Below, in pieces: positions 1 through 64,000 of a stretch of 64,000 bases of DNA. The DNA comes from Gemmatimonadota bacterium. Its GTDB lineage: Bacteria > Gemmatimonadota > Gemmatimonadetes > Palauibacterales > Palauibacteraceae. Positions within the stretch are counted from its first letter, which is position 1. Each line of letters starts with the position of its first letter. The position numbers and the translations under genes were made by a program. The notes under the pieces were generated by a model. It was not told the DNA's origin. It saw nothing but the letters and a program-made list of their open reading frames with translations, and did not search any database. Location of the stretch: NCBI GenBank assembly GCA_022820995.1, contig JAJEEM010000048.1, forward strand, positions 1-64,000, in the 5' to 3' direction.

Positions 1-339
1 GCGCCCGTGCCCGCGGCGGCGGTCGGCAGCGTGGAGGTCGCCCCGACGCCGGCGGCCGCGCCCGACTCCCCGCCGGCCGAGGCGGCGCCCGCGTCCGGGC
101 TGTTCGAGGTGCTCTCTCCCATGGTCGGCACCTTTTACCGGGCGCCGGCGGCCGACGCCGACCCCTTCGTCTCCGTGGGGGATCGGGTGGAGGCCGGCCA
201 GACGCTCTGCATCCTCGAGGCGATGAAGCTCATGAACGAGCTGCAGTCGGATATCGCGGGCCTCGTGCGCGAGATCGCGGTCGAGAACGCCGAGCCGGTG
301 GAGTACGGCGCGCTGCTCTTCCGCATCGAGCCCGACTGA
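1..339 (+). CDS. accB: Biotin carboxyl carrier protein of acetyl-CoA carboxylase (5' partial)
   Basis: Carries the biotin that shuttles carboxyl groups between biotin carboxylase and carboxyltransferase in the first step of fatty acid synthesis. The frame is already open at base 1, so the N-terminus lies outside the window; a GTG at base 7 is just an internal valine. What is visible is an Ala/Pro-rich linker (about 30 residues) followed by a complete biotinyl domain with the EAMKLM motif, whose lysine (about residue 74 counted from base 7) is the biotin attachment site. A 16-base gap separates it from accC, the usual accB-accC pairing. The family assignment is secure; only the start is missing. 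Confidence 0.95.
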
Positions 340-355
340 CGCCGCGGCCGGGCCC

Positions 356-1699
<1,344 letters not shown>

Positions 1700-1712
1700 G
1701 CGGCGGTCGCCC

Positions 1713-2465
1713 GTGAGCGCGATCGATGTGCTGTGGCTTCCCGAAGAACTCGAGACCGACCCCCCGCGCGGCCGCGCCGCGATCGTCGTCGATGTGATCC
1801 GGGCGACGACGAGCATCGCAACCGCCTTCGCGGCCGGAGCGGAGCGCGTGATTCCCGTGCGGAGCGTCGAGGGGGCTCGCGAGGAGGCGGGGCGGGACGG
1901 AGAGGCGCTCCTGTGCGGGGAACGCCGGGGCCTCCCGCCGCGCGGCTTCGATCTCGGGAACGCACCCGGCGAGTTCGGGCGCGGATCGGTGGCCGGCCGT
2001 GCCCTGGTGTTCACGACGACGAACGGGACGGCGGCGATCGAAGCCGCGCGGGCCGCCGGGGTCGGCTCGCTCCGCCTGGGCTGCTTCCGGAACGCGGGAG
2101 CCGTGGCGCGGCGGGTTGCGGCGGACGCGAACGCGGCGGAGCGCGGAGTCGCGATCGTGTGCGCGGGGCGGCGGGGGCGCGTGAGCATGGACGACGCGTG
2201 GTGCGCGGGCCATCTTGTAGAGCGGCTGGTCCAGACGGTCGCGGAGGCCGAACTGACCGATGGCGCACGGGCCGCGCAGGCCCTCTCCGCCCGGCTGGGA
2301 CCGCCGACGGCGACCGGTCTCGCCGGTACCGCGGCGGGCCGGGCGCTGCACGCGATCGGCCGAAGCGCGGATCTGGCGGTCTGCGCGGGGCTGGATGATC
2401 TCGAGGTCGTGCCGGTCTGGCGAGACGGCGCCCTCGTTGGCAGTCGGGGCGGGGAGGATGCGTGA
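1713..2465 (+). CDS. comB: ComB-family 2-phosphosulfolactate phosphatase
   Basis: ComB hydrolyses 2-phosphosulfolactate to sulfolactate; the enzyme was defined in coenzyme M synthesis, but bacterial members often stand alone and their true substrate is uncertain. The 250-residue protein shows the N-terminal DVIRATTSI motif (from residue 27) and the GERRG...FDLGNAP segment near residues 70-86 typical of the family. It starts at GTG 1713, 13 bases after accC, and its TGA overlaps the ftsK ATG (TGATG). No other coenzyme M or sulfolactate genes are nearby, so the family is well supported but the metabolic role is not. Confidence 0.85.
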   Translation: MSAIDVLWLPEELETDPPRGRAAIVVDVIRATTSIATAFAAGAERVIPVRSVEGAREEAGRDGEALLCGERRGLPPRGFDLGNAPGEFGRGSVAGRALVFTTTNGTAAIEAARAAGVGSLRLGCFRNAGAVARRVAADANAAERGVAIVCAGRRGRVSMDDAWCAGHLVERLVQTVAEAELTDGARAAQALSARLGPPTATGLAGTAAGRALHAIGRSADLAVCAGLDDLEVVPVWRDGALVGSRGGEDA

Positions 2466-4774
2466 TGGTGGATGAACGGCAACGGCGCGAGGTGCTGGGC
2501 GTCGCGCTGATCGTGCTCGGCCTCCTGGTGGCGTTCGCGCTGCTGTCTCCCCTGATCGCCGGCGGGTCCAACTGGATCGGGCCGGCCGGGGAACTGCTCC
2601 ACGACAACCTCGACAGGGCCGTCGGCATCCTGTCGCCGCTCGTCGCGGTCCCCGCGTTCATGTGGGGCCTGCATTTCCTCGGATGGGGCGATCCGACCCG
2701 GGCTCTCCGATGGTCCATCCTCACGGTCGTGCTGCTTGCGGTCCTCCCGGCGCTGTACCGGCTCATCGCGGCCCCCGGACCCGGGAGCGCGGGCGATATC
2801 GGCTGGCTGGGCGCGACCGCTGGGGACGGCCTTGCGCAGGTGTTCGGCCGCCTCGGTGGGGTACTCCTCGCGGCGGGCGTCCTCGTGCTCACGCTGTTCG
2901 CCACCATGAGGTGGTCCCTGACGAGCGCCGTCACGGCGGGGGGGCGTTCGCTCGGCCGCGGAGTCGTGGCCGCCGGCGGCGCGGTCCTGGGGCTCGGCCG
3001 CTCCTTCGCCGGTCGCGCCCGGCCCCCTCGCCCTCCCCGGCCGCCCGCAGAGCCCGGCCCCGCGAGCGAAGCCAAGGTGAAGGCGGCGACCGGACGGCGC
3101 CGCGCCGCGAAGAAACGGACGCCCCCGAAACCGGCGAGCGCGCAGCCCGAGTCGGAACCGGCGCCGGAGGACAAGACGCCTCCCGTCCCGGAACTGAAGG
3201 AAGCCGGCGATCCCGGCTCCTCGGATGTCCCGCCGATTCAGCTGTTCGACGAGCCGACGGGGCGGGGCAGCGGCCTCGGCGTGCGCGATCTCGACCGCCT
3301 CGGCGAAATCCTCATCGAGAAGCTCGCCACCTTCCGCGTGGCCGGCGAAATCGGCGGCTGGACGACGGGCCCCGTCGTGACGCAGTTCGAAGTCGTCCCG
3401 GCGCCGGGCGTGAAGGTGGGGCAGATCTCCGCCCGCGCGGATGACATCGCGCTAGCCCTGAAGGCGCCGTCCGTCCGGATCGTGGCGCCGATTCCCGGCA
3501 AGGGCGCCGTGGGCGTCGAGGTGCCCAACCCCGCGTCGGAGATGGTGCTCGTGCGCGAGATCCTCGAAAGCCCGTCCTATCGCCGGGGACGCCACGCGCT
3601 TCCGCTCGCGCTCGGCCGCGACCTCTCCGGAAAGCCGACGTGCGCGGACCTGACCCGGATGCCGCACCTCCTCATCGCGGGCCAGACCGGGTCCGGGAAA
3701 TCGGTGTGCATCAACGCCCTCATCACGAGCCTCGTGTGCCGCTACACGCCGGCGGAACTCCGCCTCCTGATGGTGGATCCGAAGATGGTGGAGCTGTCCG
3801 TCTACGGAGACCTTCCGCACCTCCGCCACCCCGTCATCACGGACAACGAAGAGGCCGCGTCCGTCCTGAAGTGGGCGGTCTACGAGATGAAGCGCCGCTT
3901 CGGGCTCCTCTCGGCGAACGGCTGCCGGAACGTCGCGGAGTTCAACGGCCGGATCGCGCGCGGGCGCGAGGTCTTCCTCCCGAAGCGCGGGGTCATGGAT
4001 GAGCCGGCGCTCTACGACGAGGGTCCGCTCCCCTACATCGTCCTCATCATCGACGAACTGGCGGACCTCATGATGACGGTGCAGTCCGAGGTCGAGACGC
4101 CGCTCGCCATGCTGGCCCAGAAGGCCCGGGCGGTCGGAATCCACCTCGTGCTCGCCACGCAGCGCCCCTCGGTCAACGTTCTCACCGGCCTCATCAAGGC
4201 GAACATCCCGAGCCGCATCGCGTTCCGGGTCGCGTCGAAGATCGACAGCCGCACGATCCTCGACCAGAACGGGGCGGAGAGCCTGCTCGGGAACGGGGAC
4301 ATGCTCTTTCTGCCGCCGGGCGAATCCGATCCTGTCCGCATCCAGGGCGCCTACATCTCCTCGGAGGAGACGGAGCGCCTGCTGGACTGGTATCGGGAGC
4401 AGGCGGAGGCGCGTGCCGAGGCCGAGAGAGCCGCGGAAGAGGCCGGGAGGGACGGGGAAGAGGCCGCCTCGGAGCGCGACATCCTCGACCTGCTGAAGGA
4501 ACTGGAGGAGGAGGAGGGCGGATCGGGGGTCTCGGACGACGGCGCGGAGGACCGCGATCCGCTGTTCCGGCAGGCCGCCGAGATCGTGATCTCGCACGCG
4601 GCGGGTTCGACAAGCCTGCTTCAGCGCCGGCTCAAGATCGGGTACGGACGGGCGGCGCGCATCATCGACCAGTTGCACGCGGCGGGGATCGTGGGACCCG
4701 CGGAGGGATCGAAGCCGCGGGAGGTGCTCGCGACGCTGGGCGATCTGGACGCCGGGAACGTCGACGAACCATGA
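2465..4774 (+). CDS. ftsK: DNA translocase FtsK/SpoIIIE
   Basis: Septum-anchored ATPase that pumps chromosomal DNA during division. The N-terminus has several hydrophobic segments (about residues 8-33, 55-72, 83-102 and 125-150), then an Ala/Pro/Lys-rich linker (about 180-255). The motor follows with Walker A GQTGSGKS at 406-413 and Walker B LIIDELADLM near 530, plus the AMLAQKARA and ATQRPSV segments. A C-terminal winged-helix gamma domain (about 690-755, LLQRRLKIGYGRAARI) would read KOPS-like DNA motifs. At about 770 residues it is a short-linker version. ATG 2465 overlaps the comB stop by one base; a GTG three bases earlier is an alternative. Confidence 0.96.
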   Translation: MVDERQRREVLGVALIVLGLLVAFALLSPLIAGGSNWIGPAGELLHDNLDRAVGILSPLVAVPAFMWGLHFLGWGDPTRALRWSILTVVLLAVLPALYRLIAAPGPGSAGDIGWLGATAGDGLAQVFGRLGGVLLAAGVLVLTLFATMRWSLTSAVTAGGRSLGRGVVAAGGAVLGLGRSFAGRARPPRPPRPPAEPGPASEAKVKAATGRRRAAKKRTPPKPASAQPESEPAPEDKTPPVPELKEAGDPGSSDVPPIQLFDEPTGRGSGLGVRDLDRLGEILIEKLATFRVAGEIGGWTTGPVVTQFEVVPAPGVKVGQISARADDIALALKAPSVRIVAPIPGKGAVGVEVPNPASEMVLVREILESPSYRRGRHALPLALGRDLSGKPTCADLTRMPHLLIAGQTGSGKSVCINALITSLVCRYTPAELRLLMVDPKMVELSVYGDLPHLRHPVITDNEEAASVLKWAVYEMKRRFGLLSANGCRNVAEFNGRIARGREVFLPKRGVMDEPALYDEGPLPYIVLIIDELADLMMTVQSEVETPLAMLAQKARAVGIHLVLATQRPSVNVLTGLIKANIPSRIAFRVASKIDSRTILDQNGAESLLGNGDMLFLPPGESDPVRIQGAYISSEETERLLDWYREQAEARAEAERAAEEAGRDGEEAASERDILDLLKELEEEEGGSGVSDDGAEDRDPLFRQAAEIVISHAAGSTSLLQRRLKIGYGRAARIIDQLHAAGIVGPAEGSKPREVLATLGDLDAGNVDEP

Positions 4775-5793
4775 GATCTTTCCGTGTGCCGCCATCCGGT
4801 CCGGGGGGCACCGGCCTCCTCGCGGCCGGATTCCTCGCGAGTGCGTTCGCGCTGGCGTGCTCCGATGCGGATTCCGCGGAGGTCGCGGAGGCACGCGCCC
4901 GGATCGAGGCGGAGTTCGGCCCGCGCGACGCGCCGGCGCGACCTGCGGCCACGGGGGATGCCGCGGCCGGGCAAAACGAGCCCCCGGGCGAGGGGCCGGA
5001 CGAGGCCGACGGCGCGGCGGCGGGTGAAGAAGGCGCGGAGGACGCCGAGAGCCGCGACCCGCCACCCGTACCCGTTCCGGCCCCGCAGGTCCCCGATCCG
5101 GAGGGGGCGGACCCGGTGGTTGCGGATGACGAGCCCCCGGCGGCGGACGACGAGCCGCGGCCGGCAGACGAAGAGTCCGGCCAGGTGATGAGCGTGGATT
5201 CGCTCCTCGCCCTGGCGAATGCGGCCTATGCTTCGCTCGACCGGCTCAAGGCGGCCTTCGTCCAGCGCATCGAGAACCCGCTGCTCGGCCGCGCCCGCGA
5301 GGGCCGCGGAACCTGGTATCAGGCGGGACGGAACCGGTTCCGGATGGACTTCGACGAACCGGCCGGCGACATCTACGTGGCGGACGGATCCTGTCTCTGG
5401 CTCTACGAACCCTCGCTCCACGATCAGGTCATGGTCTCCTCCCTCGAGGAGGGTGTGGAAATCGGCACCGTCGACATCCTCGGACGTCTGCTCTCGCAGG
5501 CGCGGACGACCTACGACGCGGTCGATGAAGGAACCGGCGAGATCGATGGAGTGCAGACGCGGATCGTGTCGCTCACGCCGCGGGAACTCCCGGCGAGATA
5601 CGTGGAGGTCCGCCTGTGGATCGGCGTGTCCGATCGCTACGTGCGCCGCTTTCGCATTCGCGAGGAGAACCGGACCCTCCGCACGGTGACGCTGAGCCCG
5701 CTCGAACCGCAGGCCCGGATCGACCCCGGCGTCTTCGAGTACGCGCCCCCGGAGGGCGTGCCCGTCTTTCCCGACGACGTGCGATGCGGCTAG
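4771..5793 (+). CDS. lolA: LolA-like lipoprotein carrier protein, itself with a lipoprotein signal
   Basis: LolA carries lipoproteins across the periplasm from the LolCDE exporter to the outer membrane. Residues about 135-335 form a LolA fold, with the typical AAFVQRIENPLLGRAREGRG and NRFRMDFDEPAGD segments. Unusually, the first 30 residues look like a lipoprotein signal ending in LALAC (Cys30), followed by a roughly 100-residue acidic, Pro/Ala-rich linker. Classical LolA is soluble, so this protein may be membrane-tethered. ATGA overlap with ftsK and 10-base overlap with rimO show translational coupling. The fold call is good; the tethering is inference. Confidence 0.85.
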   Translation: MRSFRVPPSGPGGTGLLAAGFLASAFALACSDADSAEVAEARARIEAEFGPRDAPARPAATGDAAAGQNEPPGEGPDEADGAAAGEEGAEDAESRDPPPVPVPAPQVPDPEGADPVVADDEPPAADDEPRPADEESGQVMSVDSLLALANAAYASLDRLKAAFVQRIENPLLGRAREGRGTWYQAGRNRFRMDFDEPAGDIYVADGSCLWLYEPSLHDQVMVSSLEEGVEIGTVDILGRLLSQARTTYDAVDEGTGEIDGVQTRIVSLTPRELPARYVEVRLWIGVSDRYVRRFRIREENRTLRTVTLSPLEPQARIDPGVFEYAPPEGVPVFPDDVRCG

Positions 5794-7235
5794 GGCTCAT
5801 CAGCCTCGGCTGCGACAAGAACACCGTCGACTCCGAGCGCATGCTCGCCGAACTCGTCGGCCACGGAGCCGAGCGCACCGGTGTGGAGGAAGCGGAGGTC
5901 ATCCTCGTCAACACGTGCGGGTTCATCGACGCCGCGAAGGAAGAGTCGATCGAGACGATCCTCGAGGCGGAGCGGCTGAAGCGCGACGGGGCGTGCCGCA
6001 GCGTGGTGGCCGTCGGGTGCATGGTGGAGCGGTATCGGGAGGAAATGGAGGCGTCGCTGCCGGAGGTCGACCTCCTGCTCGGGCTGCGAGACCTCGACCG
6101 CCTCGTGCCGGAACTGCGCGAGCGCGGACTCCTTCAGGGACCGGCGCCGGCCGGGGGCGCGCACCCGGGGGAACGGATCCCCGTCGGGGCGCGCCATGTC
6201 CGCTACCTGAAGGTGAGCGAGGGATGCAGCCACGCGTGCGCCTTCTGCGCGATCCCTCTCTGGCGGGGGAAGCACCGCTCCTTCGAACTGGAGCGTATCG
6301 TCGCCGAGGCGCAGCGCCTCGAGGCGCAGGGCGCCGTGGAGGTGAACCTGGTGGCGCAGGACCTCGCGCACTGGGGCCGGGAGCAACGGGACGGGACGGA
6401 CATCGCGACGCTCGTGGAGGCGCTGCTGCGCGAGACATCGATCCCCTGGTTCCGTCTCCTGTACATCTACTCCGCGGGCCTGCGCGAACCGCTCGTCGAA
6501 TTGATGGCGTCCGAGACGCGGCTCCTGTCGTACATCGACATGCCGATCCAGCACGCGAGCGACACGGTGCTCCACCGCATGCGCCGGCCGGAGCGGGCCG
6601 CGACGCTGCGAACGAAGGTCGCCTGGCTGCGGGAGACGATCCCCGAGCTCACGCTGAGGACGACGGTGCTTGTCGGGTTCCCGGGCGAAACGGACGCGGA
6701 GTTCCGCGAACTCGTGGATTTTCTGGACGAGGTGCCGTTCGACCGGCTCGGGGCCTTCGCGTTCTCGCCGCAGGAGGGGACGCGCGCGGCCGCCATGGAG
6801 GAGAGCTTCGTCCCCGCGGAAATGGCGCGGGACCGTCTCGAGGAGGTGCTCGAGGTCCAGCGCGCCGTGAGCCGCGAGCGGCTGACGGCGGAGGTCGGCC
6901 GGGAACGCGTCGCCGTCGTGGATGCGCCCGCGGCCCCGGACGAGCCGGTGCTCGAACTCCTCTACGAGGATCCTCCGGGCGCGGCGCACCTCGGCCGGAT
7001 CGAGAGCCAGGCGGACGACGTGGACGGCGTGACCGTGCTCGTGGGCGGAAACGGCCTCGCTCCCGGCTCGCTGGTGCGGGTCGAGATCCGGCGGGCCGCC
7101 GACTTCGACCTCGCGGGGCGCGTCCGGGAAGTCGTGCGGCGGGCGTCCGGGCGCGGAGGGGCGGCGCCATCCGCGGCCGCGCATCCGGGACGGGGGCTTC
7201 CCGTCCTGGGACTCGACAGCGCCTGGGGCCGGTGA
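5784..7235 (+). CDS. rimO: Ribosomal protein S12 methylthiotransferase RimO
   Basis: Radical-SAM enzyme that adds a methylthio group to an aspartate of ribosomal protein S12. The 483-residue product has the UPF0004 domain with its three cluster cysteines (C10, C45, C79), the radical SAM CxxxCxxC at C148/C152/C155 (GCSHACAFC), and a C-terminal TRAM domain (about 410-475). Start ATG 5784 gives the canonical MRLGLISLGCDKN opening; the frame is open further upstream, but that part overlaps lolA and has no family similarity. It overlaps lolA by 10 bases and ends in GTGA overlap with hemL. Confidence 0.95.
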   Translation: MRLGLISLGCDKNTVDSERMLAELVGHGAERTGVEEAEVILVNTCGFIDAAKEESIETILEAERLKRDGACRSVVAVGCMVERYREEMEASLPEVDLLLGLRDLDRLVPELRERGLLQGPAPAGGAHPGERIPVGARHVRYLKVSEGCSHACAFCAIPLWRGKHRSFELERIVAEAQRLEAQGAVEVNLVAQDLAHWGREQRDGTDIATLVEALLRETSIPWFRLLYIYSAGLREPLVELMASETRLLSYIDMPIQHASDTVLHRMRRPERAATLRTKVAWLRETIPELTLRTTVLVGFPGETDAEFRELVDFLDEVPFDRLGAFAFSPQEGTRAAAMEESFVPAEMARDRLEEVLEVQRAVSRERLTAEVGRERVAVVDAPAAPDEPVLELLYEDPPGAAHLGRIESQADDVDGVTVLVGGNGLAPGSLVRVEIRRAADFDLAGRVREVVRRASGRGGAAPSAAAHPGRGLPVLGLDSAWGR

Positions 7236-8557
7236 GCCGCGGGCCTCGCCAGCCGCCCGTCGCCTCCGAATGGATCCGGCGGGCGCGTGACGTGATGCCG
7301 GGCGGCGTGAGTTCGCCCGTGCGCGCGTTCGGCGCCGTCGGGATGGAACCGCTGTTCGCCTCCCGCGGCGAGGGCGCGAGGATCTTCGACGAGGCCGGCC
7401 GCGGCTATCTCGACTACGTCCTCTCCTGGGGTCCGCTCATCCTCGGCCACGCCGCGCCGCCCGTCGTGGAGGCCGTGGCGCGCGCGGCCCGCGACGGCAT
7501 GAGCTTCGGCGCCTGTCAGGCGCGCGAGGTCGAACTCGCCGAACGCGTCGCCGCCCGGGTGCCCGGCGTGGAGATGGTGCGCTTCGTGAACAGCGGGACC
7601 GAGGCCACGATGTCCGCCGTGCGGCTCGCCCGCGCCGCGACCGGCCGCGACCTGATCCTGAAGTTCGAAGGCTGCTATCACGGTCACGCGGACGCCTTTC
7701 TCGTCGTGGCCGGATCGGGCGTCGCCACGCTGTCGCTCCCCGATTCGCCGGGCGTGCCGGCGACGACTTCCGGCCTGACGCTGACGGCGCCCTACAACGA
7801 CCTCGAGGCGGCGGCGGCGGCGTTCGCGGAACACGGCTCGCGGCTCGCGGCCGTCATCGTCGAGCCGGTGGCGGGCAACGCGGGCCTCATCCCGCCCCGC
7901 GAGGGCTTTCTGGAGGGCCTCCGCGACAGCTGCGACCGCGCCGGAACGCTCCTCATCTTCGACGAGGTCATGACCGGGTTCCGGGTCGCGCCGGGTGGCG
8001 CACAGGAGCGCTACGGGGTCGCGGCGGACCTCGTCACGCTGGGAAAGGTCCTCGGCGCGGGGATGCCGGTCGCGGCATACGCGGGCCCCCGCGAGCTGAT
8101 GCGGCGGATGGCGCCGGAGGGGAACGTGTACCAGGCCGGGACGCTGTCGGGGAACCCGCTCGGCATGGCCGCGGGCATCGCCCAACTCGACGAACTCGAG
8201 CGGACGGACCCCTTCGCCGGTCTGGAGCGGCGCGCCGCGACGCTCGCGGACGGTATCCTGGCGGCGGCGGGCGCCCGGGGCATCCCGGCCTGCGGGACCG
8301 CGGTCGGCTCGATGTGGGGCGTCTTCTTCACGGAGGGCCCCGTGTTCGATTTCGACGGCGCGCGGCGCGCGGACACGGACTTCTTCGCCCGCTACTACCG
8401 GGCGTGCTTCGAGCGGGGGGTCTTCTTCGCCCCCTCCGCCTTCGAGGCGGGCTTTCTCTCCGCCGCGCACACCGACGCGGACGTGGCGGAGACGCTCAGG
8501 GTCGTGGGCGAGGCGCTGGACGCGGCACTGGACGCGGCGCCGGAGGGCGCGAGTTGA
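7232..8557 (+). CDS. hemL: Glutamate-1-semialdehyde 2,1-aminomutase
   Basis: PLP enzyme converting glutamate-1-semialdehyde to 5-aminolevulinate, the C5 route to heme. The 441-residue protein shows the opening MPGGVSSPVRAF, the segment NSGTEATMSAVRLARAATGR, the aspartate-containing FDEVMTGFRV, and the PLP lysine K272 in GKVLGAGMP. GTG 7232 overlaps the rimO stop (GTGA), which fits the coupling habit of the neighbours and the family length. Its place beside accBC, lnt and men genes suggests a general housekeeping envelope and cofactor operon. Confidence 0.96.
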   Translation: MSRGPRQPPVASEWIRRARDVMPGGVSSPVRAFGAVGMEPLFASRGEGARIFDEAGRGYLDYVLSWGPLILGHAAPPVVEAVARAARDGMSFGACQAREVELAERVAARVPGVEMVRFVNSGTEATMSAVRLARAATGRDLILKFEGCYHGHADAFLVVAGSGVATLSLPDSPGVPATTSGLTLTAPYNDLEAAAAAFAEHGSRLAAVIVEPVAGNAGLIPPREGFLEGLRDSCDRAGTLLIFDEVMTGFRVAPGGAQERYGVAADLVTLGKVLGAGMPVAAYAGPRELMRRMAPEGNVYQAGTLSGNPLGMAAGIAQLDELERTDPFAGLERRAATLADGILAAAGARGIPACGTAVGSMWGVFFTEGPVFDFDGARRADTDFFARYYRACFERGVFFAPSAFEAGFLSAAHTDADVAETLRVVGEALDAALDAAPEGAS

Positions 8558-10221
8558 ACTGGCGCGCGCGGATCGTTCCGGAGCGGGCCGGACCCCTCCT
8601 CCTCGGCGGGGTGCTGATGGGGCTCGCCCACCCGCCCTTCCATCTTCTCGTGACGTCGTTCGTCGCGCTCGTCCCCTTCATCGTCTGGCTCGAGCGACTC
8701 CCGGCGACGCCCGAGGGCCGAAAGCAGGCCCGCAAGGGGGGATTCCTCTTCGGGCTCGTCTACTATACGCTCGTGCTGTACTGGCTCCTCGTCGCGCTCA
8801 TCTTCTACACGTGGTGGGCGTTCTTCGCGTTCCTCGCCCCGATCCTCATCCTCGCGACCTTCATGTCGTGGGTGGCGGGAGGGATCCACCTGGTGCGGGC
8901 CCGCTTCCGGTGGCCGCTCCCCGTCGTCTTCCCCGTGTTCTGGACCGCCGGAGAGGTGCTGCGAGCGCACCTCCTCGACGTCTCTTTCCCCTGGATGCAG
9001 TTCGGCGACACGCTCTCGGCCTATCCCATCCTCGTGGGCGCGGCCGACCTCGTGGGCTCCCGAGGGCTGTCCTTCTGGCTCGCGCTCGCGAACGCCCTCG
9101 TCGCGTCGGGGTTCCTGGCGTACCGGGCCGGGGGCCCGCGTGCGCTGCGGCGGCCGGCGGCCGGACTCCTGCTCGTGCTCGCCCTCCCCATCGCCTATTC
9201 GGTCGTGCGCTGGCAGACGCTGGAGGTGCGGCCGGTGGCCCGGGTGGGGGTCGTGCAGCCCAACGTCCCGCAGCACCTGCGCAACACGGACCGCGCCGCG
9301 TCGGCCGACAGCGCCTTCCGTTCGGCGGCGACGCTGATCTCCGAGTGGCCGGGCCGGGAACGCATGGACCTCGTGCTCTTCCCGGAGACGATGCTCGCCG
9401 CGCTTTATGTGGATTCGCTTCCCTCCTTCGACTATCCCGGCTGGGTGGCGGCGCACGACTGGGCGGGCGGGGTCGGCGAGGCACTCGGTGCGGAGGTCGC
9501 GGTCGGGGGCATGGGGGCGGATGATCTCGGGAACCGGGAGCTTCAGCCGTACAACTCCGCGTACCACTTCCGCCCGGGAGTGGGCGTCCTCAACCGCTAC
9601 GACAAGCGGTTTCTCGTGCCGTTCGTCGAGCGGGTGCCGTTCATGCCTCCCGAATGGTTTCAGGCCATCCCCTATGCGGGGGGGGACTTCGGGGTGGGCG
9701 AGTGGCAGGGCCCGATCGAGATCGCCACGGAGGAGGGCAGCGCAACGTACGGGACGATGATCTGCTACGAGTCGATCTTCTCGCCGTTGGCGCGGCACTA
9801 CCGGCGAAACGGCGCGGACTTCCTCATAAACATCACGAACGACTCGTGGTTCGGGCGCGACGCGTGGTGGAGCCGTTCGAGCGCGCTTTGGCAGCACCCG
9901 GCGCATCTCGTCATGCGATCCATCGAGACGCGGATGGGGGCGGCGCGCTCCGGGAACACGGGGATCTCCAAGATCGTGGATCCGCTGGGGCGGGTGTCGC
10001 ACCGTACCGCACTCTTCGAGCCCGCGTCCTTCGTGGCGGACGTGTCGACCACTGACGGGTTGACGGTGTACGTCCGTTTCGGCGATGTCGTGGGGACTCT
10101 GGCCGCGCTGGCAGCGCTTCTTGCTCTCTGCGCGTCTTTCCTGAGGGATCGCAACCTGCGCGGCCAGGCGTCGCGCGGTGCCTCGGGAGAGACGGTGGAG
10201 CCGGCAAGCGGGAGCGCATGA
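8554..10221 (+). CDS. lnt: Apolipoprotein N-acyltransferase
   Basis: Inner-membrane enzyme adding the third acyl chain to lipoproteins, needed before Lol export. The N-terminal half has about seven hydrophobic segments; the C-terminal half is a nitrilase-type domain with the catalytic triad visible as E278 (LFPETM), K351 (YDKRFLVPF) and C404 (ICYES). The TTG at 8554 overlaps the hemL stop (TTGA); an in-frame ATG lies at 8617, but would trim the first membrane segment. Sharing an operon with a LolA-like gene makes functional sense for lipoprotein maturation. Confidence 0.95.
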   Translation: MNWRARIVPERAGPLLLGGVLMGLAHPPFHLLVTSFVALVPFIVWLERLPATPEGRKQARKGGFLFGLVYYTLVLYWLLVALIFYTWWAFFAFLAPILILATFMSWVAGGIHLVRARFRWPLPVVFPVFWTAGEVLRAHLLDVSFPWMQFGDTLSAYPILVGAADLVGSRGLSFWLALANALVASGFLAYRAGGPRALRRPAAGLLLVLALPIAYSVVRWQTLEVRPVARVGVVQPNVPQHLRNTDRAASADSAFRSAATLISEWPGRERMDLVLFPETMLAALYVDSLPSFDYPGWVAAHDWAGGVGEALGAEVAVGGMGADDLGNRELQPYNSAYHFRPGVGVLNRYDKRFLVPFVERVPFMPPEWFQAIPYAGGDFGVGEWQGPIEIATEEGSATYGTMICYESIFSPLARHYRRNGADFLINITNDSWFGRDAWWSRSSALWQHPAHLVMRSIETRMGAARSGNTGISKIVDPLGRVSHRTALFEPASFVADVSTTDGLTVYVRFGDVVGTLAALAALLALCASFLRDRNLRGQASRGASGETVEPASGSA

Positions 10222-12299
10222 CTCGAGGGATGGACCGGAAGGTCGGACGACGTATCGCCGCGCGTGGCGGGTGGTGGCTGCTCGCCGCGCTCGCATGTCT
10301 CCCGGGGACGGAGGGCGTGGCGGCGCAGGTGCCGGACACCGTGTCCCGGGATACGGTCTCCTTCCGGCTCCGCGAACTCCGTATCGAGGCGCTGCGGCCG
10401 GTCGCCAGCGTCTCGGGCGCGAGCGCGGTGCGCCTCAGCCTTCAGTCGCCGCGCGTGGCCGCCGTGCCCCTGCTCGAGGAGGCGCTGCGCGAGATTCCCT
10501 TCCTGCAGGTGCGGGAGAACTCGCGCGGCGAGGCCCAGGCGACGCTGCGGGGGACCGAGTCGCGCCAGCTCGCCGTGCTCGTCGACGGGGTGCCGCTGAC
10601 TCTCGGCTGGGACGCGCGCACGGACCTCTCGCTCATTCCGGTCGACGCGGCGCGCGAGGTCCAGCTCTTCCGCGGCATCTCCTCGGTTCTCCACGGTCCC
10701 AACGTCCTCGGCGGCGTGGTTTCGATCGAGATCGGACACGGGAGCGTGGACGCGGCACGGCGGCTCAACGGGATGCAGGGCGGCGTGGATGCGACCGGCG
10801 CGGCGTTCGGCGGCGTGCGCCTCGGACGCACGTGGAGTTCGGGGGACGGCGGCGTCTCCGTGCAGGCGGGCGGCGCCTATCGGACGCGCGACGGCGTGCC
10901 CCTGCCCGGCGGCGTGGTGCAGCCGGCCGCGGCCGACCCGAACCGGCGTCTGAACAGCGACCTCGATCACGCGAGCGCCTTCTTCACGGGCCGCGCCGAA
11001 TCCGAAGGGGGCGCGTGGGTCTCCATGTCCACCTTCGGGTATCGCGCGGAGAAGGGGGTTCCGCCGGAACTCCACGTGACGAATCCGCGGCGCTGGAGGA
11101 TGCCCGAGACGAAGCGGGTCGTCGGCACGGTCTCGGCCGGAACCGGCTGGGGTCGCACTCCCTTCGGCACGGGGGACTTCGAGGTCAGCATCGGGGTCGA
11201 CGCGGGCGACGCGCAGATCGACGAGTTCGAGACGCTGGCCTATGAGGACATTCTGGAGCAGGAACTCACGGACGACCGCACCCTCACCTTCCGAGGCCTG
11301 TCCGACCATGAACTCGGCGACGGGGTCGTGCGAACGGCTCTCACCGTGGCCGAGACCCGCCACGTGGAGCGCATCGTACCCGGCGGCGAGTCCACCTTTC
11401 GCCAGCGCCTGTTCAGTCTCGGCGGCGAGGTCGAGCTGCCGCTCGCAGGTGCCGGCGCGGGGTTCTGGTCGGGCGCCCGGGTCAGCCTGGGGGCGAGTTG
11501 GGACCACGGCAGCACGCCGGAGACCGGCGGTCGCGAAGCGCGCGAGACGATCGACGACTGGGGCGCGCGCCTCGGAGGATCCGCGCAGATCGGACGGCGC
11601 GTCCGCCTCCACCTGGGGGCGAGCCGCCGCGTCCGCTTTCCGTCGCTGCGGGAACTGTATTCCGGGGCGCTCGGCCGCTTCGAACCCAACCACGAACTCG
11701 CGCCGGAGGTCCTCCGCGCGGCGGAGGGCGGCGTCACCGGGACGGTGGAGGCGTTCGGGGCGGAGGTCGAGGCGCAGGCCGTGCTCTTCGTCCAGAGTTT
11801 CTCGAACGCGATCGTGCGCACGGGGCTCGGGGACGGGAGGTTCCGGCGGGAGAACCGGCGTCGCGTGGACGCGGCGGGGATCGAGCTTCTCGGCGACGCG
11901 CGGTGGGGCGGGGTCTCCGTCGGCGGCGACCTGACGTGGCAGAGCGTCGAGGTCACGGACCGGCGGCTCGAGGGCCGCACGCTTCGTGCGGAGTACCAGC
12001 CCGGGGTCGCCGTGGGAGCGCACGTGGAGGGCCCGCTCCCCGCGGGTCTGCGGGCGCGTGCCGCCGTGGAGGCCATCGGACGGCAGTACTGCGTCCATCC
12101 GGATCTCGACGCCGATGTCGCCCTCGATCCGACGGCCCGCGTCGACCTCGTCGTGAGTCGGGAGTTCGCGATCGGCGGGCCCTTCCGCACGCTCCAGACG
12201 TCCCTGTCACTGGACAACCTCGCGGACGCGACGGTCTTCGATCAGTGCGGACTCCCGCAGCCCGGCCGTCTGCTGCGGCTCCAGTTCCGGCTCTTCTAG
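10218..12299 (+). CDS. TonB-dependent outer-membrane receptor
   Basis: Energy-dependent uptake channel in the outer membrane; substrate unknown. A signal peptide runs to about residue 36 (ending GVAAQ), followed by a plug domain (about 50-170, with LRGTESRQLAVLVDGVPL and FRGISSVLHGPNVLGGVV) and a beta-barrel ending in the aromatic LLRLQFRLF. At 693 residues it resembles siderophore/vitamin B12-type receptors. It lacks an N-terminal carboxypeptidase-like domain. ATGA overlap with lnt and a one-base overlap (TAGTG) with the next gene tie it to the operon, but the neighbours give no clue to the ligand. Confidence 0.9.
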   Translation: MTRGMDRKVGRRIAARGGWWLLAALACLPGTEGVAAQVPDTVSRDTVSFRLRELRIEALRPVASVSGASAVRLSLQSPRVAAVPLLEEALREIPFLQVRENSRGEAQATLRGTESRQLAVLVDGVPLTLGWDARTDLSLIPVDAAREVQLFRGISSVLHGPNVLGGVVSIEIGHGSVDAARRLNGMQGGVDATGAAFGGVRLGRTWSSGDGGVSVQAGGAYRTRDGVPLPGGVVQPAAADPNRRLNSDLDHASAFFTGRAESEGGAWVSMSTFGYRAEKGVPPELHVTNPRRWRMPETKRVVGTVSAGTGWGRTPFGTGDFEVSIGVDAGDAQIDEFETLAYEDILEQELTDDRTLTFRGLSDHELGDGVVRTALTVAETRHVERIVPGGESTFRQRLFSLGGEVELPLAGAGAGFWSGARVSLGASWDHGSTPETGGREARETIDDWGARLGGSAQIGRRVRLHLGASRRVRFPSLRELYSGALGRFEPNHELAPEVLRAAEGGVTGTVEAFGAEVEAQAVLFVQSFSNAIVRTGLGDGRFRRENRRRVDAAGIELLGDARWGGVSVGGDLTWQSVEVTDRRLEGRTLRAEYQPGVAVGAHVEGPLPAGLRARAAVEAIGRQYCVHPDLDADVALDPTARVDLVVSREFAIGGPFRTLQTSLSLDNLADATVFDQCGLPQPGRLLRLQFRLF

Positions 12300-14671
12300 T
12301 GTCCGTAGCCGTGCCGAGACTCCGCGTCGCCTACAGCGCCGGATACACGGTGCCGCTGCCCGAGGGTCATCGCTTCCCGATGGGGAAGTTCCTCGCGCTG
12401 AGGCAGATCCTCGAACGCGACGGGATCATCGGGCCGAAGGACATCGTCGAGCCGGAGCAGGCCCCGTGGGAGGACTTGGCGCTCGTGCACACGCCGGAGT
12501 ACCTCTACAAGCTCCGGCACGGCGCCCTCGGCCGCGCGGAGGAGCGACGCCTCGGGCTCCCGTGGTCGCCCGCGCTCGTGCGCCGGTCGCGACTCGCCGT
12601 CCGGGGCACCGTCAATGCGGCGTGGATGGCGCTGGAAGATGGCGTGGCGGCGAATCTGGCCGGAGGGACGCACCATGCGTTCCCGGATCACGGAGAGGGA
12701 TTCTGCGTCCTGAACGACGTGGGCGTCGCCGTCAGGGTGCTTCGCCGCGGCGGGTGGATTCGCCGCGCGCTCGTCGTGGATCTCGATGTCCATCAGGGGA
12801 ACGGCACCGCTGCCGTGTTCGCCGATGACCCCGACACCTTCACCTTCTCCATGCACGGGGCGGGGAACTACCCGTTCAGGCCCACCCCATCGGATCTCGA
12901 TGTGGCCCTGCCCGATGGCGCGGGAGATGGGGAATACGAGGAGGCGCTGCGGCGATTTCTCCCCGAGGCCGTGACCCGGTCGCGTCCCGACCTCGTGTTC
13001 TACCTCGGGGGCGTGGATGTCGTCGCCGGGGACCGTTTCGGGCGTCTCGCGCTCACGCGCGCCGGTCTGGAGCGAAGGGACCGGTGGGTCATCGGCACGT
13101 TGCGCGGGGAGGGGCTCCCGCTCACGCTCCTCCTGTCGGGCGGGTATGCGGCCACGCCCCGACAGACGGCGGAACTGCACGCGATCGCGCACAGGACCGC
13201 GCGCGAGATCGAAGGGCGACGGCATGAGGGCGACGGCATGAAGTCGGCGCGGCCCCCCCGCGAGCAGCGGGCGGAGGAGGCGGTCGAGGCTGCGCGCGGG
13301 GCGGGTTATTTCGCCAGCGTGACGCTGCGTTTGCCGAGCATCGAGCCCGAGGCCGTGCTCGCATCGCCGACGGTCGGGGTGCGCGGCTTCTGGCAAAGCG
13401 GCCCGCACTGGATCGCGCACGCGGGCTCCGCCGCGGAGATCGACAGTCGGGAGGGCGTGCCGGGGCCCCCGTCCGGAGACCTCATCGCCTGGGTGCGGGA
13501 GCGCGCGGCGAGACTGTTCTCGGAACCGTGGGTCCTCGACCTGGACGGGGAGGCGCGGCGGCCGCGCATGCACGGCGGCTTCGCCTTCGACCCCGCGCGC
13601 CGCGCGGATCGGGAGCCGGGGTTCTGGGAGGCGTTCCCGGGCGCGCGCTTCGTGCTGCCGGCCTACGAAGTCGAGGCGGACGAACGGGGTGCGTGGCTGA
13701 CGGTGACGCGCCGGTTCGCCGCCGGCACCTCCGGCGATCTGGCCATCGATCGACTTCGCCGGCGCGCGACGCGTACGCGCGAGCAACTGGCCCGGCTCGA
13801 GCGCCACGGGGCGACGCCTGGGCCCGTGCCGTCCGCTACCGCCATCGAGGAACTCGTGGATCGCCGCCAGTGGCAGCGTGCCGTCAACGAGATCCTCGGC
13901 GAGATCCGGTCCGGCCGGGTGCGAAAGGTGGTGCTCGCGCGTTCCATCGACATCACGCTCGGGAGACCGCCCGACTCCGCCGCCGTCCTCACCGCCCTGC
14001 GCACGGCGAACCCGCTTGCGCACCTCTACCTGATGCAGTTCGCGCGCGACCGGTTCCTCGTCGGCGCCGCCCCCGAGTTGATCGGTTCGCTGCGCGGCCG
14101 GCGTTTTCGCACGATGGCGGTCGGGGGGTCTACGCCGCGCGGCTCGGACCCGGCATCGGACGCCTGGCTTGGCCGCCAGTTGATCGATAGCCGCAAGAAC
14201 CGGGAGGAACACCTCGTCGTTGTCGAGGACATCGTCGAACGGCTGCGCCGGGGCGGTGTCCGGATCGGGAAGGTCCCGGAGCCCGCCCTCCTGCGTCTGC
14301 CGCGGATCCAGCACCTGCGCACGGACCTGGAGGCGGAGACCCGGCCCGGGACGCATATCCTGTCGCTTGTGGAGAAACTCCATCCCACCGCGGCTGTGTG
14401 CGGCGATCCACGCGCCAAGGCGCTGGAAATGATCCGCGCGCGCGAGACGGAGAGTCGCGGCTGGTACGCGGGCCCCGTCGGCTGGTTCGACGAAGGGGGC
14501 AATGGGGAGTTCGCTCCCGCGTTGCGCGGCGGCGTCGCCAGGGGTCCGCTCTTCCGGCTTTACGCCGCTGCGGGCCTCGTGAGCAACTCCCGGGCACGGG
14601 CGGAATGGGACGAGACGCGGGTGAAGCTGCAGACGATGCTCGCGGCGCTGGGTGTCGCGCGGATGCGGTGA
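12299..14671 (+). CDS. menF: Fused histone-deacetylase-like domain and isochorismate synthase (MenF)
   Basis: One uninterrupted frame of 790 residues holds two enzymes. Residues 1-312 are an HDAC/AcuC-type zinc deacetylase: His dyad H125/H126 (GGTHHAFPD), zinc ligands D163/H165 (DLDVHQGNG) and D240 (GGVDVVAGD), and LLSGGYA. Residues 314-790 are an isochorismate synthase, converting chorismate to isochorismate for menaquinone, with AVGGSTPRGSD, LHPTAAVCGDP (from 695) and NSRARAEWDETRVKLQ. The second half has its own ATG at 13238, so separate translation is possible. The join coincides with a 14-bp tandem duplication (13214-13241). Start GTG 12299 overlaps the preceding TAG; GTG 12311 is an alternative. 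Each domain call is strong; whether the cell makes a fusion is open. Confidence 0.85.
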   Translation: MSVAVPRLRVAYSAGYTVPLPEGHRFPMGKFLALRQILERDGIIGPKDIVEPEQAPWEDLALVHTPEYLYKLRHGALGRAEERRLGLPWSPALVRRSRLAVRGTVNAAWMALEDGVAANLAGGTHHAFPDHGEGFCVLNDVGVAVRVLRRGGWIRRALVVDLDVHQGNGTAAVFADDPDTFTFSMHGAGNYPFRPTPSDLDVALPDGAGDGEYEEALRRFLPEAVTRSRPDLVFYLGGVDVVAGDRFGRLALTRAGLERRDRWVIGTLRGEGLPLTLLLSGGYAATPRQTAELHAIAHRTAREIEGRRHEGDGMKSARPPREQRAEEAVEAARGAGYFASVTLRLPSIEPEAVLASPTVGVRGFWQSGPHWIAHAGSAAEIDSREGVPGPPSGDLIAWVRERAARLFSEPWVLDLDGEARRPRMHGGFAFDPARRADREPGFWEAFPGARFVLPAYEVEADERGAWLTVTRRFAAGTSGDLAIDRLRRRATRTREQLARLERHGATPGPVPSATAIEELVDRRQWQRAVNEILGEIRSGRVRKVVLARSIDITLGRPPDSAAVLTALRTANPLAHLYLMQFARDRFLVGAAPELIGSLRGRRFRTMAVGGSTPRGSDPASDAWLGRQLIDSRKNREEHLVVVEDIVERLRRGGVRIGKVPEPALLRLPRIQHLRTDLEAETRPGTHILSLVEKLHPTAAVCGDPRAKALEMIRARETESRGWYAGPVGWFDEGGNGEFAPALRGGVARGPLFRLYAAAGLVSNSRARAEWDETRVKLQTMLAALGVARMR
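13214..13241 (+). repeat. Perfect 14-bp tandem duplication at the HDAC/menF junction
   Basis: The unit GGGCGACGGCATGA occurs twice head to tail (13214-13227 and 13228-13241). Fourteen is not a multiple of three, so each copy changes the relation of the two reading frames. With two copies the deacetylase frame runs into menF through ATG 13238. With three copies the deacetylase would stop at a TGA overlapping the menF ATG, the ATGA arrangement seen elsewhere in this operon. Confidence 0.9.
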
Positions 14672-16431
14672 GCCGGACGCCGGCCGCGCGCAATCGGAAC
14701 GCACTATGGGCGCGGGCGCTCGTCGACGGGCTCGCCCGCCGCGGAGTGTCGCACGCCTGCATCGGTTCCGGATCCCGCTCGGCCCCCCTCGTGGCGGCGC
14801 TGGCCGCGGATGGCCGGTTCGCCCTTCACCCGCATGTGGATGAACGAAGCGCCGGGTTCTTCGCCGTGGGCGTGGGCGCGGCGAGCGGACGGCCGGCTGC
14901 GGTCGTCACGACGTCCGGCACCGCTGCGGCCAACCTCTTCCCGGCGGTTGTGGAAGCCAGCCGGAGCGAGATCCCGTTCCTTGCGCTCACGGCGGACCGG
15001 CCGGCGGCGCTGAGGGGCACGGATGCGAACCAGACGATCGATCAGCGGGATCTCTTCGGCCGCTACGCCCGGCGATCCATCGACCTTGCGCTTCCGGAAC
15101 CGACCGCCGCGGGGCTCGCCCGCCTGGGGGCCGCGGTGGAGGCGGCGTGGGACGCGGCGCTGGGGTCGCCCGCGGGACCGGCGCATCTCAACGTTCAGTT
15201 CGCAAAGCCGCTCGAGCCGGTTCACGTGCCGGGAGACGTGCCCCCCGGTCTGGAGCCGCGCCTCCCCGGCTCCGTGACGCCCGGCGGCGCGCCCGGAACC
15301 TTGCCGTCGGACGCCGGCGATGAACTTGCCGCCCTGCTGCAGGGCGCGCGGCGACCGCTCATCGTCTGCGGTCCCAACCAGCGGTGCGAGATCGGCCGCG
15401 CCGCCCTGGCCCTGGCGACCGGGGTTCACGCTCCGCTCGTCGCGGATCCGCTCTCCGGGGCCCGTTTCGGCTCGGGCGCGGAGCGCTGGACGATGAGCGG
15501 CGCCGATCTCTCGCTCCGCGCGGACGACGTGGCCGCGGCGTTGCGCCCCGACCTGATCGTTCGCGTCGGACGCGCGCCGACCTCCGCGGCGGTCTGCCGC
15601 TACCTCGAGCGGCACGCGGACGCGCCCCAGTTCGTGCTCGACGCGACGCACCGCTGGCGCGATCATCTCGCCACGAGCGCACGACCGCTGACCGGCGATC
15701 CCGCCGCGACCCTCGAGCGCGTAGCCGCGACCGGCTCCGGGGAAGCGGAAACGGCCTGGGGCGAGTGGTGGCGGGGCGTGGACCGCGCGGCGCGCCGCGC
15801 GGTCGAGCCGGCGCTGGCGGGGACGTGGTTCGAGGGCGCCGTCGCCGACACCATGGCGCGAAGCCTCCCGGAAGGGACGCCCTGGTTCATCGGCAACTCG
15901 ATGCCCATTCGCGACGTGGACGCCTTCGCGCGTGCGACGGATCGACCGCTGCACGCCCTCGGTCTTCGAGGCGCGAGCGGGATCGATGGCAATGTGAGCG
16001 CGGCGCTCGGCGCCGCGGCCGCCTCGGGACGGCCCGCGGCCGCGCTCATCGGCGACCTCACGCTGCTCCACGATGTGGGGGCGCTGCTCGTGGATCGCCC
16101 TCCCGGCATATCGCTCCACCTCGTCGTCATCCAGAACAGAGGCGGCGGCATCTTCCACATGCTGCCGATCCGCGAGCACGATCCGCCCTTCACCCCGTAC
16201 GTGGTCATGCCCCAGTCCGTCGATCTTGGCGCGGTTGCCGCCGCAGCCGGAATCCCGCACCGTCTCGTCTCGTCGGCCGCCGAACTGCGGGAAGCGGTGA
16301 GGGCGCCGGACCCGGAGGCGGAGGGCCGCGGCTTGCGCCTCACGGAGGCGCGCGTCGAGCGTGAACACAACTGGCAGCAGCGCACCGCCGCGATCGAAAG
16401 CGCGAAGGAGGCGGCGCGCCGCGAGATCTGA
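14668..16431 (+). CDS. menD: SEPHCHC synthase MenD
   Basis: Thiamine-diphosphate enzyme joining 2-oxoglutarate to isochorismate to give the cyclohexene intermediate of menaquinone synthesis. The 587-residue protein shows GSGSRSAPL, the conserved [11 protein letters not shown] with [17 protein letters not shown], and the C-terminal cofactor segment [15 protein letters not shown] followed by [11 protein letters not shown] 14668 overlaps the menF stop (GTGA). It directly follows the enzyme that makes its substrate. Confidence 0.96.
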
Positions 16432-16444
16432 GGGAGACCCCGAG

Positions 16445-17305
16445 ATGGCAGAGACCTTTTTCCCCCCGGAAAGCGGTGTCGACTGGGAGCCGGCCGGCGA
16501 ATACCGGGACATCACCTATCACAAGAGCGATGGCATCGCCCGCATCGCCTTCAACCGACCCGAGGTTCGCAACGCGTTCCGTCCCGACACGCTGTTCGAG
16601 ATGTACGAAGCGTTCCAGGACGCGAGAGATGACGAGGCGATCGGCGTCGTCCTCCTCACCGGCAACGGACCTTCGAGGGATGGGAAGTGGGCCTTCTGCT
16701 CCGGCGGCGACCAGCGGGTGCGCGGCACGGCCGGATACGTGGGGAAGGACGGGGTCGCGCGCCTCAACGTCCTCGAGCTCCAGCGTCTCATCCGTTCGAT
16801 GCCGAAGCCGGTTATCGCGCTCGTCGCCGGGTATGCGATCGGCGGCGGGCATGTGCTGCACGTCGTGTGCGACCTCACGATCGCGGCGGACAACGCGGTG
16901 TTCGGACAGACGGGACCGAAGGTGGGAAGCTTTGACGGAGGGTTCGGTTCCTCGTACCTGGCGCGGTCGGTGGGACAGAAGAAGGCGCGCGAGATCTGGT
17001 ACCTGTGCCGGCAGTACGGAGCGGAGGAAGCCGAGCGGATGGGGCTCGTGAACAAGGTCGTCCCGCTGGCGCGGATGGAAGCGGAGGGGGTCGACTGGGC
17101 GCGCGAGATCCTCGGGAAGAGCCCGCTCGCGATCCGGTGCCTGAAGGCGGCGATGAACGCGGACTGCGATGGGCAGGCCGGGCTCCAGGAACTCGCGGGT
17201 CACGCGACCATGCTCTTCTACATGACGGAGGAGGGCCAGGAAGGGAAGAACGCGTTCCTCGAGAAGCGCGCGCCGAACTTCCGACAGTACCCTTGGCGTC
17301 CGTAA
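16445..17305 (+). CDS. menB: 1,4-dihydroxy-2-naphthoyl-CoA synthase MenB
   Basis: Crotonase-fold enzyme that closes the second ring of the naphthoquinone from o-succinylbenzoyl-CoA. The 286-residue product has [10 protein letters not shown], the oxyanion segment [19 protein letters not shown], and the MenB-specific [17 protein letters not shown] 16445 is chosen because it is preceded by an AGGGAGA ribosome-binding site and gives the normal length; the frame is open further back inside menD without similarity. Thirteen bases separate it from menD. Confidence 0.97.
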
Positions 17306-18186
17306 CGCCCGGCAGCCCGGGCGCGTGGATCGTCGGCGCGCGCCTGCGCACGCTGCCGGCCGCGGCAGGGCCCGTGCTCGCGGGCGGCGGCTTGGCGTGG
17401 AAGGATGGCGGTTTCGCCGTCGCGCCCTTTCTGGCGGCGCTCGGCGCCGCGCTGCTGATTCAGATCGGCACGAACTTCGCGAACGACTATTCCGATTTTG
17501 CGCGCGGGGCCGACACGGCCGACCGGCTCGGCACGCCGCGGGTCACGCAGACCGGTCTCCTGACCGCGGCCGCCGTCCGGCTCGGGGCAGCGGTCGCGTT
17601 CGCTCTCGCCGTCGCGGTGGGCGTCTATCTGGCGATCGTCGGGGGCTGGCCGGTCGTGTGGATCGGCGTGGGTTCGATCCTGCTGGCGGTCTGCTACACG
17701 GGCGGGCCGTGGCCGTACGGCTACCACGGGCTGGGCGATCTCGCCGTGCTGATCCTGTTCGGTCCGGTCGCCGTGGCCGGCACGTACTACGTGCAGCTCC
17801 TCCGCTGGGCGCCCGAGGCGCTGCTCGCGGGACTCGGCGCGGGGGCGCTCGCCACGGCGATCCTCGTGGTGAACAACCTGCGCGACATCGCGACGGATGC
17901 CGCGGCGGGGAAGCGCACGCTGGCGGTGCGGATCGGCCCGCCGGCGACGCGGGTGCAATACACGCTGCTCGTCGCGGTCGCCACGGCCGTGCCGCCGGTC
18001 GGCGTCATGGCGGGATGGTGGCCTCCGGGGACGCTGCTCGCGTCGGGCGCGGCTCTGTTCGCGATCGCTCCGCTGAGGGTCGTGTGGACGTACAAGGATC
18101 CGCGGACGCTCAACCCCGCCCTCGCCGCCACGGCGCGGACGACCGGGGCCTGGGGTCTTCTGTTCGCGATCGGCTGCCTGTGGTGA
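17293..18186 (+). CDS. menA: 1,4-dihydroxy-2-naphthoate polyprenyltransferase MenA
   Basis: Membrane prenyltransferase of the UbiA superfamily that attaches the isoprenoid tail to dihydroxynaphthoate. The 297-residue protein has about eight hydrophobic segments and both aspartate-rich motifs: [14 protein letters not shown] and [16 protein letters not shown]. No ATG fits; TTG 17293 lies 13 bases inside the end of menB and gives the expected N-terminus ([16 protein letters not shown]). The end overlaps menE by GTGA. Confidence 0.93.
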
Positions 18187-19700
18187 ACGCCCCCGCGACT
18201 CCTGCCGCGGCCCTGTCCTTCGCGCTCGTGTCGCGCGAACGCGCGTGGTCCGCCGCCGAGGTCCGCGCCGCGAGCGACACGGTGGCCGGGGTCATGGAGG
18301 AAGAGGGGGTCGAGGCGGGGGCCGTCGTCGCTCACCAGTTCCCGCTGGATCCGGCCGGCGCGGTCGCCCTGGCCGCGTTCGCGTCGGAAGCCGCGCCGGG
18401 GGGCGCCCGGGTGCTCGCGCCCGCACACGCGGACTGGACGGCGCATGAGCGGGACGCTTTCGTGGCGGCGCTCCAGCCGGCCGCCGCCCTTACGGGGAAG
18501 GCTGCGGCGTGGCCGACGTCCGGGTGGAGGTCGCGGCCGCTCGCGGTCCCCGGGGCCGGAGAGATCGCCCTGCATGTGCGGGACCCTGCTCCGGCGCATC
18601 TTCCCGCTCCGGCGGCGCCTCCGACACGGGGGGATCTCCCCGGGGCCGGCGTCATCCTCCCCACCTCCGGAACCGACGGTCGGCCCCGCTTTGTCGTCCA
18701 CGAATGGCGGTCGCTGCGCACGAACGCCGGCGCTTCGAACGAGCGCCTCGGGTTCGCTGCGGGCGACCGGTGGCTCGCGACGCTCGCCTGGGCGCACGTC
18801 GGGGGGCTCGCCGTGCCGCTGAGGGCCGCGGCGGCCGGCGCCACGGTCGCGCTGGCGGGGCCGCGATTCGACGCCGCCTCCGTCGTCCGGTCGCTCGGCG
18901 AACTCGCCGTGACGCACCTCTCGCTCGTGCCGGCGATGCTGCACGGGCTGCTGGCCGCAGGCGCCCGGCCGCCGGGCACTCTGCGCGCCGTCCTGCTCGG
19001 CGGCGCGGCGACCCCGCCGGATCTGGCGGAGCGGGCCCTGTCCGCCGGGTGGCCGATCGCGCTGACGTACGGATTGACCGAGGCAGGGTCGCAGGTCACC
19101 ACGGCGACACCGGCGGAGGTGCGCGCCGGCGACCGGTCGGCCGGCGTCCCGCTGACCGGCGTCGAAGTGCGGATCCGCCCGCCCGGCGACGCCGGCGACG
19201 GGCCGGACGGCGCGCCGGCCCCGGGCCACATCGAGGTGGGTGGCGACACGCTGTTCCGGGGATACGTCGGAGAGCCCGCGCGGCCCCCCGGCGCCTGGTT
19301 CGCGACGGGCGACCTCGGCCGTCTCGACGAGCAGGGCCGCCTGGAGGTGACGGGACGGCTGCGCGACCGAATCGTGAGCGGAGGAGCGAACGTCGACCCG
19401 GCCCAGGTCGAAGCCGTGCTCGCCGCCCACCCGGAGGTCGGCGAAGCCGCCGTCGTCGGCGTGCCGGATGGCCGGTGGGGACAGGTCGTGGTCGCCGTCG
19501 TCGCCGGGGAAGACCCCGACCTCCCCGACCGTCTCGATCCGTGGTGCCGCGAACGGCTGTCGGGTCCGCGCGTGCCCCGCCGCTGGGAGATGTTGGACCG
19601 TCTCCCGCGGACGCCGACGGGCAAGGTGGATCGCGCCCGATTGCGAGCACTCCTCGCCGTACGTCCCGGCGAGATCCCGGGCGACCCGGAGACGGTTTGA
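18183..19700 (+). CDS. menE: o-Succinylbenzoate-CoA ligase MenE
   Basis: Adenylate-forming ligase that activates o-succinylbenzoate for MenB. The 505-residue protein carries the phosphate-binding loop PTSGTDGRPR, the adenylate motif TYGLTEAGS, ATGDLGRLDEQGRLEVTGR, and the C-terminal catalytic lysine in RTPTGKVDR (about residue 480). GTG 18183 overlaps the menA stop. The N-terminal region (1-110) is short and Ala-rich compared with long acyl-CoA ligases, as is common in MenE. This is the last gene of the long + strand train. Confidence 0.9.
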   Translation: MNAPATPAAALSFALVSRERAWSAAEVRAASDTVAGVMEEEGVEAGAVVAHQFPLDPAGAVALAAFASEAAPGGARVLAPAHADWTAHERDAFVAALQPAAALTGKAAAWPTSGWRSRPLAVPGAGEIALHVRDPAPAHLPAPAAPPTRGDLPGAGVILPTSGTDGRPRFVVHEWRSLRTNAGASNERLGFAAGDRWLATLAWAHVGGLAVPLRAAAAGATVALAGPRFDAASVVRSLGELAVTHLSLVPAMLHGLLAAGARPPGTLRAVLLGGAATPPDLAERALSAGWPIALTYGLTEAGSQVTTATPAEVRAGDRSAGVPLTGVEVRIRPPGDAGDGPDGAPAPGHIEVGGDTLFRGYVGEPARPPGAWFATGDLGRLDEQGRLEVTGRLRDRIVSGGANVDPAQVEAVLAAHPEVGEAAVVGVPDGRWGQVVVAVVAGEDPDLPDRLDPWCRERLSGPRVPRRWEMLDRLPRTPTGKVDRARLRALLAVRPGEIPGDPETV

Positions 19701-19805
19701 GGCGTTGTTGACAGGCGGGGGGCATCCTGCGGGAAAAGGATCTTTGACAATCGCGGGCGACAGCGAAGATCTTCGTTTCAGCGCCTGACAGGGAGCAGTC
19801 TTCAC
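19701..19805 (+). promoter_or_regulatory. Possible promoter region with two TTGACA boxes and a palindrome
   Basis: This 105-base gap separates the men genes from the coiled-coil gene. It contains perfect -35-like TTGACA at 19708-19713 and again at 19744-19749. The 12-bp palindrome CGAAGATCTTCG (19764-19775) sits where a -10 box for the second would be expected. No good TATAAT match follows either box, so the promoter call is tentative; the palindrome could be an operator. A GGGAG ribosome-binding site lies before ATG 19806. Confidence 0.35.
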
Positions 19806-20210
19806 ATGCCCAAACTGAACGGCCCCGACGCCCAGCTCGTCGAGGCCATCGTAGAGGCCGTGGATGCCCGGTTCGAATCGAGATTCGCCGGCATGCACGA
19901 AGAGTTCGTCGGTCTCCGCAAGGAGTTCGACGCCCTCCGGGACAGGTTCATCGTCCTCGGGGACAGGTTCGCCACCGTGCACCAGGAGTTCGCCGGTGTG
20001 CGCCAGGAGTTCGCCACCGCGCGCCTCGACTTTGCCGGCGTGCGGGAACAGATCGTTGCGCTGCGCGAAGCGCAGGCCGCGCGGTTCAAGCGCATCGATG
20101 CGCGGTTCGACCACCTGGAGGCACGCGTGGGCGCGGTGGAGCACCAGATCGCCGAACTCGATGTCCCGCGCCGTCCGGCGGGTTTCACGCCCCCGGAGCC
20201 CCTCCAATGA
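19806..20210 (+). CDS. Heptad-repeat coiled-coil protein of unknown function
   Basis: A 134-residue protein that I do not recognise as a named family. Nearly the whole length is a run of about 13 seven-residue units with Phe or Ile at one core position and Leu/Val/Ala at the next (for example RKEFDAL, RDRFIVL, HQEFAGV, RQEFATA, REQIVAL). This predicts one long amphipathic helix forming a coiled coil. There is no signal peptide or membrane segment, so it is probably cytoplasmic. It lies 13 bases before the aminotransferase gene and may be co-transcribed with it. Confidence 0.75.
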   Translation: MPKLNGPDAQLVEAIVEAVDARFESRFAGMHEEFVGLRKEFDALRDRFIVLGDRFATVHQEFAGVRQEFATARLDFAGVREQIVALREAQAARFKRIDARFDHLEARVGAVEHQIAELDVPRRPAGFTPPEPLQ

Positions 20211-20223
20211 GACGCGTCGCCGC

Positions 20224-21393
20224 GTGAGAGCCGCCGTCGAGTCCGCGCTTGCGTGCCAGAAGCGCCTCTTTCAACTGGAAGAGGGCGCACACTTCCTCAA
20301 CTGCGCCTATCTCGGACCCCTCCCGCGCTCGGTCGCGGAGGCCGGGATGGAGGGAATCCGCCGCAAGTGCTCGCCCACGCCCTTCCCGAGCGAGGAGTTC
20401 TTCACGGACTGCGGTCGTGCCCGGGAGCGCTTCGGGCGCCTCGTCAACGCTCCGCCGGAGCGGATCGCGCTCGCACCCTCCGCGTCCTACGGCATCGAGG
20501 TCGCGGCCCGGAATCTCCCGCTCGAACCGGGACAGAACATCGTCGTCCTCGGCGAACAGTTCCCGAGCAACGTCTACGCCTGGCGGCGCCAGGCGGCGGC
20601 CCACGGGTGCGATGTCCGAACCGTCGATCGCCCCGGCCCGCCCCCGTCCGCCGCGATCTGGAACGAGCGGCTGCTCGAAGCGATCGAACCGGACACCGCC
20701 GTCGTGGCGCTGCCTCACTGTCACTGGACGGACGGCACCCGGATCGACCTCGAGGCGGCGGGGGAGCGGGCGCGCGAAGTCGGCGCCGCGCTCGTCATAG
20801 ACGGCTCACAGTCCATCGGCGCCGTACCGTTCGACGTGGGACACATTCGTCCGGACGCGTTGATCACTGTCGGGTACAAGTGGCTCCTCGGGCCCTATTC
20901 GACCGCGTTCGGCTACTACGGCGCCCGCTTCGACGACGGCGCGCCGCTCGAGGAAACGTGGATCTCGCGCCGCGGTTCCGAGGACTTTCAGGGTCTCGTG
21001 GACTACACCGACGAATACAGGGAAGGGGCCGCCCGATACGACGTCGGCCAGACATCCAACTTCATCCTCATCCCGATGTTGATCGAAGCGCTGGACCTCA
21101 TCCTCGCGTGGGGCCCGGCGAACATCCTCGAGTACTGCCGTGCCCTCCTCGCCGGGCTGGCGGACGAACTGCGGGTCCGCGGCTGGGCGATCGAGGACGA
21201 CGAATGGCGCACCGGAAACATCCTGGGCGTCCGCCTCCCCGCGGGGTGTGACCTCGCCGAAATGGATGCCCGCCTCGCCGAGGCCCGCGTCTACGCCTCG
21301 CTGCGTGGAGATGCCCTGCGCGTCGCGCCCAACGTCTACAACGACGCCTCCGACGTGGAGGCTCTCCGACGCGTCCTCGCGACCGTCAGCTAA
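20224..21393 (+). CDS. Class V PLP-dependent aminotransferase (cysteine-desulfurase/kynureninase-like)
   Basis: A 389-residue PLP enzyme of fold type I. Visible signatures are FLNCAYLGPLP near the start, ALPHCHWTDGTRIDL, the cofactor aspartate in VIDGSQSIGAVPFDV, and the PLP lysine in YKWLLGPYS. These match class V aminotransferases that act as isopenicillin-epimerase-like or desulfurase-like enzymes; no IscS-type active-site cysteine loop is evident, so sulfur transfer is doubtful. GTG 20224 is the first plausible start after the coiled-coil gene. The substrate cannot be read from the context. Confidence 0.8.
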   Translation: MRAAVESALACQKRLFQLEEGAHFLNCAYLGPLPRSVAEAGMEGIRRKCSPTPFPSEEFFTDCGRARERFGRLVNAPPERIALAPSASYGIEVAARNLPLEPGQNIVVLGEQFPSNVYAWRRQAAAHGCDVRTVDRPGPPPSAAIWNERLLEAIEPDTAVVALPHCHWTDGTRIDLEAAGERAREVGAALVIDGSQSIGAVPFDVGHIRPDALITVGYKWLLGPYSTAFGYYGARFDDGAPLEETWISRRGSEDFQGLVDYTDEYREGAARYDVGQTSNFILIPMLIEALDLILAWGPANILEYCRALLAGLADELRVRGWAIEDDEWRTGNILGVRLPAGCDLAEMDARLAEARVYASLRGDALRVAPNVYNDASDVEALRRVLATVS

Positions 21394-21524
21394 CCGAGCC
21401 GCGCGGCCGGCCGGTCGTCCAGGCGTCGTCGAGGCCATAGGGGATCGGTTGGGCGCGGCGGGTGTACGCGGCTGCGTTCGCAGATGCAACGTCCGACACG
21501 TGTGCGATGAGGTGTGTGCTGAAG

Positions 21525-21950
21525 ATGAACGAGATTCCATTCCATGTTGATGTCCGGCGAGCCGGCGCCCGGCGCGGCCGAAGCCGGCTTTCGGTGGTTT
21601 TTGCCCTGGCGTTCGCCATGGCTGCGTGCGGCGATGGCGACGGTTCGAGCGTCACGAACCCGAACGAACCGGGACCGGAACCTGCCTCGGTGACCGTGGA
21701 GCCGGCGTCCGTGAACCTCGTCGTGGGTGCTAAGGCTCGTCTCGCTGTGACCGTGCGGGACCGCGACGGGGGAGTGTTGTCACCCGAGGTGACATGGCAC
21801 TCCGCGTCCGAGAGCGTCGCGTTCGCGTCGTCATGGGCGCACCCCGAAGGCCTCGCGCACGAGGTGCAGGCGGTTGGTGTCGGGACGACGACCCTGACGG
21901 CGACGGCCGGAGCAGCCGTGGATTCGGTCCAGGTCACCGTGACCCGCTGA
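21525..21950 (+). CDS. Small lipoprotein with a bacterial Ig-like (BIG2) domain
   Basis: Predicted exported lipoprotein of 141 residues. The N-terminal hydrophobic stretch ends in a lipobox (AMAACGD), followed by a short Pro/Glu linker and one Ig-like domain: VTVEPASVNLVVGAKARLAV, TWHSASESVAFAS and the closing VGTTTLTATAGAAVDSVQVTV. Such BIG2 domains decorate surface proteins, and a stand-alone domain suggests an adhesive or scaffold role. ATG 21525 is chosen because it gives a normal signal peptide; in-frame starts at 21507 and 21462 also exist. Confidence 0.7.
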   Translation: MNEIPFHVDVRRAGARRGRSRLSVVFALAFAMAACGDGDGSSVTNPNEPGPEPASVTVEPASVNLVVGAKARLAVTVRDRDGGVLSPEVTWHSASESVAFASSWAHPEGLAHEVQAVGVGTTTLTATAGAAVDSVQVTVTR

Positions 21951-22109
21951 CGCCGCCGCTCCGGCGAGGATGAGGAATCCGGATCGCTGGATCGCGTCGG
22001 CGGGCGGCGCCGTCTCGGCCGTGGGCGAGCCGGGAAAGGCGGTGGGCCCGTGGACCTGGAGCGTCCCGGAGGAAACAGTCCAGGCGGGCGCGGATCGCGT
22101 GCTGCGACC

Positions 22110-25100
22110 TCAGCCCGGATGTCGCGGGAGCCCGCGCAGGGTTCGAGCCCTGGTTCCATCCGTCGCCCGCGCCGTGCCAGGCCAGTGTCGGACGATGCTC
22201 CGGACGCGCCCGGTTACATCGTCCACGACCAGCGCCGCCCGCCCGCCGCGCGCCCGATCCACCGATGTCGTGCCTTCGGGGCCGCGCAGCGTCATGCGGT
22301 CGAGGGTCTCGGTCCACGCGAGATCGAAGGGGATCGCGAATGCGAACGCGCGGTTCTCGCCACCGGCCCCGTGAGCGAGCGAAGTCGGCGTGAAGCTGAG
22401 CGAGAAGAGGGTCCGCCCCGCCGCGTCGTGGCCGGACAGGCGGTACGGACCCGCCGATGAGGGAAGGCGTGCGGTCGTCGGGTACACGAAGGCGGATTCG
22501 AGCCGCAGTTCGCCGGCGTTCACGCCACCCCAGAGCAGGAGCATGTCGCCCCGCGCGGCTCCGCGATCCGCCGCGCGCGCGGCCGCCGACCTTCCGGCTC
22601 GGCCGACGGCCGCAAGGCGGAACTCCAGCATCCCCGTGAAGCTGTAGCCGCTGATCCACTGCGGATAGCAGTAGGACATCAGGTCGTGGTATCCCTCCGG
22701 ACTGAACAGATGCCCGAGGTCCGACCCGCCACGGCCACTGTCGTCGCCGCCGTCCCCGAAGTCGTGTCCCCACACCCCGATATGGCCGTCGGGCCACGGA
22801 TAGTCGGGATCCACCGTCCCGGGGTCGGTGACGGGCTCGTCGCAGGGCGTGTGCGGGCGCCCCAGGTTGTGTCCCAACTCGTGCGCGAACACGAGGCGGA
22901 GACGACCCGTCCTCTGCAGCAGGCCGTCCGGACCGTGCGAGCCCGTGAGGGAACTTCGCCCGCCCAGCATACCGAGACCGTCGATCCAGTACGCGTCGGG
23001 GTGCCGCGCGCGGGGCTTCGGAACTCCGAAGATCCCGCTGTAGTGCTCCCCGGGGTCTTCCGCCTCCAGCATCCGCAGCAGTTCGATCTCGCGGATGAGG
23101 CCGACGACCCCCGCCTCCGAGGTGTCCGCCCACGTGTGGTAGGGTTCGCGGAGCGCCACGTGCAGGTCGCCCAGGGGCAGCACCGTGCGCGCGTAACGCA
23201 GCACGTTCCGGGCGACGTCCGAACCACCCCCCATTGCGGCCTCGGCGAGCTCGCTCGCGAACGCCGCTACGCCCGGATTCACGTCACGGTTCTCCTCCGA
23301 ACGATACTGCACGGGAACGAGCGTCACGCGTAGCGGGGGCATCCGCCGCACGTCGAGGTCGCGCCGACCCTCGGCCGGGAACCGGGTCCGGCTCGAGGAG
23401 GTCAGGGGGAGCGAGCCCTCCGGATCCAGTTCCACGACCATGCTCAGGCCCGGCTGCAGCACATGGCCCGGTATGCTGGCGTTGAAGGACCTTTCGAGGC
23501 GGCTCTCGTCGACCGCGAGCGGGATCCCTCCCCCCGGAGGGTCAAGCTCGGTCCGGTACGTTTCCACTCCGTCGCGAAAGAAGGTCGCCGTGGCTCCCGG
23601 CAGGAAGCCGTTGACTTCGTCCGCCGTCGCAAAGACGCGAAGGAGGGCGCGGCGGTTCGCGACCAGCGGCACGCGGCCCTCCCGATCCTGCGCCGCCTGG
23701 GTGAGGTACGCGTGGGGCACGGACATCGTGGCCGACGCGGGGTTGGACACGACGAGCGGGTCGCCCGCGACGAGATCGAAACCGTCGCAGCGATCCGCGC
23801 AGGCTTCGGCGAGCGCCTCTTCCGTGCCGACGGTGACGGAGACCGGGGAATCGGTGGCATCGCCGGGTGTGAGCCTCACGGCGGCGCTCGCCGTGGTGCC
23901 CGCGCGCACCAGGATCGAATCGACCGAGAGCGTCCCCCCATGGGCAAGAAGCGGGAGCCGCACATCGAAGGGCGCGCCCTCCAGTATCCGGGCCTCGAGC
24001 GTGGCGGGGCCCGGAGCCGTCGGGTCCTCGTCGTCCGTGCGGACGAGCCGCACGGGGAAGGCGAAGGCGGTCTCGTTCCCGCCCAGGGACAGCCGTTCCA
24101 GGCTTCGGAGACCCTTCAGCGCGCCGGGGGGCAGGGCGCGCAGTTCGTTATCCTGCAGAAACAGTTCCCGCAGGCCGGCAAGGTCGCCGAATACGCCCGC
24201 CGGAAGCGCCTGCAGCCGATTGTCGACCAGAGAGAGCCATTCGAGCCTGCGGAGGCCGGCGAACACTCCCGGCGGCAGGTCCGCGAGCAGGTTCCCCGCG
24301 AGATTGAGCACCTCGAGACTGGAGAGACCGGCGAACGCCCCGCGGGGAAGGGCTTCCAGCCGGTAGCCCTGGAGCGAGAGCCATTCCAGGCCGGAGAGGG
24401 CGCTCAGGTCGGCCGGGCGCAGTTCGCCGAGGACAGTTCCCGTTCCGGCCGCGAGGCCCGGCTCCCGAGGCCTGATTGTGAGGGTGCGGAGTTCAGCCAG
24501 CGCCGGGCCGTCGGGCGCGGCGCAGTCGTCGGCCCGGAGCCCGCGCACGATGGCATCGCGCACGGCGGCCGTCCGGTCGCACACGCCCTCCCGGATGACC
24601 ACCGCGGCGCTCGAGGGAGGGGCGAGCACGAAGCCGCTCCCGGCCGCGGGCCGGTCGAGCGTGAGCGTGAGGACTTCCCGGGGCGGCTCGATCTCATCGT
24701 CGTCGGCGATGCGGATCTCGATGACGGCGCCGCTCGCTCCCGCGGGGACTTCGACCTCGCCCTCGCCCGCGTCCAGCACGTCGGCCGAATCCGCGTCATC
24801 CGTCAGCCGCGCGTCATCGACGCCGAGCGAGTAGCGTACCGTGAGCGGCGCGGCCGCGGCCTCGTCGAGTACGACCTCGACGCGCGCGGTGCCGCCCTCC
24901 CGCGCCTGCGCGACGCCGAAGGAGAGTGCGAGCCCGGCTCCGACCGTCGCCTCGAAGCGCTGCGCGACCGCGAGCCCGCCGCCATCGCGGGCCGTCACCT
25001 CCACCGTCGCGGACCCCGGCCGGATCCCTTCCACCGTCATTCGGTTCTCGGCGACCGTCACCCGGACCACGCGGGCGTCGAGGGACCGCGCGGCGAACGT

Positions 25101-25328
25101 CAGCGCATCGCCGTCCGGATCCCGGAACCAGGCTGCCGCGTCGATGACCTCGGGATGCCCGAGCCGCACGTCGAGGTCGGGAAGGGCGTCCACCGCCACC
25201 GGACTGCGGTTTTTCGGGGGCTCCGGGGGCGTGACCTCCGTGCCGCAGGCGCCCACCCACGCGGCGGCCCCCGCGAGCGCGGCCGCGCTCGCGGCGCGGG
25301 TTCCGAACCGGGGCCGGCCACGAGCCAC
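22110..25328 (-). CDS. Lipoprotein with Calx-beta-like, leucine-rich-repeat and metzincin protease regions
   Basis: A 1072-residue predicted surface lipoprotein (lipobox AWVGAC, Cys28). In order: a beta-rich stretch with cadherin-like FRDPDGDALTF (30-125), a Calx-beta-like region (130-245), about five leucine-rich repeats of 24 residues (300-425; SLEVLNLAGNLLADLPPGVF), a beta-rich region, and a C-terminal zinc protease with HELGHNLGRPH. The last gives HExxHxxGxxH ligands H816, H820, H826 and catalytic E817, with a Met-turn-like LMSYC near 884. GTG 25328 starts six bases after the upstream gene's stop. It could digest or bind extracellular proteins; the exact peptidase family (M66-like or other) is unclear. 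Confidence 0.85.
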   Translation of the reverse strand: MARGRPRFGTRAASAAALAGAAAWVGACGTEVTPPEPPKNRSPVAVDALPDLDVRLGHPEVIDAAAWFRDPDGDALTFAARSLDARVVRVTVAENRMTVEGIRPGSATVEVTARDGGGLAVAQRFEATVGAGLALSFGVAQAREGGTARVEVVLDEAAAAPLTVRYSLGVDDARLTDDADSADVLDAGEGEVEVPAGASGAVIEIRIADDDEIEPPREVLTLTLDRPAAGSGFVLAPPSSAAVVIREGVCDRTAAVRDAIVRGLRADDCAAPDGPALAELRTLTIRPREPGLAAGTGTVLGELRPADLSALSGLEWLSLQGYRLEALPRGAFAGLSSLEVLNLAGNLLADLPPGVFAGLRRLEWLSLVDNRLQALPAGVFGDLAGLRELFLQDNELRALPPGALKGLRSLERLSLGGNETAFAFPVRLVRTDDEDPTAPGPATLEARILEGAPFDVRLPLLAHGGTLSVDSILVRAGTTASAAVRLTPGDATDSPVSVTVGTEEALAEACADRCDGFDLVAGDPLVVSNPASATMSVPHAYLTQAAQDREGRVPLVANRRALLRVFATADEVNGFLPGATATFFRDGVETYRTELDPPGGGIPLAVDESRLERSFNASIPGHVLQPGLSMVVELDPEGSLPLTSSSRTRFPAEGRRDLDVRRMPPLRVTLVPVQYRSEENRDVNPGVAAFASELAEAAMGGGSDVARNVLRYARTVLPLGDLHVALREPYHTWADTSEAGVVGLIREIELLRMLEAEDPGEHYSGIFGVPKPRARHPDAYWIDGLGMLGGRSSLTGSHGPDGLLQRTGRLRLVFAHELGHNLGRPHTPCDEPVTDPGTVDPDYPWPDGHIGVWGHDFGDGGDDSGRGGSDLGHLFSPEGYHDLMSYCYPQWISGYSFTGMLEFRLAAVGRAGRSAAARAADRGAARGDMLLLWGGVNAGELRLESAFVYPTTARLPSSAGPYRLSGHDAAGRTLFSLSFTPTSLAHGAGGENRAFAFAIPFDLAWTETLDRMTLRGPEGTTSVDRARGGRAALVVDDVTGRVRSIVRHWPGTARATDGTRARTLRGLPRHPG

Positions 25329-25334
25329 GGGTCG

Positions 25335-26573
25335 CTAACCGCCCGCGGACGCAGACTCCGGCTGGCGCGCGGGCCCTTCCTGGCGTCGCACCATCACCGC
25401 CCCGCCGCTCTCGCCCAGGGCGGTGAAGCCCATGAGGTGGAGAAGTCCGACCACCCACCGGTTGCGGGCCCAGGGCGCCACGATGACGGCGTTGCTCCGC
25501 GCGGGATGCGTCCGTACCCCCGGAAGCCAGGGAGCGATGCGGTCCGCCCCCGCCGTCCGCAGCAGCCGCGAGACGGCCAGCCACGCGGGAGCGAGTTGGC
25601 GGACGATGAAGAACCCGTCGTCGCCCTGCCGCTGGTAGAGCGGCAGAAAGAGCCGCCCGTCGAACGCCGTTCGCACCGGTCCGCGCCGATCCACGGCGAG
25701 CTCCTGCCCCGCCTCGACCGGGTCGAAGTTCCTGAAGCCCGGGTGCATCCGGAATTCGTCCTCCTCCGACACGACGTGGCGATAGCGCACATCCAGCACG
25801 CGTGGCAGGCCTTCCGCCCGGCGGGCGAGACGAGCCCGCCGTTCCTCTCCGCCGGGGGCGTCCCCTTTCTCGATCAGTCCGAGGGCCTCGAGCAGGATCC
25901 AAACGGCCTCCTCATGCACGTCGACGGATGACGCGACCGCGTGCTGCCCCGCCTCGATGCCGATATTCGCCCAGCCCAGGCGGTCGAAGTAGTGAAGCAT
26001 GGCCCCGTCGATCTGCTCTTCCAGTCCCAGGACCACCGGGACGGGCAGGCAGAGCGCGAGCGCCCGGTTCTGAAGCGTGTCCCCGAGCGTCGTGAAGGGC
26101 GCGCTCTCCGATGAGGTCGTATGCAGGTCGAGTACATGGATGGGCCCCCGCGCACGCCGGTGCTCCGACCGGAAGGCTGCCAGCAGTTCCCGTTGCTCCG
26201 CCAACTCGGCGCTCCCGACCATCGGCGCTCCGTCCCCGTCGCGCGCCGATCCGCCGTCACGCAGCGATTCCAGCACCGCATCCACGCGGTCATGCTGCCA
26301 CACGCGGTTGAGGTCCTCATCGATGAACCGCGTCCCTGCCTTGTGCGCCTGCAGATTGCCGCGAAGACCCACCAGGTCCCCACGCATCCGAAGCCGGTTC
26401 ATCGAGAGAACGCTCAGTACCCGCTCCAGCGCCTCGATGCCCGCCGGCTCATTCCCGTGCAGGGATGCGATGCAGATGACGAGCGGCCCGGGCTCGGCGC
26501 CCCTGTACGCGCCGATTCGCCGTCCCTGGCCGCCGGACTCCTCGATGGCCGTCGAGGATGTCGTGTGCTTCAC
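25335..26573 (-). CDS. Succinylglutamate desuccinylase/aspartoacylase family protein
   Basis: Zinc-dependent M14-superfamily amidohydrolase of 412 residues. The zinc site begins with SLHGNEPAG (H39, E42), followed by GNLQAHKAGTRFIDEDLNRVW and the third ligand in LDLHTTSSESAP; a glutamate in NIGIEAGQH fits the catalytic position. Family members remove acyl groups from N-acyl amino acids, but the substrate here is unknown. Its C-terminal 120 residues form a beta-rich extension. It overlaps the pterin dehydratase by four bases (ATGA). Confidence 0.85.
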   Translation of the reverse strand: MKHTTSSTAIEESGGQGRRIGAYRGAEPGPLVICIASLHGNEPAGIEALERVLSVLSMNRLRMRGDLVGLRGNLQAHKAGTRFIDEDLNRVWQHDRVDAVLESLRDGGSARDGDGAPMVGSAELAEQRELLAAFRSEHRRARGPIHVLDLHTTSSESAPFTTLGDTLQNRALALCLPVPVVLGLEEQIDGAMLHYFDRLGWANIGIEAGQHAVASSVDVHEEAVWILLEALGLIEKGDAPGGEERRARLARRAEGLPRVLDVRYRHVVSEEDEFRMHPGFRNFDPVEAGQELAVDRRGPVRTAFDGRLFLPLYQRQGDDGFFIVRQLAPAWLAVSRLLRTAGADRIAPWLPGVRTHPARSNAVIVAPWARNRWVVGLLHLMGFTALGESGGAVMVRRQEGPARQPESASAGG

Positions 26574-26914
26574 GCCGGCGGTCGGTGCAGCGTTTCCGCC
26601 TTCGCCGCGAACACGAAATCACTCTCCGTCAGCCCGTCGATCTTGTGCGTCCAGATCCGGACGACGACCCGTCCCCACGCGAGGAACAGGTCCGGGTGGT
26701 GGTTCTGCTCCTCCGCCATCCCGCCCACCCGATTCACGAAGTCGAGCGCTGTCACGAAGTTCGGGAAGCGGTACTCCTTCTCGAGGTGGTGGCCATCCAC
26801 GACCCGCCAGTCGGCCCCCAGTTCCTCCGCAAGCGCGTCGAGGGCCTCTCCCTCCAGGGGTGGGACCCCGCCTCGACAGGGAATGCACTGCTGCTTGGCG
26901 AGCGGTATCGACAT
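26570..26914 (-). CDS. 4a-hydroxytetrahydrobiopterin dehydratase
   Basis: Pterin-4a-carbinolamine dehydratase recycles the pterin cofactor of aromatic amino acid hydroxylases and also occurs alone. The 114-residue product matches the family in length and has the core EEQNHHPDLFLAWGRVVVRI with the paired histidines of the active site, then WTHKIDGLTESDF. It lies in a minus-strand run between a peroxiredoxin and an aspartoacylase-like gene. No phenylalanine hydroxylase is in the window, so its partner is unknown. Confidence 0.93.
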   Translation of the reverse strand: MSIPLAKQQCIPCRGGVPPLEGEALDALAEELGADWRVVDGHHLEKEYRFPNFVTALDFVNRVGGMAEEQNHHPDLFLAWGRVVVRIWTHKIDGLTESDFVFAAKAETLHRPPA

Positions 26915-26949
26915 CGGAGCGTCTCCGTGGCTGCTGTTCGTCTCTGTCC

Positions 26950-27420
26950 TCAGGGTGCGTCGGCAACCGCTTGCAGGAGTTCCTCATAGTCCGGTTCCAC
27001 GCCCGCGTCCTCCGATACCCACGCGTACGCCACCTTGCCGTCCGTCCCGATCACGAAGGCCGACCGCTTGGAGACGCCCCGGAACCCGTGAAACTCCTCG
27101 TAGAGCACGCCCCAGTCACGCGACACCGTGCGGTTGAAATCGGAAAGGATGGGGAAGGGGATGTTCTCCTCGGCCCTGAATCGGGCCGTGACGAACGGGC
27201 TGTCGACGGAAATCGCGAACACGGCGGCGTCGAGCGACGCGTAGGCGCTCCACTCATCCCGGAGCCGGCACATCTCCGCCGTGCAGACCGATGTGAAGGC
27301 GAGAGGGAAAAAGAGGAGCACGATCCGGTCGCGTCCCAGATGGTCCCCCAGATCGATCGTTCCTCCGGCTTCGTAGGGCAGCGTGAACGGCTCCGCGCGG
27401 TCGCCGACCGAGATCTTCAT
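26950..27420 (-). CDS. Peroxiredoxin (AhpC/TSA family)
   Basis: Thiol peroxidase of 156 residues reducing hydroperoxides. The thioredoxin-fold core shows VLLFFPLAFTSVCTAEMC, with C46 as peroxidatic cysteine in a TxxC context and C51 close by, followed by ISVDSPF and AFVIGTDGKVAYAWV. The nearby second cysteine resembles AhpE/BCP-like atypical enzymes. ATG 27420 is chosen over an upstream in-frame ATG (27453) because it yields the normal N-terminus MKISVGDRAEPFTLP. A thioredoxin reductase gene lies 22 kb away. Confidence 0.92.
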   Translation of the reverse strand: MKISVGDRAEPFTLPYEAGGTIDLGDHLGRDRIVLLFFPLAFTSVCTAEMCRLRDEWSAYASLDAAVFAISVDSPFVTARFRAEENIPFPILSDFNRTVSRDWGVLYEEFHGFRGVSKRSAFVIGTDGKVAYAWVSEDAGVEPDYEELLQAVADAP

Positions 27421-27433
27421 GCTGGTATCCACG

Positions 27434-29239
27434 TCAGAATGCGCCTCCTCCACCTCCGCCGAAGCCGCCGCCCGAGAAGCCGCCGCCCCCCGGGATCCCG
27501 CCGCCCGGGAAGCTCGACCCCTGGGCGCTGCGCGGCGCGGACTGCATCACGCTGTGCGTCTCCGCGGACATGCTGTTCAGGTTCGAGATCAGGATGTGAG
27601 AGTTGAACGTCGAAAGAGCGTGCCCATGATACCAGTCCGGGGGTTCGCGATACAGGTCCCGGAACCCTTGCGCCCACTGCGCCCCGACGCCCAGCGCCAT
27701 GGCGTACGGGAGACACCGCTCGAACATCTCCGGGCCCGTGATCTTCCGCCTGTAGCGGTCGGATTCGACGCGCGTGAGGAACTCCTCGAACCCCTTCACC
27801 TGCCGCAGCAGTTCCGTGCCCTTCCTTGTGCGCGCCGGCATGAAGAATCCGAATATCATGATGATGAGCGCCGAGGTGATGGCCGCCAGCAGGACGGCCG
27901 GCATCGCGAGCGGGAGCGCGAACTGGGTCTGAGCGAGTTGGCCGCCGAAAAGGACCACGATTCCGACGAGGAACCCCAGCCCGACGTACTTTCCGGCGAC
28001 GATGGTCGGTGATGCCGTGTAGACGCCGTGCTCGATGAGCGTCGCGAGCAACGTCGACTTCAGTTCCGGCAGGTCCTTGTAGAAGCGGTCCCTGAGGTCG
28101 GAGAGCCGGCGGGTCCCGCGCCCCCCGAAGACCGCCCGCAGCAGCGCGCCTTCGTGCGGAGCCAGATCGTCGCCCGGGAGATCGCGCCGCTCGAAGACGT
28201 AGTCCTTTCCCGACGCGAGCCCCGGGAGGCGCTTCTCCTCGCGTTCCTCGATCGTGAGGTGCCCCCGGACGGCGAGGTCGACCAGCGTCGCCGTGATGTC
28301 GCGCAGGTCGGCCCGGTTGTCGACGATGACGCCGACCTCGGCGGGTGTCAGGTCGCCGGGCGGCTCGGAGCGCGGCTCGATGGACCCGATCTCCGGGTCG
28401 CGCCCCCGCTCGTTCCAGCGCCGGTACATGAAGGCGAAGGCGAAGAAGGGCAGGAAGAGCGGCCAGTTCGCGAACAGGTACATGGCGGCGAGGTCGATCG
28501 CCGTGGGCCGCCGGACGACTCCGGCATTCCATCCGACCCCGATGGTCAGGCCCTCTCGGAAGCCGAGCGGCCGGTCGGTTCGCACGTCGATCCGCGTTCC
28601 CGCGACATCGACCACCGCGTCCCGGCCCGTCGCGCCGTAGCCCCCGGTGAAGGCGTGGGCGCGCACGCCCCCGACCGCCTGCGGGAGTCGCACGGTCGCG
28701 CTCGCCGTCTCGATCGGGACGGGCCATTCGGTCCCCGTCACATTCCAGTACAGTTCGTCGTACGCCTCGACGACGCCGTCTTCTCCTTCATCCGCCTCGA
28801 AGAAGCGGAGCCCGTGCGTCACGCCGTAGGAGAGTCGGACCGTGCGAACCGCGTCGACGGCGCCGGGCACCCAGATCCTCGTGTTCAGATCGTCTCCATC
28901 GCGCTTCGACTCGTAGCGCAGGGGATTCCCGTCCGCGTCCGTGACCGCGTTCACGGAGAGGCGCAGCCTGTAGCGGAAGCCGTTGATCCGGTACTCGACG
29001 CGAATCGTCCGGTAGATTCCGTTGTAGCTTCCATCGAAGCGAGGCCGGATCGTCTCGGTCACCTCGATGGACCCGTCCTCCAGCACCCGGATGTCGGCGT
29101 GGAAGCTCTCGATGCGCCAGGAGCGCTCCTGCGCGGCGCCGGGGAAGGGGGCAAGACAGAGGGCGCCTGCCGCGGCGCCCGCCAGCATGGCGGCTCCGAT
29201 CGCCGCTCCGATGGCTCGTCGCGGACGCCGGCGCCTCAC
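27434..29239 (-). CDS. DUF2207 membrane protein with glycine-rich tail
   Basis: A 601-residue exported and membrane-anchored protein of unknown function. A signal segment (about 10-35, ending GAAQE) precedes the DUF2207 beta-domain (about 40-230; HADIRVLEDGSIEVTETIRP, NGIYRTI). One membrane segment follows near 245-262, then a cytoplasmic winged region and two more membrane segments at about 415-470. The last 30 residues are glycine-rich (FSGGGFGGGGGGAF), a standard DUF2207 ending. GTG 29239 is chosen as it directly precedes the basic signal start; the frame is open further upstream without similarity. Confidence 0.87.
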   Translation of the reverse strand: MRRRRPRRAIGAAIGAAMLAGAAAGALCLAPFPGAAQERSWRIESFHADIRVLEDGSIEVTETIRPRFDGSYNGIYRTIRVEYRINGFRYRLRLSVNAVTDADGNPLRYESKRDGDDLNTRIWVPGAVDAVRTVRLSYGVTHGLRFFEADEGEDGVVEAYDELYWNVTGTEWPVPIETASATVRLPQAVGGVRAHAFTGGYGATGRDAVVDVAGTRIDVRTDRPLGFREGLTIGVGWNAGVVRRPTAIDLAAMYLFANWPLFLPFFAFAFMYRRWNERGRDPEIGSIEPRSEPPGDLTPAEVGVIVDNRADLRDITATLVDLAVRGHLTIEEREEKRLPGLASGKDYVFERRDLPGDDLAPHEGALLRAVFGGRGTRRLSDLRDRFYKDLPELKSTLLATLIEHGVYTASPTIVAGKYVGLGFLVGIVVLFGGQLAQTQFALPLAMPAVLLAAITSALIIMIFGFFMPARTRKGTELLRQVKGFEEFLTRVESDRYRRKITGPEMFERCLPYAMALGVGAQWAQGFRDLYREPPDWYHGHALSTFNSHILISNLNSMSAETHSVMQSAPRSAQGSSFPGGGIPGGGGFSGGGFGGGGGGAF

Positions 29240-29298
29240 GAGAACGCCACCCCCGGCCCCTCGCGCAGCCGCACGAGACCGTCGTACATCCCGATGCC

Positions 29299-29775
29299 CT
29301 ATTCTCCGCGCCCCAGGCGGAGGATGATCTTGAACTCGTCCTCCGTCACCGGCATGACCGAGAGTCGCATGCCGCGCTTCATGACGTTGATCGTCTCGAG
29401 GCCGGCCGTTTCTTTCATCATCTGCCGGGTCACCGGCGTCGCGAAGGTCTCCAGGTAGCGGAAATCGGGGCACCACCAACGGGGATTCTCGCGGCTCGAC
29501 TTCGGGTCGAAGTAATGGCTGTCGGGGTCGAACTGGGTGGAGTCCGGGTGCGCCGGACCCGCGACTTCCGCCACCCCGTACACGCCGAGCACCCGGGTGT
29601 TGGAATGGTAGATGAGGACCTTCTCACCCGGATTCATCCGGTCGCGCATGAAGTTCCGGACCTGGTAGTTCCGCACGCCGTCCCACTCCGTCTCGCCGTC
29701 CCGGGCGAAGTCGTCGATCGAGTACACGTGAGGCTCGGTCTTGGCGAGCCAGTATCCGGTGATTTCAACCGGCAT
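29299..29775 (-). CDS. EVE domain protein
   Basis: A 158-residue protein made of a single EVE domain, a PUA-like fold thought to bind modified bases in nucleic acids. Visible signatures are YWLAKTEPHVYSIDDF, EWDGVRNYQVRNFMRD, KVLIYHSN and GVAEVAGPAHPDSTQFD. ATG 29775 is preceded by a strong AGGAAGG ribosome-binding site; the frame remains open upstream without similarity. It is the first gene of a six-gene minus-strand run and divergent from the PhzF-like gene. Confidence 0.93.
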   Translation of the reverse strand: MPVEITGYWLAKTEPHVYSIDDFARDGETEWDGVRNYQVRNFMRDRMNPGEKVLIYHSNTRVLGVYGVAEVAGPAHPDSTQFDPDSHYFDPKSSRENPRWWCPDFRYLETFATPVTRQMMKETAGLETINVMKRGMRLSVMPVTEDEFKIILRLGRGE

Positions 29776-30024
29776 GTGACGCCTTCCTTGCTCGTTTCTT
29801 CCGGCATCCCTCGGTGCGCGGCCGATCCGCGCGGACGGGTCGAATCTACCGGGACGGCTCCGCAGGGTGAACCCCGGCGGGGTGCGTCGCCGCTCGGACG
29901 CGGCGCGGCTCCTGCCATCGGCTGCCAACTCGCGGATTTCTGCGGCGCAACGCTATTTTGCCACGCGCTGTCAACCGGAACGGGCCCGCAGCCGCCTTGA
30001 GACGTCACGCCGCACGGAGAACGC

Positions 30025-30828
30025 ATGAAGATCCCGCTGTACCAGCTCGACGCTTTCTCGGACCGCCCCTTCGAGGGCAATCCGGCCGCCGTCTGTCCGC
30101 TCGAGGCGTGGCTCGACGACGACGTGCTGCAGAAGATCGCGGCGGAGAACAACCTCTCGGAGACCGCTTTCTTCGTTCGGGACGACGGGAGCGAGGAGGG
30201 CGGGTTCGCGCTCCGCTGGTTCACGCCCGTGTCCGAGGTCGACCTGTGCGGGCACGCGACGCTGGCCTCCGCCTGGGTCATTCTCGAGAGGCTGGCGCCC
30301 GGCCGCGAGAGCGTGAGTTTCGAGACGAGAAGCGGCGAACTCATCGTGGAGCGGGGCGAGGGAGATCTCCTCGTGATGGATTTTCCGGCGCGCCCGGCGG
30401 TGTCGCGCGAGGCCCCCCGCGCCCTGGTGGAGGGACTGGGAGCGGCGCCCGCGGACGTGCTGGCCTCGGACCGGGATTATCTCGTTCTTTTGGAGGCCGA
30501 GGACGATGTCCGGAAGCTGAAGCCGGACTTCAGCCGGCTGCGCGGACTGGATCGCCTCGGGATCATCGTGAGCGCGCCGGGCGTGAGCGCGGACTTCGTG
30601 TCCCGCTTCTTCGCGCCCAGCGTCGGCGTGCCGGAGGATCCGGTCACGGGCTCCGCGCACTGCACGCTCGCGCCCTACTGGGCCGAGCGGCTCGGTCGCG
30701 GCGAGGCGCCGCTCGAGGCACGGCAGATCAGCGCCCGCGGCGGCACCCTCATCTGTCGCCACCTCGGGGACCGCGTGACGATCGCCGGCCGCGCTGCGCT
30801 CTACCTTACAGGCGAGATTACGCTGTGA
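30025..30828 (+). CDS. PhzF-family isomerase
   Basis: A 267-residue diaminopimelate-epimerase-fold protein of the PhzF family. It shows the opening YQLDAFSDRPFEGNPAAVC, the general acid/base glutamate E46 in NNLSETAF, DLCGHATLASAW, and EDPVTGSAHCTLAPYW. PhzF itself isomerises a phenazine precursor, but most family members stand alone with unknown substrates, and no phenazine genes are here. The 249-base divergent gap upstream must hold its promoter; I see no convincing boxes there. Confidence 0.92.
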   Translation: MKIPLYQLDAFSDRPFEGNPAAVCPLEAWLDDDVLQKIAAENNLSETAFFVRDDGSEEGGFALRWFTPVSEVDLCGHATLASAWVILERLAPGRESVSFETRSGELIVERGEGDLLVMDFPARPAVSREAPRALVEGLGAAPADVLASDRDYLVLLEAEDDVRKLKPDFSRLRGLDRLGIIVSAPGVSADFVSRFFAPSVGVPEDPVTGSAHCTLAPYWAERLGRGEAPLEARQISARGGTLICRHLGDRVTIAGRAALYLTGEITL

Positions 30829-30929
30829 CGGATTCCGGCGTGCGGCCGTCTACGGGATGGCGGAGGAGAGCGGGCGCCGGGCCGGGTGGACGGTCGGACG
30901 CCGCGCCGACGCGAGAGGGAGCGGGACAG

Positions 30930-31715
30930 ATGTTGCGTACACGGATGCGGAATCGGAGCAGGCTCGGGGCCGGACTCGTCGCGCTGACGGCGCTCGGGGC
31001 GATAGGGCCCGCCGGCGCGGCGGCGCAGGTTCCCGGCGGACCGTTCAACGGCCATCCGTCCGGGGATCCATCTTCAGGCGGAAACGGCACGCAGTGGGAT
31101 CTGGGGGGCACCTTCTCCGTGATGGCGCCGCAGGGGGAATTCAGTTCGTTCGTCAACGACGGTTTCGGGGCGGCGCTCACCGCGTTGCTCGGCTTCGAGG
31201 ATTCCCCCGCCTTCCGGGTCCGGTTCGATGCCGGCTACGTGAACTACGGGTCGGAGACGGTTGGCGTACCCGTATTCTCGGTGACGGACCGGATCCTGAC
31301 CGATATCGTCACGCGCAACAACGTGGGCTACGTGGGCCTCGGCCCCGAGATCCGCCTGCCGTACGGCCCCGTCCAGCCCTACGTGAACGGCTTCGCCGGG
31401 CTCGGCTATTTCTTCACGGTCAGCTCCGTCGAGCGCGGCTGGGAGCTGTACGAATCGCCCGATTACGGGACGACGGTGAACTTCGATGACGTGCGCGCCG
31501 CGTACGGCTTCGGCGGCGGGCTCGCGATCCCGATCAACCGGTCCGCCAAGCCGGGTGTGCTGAGGCTGGAAGCCCAATACCGGCGGCACGGCCGCACGGA
31601 GTATCTCGTGCCCGGGAGCATCGTCGAGGACGGCTTCGGCGGGAGTTCGTTCTCGCCCGTCGCCTCCGACGTCGACTTCGTGCTCTTCCAGTTGGGGCTG
31701 ACGTTCCGGGTCTAG
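30930..31715 (+). CDS. Outer-membrane beta-barrel protein
   Basis: A 261-residue exported protein with signal peptide (about 1-32, ending GAAAQ) and alternating hydrophobic beta-strands ending in FQLGLTFRV, typical of small OmpA/OmpW-like barrels. Strand-like segments include GYVGLGPEIRLPYGPVQPYV and AYGFGGGLAIPI. Function unknown. ATG 30930 has a GGGAGCGGG stretch upstream. It lies about 100 bases after the PhzF-like gene on the same strand. Confidence 0.75.
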   Translation: MLRTRMRNRSRLGAGLVALTALGAIGPAGAAAQVPGGPFNGHPSGDPSSGGNGTQWDLGGTFSVMAPQGEFSSFVNDGFGAALTALLGFEDSPAFRVRFDAGYVNYGSETVGVPVFSVTDRILTDIVTRNNVGYVGLGPEIRLPYGPVQPYVNGFAGLGYFFTVSSVERGWELYESPDYGTTVNFDDVRAAYGFGGGLAIPINRSAKPGVLRLEAQYRRHGRTEYLVPGSIVEDGFGGSSFSPVASDVDFVLFQLGLTFRV

Positions 31716-31721
31716 AACACG

Positions 31722-31745
31722 CTGGCCGCCGGATGCCGCGGCCGG
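31722..31745. terminator. Hairpin between convergent genes, possible bidirectional terminator
   Basis: An 8-bp stem (CTGGCCGC pairing with GCGGCCGG, one G-U pair) encloses an 8-base loop at 31730-31737. It sits in the 40-base gap between two converging genes. There is no T-tract on either side, so classic intrinsic termination is uncertain. Confidence 0.45.
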
Positions 31746-31755
31746 ACGCGGGCTG

Positions 31756-32910
31756 CTAGGGCTGGCGGCGCTCAAGGCGGGACACGGAGCCGTTGAGGTT
31801 CACGACGTAGAGTTCGCCGGAGCCGTCGACGCCGAAGGAGGACACCGCCCCGAGACTTCCCACGTTCCAGCGTCTCTCGTCCGTCGCCCGGCCGCCATCG
31901 AGGCGGAAGCTCCGCAGAAAGCCGGTGCAGAAATCCGAGTAGAAGTAATGCCCCGCGATCTCGGGGAGCTGTGATCCGCGGTACACGTATCCTCCGGTCA
32001 CCGAGCAGACGCTGCCGTCGTGGATGTACTCGACGACGGGCAGCGTGAGACCGGACATGTCGCACCCGGAACTCTGGTAACAGGCGGATCCCTCCATCGT
32101 GTTCCAGCCGTAGTTCACGCCCGCCTCGCCCGCCGGCACCGCGTTGATTTCCTCGCGTTCGTTCTGGCCCACGTCCGCCACGTAGAGGACGTTGTCCGCG
32201 AAGTCGAAGGTCGAGCGCCACGGATTCCGGACGCCGATGGCCCAGATCTCGCCCCGCGCGCCCTCCTCTCCTGCGAAGGGGTTGTCGTCCGGGATCGCGT
32301 ACGGGTCGCCTCGGTCCACGTCGATGCGGAGGATCGAACCGTGCAGCGTCTCCGGGTTCTGCCCGTTGCCGAACGGATCGCCCGCCCCGCCCTCGTCGCC
32401 GAGGAAGATGTACAGCATCCCGTCGGGTCCGAACTGCAGCATGCCGCCGTTGTGGTTCCGGCGACGCTGGGTGAGCGTGAGGATCCGCTTCGCGGAGCCC
32501 GGATCGAGACGGTCGGGGTCCCCCGAGACGGTGTAGCGCTCGACCACGGTGTCGTCGCCCGTGTCCGTGTAGTAGACGAAGACCTGGCCGTTGTCCGCGT
32601 ACCGCGGGTGAAAGGCCATCGTGAGGAGGCCGCCCTCGGGGGCCGTGCCTACGCGGCCCGACAGATCGAGGAAGGGATCCGCGAGGAGTTGCCCGTCCGC
32701 GTTCCTGATGAGGATGCGACCCGTCTGCTCGACGGCGAACAGTCTCGGATCGTCCGGCGGGGCGCCGAGGAAGACCGGCTGGGAGAGCCCGGTCAGGATT
32801 TCGTTCGCCGTCAGTTCGAAGGCGACGGGTTCCGGGGGCGCGGGCGGCGGCGGCGGAGCCGGGGAGAAGCCCGCGTCATCCGAGCATCCCCAGCTCGCCA
32901 CCCCCGCCAT
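31756..32910 (-). CDS. PQQ-dependent glucose/sorbosone dehydrogenase-like lipoprotein
   Basis: Six-bladed beta-propeller of the GSDH family, which oxidises aldoses with PQQ in the periplasm; here possibly lipid-anchored. Signatures are LSQPVFLGAPPDDPRLFAVE, EGGLLTMAFHPRY, RRRNHNGGMLQFGPDGMLYI, GVRNPWRSTFD and VADVGQNEREEINAV. A lipobox-like SWGCSDD lies near the start, then a proline tract. ATG 32910 leaves only eight residues before the cysteine; a CTG at 32976 overlapping the upstream stop (CTGA) would give a full signal peptide and may be the real start. Confidence 0.87.
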   Translation of the reverse strand: MAGVASWGCSDDAGFSPAPPPPPAPPEPVAFELTANEILTGLSQPVFLGAPPDDPRLFAVEQTGRILIRNADGQLLADPFLDLSGRVGTAPEGGLLTMAFHPRYADNGQVFVYYTDTGDDTVVERYTVSGDPDRLDPGSAKRILTLTQRRRNHNGGMLQFGPDGMLYIFLGDEGGAGDPFGNGQNPETLHGSILRIDVDRGDPYAIPDDNPFAGEEGARGEIWAIGVRNPWRSTFDFADNVLYVADVGQNEREEINAVPAGEAGVNYGWNTMEGSACYQSSGCDMSGLTLPVVEYIHDGSVCSVTGGYVYRGSQLPEIAGHYFYSDFCTGFLRSFRLDGGRATDERRWNVGSLGAVSSFGVDGSGELYVVNLNGSVSRLERRQP

Positions 32911-32972
32911 GAACGCAAGCGCCCGCGCCGTGAGCGACCGGGTGGCCGCGGCGGGCAGGCGACCCGAGCGCC

Positions 32973-35432
32973 TCAGGGCACCAGTTCCGGACGGCGGTAC
33001 TTGAGGAAGAACACACCCTCCTTGCCGCTCGACACGACGATCGTCCCGCTCGCGAAGAACGGGTAGTTCGACCACGAGCCGTCGAACACGACCGACTCGT
33101 CCCACGGCACGGTGTCGAAGAAGCCGACCTCGCGCGGGTTCTCGCGGTCGCTGATGTCGAGTACGCGCAGCCCGCTCACGTAGTTCGACTGGTACATGAG
33201 ATCGCCGACGATGTAGAGGTTGTGGTCGATCGTGAACGTCTCCCCGAAGTGCTCGTTGACCAACACCGGATCGTCGAGATCCGACACGTCCCAGACGAGC
33301 GTGCGCGTGCCCCGCATGTCCGGCTCGGTCCCGGCCTGTGTCGCCGCACCGACCGACGCCATCTCGTCGCCCTCGTCGTTCTGATAGAAGTACCGGTGGT
33401 CTTCGGTGAGCCAGCCCTGATGGGCATATGCGACGGCCGGGTAGTTCTGGGTCGCGAGCGAGACGGGATTCTCCGGGTCGGTCACGTCGGCGATCGAGAG
33501 ATAGCTCTCGTTGGCCCCGAAGCAGATCTCCTTGCCGAGGTGTTCCGCGTCGGGTCCCCGGTAGTTCACGCACTGTGCGTCGTGCGTATACCCCCGGCCC
33601 TGGTATCGCGTCCCGTCGTCGGCGAAGCAGCCGATGAAGCGGGGATCCTTCGGCTCGCGGACGTCGATCATGTGGAGACCGCCGCCGCACGTCTCGCCGC
33701 CCCCGTTCGACCCCACGCTGTACGCGGTTCCGGTCTCCTCGTTGATCACGATGTTGTGGGAACTCGCGATCCCGTCGTACAGGGCATCGGCGTCGAACTC
33801 GACGGGCGCGTTGCGCACGTCGCGGAGCCGCGTGAGATCGAACACCTGCATCCCGTGCCGGCCCGCGCCGTCGGCGACGACGAACGCGTGGTCCGCGTAC
33901 ACCTTGACGTCACGCCACGAGTTCGTGATCGACCCGGCCGTCTTCGTAAGGCTGCCCAGATACGCGGGCGCTTCCGGGTTGGAGATGTCGATGAACGCCG
34001 TGCCGTCGGTGCGGCCGACGATCGCGTATTCGCGGCCCGTCTGCGGGTCCGTCCATCCCCACACGTCGTTCGTCTCGATGCCGCGGTCCGTTCCCCCGAT
34101 CGCGTCGAGCGGCAGGAACGAGAGCACGTCGACCTGGTCGCAGGTGAACTGGTCGGCCATGCCGTCCTCGCCACACTCCACTTCGGCGAGCGTCGCCAGC
34201 GGACGGCGTTCCTCGGCGATGAAAATCTTCGCCGTCTCGGCCCACCGACCGTCCTGGCGCTCGAATACGACCGTCGACCCCATCGACCCGTCGTCCCACG
34301 GCTGTCCGACGACCGCCAGATCGCCCGCCGCGGCGACGGAGATGCCGAACCCGTCACCCGCATCGGTGCCCGCGCCCGCATTGATTTTAGCCGCGGAACC
34401 GAAGCGCCCCGCCTCGGCATCCCACGCGAAGGCGTAGATGGCGCCGAACTGGTCCGCGCCGGGGGCGGCGACCCAGAGCCCCCCGTCGTGCGACGTGAAG
34501 GACGCCCCGAACCCCGCGCCGGGCTGGCGGTCGAACGCCGCCAGCGATCCACTCCGCACCCAGTCGCCCGTCGAGAGCCGCTCGTAGAGGAGGACCGCTC
34601 CCGCGCCCTCGTCCAGGCCGGGGAGGCCCAGCATCGCGTGGTCTCCATCGACGCCGACCGAGATCGTGGGTGCGCGGTCGAGTGCGACCGCGGCGCCGGG
34701 CTGGGCCTCGTCCCCGGTGAGCCCGAGCCGCGCCTCCTGCACCCACGTCCCGCTCTCGTCGCGCCCGAACACATACGCGGCGCCGGGAAGCTGCGGGCCG
34801 GCGAAGGCGCCGACGATGACGCGCTCACCGTCCGTGTGCACGCCCCAACCGAAGAACTCCTGTTGTGGATCGGGATCCGATGGCGTGAGGATCCCCTGCT
34901 CGATCCACTCGCCGTCGGCGCCGCGTTCGAATACCCAGGCGCCGCCGGTCTCCTCGTAGCCCAGCGCGGTCACCACGAGAAGGTCGCCCGCCAGCGCCGC
35001 GAAGCGACCGAAGGAAGACCCGAGCGGCACGCTCTCGGGGCGCAGGTAGCGCTCGAATTCCCAACCGTCGCCGGCCTCGCGGAAGACGAGGACGCTGCCG
35101 TCGCTCTCGCCGTCGCCGTCCTCGTCGAGGGCCGTCGCTCCCACGAGCAGCCGGTCGCCGTCGGCGACGACGAAGCGGCCGAAGTAGTCGGGACCGTCGT
35201 GTTCGGGGGCGCGAAGCGTCCCGGTCTGCGTCCAGCCATCGTCGCCGCGTTCGTACACGTACAGCGAGCGCGGCGCCGACTCGGCGGGTGCCGCACTCGG
35301 GTCGATCGGCTCGCTGACGACGATCCGGTCCTCGCTGAGCACGACGGTCTCGCCGAACTGCTGGGCTTCGGCTGCGGGCGCCGTCAGCAGTCCGCAGATG
35401 GCCGCGGCGAGGAAAGTCCGTGTTCTATTCAT
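32973..35432 (-). CDS. Choice-of-anchor B family double beta-propeller protein (paralogue A)
   Basis: An 819-residue secreted protein with signal peptide (ending APAAEAQ). The first half (about 30-400) is an FG-GAP/integrin-alpha-like propeller of repeated 'GDxLLVGA...GAVYVYER' units; the second half (about 430-815) is an LVIVD-type propeller with NDVWGWTDPQTGREYA, HNIVINEETG, CGGGLHMID and HDAQC. A cysteine pair (CGEDG...TC) marks the junction. Despite the family name, no C-terminal sorting signal is visible (ends RRPELVP). ATG 35432 is preferred over ATG 35441 because AGAGG is nine bases upstream. Function unknown. Confidence 0.87.
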   Translation of the reverse strand: MNRTRTFLAAAICGLLTAPAAEAQQFGETVVLSEDRIVVSEPIDPSAAPAESAPRSLYVYERGDDGWTQTGTLRAPEHDGPDYFGRFVVADGDRLLVGATALDEDGDGESDGSVLVFREAGDGWEFERYLRPESVPLGSSFGRFAALAGDLLVVTALGYEETGGAWVFERGADGEWIEQGILTPSDPDPQQEFFGWGVHTDGERVIVGAFAGPQLPGAAYVFGRDESGTWVQEARLGLTGDEAQPGAAVALDRAPTISVGVDGDHAMLGLPGLDEGAGAVLLYERLSTGDWVRSGSLAAFDRQPGAGFGASFTSHDGGLWVAAPGADQFGAIYAFAWDAEAGRFGSAAKINAGAGTDAGDGFGISVAAAGDLAVVGQPWDDGSMGSTVVFERQDGRWAETAKIFIAEERRPLATLAEVECGEDGMADQFTCDQVDVLSFLPLDAIGGTDRGIETNDVWGWTDPQTGREYAIVGRTDGTAFIDISNPEAPAYLGSLTKTAGSITNSWRDVKVYADHAFVVADGAGRHGMQVFDLTRLRDVRNAPVEFDADALYDGIASSHNIVINEETGTAYSVGSNGGGETCGGGLHMIDVREPKDPRFIGCFADDGTRYQGRGYTHDAQCVNYRGPDAEHLGKEICFGANESYLSIADVTDPENPVSLATQNYPAVAYAHQGWLTEDHRYFYQNDEGDEMASVGAATQAGTEPDMRGTRTLVWDVSDLDDPVLVNEHFGETFTIDHNLYIVGDLMYQSNYVSGLRVLDISDRENPREVGFFDTVPWDESVVFDGSWSNYPFFASGTIVVSSGKEGVFFLKYRRPELVP

Positions 35433-35477
35433 CAGGTACATCCTCTTCTGCAGGATTCGACATTTCTATTGCGGGAT

Positions 35478-37232
35478 TCAACGTCGTTCGAAGTAGTAGA
35501 TGCCGCCCCCTGCGGCGCCGACGACGAGGTCGAGGTCGCCGTCCCCGTCCAGATCCCCGAATTCCGGCGTCGCGAACAGCGGCAGATCCTCGGGGGCGGG
35601 GAAGCCGCCGTCGGCCTCGACGAAGTTCGCGGCCGAGGGACTCCCATCGTTCCGGAAGTAGCGGATGCCGTCGGATTCCGTGCCGACGATGAGATCGAGG
35701 TCGCCGTCCCCGTCGTGGTCGAGGAGCTTGGGGAAGCTCCGCCGGCCGATGTCGATCTCCTGGTACTCGTCGCTGACGAAAGCGAAGCTCGGCTCCGCGG
35801 CGGAGCCGACGTTCTCGTAGTAATTCAGCGCCCCCGAGGACTCCCCGATCATGAGGTCGAGATCGCCATCGCCGTCGAGATCGCCGAGCGCGGGCGTCGC
35901 GTTGCTGCCGCGCGTGATCTCGACGAACGCCGAGTCCACGAGCGTGAGGCGGGGTTCCGTGGCGGACCCGTCGTTCCGCACGTAGCGGATCTCGTCGCGC
36001 CAGGTGCCGAGCAGCATGTCGAGGTCGCCGTCCGCGTCCAGGTCGCCGAAGGCCGGCGCGTTGTGGTAGGCGCCCGGCAGCTCGAACTCGCCCGTCCGCC
36101 GGAAGACCGGCCGCGTCCCGCTCCCCTCGTTCTCGAACAGGAAGACGCGCGAGTTCGACAGGTCCCCGGGGTCGATCTTGTTGCCGAGGAGCATGTCCAG
36201 GTCGCCGTCGCCGTCGAGATCCACCAGCGAAGCCACGCTCTCGCTGCCCACATCGATCTGCGAGATGAAGCGGCGCGTCCGAAGCTCGAAGCCGCCATCG
36301 GACTCCTGCGAGAAGAGCATGAGATTGTCGGCGGTCGTCGTGTTCGCGTTGTACGCGCCGCCGAGCACGCCCATGAGCAGGTCGAGGTCGCCGTCGCCGT
36401 CGTAGTCGCCGAAGGTCGGGGCGTTGTAGCCGCTCGTCCGGATCGGGTCGTCGAGGGGGAAGGGGCGCGGCTCCACCCGGAGGTTCGGAGCTTCGCACGA
36501 GCCGGCGTTCTCGATCAGGAGGAGCCCGGCCTCGAAGAAGTCGCCCCAGAACATGTCCGTGTCGCCGTCCGCGTCGTAGTCGGCGAGCGCCATCGTGTTC
36601 GCCCCGTGCAGGGTGGGGAAGGGCCCGCCCGCGCCCGGCCCGTCGAAGGGCGGCACGCCCCCGGCCGCCGCCGGGTCGGCGACGATCTCGATGTCCTCGA
36701 AGCGGTCCGTGATGTGCCGGAAGGGCGAGGCGTTCGCGCCGATCTCGCCCGTCGCCTCGTAGCGCGTGACCGTCCCCACGAGGCGGCCGATGAAGAGGTC
36801 GAGGCGGCCGTCGCAGTCGATGTCCGCCGCATTGGGGATGTTCTGGCGATCCGAGAAGATCGCCTCCCCGCGCGTGTCGCGAAGGGTGTCCGCGATGAGT
36901 TCGAACACGGCCCCGCCCGCCGTCCCCGTGTTCCGATAGAGCTTCATGTAGCTGAAGGGGGACTCCGCGAGAAGGTCCCGGTCCCCGTCCGCGTCGACAT
37001 CCACGAAGCGGAACCACTCTCCGACCTCGAGGTCCGAGTACGCCGTCGGCCGCCAGGTGTGGCGCCGCCCGTCCGGCGTGTCTTCGCGCTCGAAGAACAG
37101 CAGGCGGTCCGTCGTCTCCTGCACGAAGAGGTCGAGGTCGCCATCTCCGTCGATATCCACCCACTGCGGGCGCGGGACGTTGAAGCCGCCGAGGAAGGGG
37201 ATTTCGTACGCGTTCCCCGACTCGTCGAACAC
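35478..37232 (-). CDS. FG-GAP/VCBS repeat protein, separated from its lipoprotein signal by a stop codon
   Basis: A repeat protein with about ten units built on the calcium-loop motif DxDGDGDLDLL (for example DIDGDGDLDLF, DYDADGDTDMF, DLDGDGDLDMLLG), predicted to form one or more beta-propellers. From GTG 37232 it is 584 residues and lacks a signal peptide. The same frame upstream (37233-37295) is open back to a TAG at 37296-37298. Before that lies a complete lipoprotein signal starting at ATG 37391. The mature protein is otherwise intact, so this is either a recent nonsense mutation, a sequence error or a readthrough case. Confidence 0.8.
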   Translation of the reverse strand: MFDESGNAYEIPFLGGFNVPRPQWVDIDGDGDLDLFVQETTDRLLFFEREDTPDGRRHTWRPTAYSDLEVGEWFRFVDVDADGDRDLLAESPFSYMKLYRNTGTAGGAVFELIADTLRDTRGEAIFSDRQNIPNAADIDCDGRLDLFIGRLVGTVTRYEATGEIGANASPFRHITDRFEDIEIVADPAAAGGVPPFDGPGAGGPFPTLHGANTMALADYDADGDTDMFWGDFFEAGLLLIENAGSCEAPNLRVEPRPFPLDDPIRTSGYNAPTFGDYDGDGDLDLLMGVLGGAYNANTTTADNLMLFSQESDGGFELRTRRFISQIDVGSESVASLVDLDGDGDLDMLLGNKIDPGDLSNSRVFLFENEGSGTRPVFRRTGEFELPGAYHNAPAFGDLDADGDLDMLLGTWRDEIRYVRNDGSATEPRLTLVDSAFVEITRGSNATPALGDLDGDGDLDLMIGESSGALNYYENVGSAAEPSFAFVSDEYQEIDIGRRSFPKLLDHDGDGDLDLIVGTESDGIRYFRNDGSPSAANFVEADGGFPAPEDLPLFATPEFGDLDGDGDLDLVVGAAGGGIYYFERR

Positions 37233-37295
37233 CGGAAAGGGGGTGACGGCGCGGACGAATCCGGTTTCGTCGCCGGCTGCGCGCTCCGGCGCCAG

Positions 37296-37391
37296 CTAGC
37301 CCGGGCCGACGCCGCCCGAGGCGCATCCCGCCGCGAGGAGCGCCGCCGTCAGCGCGGCCGGCGCGGGCCGCCGGCTCCGGGGTCCGGCCAT
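37296..37391 (-). pseudogene. Orphan lipoprotein signal peptide ending in TAG, in frame with the FG-GAP gene
   Basis: ATG 37391 opens 31 codons: a basic start (MAGPRSRRP), a hydrophobic core (ALTAALLAAG), a lipobox with Cys23 (LLAAGC), then ASGGVGPG and TAG. The reading frame is identical to that of the FG-GAP repeat protein just downstream (159 bases, 53 codons, to GTG 37232). One base change in the TAG would restore a normal lipoprotein. It starts 22 bases after the stop of the preceding gene. Confidence 0.8.
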
Positions 37392-37413
37392 GCGGCTCAC
37401 GTCGCCGGGGCCC

Positions 37414-38541
37414 TCAGCTCGGGCTGGAGGCGAGACCGATGCCCGACGCGTAGGGCGGTGTCTCGATGACGTCGATGATCTCGCGCGTCGCGGTGTCGAT
37501 GACGACGACCGTACCGCCGGGCGCGTCGTAGCCCATCCGGTCCGACGACTCGTAGGAGCCCGTCTCGTTCCGGTTCGCCACGTACAGTCGGGATCCGTCC
37601 GGCGAGAGCACGCTGCCGTGCGGCTCGGCGAGGCCTTCGCCCCGGACCACGGCGGCCACGGTCCAGTCGGACGTGTCGACGAGCGTGACCTCGTTCGTGC
37701 CCAGGTTGCCGAACCAGATCCAGCGGCCGTCCGCCGACCAGCTCGGATGCCACGGGCGCGCCCCCACGTCCAGTTCCCCCACGAGCTTCGGAGAGACCGG
37801 CTCCGTGACGTCGAAAACGAGGAGCTTGGCCGTCATCTCGGCGGTCGCGACGAGCGTCTCGCCGTCCGGGGAGATCGCGTATTGCACGAGGACGTGGGGC
37901 ATCGCCCCGGAACCGGGAAGCCTGAGCAACTCCGCCTCGCCGCTCTCCGCTTCGACCGTGACGACGGAGTTCTCCCCCAGGCTGCCGGCGTACACCCACC
38001 CGCCGTCGGGGCTCGCCAGCAACGCGTGCGGACGCGGGATGAAGACGTCGTATTCCTCGACCTCCATCGACATCCGGTCGATGCGGCCGATGCGCTGCGG
38101 CGGGTTCACCGCGGCCATCGACCGCCCCACGAAGAGCCACGGCTCCGAGGGGTGGAGCGCGAGGAGGCCCGGTCGTTCGAACTCGACGGCGGCGACGAGT
38201 TCGTTGTCACGGTCGAACTTGAGCACCTGGTTGGCCGCGATGAGCGACACGTACCAGAATGATCCGTCCGGCTCGACCGCGACGTGGTGCGGCTTCGCGT
38301 TCGCCCCGTACCCCATGGCCTCCAGGTCGATGACCTCGACGACCTCGTGCGTCTCGAGGTCGATGACGGTCACGGCGGCCGCTTCCTGGTTCGCCACGTA
38401 GAGGAACGGGCCTTCGGCGGAGGCAGCGGCCGCGCCCGCCGCCTCCGCGGCCCGCACGGCCACGAGTCCGGCCATCCCCAGGGCGAGGAGGCCGGACCGC
38501 GCCGCGCGGGCAACCCGTGGCAAGAGCGCTGCGATCTCCAT
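37414..38541 (-). CDS. Secreted YncE-like (YVTN) seven-bladed beta-propeller
   Basis: A 375-residue exported protein: signal peptide to about residue 35, then repeated blades such as FLYVANQEAAAVTVIDLETHE, ALLASPDGGWVYAGSLGENS, WHPSWSADGRWIWFGNLGTN and SVLSPDGSRLYVANRNE. This is the cytochrome-D1-like/YncE propeller pattern, a fold used for binding rather than a defined reaction. ATG 38541 overlaps the stop of the upstream choice-of-anchor B gene (TAATG), showing tight coupling. Confidence 0.83.
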   Translation of the reverse strand: MEIAALLPRVARAARSGLLALGMAGLVAVRAAEAAGAAAASAEGPFLYVANQEAAAVTVIDLETHEVVEVIDLEAMGYGANAKPHHVAVEPDGSFWYVSLIAANQVLKFDRDNELVAAVEFERPGLLALHPSEPWLFVGRSMAAVNPPQRIGRIDRMSMEVEEYDVFIPRPHALLASPDGGWVYAGSLGENSVVTVEAESGEAELLRLPGSGAMPHVLVQYAISPDGETLVATAEMTAKLLVFDVTEPVSPKLVGELDVGARPWHPSWSADGRWIWFGNLGTNEVTLVDTSDWTVAAVVRGEGLAEPHGSVLSPDGSRLYVANRNETGSYESSDRMGYDAPGGTVVVIDTATREIIDVIETPPYASGIGLASSPS

Positions 38542-40940
38542 TACGGAACGAGCTCCGGCTTCTGGTACTTCACCATGAACAGGCCCTCGCTCCCGCTCGT
38601 CACGATGATCGTCCCGCTTGCGAAGTACGGATAGTTGCTCCACGAGCCGCCCATCGCCGGGCCCTCCGCATGGGGCACGGTGTCGAGGAAGCCGACCTCG
38701 ACCGGATTCTCCGGGTCGCTCACGTTCAGGATCCGGAGTCCGCTGTTGTAGTTCGACTGATAGAGCAGGTCGTCGAGCACGTACATGTTGTGGTCGCTCG
38801 CCGTGGACACGCCGAAGTGCTCCTTGACGAGGACGGGGTCGTCGAGGTCGGTGATGTCGAAGATCATCGTGCGCGTGCCCGAGAACTGGGTCATCAGTTC
38901 GTCGAGTTCGTCTCCCAGGTAGAAGAACCGGTGATCCTCCGTCACCCAGCCCTGGTGCGCGTAGGCCACGTCGGGGTATGTGGCGGTCGACAGGGGGATC
39001 GGGTTCTCCTTGTCGGTGACGTCCGCGATCGAGACATCCGTCTCGTTCGATCCGAAGCAGATTTCCTTGCCGGCGTGCTCGCGGTCCGGGCCGTCATAGA
39101 TGAGGCAGAGCGCGTCGTGCGAGTATCCGGTGCCGCGGCGCCCGGTGCCCTCGTGACCGAAGCAGCCGGCGAAGCTCGGCTCCGTCGGCTCGTTAATGTC
39201 GATCATGTGGAGGCCGCCGCCGCACGTCTCGCCCCCGCCGCTCGATCCCACACTGTAGGCGAAGCCCGTCTCCTCGTTGATCACGATGTTGTGCGCGGAC
39301 GCGATCCCGTCGTAGTGGGCGTCCGCCTCGAAGGTGACCGGCTCGCTCCCCACATCGCGGAGACGCGAGAGGTCGAACACCTGCATCCCGTGGTCGCCCG
39401 CCCCATCGGAAACGATGAAGGCGTGATCCCTGAAGACCTTGATGTCGCGCCACACGCTGCCGCGCGCGCCCTCCGTCATCGGAAGCCGCCCGATGTAGCG
39501 CGGGTTCTGCGAGTCGGTGATGTCGATGAAGGAAGCCTGGTCGGTGAGTCCCACGAGGGCGTACTCGCGACCGGTCTGCGGGTCCGTCCAGCCCCACACG
39601 TCGTTGACGCGGACGCCGCGGTTCGCCCCGAGCGACTGCACCGGCATGAAGGAGAGGATGTTCACCTCGCTGCAGTCGAAGTCGGCCGACACCCCTTCCT
39701 CGCAGCCCACCTCGTGGCCGTTGATCGCCGCGTAGTTCGTCGCGTCGCTCCACACCTCGGCGGCTTCGACCCACTCATCGCCCCGCCGTTCGAAGATGTA
39801 GGCGGTCCCCATCCCGTAGTCCTTGCGGCTCGCGGCGACGACCGCGACATCGCCCTGCGCGGCGAGGCTGCCGCCGAAGCCATCGCCCGCGGCCCGGTTC
39901 GAGGCGGAGACCGCGCCGGCCAGCTCGACCCCGCCCCGGGGGTCCGTCGAGTAGCGGAGCACCCGTCCCTCGCGACCCGCGCCCGAGCCGGACCCGCCGA
40001 CCCAGATCTCCCCGTCCACGGCCGCAAAGGCGTTGGCGAAGTTCCCGCCGAAGGACCGCCCGCCCCCGGCGACGACCGGCGGATAGAGCCGGCCTTCGGG
40101 CCTCCACGCGTCGCCGTCGGGAGTGAAGGTGTAGGCGACGCCCACGCCCCCGGCGCCGGGGGCTCCGACGACGAGCCGGAAGCCGTCCTCGGTGTCCTCG
40201 CCGTGCAGGACGCCCCCGAAGCCCGCGTTCTCGCTCGCGTCCGGCGCCGTGAGCGATTCGGGCGCCGCCGTCCAGGTTCCGTCATCGGCCCGCGTGAAGA
40301 AGAAGACCGCACCGGCGCGGTTCACGTTGCCGACGGCGGTCCCGGGCGCGCCGATCGCCGCCACCCGGCCGTCGGTGATCATCGCGGCGCCGAAGCCGTC
40401 TCCGTCGGCCGCCTCGGGCGATTCGACGACCCCGGCTTCGTTCCAGGCGGAGCCGTCCCATTCGAAGAGGTAGACGCGGCCGGCCGCACCGGGTCTCCCG
40501 CGGCCTCCCTGGCCCGGCGCCGCCACCAGCGCGAGATCGCCAGCGATCGCGCCGCCGGCGCCGAAGACGTAACCCTCCGGCAGGTCGGCCGGCCTCAGCG
40601 TTGCGGCTTCCTCCCAGCCTCCGCCGGCCCGCTCGAACACGTGGGCCGCGCCGGGTGAGCCGACGAGCATGCGGTCGCCATCGACCGCGAGAGAAGTTCC
40701 GAACCTGCCGCCTTCCTCCGCCGCGTAGGGCGCGAGTTCAGCGGAGAGGGCCCATCCGTCCGGACCCCGTTCGTATACGTAGACGGCTCCCGTCGACGTC
40801 GGGCCGCCGGTCTCGGCGACGAGGACCTGGTCGGACGACACCGCGACGGCGAGGCCTCGTCCGAAACCCTGTCCCGTGAGGGGCGTGGCCAGACAGGCGA
40901 AGGCGGCCGCAAGAGCCGCGACTCGAGAAAATCCGCGCAT
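38541..40940 (-). CDS. Choice-of-anchor B family double beta-propeller protein (paralogue B)
   Basis: A 799-residue secreted protein, close paralogue of the genes at 32973-35432 and 57491-60016. Signal peptide (ending PLTGQ), N-terminal FG-GAP propeller (GAVYVYERGPDGW, RMLVGSPGAAHVF), junction cysteine pair (CEEGVSADFDC), and LVIVD propeller with NDVWGWTDPQTGREYA, HNIVINEETG and CGGGLHMIDI. No C-terminal anchor. ATG 40940 has GGGAG about ten bases upstream. As first gene of the minus-strand propeller operon it follows a relatively AT-rich 48-base leader (40941-40988) likely to hold the promoter. Confidence 0.87.
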   Translation of the reverse strand: MRGFSRVAALAAAFACLATPLTGQGFGRGLAVAVSSDQVLVAETGGPTSTGAVYVYERGPDGWALSAELAPYAAEEGGRFGTSLAVDGDRMLVGSPGAAHVFERAGGGWEEAATLRPADLPEGYVFGAGGAIAGDLALVAAPGQGGRGRPGAAGRVYLFEWDGSAWNEAGVVESPEAADGDGFGAAMITDGRVAAIGAPGTAVGNVNRAGAVFFFTRADDGTWTAAPESLTAPDASENAGFGGVLHGEDTEDGFRLVVGAPGAGGVGVAYTFTPDGDAWRPEGRLYPPVVAGGGRSFGGNFANAFAAVDGEIWVGGSGSGAGREGRVLRYSTDPRGGVELAGAVSASNRAAGDGFGGSLAAQGDVAVVAASRKDYGMGTAYIFERRGDEWVEAAEVWSDATNYAAINGHEVGCEEGVSADFDCSEVNILSFMPVQSLGANRGVRVNDVWGWTDPQTGREYALVGLTDQASFIDITDSQNPRYIGRLPMTEGARGSVWRDIKVFRDHAFIVSDGAGDHGMQVFDLSRLRDVGSEPVTFEADAHYDGIASAHNIVINEETGFAYSVGSSGGGETCGGGLHMIDINEPTEPSFAGCFGHEGTGRRGTGYSHDALCLIYDGPDREHAGKEICFGSNETDVSIADVTDKENPIPLSTATYPDVAYAHQGWVTEDHRFFYLGDELDELMTQFSGTRTMIFDITDLDDPVLVKEHFGVSTASDHNMYVLDDLLYQSNYNSGLRILNVSDPENPVEVGFLDTVPHAEGPAMGGSWSNYPYFASGTIIVTSGSEGLFMVKYQKPELVP

Positions 40941-40988
40941 GAGATGACTCCCATCCTGAAGGCTGCGGGCAATAGTCGTACAAACCAA

Positions 40989-42029
40989 TTAAAACACTCC
41001 GGAAGCTGGATGCGTTGTCCCGTGCGTGGCCCCATGCGTGGCCCGCGAGATGTAGCGGGAAACGGTCTCTTCCAGCCAGCCGGTTCGCGCGCCGGCCGTC
41101 CCCTTTCCGCGTCCCCGGCCGACGAACCCGAGATGCCCTCCACGCTCCGTGAATTCCAGGGAGAGGTTCGGGCGTCGCCGGATCGTTTCGACGGGCACGG
41201 AACTCGCGGGGGCGAGCGGGTCGTCCCGCGCGTGGACGAGGAGCACGGGAAGGTTCACGGGATCCACGAAGCGCTTGGCGCTGCAGCGCGCGTAGTAGTC
41301 GGCGGCGTCGCGAAAACCGTGAATCGGCGCCGTGAGCCGGTCGTCGAACTCGCGGATCGTGCGCGCCCTTGCCGCCCCGGGCGCCACCACGTCGGGGAAC
41401 CGCGCCGCCTTCTCGCGGGCCTTCTCCCGCAGGCTGCGGAGGAAGCGCCGGCCGTACACGCGCCCCATCCCCCGTTGCAGGGCGTCGGCGCTGGACTCGA
41501 GGTCCCAGGGGACCGATACGGCGGCCGCGGCGACGAGACCCCGGCCGCCGCCCTCCCGCCCGAGCAGGTTGAAGAGCGCGTTCCCGCCCAGCGAGAACCC
41601 GACCGCGGTCCGCGGGAGACCCGGGAAACGCGCCGCCATCCAGGCCAGCGCGCGCTCGATGTCGTCCGTTCGACCCGAGTGGTAGGCGCCCGGCAGACGG
41701 TTCGGCTCCCCGCTGCACGAACGGAAGTTGAGCGCCACGGCCTGGATGCCGGCGGCCTCCAGCGCCTCGCTCGTCGTTACCATGTACCCCGAGCGCGCGC
41801 TGCCTTCGAGCCCGTGGAGGAGAAGGCACGAACCCGACGGGGTGTCCGGTCCTCGCCAGAGGTCGAGATCGATGAAATCTCCATCGTCCGTGCCGAGCCG
41901 AACCCGCTCGTACCGCGGCTCGAGGCGCCGGCGCACCAGCCGTCCCACCACCGTCTGCAGGTGAGGATTCCGGAGCCCCGGCGCCGGCTCGAACGCCGAC
42001 GGATTCTTCAAGGATCCGTTACCTTTCAT
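40989..42029 (-). CDS. YheT-family alpha/beta hydrolase
   Basis: A 346-residue serine hydrolase of the YheT/EMB8 family, probably an esterase acting on lipids or small esters. It shows the family opening GLRNPHLQTVVGRL, the oxyanion segment LLLHGLEGSARSGYM, NFRSCSGEPN, the nucleophile in GFSLGGN, an aspartate in VHARDDPLAP, and the catalytic histidine in GGHLGF. ATG 42029 is chosen over ATG 42053 for length. It diverges from the next hydrolase with starts only three bases apart. Confidence 0.9.
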   Translation of the reverse strand: MKGNGSLKNPSAFEPAPGLRNPHLQTVVGRLVRRRLEPRYERVRLGTDDGDFIDLDLWRGPDTPSGSCLLLHGLEGSARSGYMVTTSEALEAAGIQAVALNFRSCSGEPNRLPGAYHSGRTDDIERALAWMAARFPGLPRTAVGFSLGGNALFNLLGREGGGRGLVAAAAVSVPWDLESSADALQRGMGRVYGRRFLRSLREKAREKAARFPDVVAPGAARARTIREFDDRLTAPIHGFRDAADYYARCSAKRFVDPVNLPVLLVHARDDPLAPASSVPVETIRRRPNLSLEFTERGGHLGFVGRGRGKGTAGARTGWLEETVSRYISRATHGATHGTTHPASGVF

Positions 42030-42032
42030 TCC

Positions 42033-42830
42033 GTGTCTCCACCATTCCTGCATCAGTACACCGTCGCGGGTGCGGGTTCCCGGCGCTGGCTATACGTGCT
42101 GCATGGCATATACGGCACCGGCCGCAACTGGGCTTCATTCGCCCGCCGGCTCGTCGCCCGGCGCCCCGAGTGGGGAGCCGTGCTCGTGGATCTGCGGCTG
42201 CACGGGCACTCCCCGAGCTTCGATCCGCCGCACACACTTGCCGCGTGCGTGCACGACGTGCTCGAACTCTCCGAGTCGCTGGGGCGCCCCGTGGACGCGG
42301 TCCTCGGGCACTCCTTCGGAGGCAAGGCGGCGCTGATGGTGGCGGCGGCGGTGGCGCCGGGCCAGGCATGGGTGATCGACGCGACGCCCTCCCGTCGCTC
42401 GCCCGGCGGCGGGGCGGCGCGGCTGCTGGACGTGATTCGCCGGCACCCGGGGCCGTTCACGACGAGACGCTGCGCCGTAACGGCCGTGGAGGCCGAGGGT
42501 TTCGCCTCGCCCGTCGCGCACTGGCTGGCGACGAACCTCGTCCTCGTCGAGGCCGGCTATCGGTGGCGCCTCGATCCCGACGCGGTCGAGGAGTTGCTCG
42601 CCGACTACTTCAGGCGCGACCTCTGGGACGTCATCGAGACGCCGGTTCCCCCGGCGGAAATCCACGTCGTGCGGGCCGCCCTGTCGGATGTGCTTTCCGC
42701 GGACGACCTCGCGAGACTGCGGGGGGCCGCGCTGAACGGCCGCGTACATTTCCATGAACTCGCCGGCGGCCACTGGCTGCACGTGGACAACCCCGACGGC
42801 CTGCTCGGCCTCGTCCGCGACCGCCTTTAG
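42033..42830 (+). CDS. Alpha/beta hydrolase (YbfF/MenH-like)
   Basis: A 265-residue alpha/beta hydrolase with LHGIYGTGRNWASFARRL, DLRLHGHSP, the nucleophile serine in LGHSFGGKAAL, and the histidine in GGHWLHVDNP. This pattern fits YbfF-like esterases and is also near MenH. The men cluster here has no recognised menH, so this could fill that gap, but the sequence alone does not decide. GTG 42033 gives the normal N-terminus. It is unrelated in strand or operon to the men genes. Confidence 0.83.
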   Translation: MSPPFLHQYTVAGAGSRRWLYVLHGIYGTGRNWASFARRLVARRPEWGAVLVDLRLHGHSPSFDPPHTLAACVHDVLELSESLGRPVDAVLGHSFGGKAALMVAAAVAPGQAWVIDATPSRRSPGGGAARLLDVIRRHPGPFTTRRCAVTAVEAEGFASPVAHWLATNLVLVEAGYRWRLDPDAVEELLADYFRRDLWDVIETPVPPAEIHVVRAALSDVLSADDLARLRGAALNGRVHFHELAGGHWLHVDNPDGLLGLVRDRL

Positions 42831-42841
42831 CGTCGGCACGG

Positions 42842-43906
42842 CTACCAGACTTCGTACCACGTGCCCGGGATCGCCGCCGCGGGCGCCGTCAGGCCCTCCG
42901 CCGCCGCCGCGACGGCGCACGCGCTGAAGCGCAGATCGATGCGGTGGCCGCCGAAGTCCGCGGCGACCCCCGCGCCACCCGCAAGCCCGCTTGCCACGCT
43001 CCCCTGGACCGAGATGTCCCCATTCAGGATCAGCGCTCCTCCCACGAGGATGAGCCCCGTCCAGGCGAAGCCGTTATCGAGGGTCAGGTCGCCCTCCACG
43101 ACGAGGGCGCCCCGTCCGCTCGAACCGGAACCGAGCCACCCCGACCCGGGAATCCGGATGTAGGTCGAGCCCGTGCCGGCATGGGGCCAGGCGTCGGGCG
43201 GCACCGTCGCGTCGGGAATGGGTCCGAACGAAGCGAGCAACTCCGCCCAGCGGATGCCGGTCTCGGCCGCAACCGACACACTGGCCGGCATTGATCGTTC
43301 GGAAGGCGCCCCCGCGATCGTCAATGCCGTATCCGGAGCCGGCGCCGGCCCGCCCCAGTACGCGACGCCCGCCACCGGCGAGGGCTGCTGCGGACAGGCG
43401 CTCCCGAACGCATCGAGCCCCGAGATCCTCCCCTTCGGGGGCGTGGCGCCCGCGCTCCCCACGAGGACGAGCGCACCGGGCACGCGCGGCGGTCCGGCCA
43501 CCCAGAGGAGCTGGCCCACGGACCGTTCGAAGGTTGCGCCGCCGAAGACCACCTGTCCCCGGGACTCGACGCGGTACACGGTCTCTCCGCGCCGCAGTTC
43601 GAGGAGCGGTTCGAAGGTGACGGTCGCGGTTCCCGCGCCCAGCGTGAGGGGGGGTACCGAAGGGTTCGGCATCTCGGCGAGGGCGAGCGCCGTCGCGAGT
43701 CCGCTCTCGGCCACGTAGAAGGCCTCGGTGGAGCGCGCGAAGGCGCGGGCGGACTGTCCGTCGATCCAGGTCATGAGGAAGCCGCCCGCCGCCATGAGCG
43801 ACACGAGCAGCAGCGTGAGCATGGCCGAGGGCAGCGCGAAGCCGCGAGGCTCCGTTCCGGGGCACCGGAAGGCCCTGGGTCGCGGGATCCTGCCGAGAGA
43901 GCGCAT
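42842..43906 (-). CDS. PilX-like type IV prepilin-domain protein
   Basis: A 354-residue protein with a type III (prepilin) signal: basic leader ending in RG followed by FALPSAMLTLLLVSLMAAGG, cleavage expected after G22. The usual +5 glutamate is serine, as in some PilX-like minor pilins. The rest is beta-rich with right-handed-helix-like stretches (GALVVEGDLTLDNGFAWTGLILVGG), reminiscent of polymer-forming or bactofilin-like folds. No other pilus gene is nearby, so this is an orphan minor pilin by context. Confidence 0.7.
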   Translation of the reverse strand: MRSLGRIPRPRAFRCPGTEPRGFALPSAMLTLLLVSLMAAGGFLMTWIDGQSARAFARSTEAFYVAESGLATALALAEMPNPSVPPLTLGAGTATVTFEPLLELRRGETVYRVESRGQVVFGGATFERSVGQLLWVAGPPRVPGALVLVGSAGATPPKGRISGLDAFGSACPQQPSPVAGVAYWGGPAPAPDTALTIAGAPSERSMPASVSVAAETGIRWAELLASFGPIPDATVPPDAWPHAGTGSTYIRIPGSGWLGSGSSGRGALVVEGDLTLDNGFAWTGLILVGGALILNGDISVQGSVASGLAGGAGVAADFGGHRIDLRFSACAVAAAAEGLTAPAAAIPGTWYEVW

Positions 43907-43990
43907 GACGTGAAGGTGCCGCGCCGGATCAACGCCCCCTCAACGCGGCCGCCGCACTCGGGCTTGCGGCAGGGCTTTTGCCACGGGCTG

Positions 43991-45808
43991 CTAGCTGGCG
44001 GTCTCCGCGAGCCAGCTCTCGATCGCGTCGCCGAGCGCGGGAAGGCTCAGCGCGCCGTTCTCCAGCACCCGGTCGTGGAACTCCGCGATGGAGAACGCCT
44101 CCCCGAGCCTGGCCTCCGCCTCCCGGCGCAGCCGCGAGATCTCGAGTTGCCCCAGCTTGTAGGTGAGCGCCTGGGCGGGCGAAGTGATGTAGCGATCCAC
44201 CTCGTTTTCGATGTTCACTTCGGCGAGCAGCGTGTTCTCGCGGACGAAGTCGATCGCTTCCTCCCGCGTCCAGCCGAAGGCGTGGATGCCGGTGTCGACG
44301 ACGAGCCGGCTGGCCCGCCAGGCATCGTACGAGGCGAGGCCGATGCGGCTGAGGTCGTCCGCGTAGAGGCCCATTTCATCGGCGAGCCGCTCCGCGTACA
44401 GCGCCCATCCCTCGACGAAGGCGACCGAGCCGAGGTGCTTTCGGAACTCGGGCAGGCCGTCGACCTCCTGGGCGATCGCCGTCTGGAGGTGGTGTCCGGG
44501 GATCGCCTCGTGGAAGCTGAGGACGTCGGCCTGGTACCTGGGCCGGATCTCGGGCCGGTAGGTGTTCACGTAGTACGTGCCGGGGCGCGATCCGTCCGGC
44601 GCGGGCTCCCGGTAGTAGGCGAGCACGCTCTGCGGCGCTTCGTACAGGGGGATCGGACGGATCACCATCTCCGTCCGCGGCGGGGTGCCGAACCAATCCG
44701 GCATGACGAGGGCCGCCCGCGCGTAGGCCTCCTCCGCCAGCTGCACGATCTCGCCCGGCCAGCGGAAATACATCTCCGGGTCCGATCGCAGTCGCTGCTG
44801 AATCTCCTTCAGGTCGGAGGCGCCGAGGACTTCCTCTCCAAGGGTCCGAAGCTCGTCGTGGATCCTCTCCAGCTCCGCCAGGCCCCGCGCGTGGATCTCG
44901 GCCGGCGTCAGGTCGAGCGTCGTGAGGTTGCGGATCATCGCCTCGTAGCAGGCGCTGCCGCCGGGCAGGCTGGAGAGTCCGATCCCCGCGCCCGTGCGCG
45001 AGTGCGGATAGAGTTCGTCGCGCAGGAAGTCGCGGAGTCTCGTGTACGCCGGTCGAATGCGCTCGGAGGCGGCCTCGCGGATGCCGTCCCGGAAATCGTG
45101 CCGCGTCCCCTCGGGCCACGCATCGAGCCGCGTACCCGCCGGAGCGTAGATGGGCCATTCCTCGACGGGTCGTTCGAGGAGGGCGTCGAGCTGCACGATC
45201 GTCCGGTTCACCGACGCGCGCGCCGCGACCCGTCCCGTCTCGAGGCCGGTGCGAAGGTTCGAGATGTAGTCGTCGATATAGTCGGCGAACGCGTTCCAGC
45301 GACGGATCATGCGCTCGCCGTCGACCGGCGTTTCGAGCGGCTGGGCGCCCACGATGTTGAGGAAGTCGAGCTGGAACCCTTCGCGGTGGTCCACGACCCA
45401 CACCTCGAGATCGCACGTCTGCTCGGCGACTTCCGCCGACAGCTGATGGTCGAGCGCGAGATAGGTCAGCCGGTTCCCGGGCGGCAGCGAGGCGAGGTCG
45501 ATCGCGCCGAGGGCATCGGCGAGGGCACGAACCTCGCGGCGGCGATTGTTGCGCCCGGACGGCGAGATGTCGCGGACGCGGTCGCTGAGGCGGTGCTCTC
45601 CCAGATAGGTCGCCTGCAGCGGGTTCCAGGAAAGGTAGGCGTCCCAGAAGCGGTCGCTGAGCGCCGAAAGGTCGCTGGGCGGGGCCGGGTCCGCCGTTTC
45701 GGCCGACCCCGGCTCGCAGGCCGTGATCGCGCACGCCATGAGAATCAGGACCGCGATCCGGCTCGCTGCTCCGTCCGGACGTTCGCTCCTGTCGCGGGTT
45801 GACGTCAT
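43991..45808 (-). CDS. DUF885 family lipoprotein, putative zinc hydrolase
   Basis: A 605-residue exported lipoprotein (lipobox AITACEP). DUF885 proteins are putative metallopeptidases; the family zinc motif appears as SFHEAIPGHHLQ, followed by EGWALYAERLADEMG and a C-terminal tail with YKLGQLEISRLR. Substrate unknown. ATG 45808 is chosen because it gives the signal peptide; the frame is open upstream without similarity. It diverges from the OsmC gene across 94 bases. Confidence 0.87.
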   Translation of the reverse strand: MTSTRDRSERPDGAASRIAVLILMACAITACEPGSAETADPAPPSDLSALSDRFWDAYLSWNPLQATYLGEHRLSDRVRDISPSGRNNRRREVRALADALGAIDLASLPPGNRLTYLALDHQLSAEVAEQTCDLEVWVVDHREGFQLDFLNIVGAQPLETPVDGERMIRRWNAFADYIDDYISNLRTGLETGRVAARASVNRTIVQLDALLERPVEEWPIYAPAGTRLDAWPEGTRHDFRDGIREAASERIRPAYTRLRDFLRDELYPHSRTGAGIGLSSLPGGSACYEAMIRNLTTLDLTPAEIHARGLAELERIHDELRTLGEEVLGASDLKEIQQRLRSDPEMYFRWPGEIVQLAEEAYARAALVMPDWFGTPPRTEMVIRPIPLYEAPQSVLAYYREPAPDGSRPGTYYVNTYRPEIRPRYQADVLSFHEAIPGHHLQTAIAQEVDGLPEFRKHLGSVAFVEGWALYAERLADEMGLYADDLSRIGLASYDAWRASRLVVDTGIHAFGWTREEAIDFVRENTLLAEVNIENEVDRYITSPAQALTYKLGQLEISRLRREAEARLGEAFSIAEFHDRVLENGALSLPALGDAIESWLAETAS

Positions 45809-45902
45809 CCTGCCCGTTCTCGATCGTTTCGTTTCCACATCATGCCCGAATCTCGCCGCCCGAAAATGCGGCGGGGAAGGCGGGTCCGTAAAGGAGAGCC
45901 CC

Positions 45903-46364
45903 ATGTCCGAACCGTTCTACACCGCCCGCGCGCGTCTCGAGAAGGTCGAGGGAGTGCACCGACGGGCCCGCCTCGAAGAGGGGACCGAGATCGACTTCGG
46001 CGTCCACGGACCCATCAAGTCCCACTACCGGATCGACGCGAAGGACCTGCCGCTCCCCGTCGACTACCAGGTGGCCGCGACCGGTGCCTGAATGCTGGGC
46101 ACGCTCAACGGCGCACTGGAAGTGCGCGGCATCCGCCTGGCTCCCGAAGACATCGCCGCCGAAGTGGAGGGGATCAACCGCCTCCGCGACCGCATGCCCA
46201 CGCTCGAGGAGATCATCGTCCACTACCGGCTCCGCATCCCGGCCGAGGCCCGGGAGACGGTGGACCGCGCGCTCGCCACACACGGCGCGAAGTGCCCCAC
46301 CGCTCGCTCGCTGGAGGGCGCGATCAAGGTCAGCTGGACCGCCGACATCGAGGAGACCAGCTGA
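45903..46364 (+). CDS. OsmC-family protein with in-frame TGA at the catalytic cysteine (candidate selenoprotein)
   Basis: Read through a TGA at 46089-46091, the frame encodes a 153-residue OsmC-like peroxidase subunit. OsmC/Ohr proteins reduce hydroperoxides with two cysteines; the first lies in a '(A)xxxxC' turn before a long helix, the second in KCP. Here the second is present (C131, GAKCPTARSL), the flanks of the first are conserved (DYQVAATGA before, MLGTLNGALEVRGI after), and the codon between is TGA (position 63), predicted selenocysteine. The two halves share one frame with no other change. ATG 45903 has an excellent AAAGGAG site. A hairpin follows (46111-46127). The alternative is a nonsense change or error splitting the gene. 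Confidence 0.8.
46111..46127 (+). promoter_or_regulatory. Candidate bacterial SECIS hairpin
   Basis: A perfect 6-bp stem (GCGCAC at 46111-46116 with GTGCGC at 46122-46127) closes a 5-base loop TGGAA. The loop starts 25 bases after the TGA and has G at its second position. This fits the general bacterial selenocysteine-insertion pattern: short stem, small apical loop with an early G, a few turns after UGA. The stem codes for ordinary residues at the same time. GC-rich DNA forms such hairpins by chance, so support comes mainly from its position. Confidence 0.6.
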
Positions 46365-46366
46365 TC

Positions 46367-46594
46367 ATGAGGGGCGGCGACGATCTCGTTCGCGTGTTCG
46401 AGGCCTGGGACGAGAGCGAATTCCTCGCTGCCAGGCTCGCCCTCGAAGCCGGCGACATCCCGTTCCGGATCGAAGGGGAGTTCGCGCCCGTGTCCTGGGG
46501 CCCGACGGCCGCCGCGAAGGTCCTCCGCGTGCCCGCGAACCGGTACGCAGAAGCGAAGCAGACGCTCCGCGACGCTCTCGCGCGGGATCGATAA
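46367..46594 (+). CDS. DUF2007-like small protein
   Basis: A 75-residue cytoplasmic protein beginning two bases after the OsmC stop. The pattern VRVFEAWDESEFLAARLALE, then IPFRIEG and LRVPANRYAEAKQTLRD, fits the DUF2007 'putative signal transducing' domain, a small ferredoxin-like fold of unknown role. It is probably co-transcribed with the OsmC gene. Confidence 0.72.
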   Translation: MRGGDDLVRVFEAWDESEFLAARLALEAGDIPFRIEGEFAPVSWGPTAAAKVLRVPANRYAEAKQTLRDALARDR

Positions 46595-46675
46595 CGTCGC
46601 CGCCGCCCGCTTTGACCATCGAGAGGGCGCGGCATAGTCTGCCAGCCCCACCCACGGAATCTGCGGGAGGCGCAC

Positions 46676-46855
46676 TTGGACAGGCACGAACGCTCAAGAA
46701 AACCGGGGGAGATCGCCAAGCCGACTCTCAAGGAGTTGCTTCTGGCGCCTGAGGCCCGCACGGATTCGCTGGTGCCCACGCGCCACGTGATTCGACAGCG
46801 GCCGACGCCGCGGGTCGACTCGCAGCAGGACGGTCGCCGGAACAGGCAGACGTGA
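46676..46855 (+). CDS. Small 59-residue ORF upstream of the symporter
   Basis: From TTG 46676 the frame runs 59 codons to a TGA that overlaps the symporter GTG (GTGA). A GGGAGG site lies five bases before the TTG. The product is basic and polar, with KPTLKELLLAPEARTDSLVP in the middle, and has no membrane segment. I do not recognise a family; the 'LKELLL...RTD' stretch vaguely recalls C-terminal tails of small antitoxins. Coupling to the next gene is the main support. Confidence 0.5.
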   Translation: MDRHERSRKPGEIAKPTLKELLLAPEARTDSLVPTRHVIRQRPTPRVDSQQDGRRNRQT

Positions 46856-48381
46856 CGTTCCGGCCGCTCGATGTGGCGGCCTTTGCGGGGTTTCTGCTGC
46901 TCGTGGTCGGGGTATCACTGTACGCCTCGCGCGGGCGGCGCGACGCGGCCGGCTATTTCCTCGCCGGACGCAATCTGCCGTGGTGGCTGATCGGCTTCTC
47001 GCTCATCGCCTCGAACATTTCCACCGAGCATTTCGTGGGGATGGCGGGGCGCGGCTACGACATCGGCCTCGCGATCGCGAGCTACGAGTGGATGGCGGCC
47101 GTCACCCTCGTCCTCGTCGGCCTCTTCTTCCTCCCCCGGTTCCTCGCGGCGGGGATCTACACCATCCCGGAGTACCTCGAGTTCCGGTACGACGTGCGCA
47201 CGCGCACGCTGATGGCGGCCTTCATCCTCGCGGCGTACGTGCTCGTGGCCCTCGCGACGGTGCTGTACTCGGGTGCGCTCGCGCTGGAGTCGATCTTCGG
47301 CCTCGACGTGTCGGCCGGCATCTGGCTCATCGGCGTGCTCGCGGGCGGCTACACGATCTACGGCGGGCTCAAGGCGGTCGTGTGGTCCGACCTCCTCCAG
47401 GGCGTCGCGCTCCTCCTCGGCGGCGTGCTCGTCACCGTGCTCGGGTTCCGGGCCATGGGCGGCATCGGGCCCTTCCTCGAGGCGGCGGACGGAAAGCTCC
47501 ACACCGTTCTCCCCTTCAACCACCCCGAGATGCCGTGGCTCGCGGTCTTCATCGGCGGCCTGTGGATCCCCAACATCTTCTACTGGGGACTGAACCAGTT
47601 CATCACGCAGCGCACGCTCGCGGCGCGCAGCCTGGCGGACGGGCAGCGGGGGCTCTTCCTGGCGGGCTTCATCAAGCTGGGGATCCCGTTCATCATCATC
47701 TTCCCCGGGATCATGGCGGCGGAGCTGTTCGCGGATCAGGTGACGAACCCGGACCAGGCCTATCCCGTGATGATGCGGGAGCTCCTCCCCGCCGGGCTGA
47801 CCGGTCTCATGTTCGCGGCGCTGTTCGGGGCGGTGATGAGTTCGCTCGACTCCATGCTGAACTCGGCGGCGACGATCTTCAGCGTCGACCTCTACAAGCG
47901 GCACCTGCGGCCCGAGGCCTCGTCGCGGCGGCTCATGGTCACGGGACGGGTGACGACGGGCGTGCTCGCGGTCGTCGCGTGCCTGTGGGCCCCGCTCGTG
48001 GCCCGGGCACCGAGCGTGTTCGAGTACATCCAGATGTTCTGGGGGTTCATCTCGCCGGGGATCGTGGCCGCGTTCCTGTTCGGAATCTTCGCGCCGCGCA
48101 CGCCGCCGGCCGCCGCCTTCGGAGGGATGGTGCTCGGGATCCCCGTCTACGGCCTCCTCCTGTGGCTGCTGCCGGAGGTCGCGTTCCTCCACCACATGGC
48201 GATCACCTTCCTCGCGATCAGCGTCTGGATCGTTCTCGTGACGCGCGCGCGTCCGCTCGCGGCCCCTCGCCGGCTGCCGCGAACCGCGGACGGCGTGGAT
48301 CTGACGCCGGCTCCGCGCGCCGGGTTCTGGGCCGGAGGCGTGATCGCGGGAGCGGCTGCCCTCTACATCATCTTCTGGTGA
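46852..48381 (+). CDS. Sodium:solute symporter (SSS family)
   Basis: A 509-residue inner-membrane transporter with about 13-14 hydrophobic segments. Signatures are YFLAGRNLPWWLIGFSLIAS, STEHFVGMAG, GGYTIYGGLKAVVWSDLLQG, WGLNQFITQRTLAAR, and the sodium-site region FAALFGAVMSSLDSMLNSAAT. This resembles SGLT/sugar-type members, but the solute is not determined. GTG 46852 overlaps the stop of the small ORF before it. Confidence 0.92.
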   Translation: MTFRPLDVAAFAGFLLLVVGVSLYASRGRRDAAGYFLAGRNLPWWLIGFSLIASNISTEHFVGMAGRGYDIGLAIASYEWMAAVTLVLVGLFFLPRFLAAGIYTIPEYLEFRYDVRTRTLMAAFILAAYVLVALATVLYSGALALESIFGLDVSAGIWLIGVLAGGYTIYGGLKAVVWSDLLQGVALLLGGVLVTVLGFRAMGGIGPFLEAADGKLHTVLPFNHPEMPWLAVFIGGLWIPNIFYWGLNQFITQRTLAARSLADGQRGLFLAGFIKLGIPFIIIFPGIMAAELFADQVTNPDQAYPVMMRELLPAGLTGLMFAALFGAVMSSLDSMLNSAATIFSVDLYKRHLRPEASSRRLMVTGRVTTGVLAVVACLWAPLVARAPSVFEYIQMFWGFISPGIVAAFLFGIFAPRTPPAAAFGGMVLGIPVYGLLLWLLPEVAFLHHMAITFLAISVWIVLVTRARPLAAPRRLPRTADGVDLTPAPRAGFWAGGVIAGAAALYIIFW

Positions 48382-48438
48382 GCCGCGGGAGCATCGCCGC
48401 CGCCCGTGACGCCGAATTGACGGTCCGTTGCAACCGGT

Positions 48439-48483
48439 GTAATACTCAAAGAAGTAATATTGTAGTACGCCAATGTGTAGTAC
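48439..48483 (+). promoter_or_regulatory. AT-rich promoter/operator region of the toxin-antitoxin pair
   Basis: This stretch is strikingly AT-rich against its surroundings. It contains two -10-like elements (TAATAC at 48440, TAATAT at 48455) and two direct copies of GTAGTAC (48462-48468 and 48477-48483) 15 bases apart. Ribbon-helix-helix antitoxins usually bind paired short repeats over their own promoter, so these are reasonable operator half-sites. No clear -35 box is seen. Confidence 0.5.
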
Positions 48484-48505
48484 CGCGTGGAGGGAGCTGG
48501 CTGGA

Positions 48506-48745
48506 ATGAAGCCCGTATCGCTGAAGATGCCCGGACACCTCGCCCGGGAGGTCTCCGAGGCCGCGCGCCGACGGGGCGTGAGCAGGTCCGCGCTGATCCG
48601 CGAGGCTCTCGAGGTGTTTCTGCGCAGGGGGAGGAGCGCGCCCCCCGTCTCCGCCCTGTCCCGGGCCGCCGATCTCGCCGGCGCCTTCGCCGGGCCCGAA
48701 GACCTGTCGGAGAACCCGGACTACATGCGTGGCTTCGGCCGGTGA
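48506..48745 (+). CDS. Ribbon-helix-helix antitoxin of a VapBC-type pair
   Basis: A 79-residue CopG/RHH-type protein: a beta-strand (VSLKMPGHLA) and two helices (EVSEAARRRGVSRSALIREALEV) for DNA binding, then a tail (DLSENPDYMRGFGR) likely to wrap the toxin. It probably represses its own operon and neutralises the PIN toxin. ATG 48506 follows a GGGAG site; an in-frame ATG at 48473 lies inside the presumed promoter. The stop overlaps the toxin GTG. Confidence 0.85.
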   Translation: MKPVSLKMPGHLAREVSEAARRRGVSRSALIREALEVFLRRGRSAPPVSALSRAADLAGAFAGPEDLSENPDYMRGFGR

Positions 48746-49164
48746 AATGCGGGACCATTCTCGACACGGGCCCGCTGATCGCCTTCCTGAACTCCCGGGA
48801 CGGACATCACCGCTGGGCACGGGAACAATGGGCCCGCGTCGAACCCCCGTTTCTCACCTGCGAAGCCGTCATCGCCGAGGCGTGCTTTCTCGCGCACCGT
48901 CTCGGCTCCGGTGCGCCGGAAGCCGTGGTCTCGCTGGTCGAGCGGGGCGTGCTCGACGTGTCGTTCCGGCTGGCGGATGAGGCCGCCGCGGTCGCGCGGC
49001 TGATGAAGAAGTACGACGACGTGCCGATGTCCCTGGCGGATGCGTGCCTCGTCCGGATGTCCGACCAGCACCCGGGCAGCGTGGTCCTCACCCTGGACGG
49101 CGATTTCAGGATCTACCGCAGAAGCAAACGCCAACGCATCCCGACCCGGATGCCCGATGGGTGA
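48742..49164 (+). CDS. PIN-domain ribonuclease toxin (VapC-like)
   Basis: A 140-residue PIN nuclease that would cut RNA when free of antitoxin. The acidic site is visible: D8 (ILDTGPLIAFL), E46 (VIAEACFL), D100 (SLADACLVRM) and D119/D121 (LTLDGDF). GTG 48742 overlaps the antitoxin stop (GTGA), the usual tight toxin-antitoxin coupling. All catalytic positions are intact, so the module looks functional. Confidence 0.9.
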   Translation: MKCGTILDTGPLIAFLNSRDGHHRWAREQWARVEPPFLTCEAVIAEACFLAHRLGSGAPEAVVSLVERGVLDVSFRLADEAAAVARLMKKYDDVPMSLADACLVRMSDQHPGSVVLTLDGDFRIYRRSKRQRIPTRMPDG

Positions 49165-49212
49165 CGGGAGGGACTGCGGGCGCGATCCGTACGCTGTGGC
49201 TGTGAGCCGAGG

Positions 49213-50178
49213 TCAGCCGCCGGCGCCGTTGTGCGCGAGGAAGCGCTCGGCGTCGAGCGCGGCCATGCAGCCCGTGCCCGCCGCGGAGACGGCCTGCCGG
49301 TAGTAGTCGTCCATGACGTCGCCGGCCGCGAACACGCCGGGCACGTTCGTCTCCGTCCGCCACGGCGTGGGCATCTCCACGTAGCCGTTCTCCTTGAGGT
49401 CGACCTGGCCGCGCAGAAACTCCGTGTTGGGGATGTGGCCGATGGCCACGAACATCCCCCCCACCTCGATCTCGGACGCCTCGCCCGACACGGTGTCGCG
49501 CAGGCGGAGGCCGGTGATCGCGTCGTCCCCCAGCACCTCCTCGACGGTCGAGTTCCAGAGGAAGCGGATCTTGTCGCTGGCGAAGGCCCGCTCCTGCATG
49601 ATCTGCGACGCCCGCAGTTCGTCGCGCCGGTGGATGAGCAGGACCTCGCTCGCGAATTTCGTGAGGTAGAGGGCTTCCTCCATCGCGCTGTCTCCGCCTC
49701 CCACGACGGCCAGGACCTGGTCCCGGAAGGCGGGCAGGGCGCCGTCGCACACCGCGCAGGCGGACACGCCGCCGCCGCTCTGCGCGAGCCGTTCCTCGCC
49801 CGGCACGCCCAGCCAGCGCGCGTTGGCGCCGGTCGCCACGATCACCGTCTCCGCGCGCACCTCCTGCTTCCCGCTCGAGCGGAGGAGGAACGGCCGGCCG
49901 GAGAAGTCGACCTCGACGATGTCCTCCGTGACGACGCGCGTGTCGAAGCGCACCGCCTGCTTCTTGAAGTCCAACATCATATCGATGCCGCTAACCCCTT
50001 TGGGGAAACCGGGATAGTTCTCCACGTCCGTCGTGAACATGAGCTGTCCACCGGGGATCATGGTGCGGCTCCCCGCGCCCTCGAACACGAGCGGATCGAG
50101 GTTCGCCCGGGCCGCGTAGATCGCCGCCGTCCACGCCGCGGGACCCGAGCCGATGATGACGACCGTCTCTGGTTTCAT
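49213..50178 (-). CDS. trxB: Thioredoxin reductase
   Basis: FAD/NADPH disulfide reductase that keeps thioredoxin reduced. The 321-residue protein has the FAD loop [18 protein letters not shown], the redox pair C141/C144 in CAVCDG, the NADPH site [15 protein letters not shown], and the C-terminal [21 protein letters not shown]. It could supply electrons to the peroxiredoxin and OsmC proteins in this window, which is inference. ATG 50178 gives the canonical start. Confidence 0.96.
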
Positions 50179-50253
50179 CGTTTCCGTTATCGGTGGTTGT
50201 CGGTGGCGAGGCTCCGTCCCGGGAGGAAGATATCACCCCGTGTGGAGCCTCGG

Positions 50254-51522
50254 TCACCGGCCGCCCACTTCGATGCGGAAGCGGACGACGCGCTCGACGT
50301 CCAGCGCGTCGCGGGTCACGGCCCACACGTAGTCGCCGTCGAAGACGGGCTGCGGGTAGTCCGCGAACCCCTCCGGCGGGTTCACGGCGCCCAGATACGT
50401 GCCATCGGGCTCGAACACGTCGTAGCGGAGCGGGGAAGGCCAGGTCACCGGCTCCGAGCGCGGATTCTCCGGCTCATGATCCTCGTTCTCTTCCGGGCGG
50501 GCCTCGGTCCACAGCCGCACCCAGATGCGCCCGTCCCGTCCGGCGACGAGGCCCCGGAAGGGCGGTTTCGTCTCGGGGACCGGCGGCCCGTTCCAGTTCC
50601 AGTCGGGCTGTGTGATGCGCATCGACCGGGTCAGGCGCTCGCGGTGGTAGCCGCGTTCGGCCTCCGATGCGGCCGCCGGCTCATGCACGCGCTCGATGCG
50701 GAGTACGCCGCCGTCCCGTTCCACGTGGATGCGGTAATCGGTGGAGACGCCGGATACGAACCGTCCCTCGGGGTTGACGGTCCAGTAGTGCCGCGCCGTC
50801 AGCGGGATGGGTTGCGCGATCCGGCGGGAGCGTCCGGAGCTTGACATGAGGTCCAGTTCGACCGAGAGAGGCTCGAAGTCGCTGCCGGGAGGGAGCAACG
50901 TGTCCTGCGGGGCGCCGCTGGCGTCGAAGACGAAGATCTGCTGGATGAGACGTCCGCTTGGGGCGAGGTCCGGGGCGACGACGAGGGCGCGGCCGTGCCG
51001 GTCGGCGTACAACTGCCGCAGGCGGAGGATCACGGCCCCGGACCTGTAGGCCCATTCCTCCGTCTCGCCGCCTCCGGGCCGGTACACCTGGATGCGAAGA
51101 CCGCGTTGATCGTTAACGGCGATGCGACCATCGGCCAGCACGACGACCGACTCGGCGGTACGCAACTCGCCCGGTCCTTCGCCGGGTCCCCCCAGCGTCT
51201 CGATGTGCTCCCCGGACGGATCGAACACGCGAAGGTTCAGGGCCTGTCCGTCCAGCACGTGGATCCGCCCTTCGTCGTCCACGGCGATCGACGCGATGCG
51301 CCCGAAAAGAAGCTCCTCCGGCCCCTCGGTCTCTCCGATCGCGAGCTCCGGAACCAGCGTCGCGTCGGCAGCCCACACGCTTCCGGACAGCGTCCGGACA
51401 ACGGTGGTGTCGCCCAGCATCTCGGTCACCACCTGGAGGCCAGCCGCCGGACCTCCCGCCTCCGCCCCGCAGGCGATGAGAGAGGCCCCCGCAAGTACGG
51501 CGGCCCATGTTCCTCGAAGCAT
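50254..51522 (-). CDS. Six-bladed beta-propeller lipoprotein (NHL-like)
   Basis: A 422-residue exported lipoprotein (lipobox SLIACGA) with NHL/TolB-like blades: GRIASIAVDDEGRIHVLDGQ, LNLRVFDPSGEHIETLGGPGEGPGE and FRGLVAGRDGRIWVRL. Propellers with 'GGPGEGPGE' after a 'vFd..G' strand are numerous in this kind of genome; their ligands are unknown. ATG 51522 follows a GGAGG site. It stands between trxB and the zeta-like kinase with no obvious functional link. Confidence 0.83.
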   Translation of the reverse strand: MLRGTWAAVLAGASLIACGAEAGGPAAGLQVVTEMLGDTTVVRTLSGSVWAADATLVPELAIGETEGPEELLFGRIASIAVDDEGRIHVLDGQALNLRVFDPSGEHIETLGGPGEGPGELRTAESVVVLADGRIAVNDQRGLRIQVYRPGGGETEEWAYRSGAVILRLRQLYADRHGRALVVAPDLAPSGRLIQQIFVFDASGAPQDTLLPPGSDFEPLSVELDLMSSSGRSRRIAQPIPLTARHYWTVNPEGRFVSGVSTDYRIHVERDGGVLRIERVHEPAAASEAERGYHRERLTRSMRITQPDWNWNGPPVPETKPPFRGLVAGRDGRIWVRLWTEARPEENEDHEPENPRSEPVTWPSPLRYDVFEPDGTYLGAVNPPEGFADYPQPVFDGDYVWAVTRDALDVERVVRFRIEVGGR

Positions 51523-51668
51523 CCGCCCTCCTCCGGTGTCACACCGTTACGGCGCGGGACACCATGCATCGGCATCCCCCCGCGCGGAGCGGTACGGCCT
51601 GCAAGGGGGCCGCACATCCGGGGGGGCCTTGTCGACGCTGTGGCGGATCCCGGGTTTCCTTGTGGCGG

Positions 51669-52472
51669 TCAGGTTTCCGGGGTGGTCGACACCATCTCCG
51701 CTTGCTCGGCCTCGGCCTCGCGTCGACGAACCGCCTCGGCGCGGGCCAGCGCGACGTCGCGCGCCTGAATCAGCGCCCTCGTCACGTTCTTGATTGACGG
51801 CTCTCCCTCGGGGAACCTGTCCGGAGCCTGCGTCGCGTCTTTCGTCACGGGGTCTCTCCCTTCGACATCGTCTTGGCGGGCCGACGTTTCCCGCGTGCCC
51901 GCATGCCGTGCGGCGGGAACCTCCCGCATGCGCCAACCGTCAGGAAGCAGAGGCAGGATATCGACGCGTTCCGACGCGGCGACGAGGGTCGGGGCCCGGC
52001 TCGAAGTGTCGTAGACCAGCCACTCATCTGCAATGGGGCGATACAGTTCGACGAAATTGCGCCAACTTCGCTCGAACCGGCGGCGGGCGACGGGTTCGGG
52101 AATGTCGTGCCCGCCCTCGGTCACGCGCCGGGCGACCCGCTCGACGACGTGCTGCGCCGAGGGCAGCCGAAGGTAAACCAACCCGATCCGGTAGCCGTGC
52201 TCACGCCATCTGATGAGACGGCGCGCGTAGCTCCGGCCGCTCAGGGTGGTCTCGAAAGCGAAGTCCATTCGCTCCGCGGCGAATGATTCCATCCGCTTGA
52301 GCGCGATCCGGCCCGCCTGTTGCGCGGCCGCCTCTGGGGCCTCGGGATTCAGCCGCGCTGCGATCAGGTCGCCGTTCACAAAGGGAATCTCCGACCCTGC
52401 GAACTTCAGATATTCCGTCGCAAACGTCGTCTTCCCGGCCCCGTTCGGACCGGCGATGACCAGCACCTTCAT
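51669..52472 (-). CDS. Zeta-toxin-like P-loop kinase with an extra C-terminal segment
   Basis: A 267-residue protein. Residues 1-185 are a zeta-toxin-type kinase: Walker A AGPNGAGKTTFA, the NGD motif, FETTLSGR, and RVTEGGHDIPEPVARRRF. Zeta toxins phosphorylate peptidoglycan precursors, but many chromosomal members have other or unknown roles. The last 60 residues (after GTG-coded Val near 51849) are polar and helical (KNVTRALIQARDVALARAEAV) and resemble a separate small protein with its own GGGAGAG site, so two genes may have been joined. No epsilon-type antitoxin is recognisable. Confidence 0.8.
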   Translation of the reverse strand: MKVLVIAGPNGAGKTTFATEYLKFAGSEIPFVNGDLIAARLNPEAPEAAAQQAGRIALKRMESFAAERMDFAFETTLSGRSYARRLIRWREHGYRIGLVYLRLPSAQHVVERVARRVTEGGHDIPEPVARRRFERSWRNFVELYRPIADEWLVYDTSSRAPTLVAASERVDILPLLPDGWRMREVPAARHAGTRETSARQDDVEGRDPVTKDATQAPDRFPEGEPSIKNVTRALIQARDVALARAEAVRRREAEAEQAEMVSTTPET

Positions 52473-52584
52473 TCCCTATGCGTGCTCCTTCTCGGGTGCC
52501 GCGAAACCTCCGAACCAAGACAAGCTATCGTACGGAGGGCCTCGCGACGTTGCGCCGGTTTGCGTCGTGCAGTCTCGTTGAGGC

Positions 52585-55500
52585 ATGAGCGGAAGAGGGC
52601 GGGATCAGGGGAAGGAGACCGGGAGCGGTTCGGACGCCCGACCGGAGAGGCGGGTGCTGCCCTCCATCCTCGGGATGGGGCAGCGGCGCTGGCTGCGGTT
52701 CGGGCTCGGCGTGGCCGTCTTCATGCTGGCGAACACGCTCTACCTGCTCGCGAACCGGCTCGCGGACGGGCTGGGGCTCGAGTTCTTCGCGGTGGGGGAG
52801 AACTCCCTCCCCGAGCTGTTCCAGGCGATGGTGCTCACGCACACGGGCGTGGGGCTCCTCCTGGCCGCGATCATGTTCGGGTTCCTCGCCGCGCACCTGC
52901 CCACGGTGTGGAAGCGGAAGCACCGCGCCTCGATCCTGACGGGGATCGGGATGGGACTCGTGGGCGGCGTCCTCGTCCTCACGGGACTCTTCATCCTCAC
53001 CGCGGCGGCGAGCCGGGAGAACAGCTGGGCGTGGTGGGCGCACGTGGGGAGCGCCGTCCTCATCGTCTCCGCCTATGCGGGGCACCGGCTCGTGAGCTAC
53101 GCGCGTCCGCCCCGGGTCCGGGCCCGCCGCTTTGCGCTCGCGACGGGCGCGATGCTGGTCGTCCTTGTCGCATGGCACAGCCTCACGCACCGCGGGCTGC
53201 AGCTCACCCCGGAGGCCGAGGCCGCGCTCGCGCAGGGCCTGAACGAAGGACCGGGAGGGCGCGACCGGGACGTGTCCCGCTTCGTCGACGGGGACTTCGT
53301 CCCGACGGGTCTCGTCCCGCCCGAAAGTCCGTTCTTCCCGGCCGCGACCACGACGAGCACGGGAACGTATCTGCCGTCCCGCATCATCACCCGCACGGAG
53401 GCGGGAGAACTCGCCGCGCAGGCCGCCCGGGAGCGGGCGGCGCGCGTCCGCGCCGAGGTCGAACGGCGAGGGTTCGCGGCGGACGAACTCATCGGCGCCA
53501 CCCAGTGCGTGCGCTGCCACCCCGACGTGACGGCCCAGTGGGCGACCTCCGCGCACCGCTTCGCCTCCTTCAACAACCCGTTCTATACCGCGACGATCGA
53601 GGACATGCGGGCCGGCTCGCTGGAGGCGGGGCCCGACGTGATCGCGCACCTCAGGGAGTTCGGGCTCGAACCGGACGCGGCGGGGCGCGTGAAGAGCAAG
53701 TGGTGCAGCGGTTGCCACGACCCCGCGCTCATGCTCGCCGGGGCGATGGACGCGCCGATCGATCCCGCGACCGTCGAGGCGCAGGCCGGGCTCACCTGCC
53801 TCGCCTGCCACGCGATCGACCGCATCCACGACAACACCGGCAACGGCAACTACAACATCGCGGACGAGCAGGAGGACCCGTACCTCTTCGCCGACGCGGA
53901 GGCCGGCACGTTTGGCGCCTTCCTGCACGACGCGGCGCTCAAGGCCAAGCCTTCCGTCCACATGGGGCAGCTCCTCAAGCCGGTGCATTCGACGTCGGAG
54001 TTCTGCGCCACCTGCCACAAGGTGAGCCTCACGGAGCCCGTGAATAACTACCGCTGGCTGCGGGGACAGAACGAGTACGACGCGTGGCACGACAGCGGGG
54101 TGGCGCGGAACGCCTCTCGCACCTTCTACCTGCCCGCGGCCGCGCGCGTGTGCCAGGACTGCCACATGCCGTGGGAGGAGGCCCCGCTCGGCGACGTCTC
54201 GGCGGAGAACGGGCGAGTGCGCTCGCACAGGTTCGTCGCGGTGAACACGGCGCTTCCCTTCCTGCGGGGGGACACGGCGACGATCCGCCGCATCGAGGAG
54301 TTCCTTCGGGACGAGAAGCTGCGGGTCGACATCTTCGCCATCCGGCGGGGCCCCGACGACGAACCCGAGATGGGGCTCGATCTCTCGCCCCCGAGCGTGT
54401 CTCCGGGGGAGACCGTGATGTTCGAGGTCGTGGTCCGGAACCGGGGCGTGGGCCACACCTTCCCCGGGGGGACGAACGACTCCAACGAGGGCTGGCTCGA
54501 GTTCGAACTGGTGGACGACGCGGGGCAGAGGATCGCGATCAGCGGCGAGATCGGGCCGGACGGGCACCTCGACCCGATGGCCCACTTCTACAAGTCGGTG
54601 ATCCTCGACCGCGAGGGGCGGCCGATCCAAAAGCGGAACGCGCAGGACATCCACGTGACGGCGGCAGTGAACGTGATCGGTCCCGGGAGCGCGGACGTGG
54701 CCCACTACCGGATCACGCTGCCGCCCGATCTCCCGGCGGGGTCGCTGACGGCGCGGGCGCGCCTCCTGTGGCGGAAGTTCGACCGGGCGTACACGGAGTT
54801 CGCCTTCGGCGCCAACCCGCAGGGGTTCGCGGAGTTCGATGACGTACCGGACCTTCCGGTGACGGAGATCGCGCGCGACGAGGTCGTGATCGGGGTCGGG
54901 GGACGGGTGGATCCGGTCACCCCCGGCGACCAGGCCGAGGAAACCTGGGTCCGCTACAACGACTACGGGATCGCGCTCCTCAGGGAAGGGAACGACCGCC
55001 TCGCCGAGCTTCCGTTCGCCCGGGTGGCCGAGTTCTTCCCGGACCGGGTGGACGGACCGCTCAACCTGGCCCGGATGGCGCTCATCGCCGGCAACCTCGA
55101 CGACGCGTTCGACAACCTTGGGCGGGCCGAAACCATCGAACCGGGCAACCCGCGCGTCGCGTGGGTGTGGGGCGGCGCGCACCAGGAGGATGGCGCGTAC
55201 GAGGCCTCCGAGGCGGCGTACCTTGCGGTGCTCGACGCCTTCCCGGAGGATCGCGAGGCTTGGTTCCAGTTGGGACGGACGCGATACCTTGCCCAGCGGT
55301 ACGAAGCGGCGGTCGAGGCTTTCGACCGGACGCTGGCCATCGATCCCGAGCACCGGCAGGCGCACTACAACCGCATGCTCAGCCTGCGGGCGCTGGGCCG
55401 GGACGAGGAGGCGTCGCTCGGCGAGGCGGCGTTCGAGCGTTACCGGATCGACGAGGCGGCGCAGGCGATCACGAGAGCCTACAGGGCGGAGAACCCCGGC

Positions 55501-55605
55501 GTGAACCTGATGGCACAGGACATCCGCATGCACGAACTGCGGCCGCTCGCGCGGTCGGAGGCGGCGGCTTCGGAACGTCCGTCCAGCGGCGGCGGAGGTC
55601 GATGA
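52585..55605 (+). CDS. Membrane-anchored five-heme cytochrome c with TPR domain
   Basis: A 1006-residue protein with several N-terminal membrane segments (about 36-56, 80-102, 118-140, 150-168, 185-203), then a periplasmic cytochrome region with five CxxCH heme sites at 308, 374, 405, 474 and 523 (CVRCH, CSGCH, CLACH, CATCH, CQDCH), resembling cytochrome c554/NrfA-type chains. A beta-rich domain (about 590-720) and TPRs (about 790-950; AAVEAFDRTLAIDPEHRQAHY) follow. It heads a plus-strand operon and ends in ATGA overlap with the next gene. An electron-transfer role is clear; donor and acceptor are not. Confidence 0.9.
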   Translation: MSGRGRDQGKETGSGSDARPERRVLPSILGMGQRRWLRFGLGVAVFMLANTLYLLANRLADGLGLEFFAVGENSLPELFQAMVLTHTGVGLLLAAIMFGFLAAHLPTVWKRKHRASILTGIGMGLVGGVLVLTGLFILTAAASRENSWAWWAHVGSAVLIVSAYAGHRLVSYARPPRVRARRFALATGAMLVVLVAWHSLTHRGLQLTPEAEAALAQGLNEGPGGRDRDVSRFVDGDFVPTGLVPPESPFFPAATTTSTGTYLPSRIITRTEAGELAAQAARERAARVRAEVERRGFAADELIGATQCVRCHPDVTAQWATSAHRFASFNNPFYTATIEDMRAGSLEAGPDVIAHLREFGLEPDAAGRVKSKWCSGCHDPALMLAGAMDAPIDPATVEAQAGLTCLACHAIDRIHDNTGNGNYNIADEQEDPYLFADAEAGTFGAFLHDAALKAKPSVHMGQLLKPVHSTSEFCATCHKVSLTEPVNNYRWLRGQNEYDAWHDSGVARNASRTFYLPAAARVCQDCHMPWEEAPLGDVSAENGRVRSHRFVAVNTALPFLRGDTATIRRIEEFLRDEKLRVDIFAIRRGPDDEPEMGLDLSPPSVSPGETVMFEVVVRNRGVGHTFPGGTNDSNEGWLEFELVDDAGQRIAISGEIGPDGHLDPMAHFYKSVILDREGRPIQKRNAQDIHVTAAVNVIGPGSADVAHYRITLPPDLPAGSLTARARLLWRKFDRAYTEFAFGANPQGFAEFDDVPDLPVTEIARDEVVIGVGGRVDPVTPGDQAEETWVRYNDYGIALLREGNDRLAELPFARVAEFFPDRVDGPLNLARMALIAGNLDDAFDNLGRAETIEPGNPRVAWVWGGAHQEDGAYEASEAAYLAVLDAFPEDREAWFQLGRTRYLAQRYEAAVEAFDRTLAIDPEHRQAHYNRMLSLRALGRDEEASLGEAAFERYRIDEAAQAITRAYRAENPGVNLMAQDIRMHELRPLARSEAAASERPSSGGGGR

Positions 55606-57380
55606 AAGCTCGCCACGCCGGACCCTTCTCGATCTGCCTCTTCGCGGCGGCGACTTCCTGCGGAGGGGACGGGCCGGAGACCGCGGAGGCCCCCTCGTAT
55701 ACGCAGACGCGCCCGAGCTTCACGGCGCGCGCCGGGGCCGACGCCTCCACCTCGATCCGTTTCACCGACGTCACGGCGGCCGCGGGGATCGACTTCGTCC
55801 ACGCCACGGGCGCCTTCGGCGAGAAGTGGATGCCGGAGACGATGGGCAGCGGGGTCATCGTCCTCGATTACGACGGCGACGACCGGCCGGACCTCTTCTT
55901 CATCAACAGCACGGGCTGGGAGGGACACGCCGAGGACCGGGGCGCCACCTCATTGCTCCTCCGCAACCTGGGAGACGGGACCTTCCGCGATGTCACGCGC
56001 GAGGCCGGCCTGGCGCGGCCGATCTACGGGATGGGCGGGGCCGCGGCCGACTACGACGCGGACGGAGACACGGACCTCTACGTCACTGCGGTCGGGGACA
56101 ACCGCCTGTACCGGAACGATGGGGGGCGGTTCACGGACGTGACGCGGGAGACGGGGACGGAAGGGAACGCTCCCGGCGCGGCGGATCCGGCCTGGTCCAC
56201 GGCGGCGGCCTGGTTCGACGCGGACGGCGACGGCTGGCTCGACCTCCTCGTCTGCAACTACGTGGACTGGACGCCGGCGACCGACCTCTTCTTCACCCGC
56301 GACGGCGTGAATAAATCCTATGCGACCCCCGAGGAATACGATGGTGAGTCCTGCCGCCTCCTGCGGAACGAGCCGGCTCCCGGGGGTGGTACGGAAACGG
56401 CCCCGACTTCCGCGCGGCGCTTCCGGGACGTGACGGCCGAATCCGGGTTCGAGAATCCCGAGGGGAAATCGCTCGGCATCGTCATCGACGACTTCACCGG
56501 GGATGGTCTTCCGGATGTCGCGATCGCGAACGACACCTACCAGAACTTCCTCTATCGGAACGAGGGGGACGGGACGTTCGTCGACGTGGCGCTCGACGCG
56601 GGGGTCGCCTTCGATGAGTTCGGCCGCGCGCGCGCCGGCATGGGCGTCGACGTCGGGGACATCCTCAACCGGGGGCAGCTCTCGATCGCGATCGGCAACT
56701 TCTCGAACGAGCCGGTGTCGCTCTTCACGCAGATCCAGGCGGGGCTGTTCCAGGACCTGGCCGGGTCGGCGCGGCTCACGCGGTCGACGCTGCTCCCGCT
56801 CACGTTCGGGCTCCGGTTCGCGGACTTCGATCTCGACCGCTACGTGGATCTCGTGCTCGGAAACGGCCACATCGAGCCGGAGATCGAGGCGATCCAGGGG
56901 GACGTGACCTTCGCCCAGCCGCCGCAACTGTTCCGGAACAACGGGCGGGGCGGCTTCGAGGACGCCGGCGCGCTGGTGGGCGGGGGCTTCGACGAGCCGA
57001 TCGTGGCGCGCGGGGTGGCGACCCTCGACTACGACCGCGACGGGGACCTCGACCTCGTGATCTCGACGAACGGCGGTCCGGCGAAGCTCTTCCGGAACGA
57101 TCTCGAGCCCGGTCCCGGCTGGGTCCGGTTGCGGCTGGAGGGCGCAGCGCCGAATCTCGGCGCCATCGGGGCGACCGTACGGGTGTTCGTGGGAGACGAG
57201 GCGCAGCGGTTCGTGGTCTCGACCGCCTCGTCGTATCTCTCGCAGTCCGAGGCGAACCCCGTGCTCGCGGGCCTGGGCGGCGGCGCGCGCGCCGACAGCG
57301 TCGTCGTCGTCTGGCCCGGAGGCGCCCGAACCGTCACCGGACCCGTCGAGGCGGGCGCGGCACTCACCATCCGCGAGTAG
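55602..57380 (+). CDS. CRTAC1-like FG-GAP/UnbV lipoprotein
   Basis: A 592-residue exported lipoprotein (lipobox AATSCGG) with FG-GAP/VCBS propeller units (VLDYDGDDRPDLFFINS, DYDADGDTDLYVTAVG, WFDADGDGWLDLLV) and a C-terminal ASPIC/UnbV domain (LGAIGATVRVFVGDEAQ, VVVVWPGGARTVTGP). This architecture resembles CRTAC1-like proteins, often found beside multiheme or TPR proteins. ATG 55602 overlaps the cytochrome stop by ATGA. Function unknown; calcium binding is likely from the DxDGDG loops. Confidence 0.88.
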   Translation: MKARHAGPFSICLFAAATSCGGDGPETAEAPSYTQTRPSFTARAGADASTSIRFTDVTAAAGIDFVHATGAFGEKWMPETMGSGVIVLDYDGDDRPDLFFINSTGWEGHAEDRGATSLLLRNLGDGTFRDVTREAGLARPIYGMGGAAADYDADGDTDLYVTAVGDNRLYRNDGGRFTDVTRETGTEGNAPGAADPAWSTAAAWFDADGDGWLDLLVCNYVDWTPATDLFFTRDGVNKSYATPEEYDGESCRLLRNEPAPGGGTETAPTSARRFRDVTAESGFENPEGKSLGIVIDDFTGDGLPDVAIANDTYQNFLYRNEGDGTFVDVALDAGVAFDEFGRARAGMGVDVGDILNRGQLSIAIGNFSNEPVSLFTQIQAGLFQDLAGSARLTRSTLLPLTFGLRFADFDLDRYVDLVLGNGHIEPEIEAIQGDVTFAQPPQLFRNNGRGGFEDAGALVGGGFDEPIVARGVATLDYDRDGDLDLVISTNGGPAKLFRNDLEPGPGWVRLRLEGAAPNLGAIGATVRVFVGDEAQRFVVSTASSYLSQSEANPVLAGLGGGARADSVVVVWPGGARTVTGPVEAGAALTIRE

Positions 57381-57490
57381 TCCTCCGCCGGCTCGGCGGC
57401 GGCCGTCGCGAGGGCGATGGCATCTGGCGCGAGCGCCGTCCGAAACCGATCATTCGTCCGCCAAGACCCCCCTCCAGGAGACCGTCCGCG

Positions 57491-60016
57491 ATGACCCCAT
57501 CGAGCCCCACGCGCCTCGCCGCCGCCCTCCGTTACGCCACGCCGCAGCCCGCCCTGCTCTTCGTGATCGCGTGCGCCGCCGCCGTCTTCGCCGGCACGCC
57601 GGTCGCGGGCCAGTCGGGCTCGTTCGGCCACTCGGTGCTGATCCACGAAGGCGAACTCCTCGTAGCCGAGCCGACCACCAACTTCCGCCCCGGCGCCGTG
57701 TATGTGTACACGAGAGGAGAGGATGGGTGGATGGAGTCCGGCGTGATTCGCGGGCCGGACCCCGAGATCGCCGATGGATTCGGCACGGTGCTGGCCGCCG
57801 CCGGCGACCATCTCTTCGTCGGCATGCGCGGGATCGGCATCCAGATCTTCGGGCGTGGCGAGGGCGGCGGATGGGTATGGCGGGACGCGATCACGGCCGA
57901 TGAGGTCCGCGGTCTTTCGCCGGACTGCCGCTTCGACGGCTATTGCGGGACCGACTTCGGATTGGCGCTGGCGGCGGAGGGCGAGTGGCTGATGGTGGGC
58001 ACGCCCGACCCGGCCGAGGGTCCGGGCGGAGGGGGGCCGGACGTCCGGGACGATGCCGGCGCGGCGGGCACGATCCACGCGTACCGGCGCGGCGCCGACG
58101 GCCGGTGGACGAAGCGGACGGAGTTGCGCCCTTCGGGCGGCGGCCCGGGTGACCGCTTCGGAGCGGTGATGGCCTTTACGGAACGCGGCCTGCTCGTCGG
58201 TGCTCCGGGCTGGGGTCCGCGGATCGGGGGAGGCGGCGAGGCCCGGGGCGAGAGCCGCGAGGGGACGGGCCGCGTCTACCGCTTCGACCTGGGTGGGGAC
58301 GGCTGGACGGAAACCGGATCGATAGGGTCGGCGGAAGGCGCGGGCTCCGGCTTCGGTGTCGCGCTCTCCGCGGAGGGCGACCGGCTTCTGATCGGCGCGC
58401 CGGGCGCGGACGCCGATCGCGGGGCGGTCCTCGCGTACGCCTGGGAGGCCGGCTCCGGTTCGTGGGTGGCCGAGGAGCGGATCGTGCTCGAAGGCGGCGC
58501 GGAGGGCGACCGCTTCGGCGCGGCGGTCGCCTTCTCCGGACCCGACGTGTGGGTGGGCGCGCCGACGGAGCGCGAGAACGAGACCGGCGCCGTCCTGGTC
58601 TACGAGGCCGGAGCGGACGGCACCCTTCCCCGGCGGCCGCGCCGCATCGCCCTCCCTCGCGAAGAGACGGTGGAGCGCGACCGTTTCGGCGGACTGGTGG
58701 TCGCGGACGGAGCGCTCGCGGCGGTTGGAGCGCCCGGCATGCACCATCAGTCGGGCTCCCTCCACCTCTTCGAGAACAGCGGCCCCGGCTGGGCGGCGGC
58801 GGGCACGCTCGCAAGCGCCCCCGACGCCCTCGAGCCCATGGTCGGCGAGGAGCGCCGCTGCGAGGAGGGCAGCGTCGGCCCCTTCGATTGCAGCGAAGTC
58901 GAGCTGCTCGCGTTCATTCCCAACTCCATTCTGCGGGCCGAGGGCAGCGCCCGGGGCGTCCGCGCCAACGACAACTGGGGGTGGACCGACCGGGAGACCG
59001 GGCGCGAGTATGCGCTGGTGGGGCGCAACGACGGCACCTCGTTCATCGACCTGTCGGACCCCACCCGTCCGGTCCTGGTCGGCGATCTGCCCAAACCCGG
59101 CGGCACGCCCCCGTCGCAGCTGTGGCGCGACATCAAGACCTACAAGGACCACGCCTTCATCGTGGCCGACGGAGCGGGCGACCACGGCATGCAGGTCTTC
59201 GACCTCACCCGCCTGCGCGACGTGGCGCCCGGCGACATGCCCGCGCTCTTCGAGCCCGACGTCCACTACCGCGGGGTGGCGAGCTCGCACAACATCGTGA
59301 TCAACGAGGAAACCGGGTTCGCCTACGCGGTGGGCAGCGGCGCGGGGCGCGAATCCTGCGGCGGCGGTCTTCACATGATCGACATCAACGATCCCCGGAA
59401 TCCCGAGTTCGTCGGGTGCTTTCAGGAGGACGGCGGCACCCACGACGCGCAGTGCGTGCTCTACCGGGGTCCCGACGAACGATACGAGGGGCGCGAGATC
59501 TGCCTCAACTCGAACGGACGGTACTTTCAGATCGCCGACGTGACCGACAAGGAGAACCCCTACGCGGTGTCTCGCGCGACGTCGCCCAATGCCGCCTACA
59601 TCCACCAGGGCTGGCTCACTCCCGACCACCGCTACTTCTATCAGGACGACGAGTCCGACGTGATCGCCGGCGCGGTCGAGACTACGCGGACATTGATCTG
59701 GGACTTGAGCGACCTGGAGGATCCGGTGCTCGTCAACCAGTTCATGGGCTCGCTTCCCGCCAGCGCCCACAATCTCTACCTGAAGGACGGCTTCGCGTAT
59801 CAGGCCAACTACCGCTACGGCCTCCATGTGCTCGACATCTCCGATCCCGTGAACCCGCGCGAAGTGGGCTTCTTCGACACGGCCCCGTATCAGGACGGTC
59901 CGGGCTTCGGCGGGGCGTGGAGCACGTATCCGTTCTTCGAGAGCGGCACCATTATCGTCACGAGCATGCGCGAGGGGCTCTTCGTGCTCAAGAAGAGGGA
60001 GCGGCCGGTCAGTTAG
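57491..60016 (+). CDS. Choice-of-anchor B family double beta-propeller protein (paralogue C)
   Basis: An 841-residue secreted protein, third paralogue of the family in this window and the only one outside the minus-strand propeller operon. Signal peptide to about residue 42 (ending PVAGQ), FG-GAP propeller (GAVYVYTRGEDGWMESG, RLLIGAPGADADRGAVLAY), junction cysteines (CEEGSVGPFDC), then LVIVD propeller (NDNWGWTDRETGREYA, HNIVINEETG, CGGGLHMIDI). It lacks a C-terminal anchor. An AGGAG site lies upstream of ATG 57491. Its repeats vary more from A and B than A and B do from each other, by eye. Confidence 0.87.
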   Translation: MTPSSPTRLAAALRYATPQPALLFVIACAAAVFAGTPVAGQSGSFGHSVLIHEGELLVAEPTTNFRPGAVYVYTRGEDGWMESGVIRGPDPEIADGFGTVLAAAGDHLFVGMRGIGIQIFGRGEGGGWVWRDAITADEVRGLSPDCRFDGYCGTDFGLALAAEGEWLMVGTPDPAEGPGGGGPDVRDDAGAAGTIHAYRRGADGRWTKRTELRPSGGGPGDRFGAVMAFTERGLLVGAPGWGPRIGGGGEARGESREGTGRVYRFDLGGDGWTETGSIGSAEGAGSGFGVALSAEGDRLLIGAPGADADRGAVLAYAWEAGSGSWVAEERIVLEGGAEGDRFGAAVAFSGPDVWVGAPTERENETGAVLVYEAGADGTLPRRPRRIALPREETVERDRFGGLVVADGALAAVGAPGMHHQSGSLHLFENSGPGWAAAGTLASAPDALEPMVGEERRCEEGSVGPFDCSEVELLAFIPNSILRAEGSARGVRANDNWGWTDRETGREYALVGRNDGTSFIDLSDPTRPVLVGDLPKPGGTPPSQLWRDIKTYKDHAFIVADGAGDHGMQVFDLTRLRDVAPGDMPALFEPDVHYRGVASSHNIVINEETGFAYAVGSGAGRESCGGGLHMIDINDPRNPEFVGCFQEDGGTHDAQCVLYRGPDERYEGREICLNSNGRYFQIADVTDKENPYAVSRATSPNAAYIHQGWLTPDHRYFYQDDESDVIAGAVETTRTLIWDLSDLEDPVLVNQFMGSLPASAHNLYLKDGFAYQANYRYGLHVLDISDPVNPREVGFFDTAPYQDGPGFGGAWSTYPFFESGTIIVTSMREGLFVLKKRERPVS

Positions 60017-60029
60017 GGAGGAGTGTGCG

Positions 60030-63000
60030 TTGACGGAACCGAAGCGGTTTGGCCGGGGCGGCAGGATGCCGCGCCGCGGCGTTGCCCTGGTCGGAGTTTG
60101 CGGGTTGACCTTCCTCGCGCTGATCGTTGGCTGCGGGGAGGCGGGGGCGCCGGTGCCGGAGGCGTCTCTGGCGGAGATCCTCGCGACGCGCGGGACGGCG
60201 GACGCGGCGCTCCAGCAGGACCGCCTGGAGGACGCGCGGGCCGACTACCAGCGCCTCGTCGAGATGGCGCCGGCGGAGGCCGCGGGGTACGCGGGACTCG
60301 GCCTCACGGCGCTCAAGGCGGCGGACTACGAGGCGGCCGAGGAGAACCTCCTCGAGGCGCGCGAGCGGGCGCCGGACGATCCGGAGCTGACGCTGGCGCT
60401 CGCCACGCTGCGGACCGAGACGGGCGACTTCGGGGAGGCGCGGGCGCTGCTGGACGAGACGCTGGCGGCGGACCCGGGCCACGCGCGCAGCCTGTGGGGG
60501 CTGGCGGAGGTGGAGGCCCGGGCGGCGGGCCCGGACTCCGACGCCCGAGCGGACGTTCTCGCGCGCCTGGCGGCGGCGGCGCCGGGCAACCTGGCCGCCC
60601 TCGCCGAACTCGCCGATGCGCAACTCGCGCGCGGCGAACTCGACGACGCCCTGGGCACGATCGAGAGTCTGCGGCAGGTCGCCCCGGACTTCCGCCCCGG
60701 GCCGCGCGCGGCGTTCGAGGCCGCCGAAGATGCCCTCCTGGATGGCGACGCATCGACGGCGATCAGCCAGTTCGCGGATTTCCGCGCGGCGTTCGAGGTC
60801 ACCTCGCCCTACCAGGCGAGCCTCGAAGAGCTGAGGCAGCCGGGCGGCCCCCTCGCCGGCGTCGCCGCACTCGACTTCAGCTTCCTCGTCACGCTCCGCG
60901 TCCAGGAGCCCGAGGCCGTGCTCGGGGCGTTGCGCTACACGGAGGCGTCCGAACTCGCCGGGCTCGAAGCCCTCGCCGGGGCGTCCGAGGCGGAGGATGG
61001 AGCCGCGGCCACGCTCGGGATCGGCGACTTCGACGGGGACGGCGACGAGGACCTGCTGTGGAGCCGCGGCGGGGAAGCGCGCGTCCTCCGCGTCGACCTC
61101 GGCCGCTACGTGGACGCCGCCGATGAGGTCGGCGCCATCGACGCCGGTGACGCCACCTCCGCGATCTGGGTCGACCTCGACGACGACCGCCGCCTCGACG
61201 CCTGGTTCGCCGGAAACGCGCCGCGCGCATACCGCAACGATCCGGCCGGAGGCTTCCAGGAGATCGCGCTCCAGCCGGCGGCCGCGGGAACTCCGGCCGG
61301 TGCGGCCAACGGCGTATTCGTGGCAGATCTGGACCAGGACGGGGACCTCGACGTGTTCGAGCCGCACACGGGGTCGAACCGCCTCTTCCGTAACAACGGC
61401 GACCTCACCTTCTCGCAGATGGCCGCCGGCTTCGGCCTCGCGGGCCCGGCGGACGCCGACACCCGCGGCGCGGCCTTCGGCGACCTCGACGACGACCGCG
61501 ACCTCGACCTCGTGCTCGCGGAAGGCGACGGCGGCCTCCGGCTGCTGGACAACGAGCGCGCCGCCACCTTCGCCGAGCGAACGGAGCGTCTCTCCGGCGC
61601 GGCGTCCGAGGCGGCGCAGGCCGTGGCGATCGGCGACGCGAACGGAGACGGCTGGCTCGACATCGCGGCCGCCGGCGCGGATCGCGTCCGCCTGCTGCAC
61701 GGCTCCGCCTCCGACACCTTCACCCCCGGCGCGACGGCGTCGCTGAACGGTCTCGACCCCCACGACGTCCTCTTCGTCGACTTCGACAACGACGGCCGGC
61801 TGGATCTCGCCGTGGCCGGCACGCCGCCGGAAGCCGGCGCCCCGTCGAGCTCCGGGCTGCGCCTCTTCCGCAACGACGGGGAAGGGGGGCTGGCGCCGGC
61901 CGACGAGTTCCTCCCCGATCTCCCGTTCGCGCTTCGCACCGTGCGCTCGTTCGACTACAACGAGGACGGCGACGCCGACCTCCTGGTTCTCGGCGCGGAC
62001 GGAAACCCGCGTCTCCTGCGCAACGACGGCGGCAACGCGAACCACTACTTCAGGCTCGACCTCGCCGGGCTGGGAGAGGGGAGCCGCAAGAACAACCGCT
62101 TCGGCATCGGGGCGCGCGTCGAGGTGCGGGCCGGGGACCTCTTCCAGGTCCACACCGTCACGGACCCGACGACGCTCATCGGCCTCGACGGGCGCCTGAA
62201 GGCCGACGTCGTCCGCGTCTACTGGCCGAACGGCGTCCCGCAGGACCTCTACTTCCCGGGCACGGACCAGGATCTCGTCGAGGAGCAGACGCTGAAGGGT
62301 TCCTGTCCGATGCTCTACGTGTGGGACGGGGACGGGTTCGAGTTCGTGGGCGACATGATGTGGAAGAGCGCCCTCGGCATGCCCCTGGGCATCCTCGGCG
62401 GCGGCCAGCGCGCCTACGCCCCCGCCTTCCCCTCGCAGGAATACCGGCGCCTCCCGGACGGCGTGCTCCATCCGCTGGACGGCGAGTACGTGATGCAGAT
62501 CACCGAGGAACTGTGGGAGACGATCTACGTGGACGGCGTGAACCTCGTCGCAGTCGACCACCCCGCCGCGATCGACGTCTATGTGAACGAGGCCTTCATC
62601 CCTCCCGCGCCCATCGACCTCGAACTGTGGCGGGTGGGGGAGCGGCACGCCCCGGTCTCGGCCACGGATGAGAACGGGAGGGATCACCGCGAGGCGCTCG
62701 CCGAGCGCGACTTCGACTACGTCTCGTCGTTCCGCCCCGGCCGCTTCCAGGGGATCGCCGAGCCGCACGAACTCATCCTCGACCTCGGCCCCGAGGCCGC
62801 CTCCGGCGACGTCACCCTCTTCCTCACGGGGTGGATCTTCCCCACGGACGCGAGCATCAACGTGGCGATGGGGCAGTCGGACGCGCTCGCGCCGCACTTC
62901 CCGGAACTCGACGTGATGGGCCCAGGCGGCGAGTGGCAGCCGGCGATCCCCGGCCTCAGCTTCCCGTCGGGCAAGGACAAGACGGTCGTCGCCGACCTCC

Positions 63001-63590
63001 GCGGCCTCTTCCCGACCGACGACAGAAGGGTGCGGATCCGCACGAACCTCATGGTCTACTGGGACGAAGCCTTCTTCACGACCGGCCCCGCGCACCCGGC
63101 AGCGGATGAGGCGCGCGTGACGTCGCTCGCGCCCATGAACGCCGACATCCACTACCGGGGCTTCGCCCGCGAATACCGGAAGGGCGGTCGCTACGGCCCC
63201 CACTGGTTCGACTACGACTCCGTCACCGTCGAGCCGCGCTGGCACGACCTGTTCGGCCTCTACACCCGCTTCGGCGACGTGACCGACCTCGTGGCCGAGG
63301 GCGACGACCGTTACGTGATCCAGAACGCCGGCGACGAGATCACCCTCCGCTTCGACGCCGGGGCGTTCCCCCCGCTGCCGGACGGATGGACGCGGACCTT
63401 CCTGATCTACTCCGACGGCTGGGTGAAGGACGGCGATCTCAACACCGCCACCGGCGACCGGGTCGTCCCGCTTCCATCGCGGGCGCTGTCCGGCTATCCC
63501 CCGTCGGCGGAGGAGGCTGGCGCCACGGTCGCGGATGCCGCACTCGCGGAGTATCTCACACGCGTGATCCCGCCCCCGGAGGACCGATGA
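60030..63590 (+). CDS. TPR, FG-GAP and UnbV multidomain lipoprotein
   Basis: A 1186-residue exported lipoprotein (lipobox LIVGCGE). Order: TPR helices (about 50-290; YQRLVEMAPAEAAGYAGLG), FG-GAP units (about 325-660; DFDGDGDEDLLWS, DLDQDGDLDVFEP), a UnbV-like segment (about 670-745; GIGARVEVRAGD, VRVYWPNGVPQDL), and a large C-terminal domain (about 760-1180) starting SCPMLYVWDGDGFEFV that I cannot name. The TTG at 60030 follows an AGGGAGGAG site; ATG 60066 is an alternative with the same signal peptide. It overlaps the cupin gene by ATGA. Confidence 0.85.
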   Translation: MTEPKRFGRGGRMPRRGVALVGVCGLTFLALIVGCGEAGAPVPEASLAEILATRGTADAALQQDRLEDARADYQRLVEMAPAEAAGYAGLGLTALKAADYEAAEENLLEARERAPDDPELTLALATLRTETGDFGEARALLDETLAADPGHARSLWGLAEVEARAAGPDSDARADVLARLAAAAPGNLAALAELADAQLARGELDDALGTIESLRQVAPDFRPGPRAAFEAAEDALLDGDASTAISQFADFRAAFEVTSPYQASLEELRQPGGPLAGVAALDFSFLVTLRVQEPEAVLGALRYTEASELAGLEALAGASEAEDGAAATLGIGDFDGDGDEDLLWSRGGEARVLRVDLGRYVDAADEVGAIDAGDATSAIWVDLDDDRRLDAWFAGNAPRAYRNDPAGGFQEIALQPAAAGTPAGAANGVFVADLDQDGDLDVFEPHTGSNRLFRNNGDLTFSQMAAGFGLAGPADADTRGAAFGDLDDDRDLDLVLAEGDGGLRLLDNERAATFAERTERLSGAASEAAQAVAIGDANGDGWLDIAAAGADRVRLLHGSASDTFTPGATASLNGLDPHDVLFVDFDNDGRLDLAVAGTPPEAGAPSSSGLRLFRNDGEGGLAPADEFLPDLPFALRTVRSFDYNEDGDADLLVLGADGNPRLLRNDGGNANHYFRLDLAGLGEGSRKNNRFGIGARVEVRAGDLFQVHTVTDPTTLIGLDGRLKADVVRVYWPNGVPQDLYFPGTDQDLVEEQTLKGSCPMLYVWDGDGFEFVGDMMWKSALGMPLGILGGGQRAYAPAFPSQEYRRLPDGVLHPLDGEYVMQITEELWETIYVDGVNLVAVDHPAAIDVYVNEAFIPPAPIDLELWRVGERHAPVSATDENGRDHREALAERDFDYVSSFRPGRFQGIAEPHELILDLGPEAASGDVTLFLTGWIFPTDASINVAMGQSDALAPHFPELDVMGPGGEWQPAIPGLSFPSGKDKTVVADLRGLFPTDDRRVRIRTNLMVYWDEAFFTTGPAHPAADEARVTSLAPMNADIHYRGFAREYRKGGRYGPHWFDYDSVTVEPRWHDLFGLYTRFGDVTDLVAEGDDRYVIQNAGDEITLRFDAGAFPPLPDGWTRTFLIYSDGWVKDGDLNTATGDRVVPLPSRALSGYPPSAEEAGATVADAALAEYLTRVIPPPEDR

Positions 63591-63946
63591 GCGTCGTCAA
63601 CCTGGAGGAGAAGTTCGGCCTGTTCTCGGAGTTCTGGCAGCCGCGCGTCGTGGCCGAACTCAACGACTACCAGTTCAAGCTCGTGCGCGTGAAGGGCGAG
63701 TTCGTGTGGCACGACCACGCGGACACGGACGAGGCGTTCTTCGTCCTGGAGGGCACGCTGCGGATCGATCTCCCCGATGGCGCCGTCGAGATCGGCCCCG
63801 GCGAACTCTACGTCGTGCCGCGGGGCGTGAAGCACCGCCCGGTCGCCGAAGAGGAAGTGAAGCTGATGGTCGTCGAACCGCGCGGCGTCGTGAACACCGG
63901 CGACGAACGCGGCGACCTCACCGCCGAGTCCGACGTCTGGATCTGA
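63587..63946 (+). CDS. Small cupin-domain protein
   Basis: A 119-residue single cupin. Motif 1 is HDHADTDEAFFVLEG, with metal-ligand histidines and glutamate, and motif 2 is the region GELYVVPRGVKHRPV. Such small cupins serve as mannose-6-phosphate-isomerase-like or unknown enzymes; the substrate is not evident. ATG 63587 overlaps the preceding stop, so it is translated with the TPR/FG-GAP lipoprotein gene, although it is cytoplasmic (no signal peptide). Confidence 0.9.
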   Translation: MSVVNLEEKFGLFSEFWQPRVVAELNDYQFKLVRVKGEFVWHDHADTDEAFFVLEGTLRIDLPDGAVEIGPGELYVVPRGVKHRPVAEEEVKLMVVEPRGVVNTGDERGDLTAESDVWI

Positions 63947-64000
63947 CGGGAAGCGCCGCCGTCATCCCGCGCTCAACACCGTGCCCTGCCAACGCCGGTA

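Follow-up and report, generated by a model that had tools for sequence, protein, structure and literature searches.

The window analyzed here is a 64,000-nt stretch of DNA (contig JAJEEM010000048.1) from a Gemmatimonadota assembly of 3.72 Mb in 78 contigs (GCA_022820995.1). Its (+) strand carries a gene of the OsmC superfamily whose reading frame is interrupted by a single TGA, and the locus contains the following features:

45890..45896 (+): Shine-Dalgarno-like AAAGGAG, seen in the sequence 5′ of the ATG at 45903
45903..46364 (+): OsmC-type gene, a very probable selenoprotein gene, 153 residues with TGA codon 63 taken as selenocysteine (Sec); ordinary TGA end at 46362–46364
46089..46091 (+): in-frame TGA (putative Sec63), where OsmC proteins carry their first redox cysteine
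46111..46127 (+): bacterial SECIS-type hairpin GCGCAC-UGGAA-GUGCGC (stem GCGCAC 46111–46116, loop TGGAA 46117–46121, GTGCGC 46122–46127), over codons 70–75, with the loop 25 nt past the UGA
46293..46295 (+): codon for Cys131 (KCPT); in alignments this residue matches OsmC's second redox cysteine

The original prediction described two ORFs in one frame split solely by a TGA, and this is what we found (45903–46088, TGA at 46089–46091, and 46092–46364); it also expected annotation pipelines to break up the gene, and a table-11 ORF list indeed gives two pieces. The strong AAAGGAG site that it reported was located as listed above, and AGGAG-type sites also precede many relatives of the gene. Joined across the TGA, the frame encodes one OsmC domain, as had been proposed, scoring 46.6 bits against the Pfam gathering cut-off of 27.5 (PF02566; E-value, 4.8e-12), which places the protein in the OsmC superfamily. 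Searched on its own against PDB sequences, the protein gave no match, while a profile search did: in the alignment to the solved Thermus OsmC 1ukk (E-value, 4.1e-6), residue 63 falls on the Cys of HAGC and C131 on the Cys of CP, so that both the TGA at the first redox cysteine and the intact second one (GAKCPT) agree with the prediction. AlphaFold gave a mean pLDDT of 96.1 (21 family members; monomer model), the predicted fold is that of OsmC/Ohr proteins with the two redox residues in their known positions, and the site of the TGA lies within a predicted helix spanning residues 52–74. Searches for relatives of the gene on plasmids by tblastn found none, and an Rfam scan of positions 45800–46500 returned a chance-level match alone (H19_2; E-value, 0.81).

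Several other genes surround the locus. A small ORF without a Pfam match (46367–46594, +) begins two bases 3′ of the OsmC stop and may be co-transcribed, and a DUF885 gene (43991–45904, −) is divergent from the OsmC gene; DUF885-like neighbors, judged alike by eye, occur in a cluster of eight related loci. Farther downstream are two small ORFs (48473–49164, +) that, by their motifs, look like a ribbon-helix-helix antitoxin and a PIN-domain toxin, a thioredoxin-reductase-like gene 3 kb from the OsmC gene (49213–50178, −; Pfam Pyr_redox_2, with CAVC in the translation), and an AAA_33/Zeta-toxin-like kinase (51669–52472, −; Pfam). Across the family, no common partner gene was recognized among neighboring ORFs, which were picked automatically and include many spurious ones.

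Conservation of the TGA among relatives

Relatives 90–97% identical to the gene belong to metagenome-assembled genomes (MAGs) named Gemmatimonadetes/Gemmatimonadales or Candidatus Palauibacter, so the window's genome is likely a member of Candidatus Palauibacter. Within the order, 30 of 43 genomes matched, and 48 of the 49 matches contained one TGA, the 49th being a fragment that begins 3′ of the site. Relatives were also read from a scan of named genomes (best 80 of 104 relatives) and from searches of two phyla, namely 395 sampled genomes of the window's own phylum (E-value, 1e-8; loci among the matches listed) and 396 sampled genomes of a second phylum, that of genome G402 and Acidobacteriota by label (E-value, 1e-10). 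In the latter sample, 32 of the 396 genomes matched; the 33 matches include one fragment lacking the site and one weak partial match with TGA, and TGA was present in 30/30 loci read. Besides members of the two phyla searched, the carriers include MAGs labelled Eisenbacteria and Deltaproteobacteria.

Altogether, 198 related loci were read, with TGA at the site in 190, Cys in 6, and 2 falling short of the site. Specifically, TGA was found in 185/185 loci aligning over >120 residues, down to 32% identity, with 145 of them distinct (counted on TGA rows, identical coding sequences merged), and the 13 short-aligning loci comprised 5 with TGA, the 6 with Cys, and the 2 not at the site. All six Cys loci are canonical OsmC genes aligned only in part (92 to 105 residues); full-length Cys OsmC genes drop out under the >120-residue rule because their alignment with this lineage is only partial, and one tally of 100/100 includes duplicates of the same genomes. 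The proposed check of homologues at codon 63 came out in favor of TGA, and the UGA at the redox position is kept in relatives, as looked for in a bacterial selenoprotein. No Cys form appeared among the close relatives read, i.e., the best 80 of 104, the matches listed, and the 395 + 396 sampled genomes.

A tree of 97 rows places the window gene in a branch of 48 rows, beside three other branches of 31, 14, and 4 rows, and the 48-, 31-, and 14-row branches each mix members of both phylum samples. Since the length rule leaves no Cys rows, the tree is silent on the root and on whether Sec or Cys came first. Another OsmC gene of the window's genome, on contig 17 (G000:C17:29534-30001; L002:1339-1806), likewise has TGA at this site; it is 34% identical to the window gene, belongs to a separate branch of the family, and has the hairpin GCGCGC-UGGAA-GCGCGC.

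These data bear directly on whether the gene might be a pseudogene with a premature stop, or a sequencing or assembly error in which TGC or TGT was misread. The same TGA recurs in all 185 long-aligning relatives and in many separately assembled genomes, which speaks strongly against either account. In addition, change at first and second codon positions is low on both sides of the TGA (p12 of 0.221 upstream and 0.234 downstream, with p3 of 0.461 and 0.501, respectively). We regard decay or error as scarcely credible.

The hairpin downstream of the TGA

The hairpin was originally described as a perfect 6-bp stem with a 5-base loop, 25 bases after the TGA. Stem and loop are as described, and the distance is true of the loop, but the stem begins earlier, 19 bases past the TGA. 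Criteria for bacterial SECIS elements given in a 2026 review comprise a loop of 3–9 nt, a stem of 4–16 bp, a G in the first two loop positions, a distance of 16–37 nt from the UGA, and a folding energy of at most −7.5 kcal/mol (PMC13188914). The window hairpin lies within these limits, with 7 bp, a 3-nt loop (GGA), a spacing of 26, and −9.7 kcal/mol (an alternative form has 6 bp, a 5-nt loop, and a spacing of 25), as do the hairpins of 140 of 145 relatives. The suggested SECIS check near 46089–46140 nevertheless gave a divided answer, as the 52-nt single-sequence fold showed no significant excess over shuffles (z of −0.15 and +0.59). Moreover, 137 of 1,026 TGA triplets in the window (both strands; 13%) are followed by a hairpin within the same limits, and a single hairpin is weak evidence because the window is G+C-rich and so many TGAs qualify. 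By sequence comparison, it is the conservation of the TGA together with the hairpin in relatives, not the lone hairpin, that exceeds chance and carries the case.

A complete stem was found in 136 of the 145 distinct genes. In these, codons 71 and 74 read GCA…GTG (76 genes), GCG…GCG (48), or GTG…GCA (12); the other nine genes have GCC…GCC (5), GTG…GGA (2), GCG…GTG (1), or GCG…ACA (1). Two base pairs therefore co-vary while residues 71 and 74 swap Ala and Val. Ala71 is GCA in 76 of 77 Ala71/Val74 sequences, and at other positions of the genes compared GCA accounts for 5.8% of Ala codons. In a set of 37 diverse sequences, 97.7% of cells are paired. Covariation scored 0.264 versus 0.157 in shuffles, with 0/500 shuffles as high; none of the slid registers had a change on both sides. 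Two simpler counts showed no excess, in that pairs with a double change numbered 2, a value reached by 93/500 shuffles, and further pair types numbered 4, below the shuffle mean of 5.2. Synonymous change in 29 ungapped genes was 0.135 over codons 70–75, against 0.381 upstream and 0.414 downstream, and these codons form the lowest six-codon window, the next separate one being 0.158 at codon 28. In six canonical Cys OsmC genes, only 2–3 of the 6 pairs can form in the same register.

Four of the nine genes with incomplete stems (L222, L225, L231, and L232) have another hairpin within the published limits. A single clade from the same bacterial family (L051, L052, L055, L057, and L058) is without the standard hairpin and offers only a 4-bp GGGC-GGA-GCCC, 18 nt past the UGA, whose −4.6 kcal/mol falls short of the −7.5 limit. 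Run against its own genome, a model of the hairpin recovered the two OsmC genes at 1e-16 and 1.6e-14, with the next match at 0.023; because only these two rise above noise, the model is family-specific and blind to the genome's other selenoproteins.

Selenocysteine machinery and decoding of codon 63

The original prediction hinged on selA, selB, selD, and tRNA-Sec being present in the rest of the genome, and searches located all four, i.e., the set that a bacterial selenoprotein requires. Specifically, selA is on contig 34 (C34; 492 bits), selB on contig 74 (C74; 367.7 bits) about 5 kb from tRNA-Sec (79.7 bits; called tRNA-SeC with anticodon tca by ARAGORN), and selD on contig 78 (371.6 bits). 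The selD gene has its own in-frame TGA in the motif GAGUACKLG (L022 around 1531; G000:C78), with a stable predicted hairpin 3′ of it.

We also compared selA occurrence across the 395 genomes of the phylum. The OsmC profile matched 121 of them at 1e-8, and six of these, having ordinary Cys OsmC, were reassigned to the non-carriers, leaving 115 carriers of TGA-OsmC and 280 non-carriers. With presence called at 1e-50, selA was found in 108/115 carriers versus 174/280 non-carriers (Fisher p, 5e-12, kinship ignored); the seven carrier genomes without a selA match at this threshold are 73–95% complete. Among nine further host genomes, some labelled outside Gemmatimonadota, eight have selA.

The full set of parts for Sec insertion (UGA, hairpin, selA, selB, selD, and tRNA-Sec) is thus present and conserved. 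In bacteria, SelA makes Sec-tRNA using selenophosphate from SelD, and SelB delivers the charged tRNA to a UGA that has a SECIS behind it. By analogy with this pathway, SelB carrying Sec-tRNA would bind the hairpin 25 nt past the UGA at codon 63 and insert selenocysteine. The readthrough originally proposed is supported by the sel genes, by tRNA-Sec, and by the joint conservation of TGA and hairpin in relatives, and these lines of sequence evidence make it almost certain that TGA 63 is read as Sec.

Two other ways of reading the TGA have to be weighed against selenocysteine. First, translation might stop at the TGA and restart at the adjoining ATG (TGAATG), yielding a split OsmC made as two halves. 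ATG directly follows the TGA in 55 of the 145 distinct genes, the window gene included; in the other 90, the next codon is CTG, CTA, CTC, or CTT, of which CTG is a possible rare start. Such a break would also fall inside helix 52–74 and leave out the catalytic residue, and the split accounts for neither the hairpin covariation nor the selA association, so we consider it very improbable. Second, a suppressor might decode UGA as Trp or another residue without selenium, for which we saw no supporting point. TGA is an ordinary stop in the SSF and thioredoxin-reductase-like genes and at the end of the OsmC gene itself, related OsmC proteins have Cys at the site, and a SECIS-type hairpin accompanies a complete Sec pathway; the chance of such decoding appears negligible. 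For the reasons given with each, we rejected pseudogene, base error, re-initiation split, and UGA as another residue.

Place in the OsmC superfamily and probable function

That OsmC-like selenoproteins had been predicted earlier from marine metagenomes, as originally noted, is borne out by reports on the Sargasso Sea in 2005 (3 sequences, motif UxxT; PMC1088965) and on the GOS data in 2008 (5 sequences; PMC2398784), and such proteins also appear in two reviews, from 2022 and 2026 (PMC9312934 and PMC13188914), which give accessions MCS5647933.1 and MBR72571.1 for the OsmC-like protein. Those proteins and the window protein have in common the OsmC family (COG1765, pfam02566), Sec at a redox site, and a downstream hairpin. 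They differ in the motif, insofar as the printed motifs alone can be compared, with UxxT in the Sargasso/GOS sequences and UxxxT (UMLGT and ULAGT) in the window lineage. They differ, too, in their Cys homologues, for which the 2005 table gives 10 in the Sargasso set and 17 in genomes (PMC1088965), whereas our searches found none within the window lineage.

The best NCBIfam match of the window protein is NF041052, the OsmC_like_Se model for OsmC-related (seleno)protein (E-value, 1.5e-4), with 21.7 bits where the cut-off is 95. Of 40 diverse rows, 39 match this model weakly (best E-value, 1e-9, or ~39 bits as estimated from single-sequence scores), and nine relatives from several branches, scanned singly, gave 21.8–28.4 bits in eight cases and no match in one. 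The OsmC peroxiredoxin model TIGR03562 has a cut-off of 85.8, below which lie the window protein (12.0), the second copy (20.6), and the best score seen (38.9; L056). For the Ohr peroxiredoxin model TIGR03561, the window protein gave no match at an E-value of 1, and 7 of the 40 rows match below the cut-off (best E-value, 0.028). The same genome also has a PRK10738-like OsmC (G000:C78:97124-97411), which is likewise in the OsmC family above the Pfam cut-off but has an ordinary Cys at the site (VAACAA) and no TGA; its best NCBIfam match, PRK10738.1, is at 80.2 against a cut-off of 138. Because of its 21.7 bits against 95 for NF041052, the window protein is placed by sequence in a separate OsmC lineage, distinct from the annotated OsmC_like_Se family and, within the searches made, Sec-only.

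In fold, the window protein resembles the Ohr/OsmC peroxidases (X. fastidiosa Ohr, E. coli OsmC 1nye, and T. thermophilus 1ukk, the last also in the positions of its two redox residues); the 50 PDB matches listed are all OsmC/Ohr proteins or unnamed structural-genomics entries, at 10–21% identity. The peroxidases have Cys at the first redox position, where the window protein would have Sec. Eleven residues are invariant in 40 diverse rows (R20, H35, D54, U63, G66, T67, L72, R75, G90, C131, and P132). Among them, R20 aligns with an Arg of a Cys OsmC, and D54, although invariant, is one column off the Glu position of the Ohr site, a column that we placed by the PEQL motif, so that the Ohr Glu is not matched column for column. 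In Ohr peroxidases, a catalytic Arg and Glu lie beside the peroxidatic Cys (PMC5962072).

Taken together, the sequence evidence makes the gene very probably that of a selenoprotein of the OsmC superfamily, likely a peroxide-detoxifying one. By analogy with Ohr enzymes (PMC5962072), Sec63 would be the peroxidatic residue, attacking an organic hydroperoxide or peroxynitrite. Cys131 would then resolve the resulting selenenic acid by forming a selenenylsulfide, and the enzyme would be reset by a dithiol reductant, either lipoyl groups as for Ohr or a thioredoxin system; the thioredoxin-reductase-like gene at 49213–50178 is a possible source of this reductant. Peroxidase chemistry is likely on these grounds, and we think it probable, though appreciably less so than Sec insertion, that the protein has thiol/selenol-dependent peroxidase activity. 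It might instead be a selenoprotein with another substrate, i.e., an OsmC-fold redox or thiol-transfer protein. The matching NCBIfam OsmC/Ohr subfamily models, scoring far below their cut-offs, are consistent with such a role, and so is the stretch with the conserved V34 and H35, which is absent from one Cys OsmC row and unmatched in the other. Against this, the protein shares with OsmC/Ohr its fold, both redox positions, and an Arg close to the start, and we consider a non-peroxidase role unlikely, at perhaps a third of the weight given to peroxidase activity.

By sequence, this selenoprotein is of a kind already described, from a lineage that falls outside the annotated family and has no close Cys forms within the searches made. 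Among selenoprotein papers on Gemmatimonadota and Acidobacteria, judged by title or the start of the abstract and with subscription papers mostly outside this scope, none treats the lineage; no word beginning with "selen" or "OsmC" occurs in the body text, references excluded, of the paper describing the order Palauibacterales (PMC10469786) or of the Gaopeijiales paper (PMC11651109). According to the 2026 review, Cys homologues exist for nearly all selenoproteins (PMC13188914). Pair-based searches rely on that, and the 2005 survey required such homologues (PMC1088965). Searches of this type can miss a widespread lineage that lacks close Cys forms.

A broader reading, to which we give an even chance, is that this is an old, multi-branch, Sec-only OsmC family (Gemmatimonadota, Acidobacteriota, and some other MAGs) in which Sec has never reverted to Cys and a SECIS lying over the active-site helix dictates helix residues. 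If so, this would hint at a reaction that cysteine cannot sustain. A hairpin inside the catalytic helix, with residue changes that track base pairing, offers a clear example from nature of an RNA structure that limits protein sequence, and the finding suggests a selenium-based peroxide defense in Gemmatimonadota.
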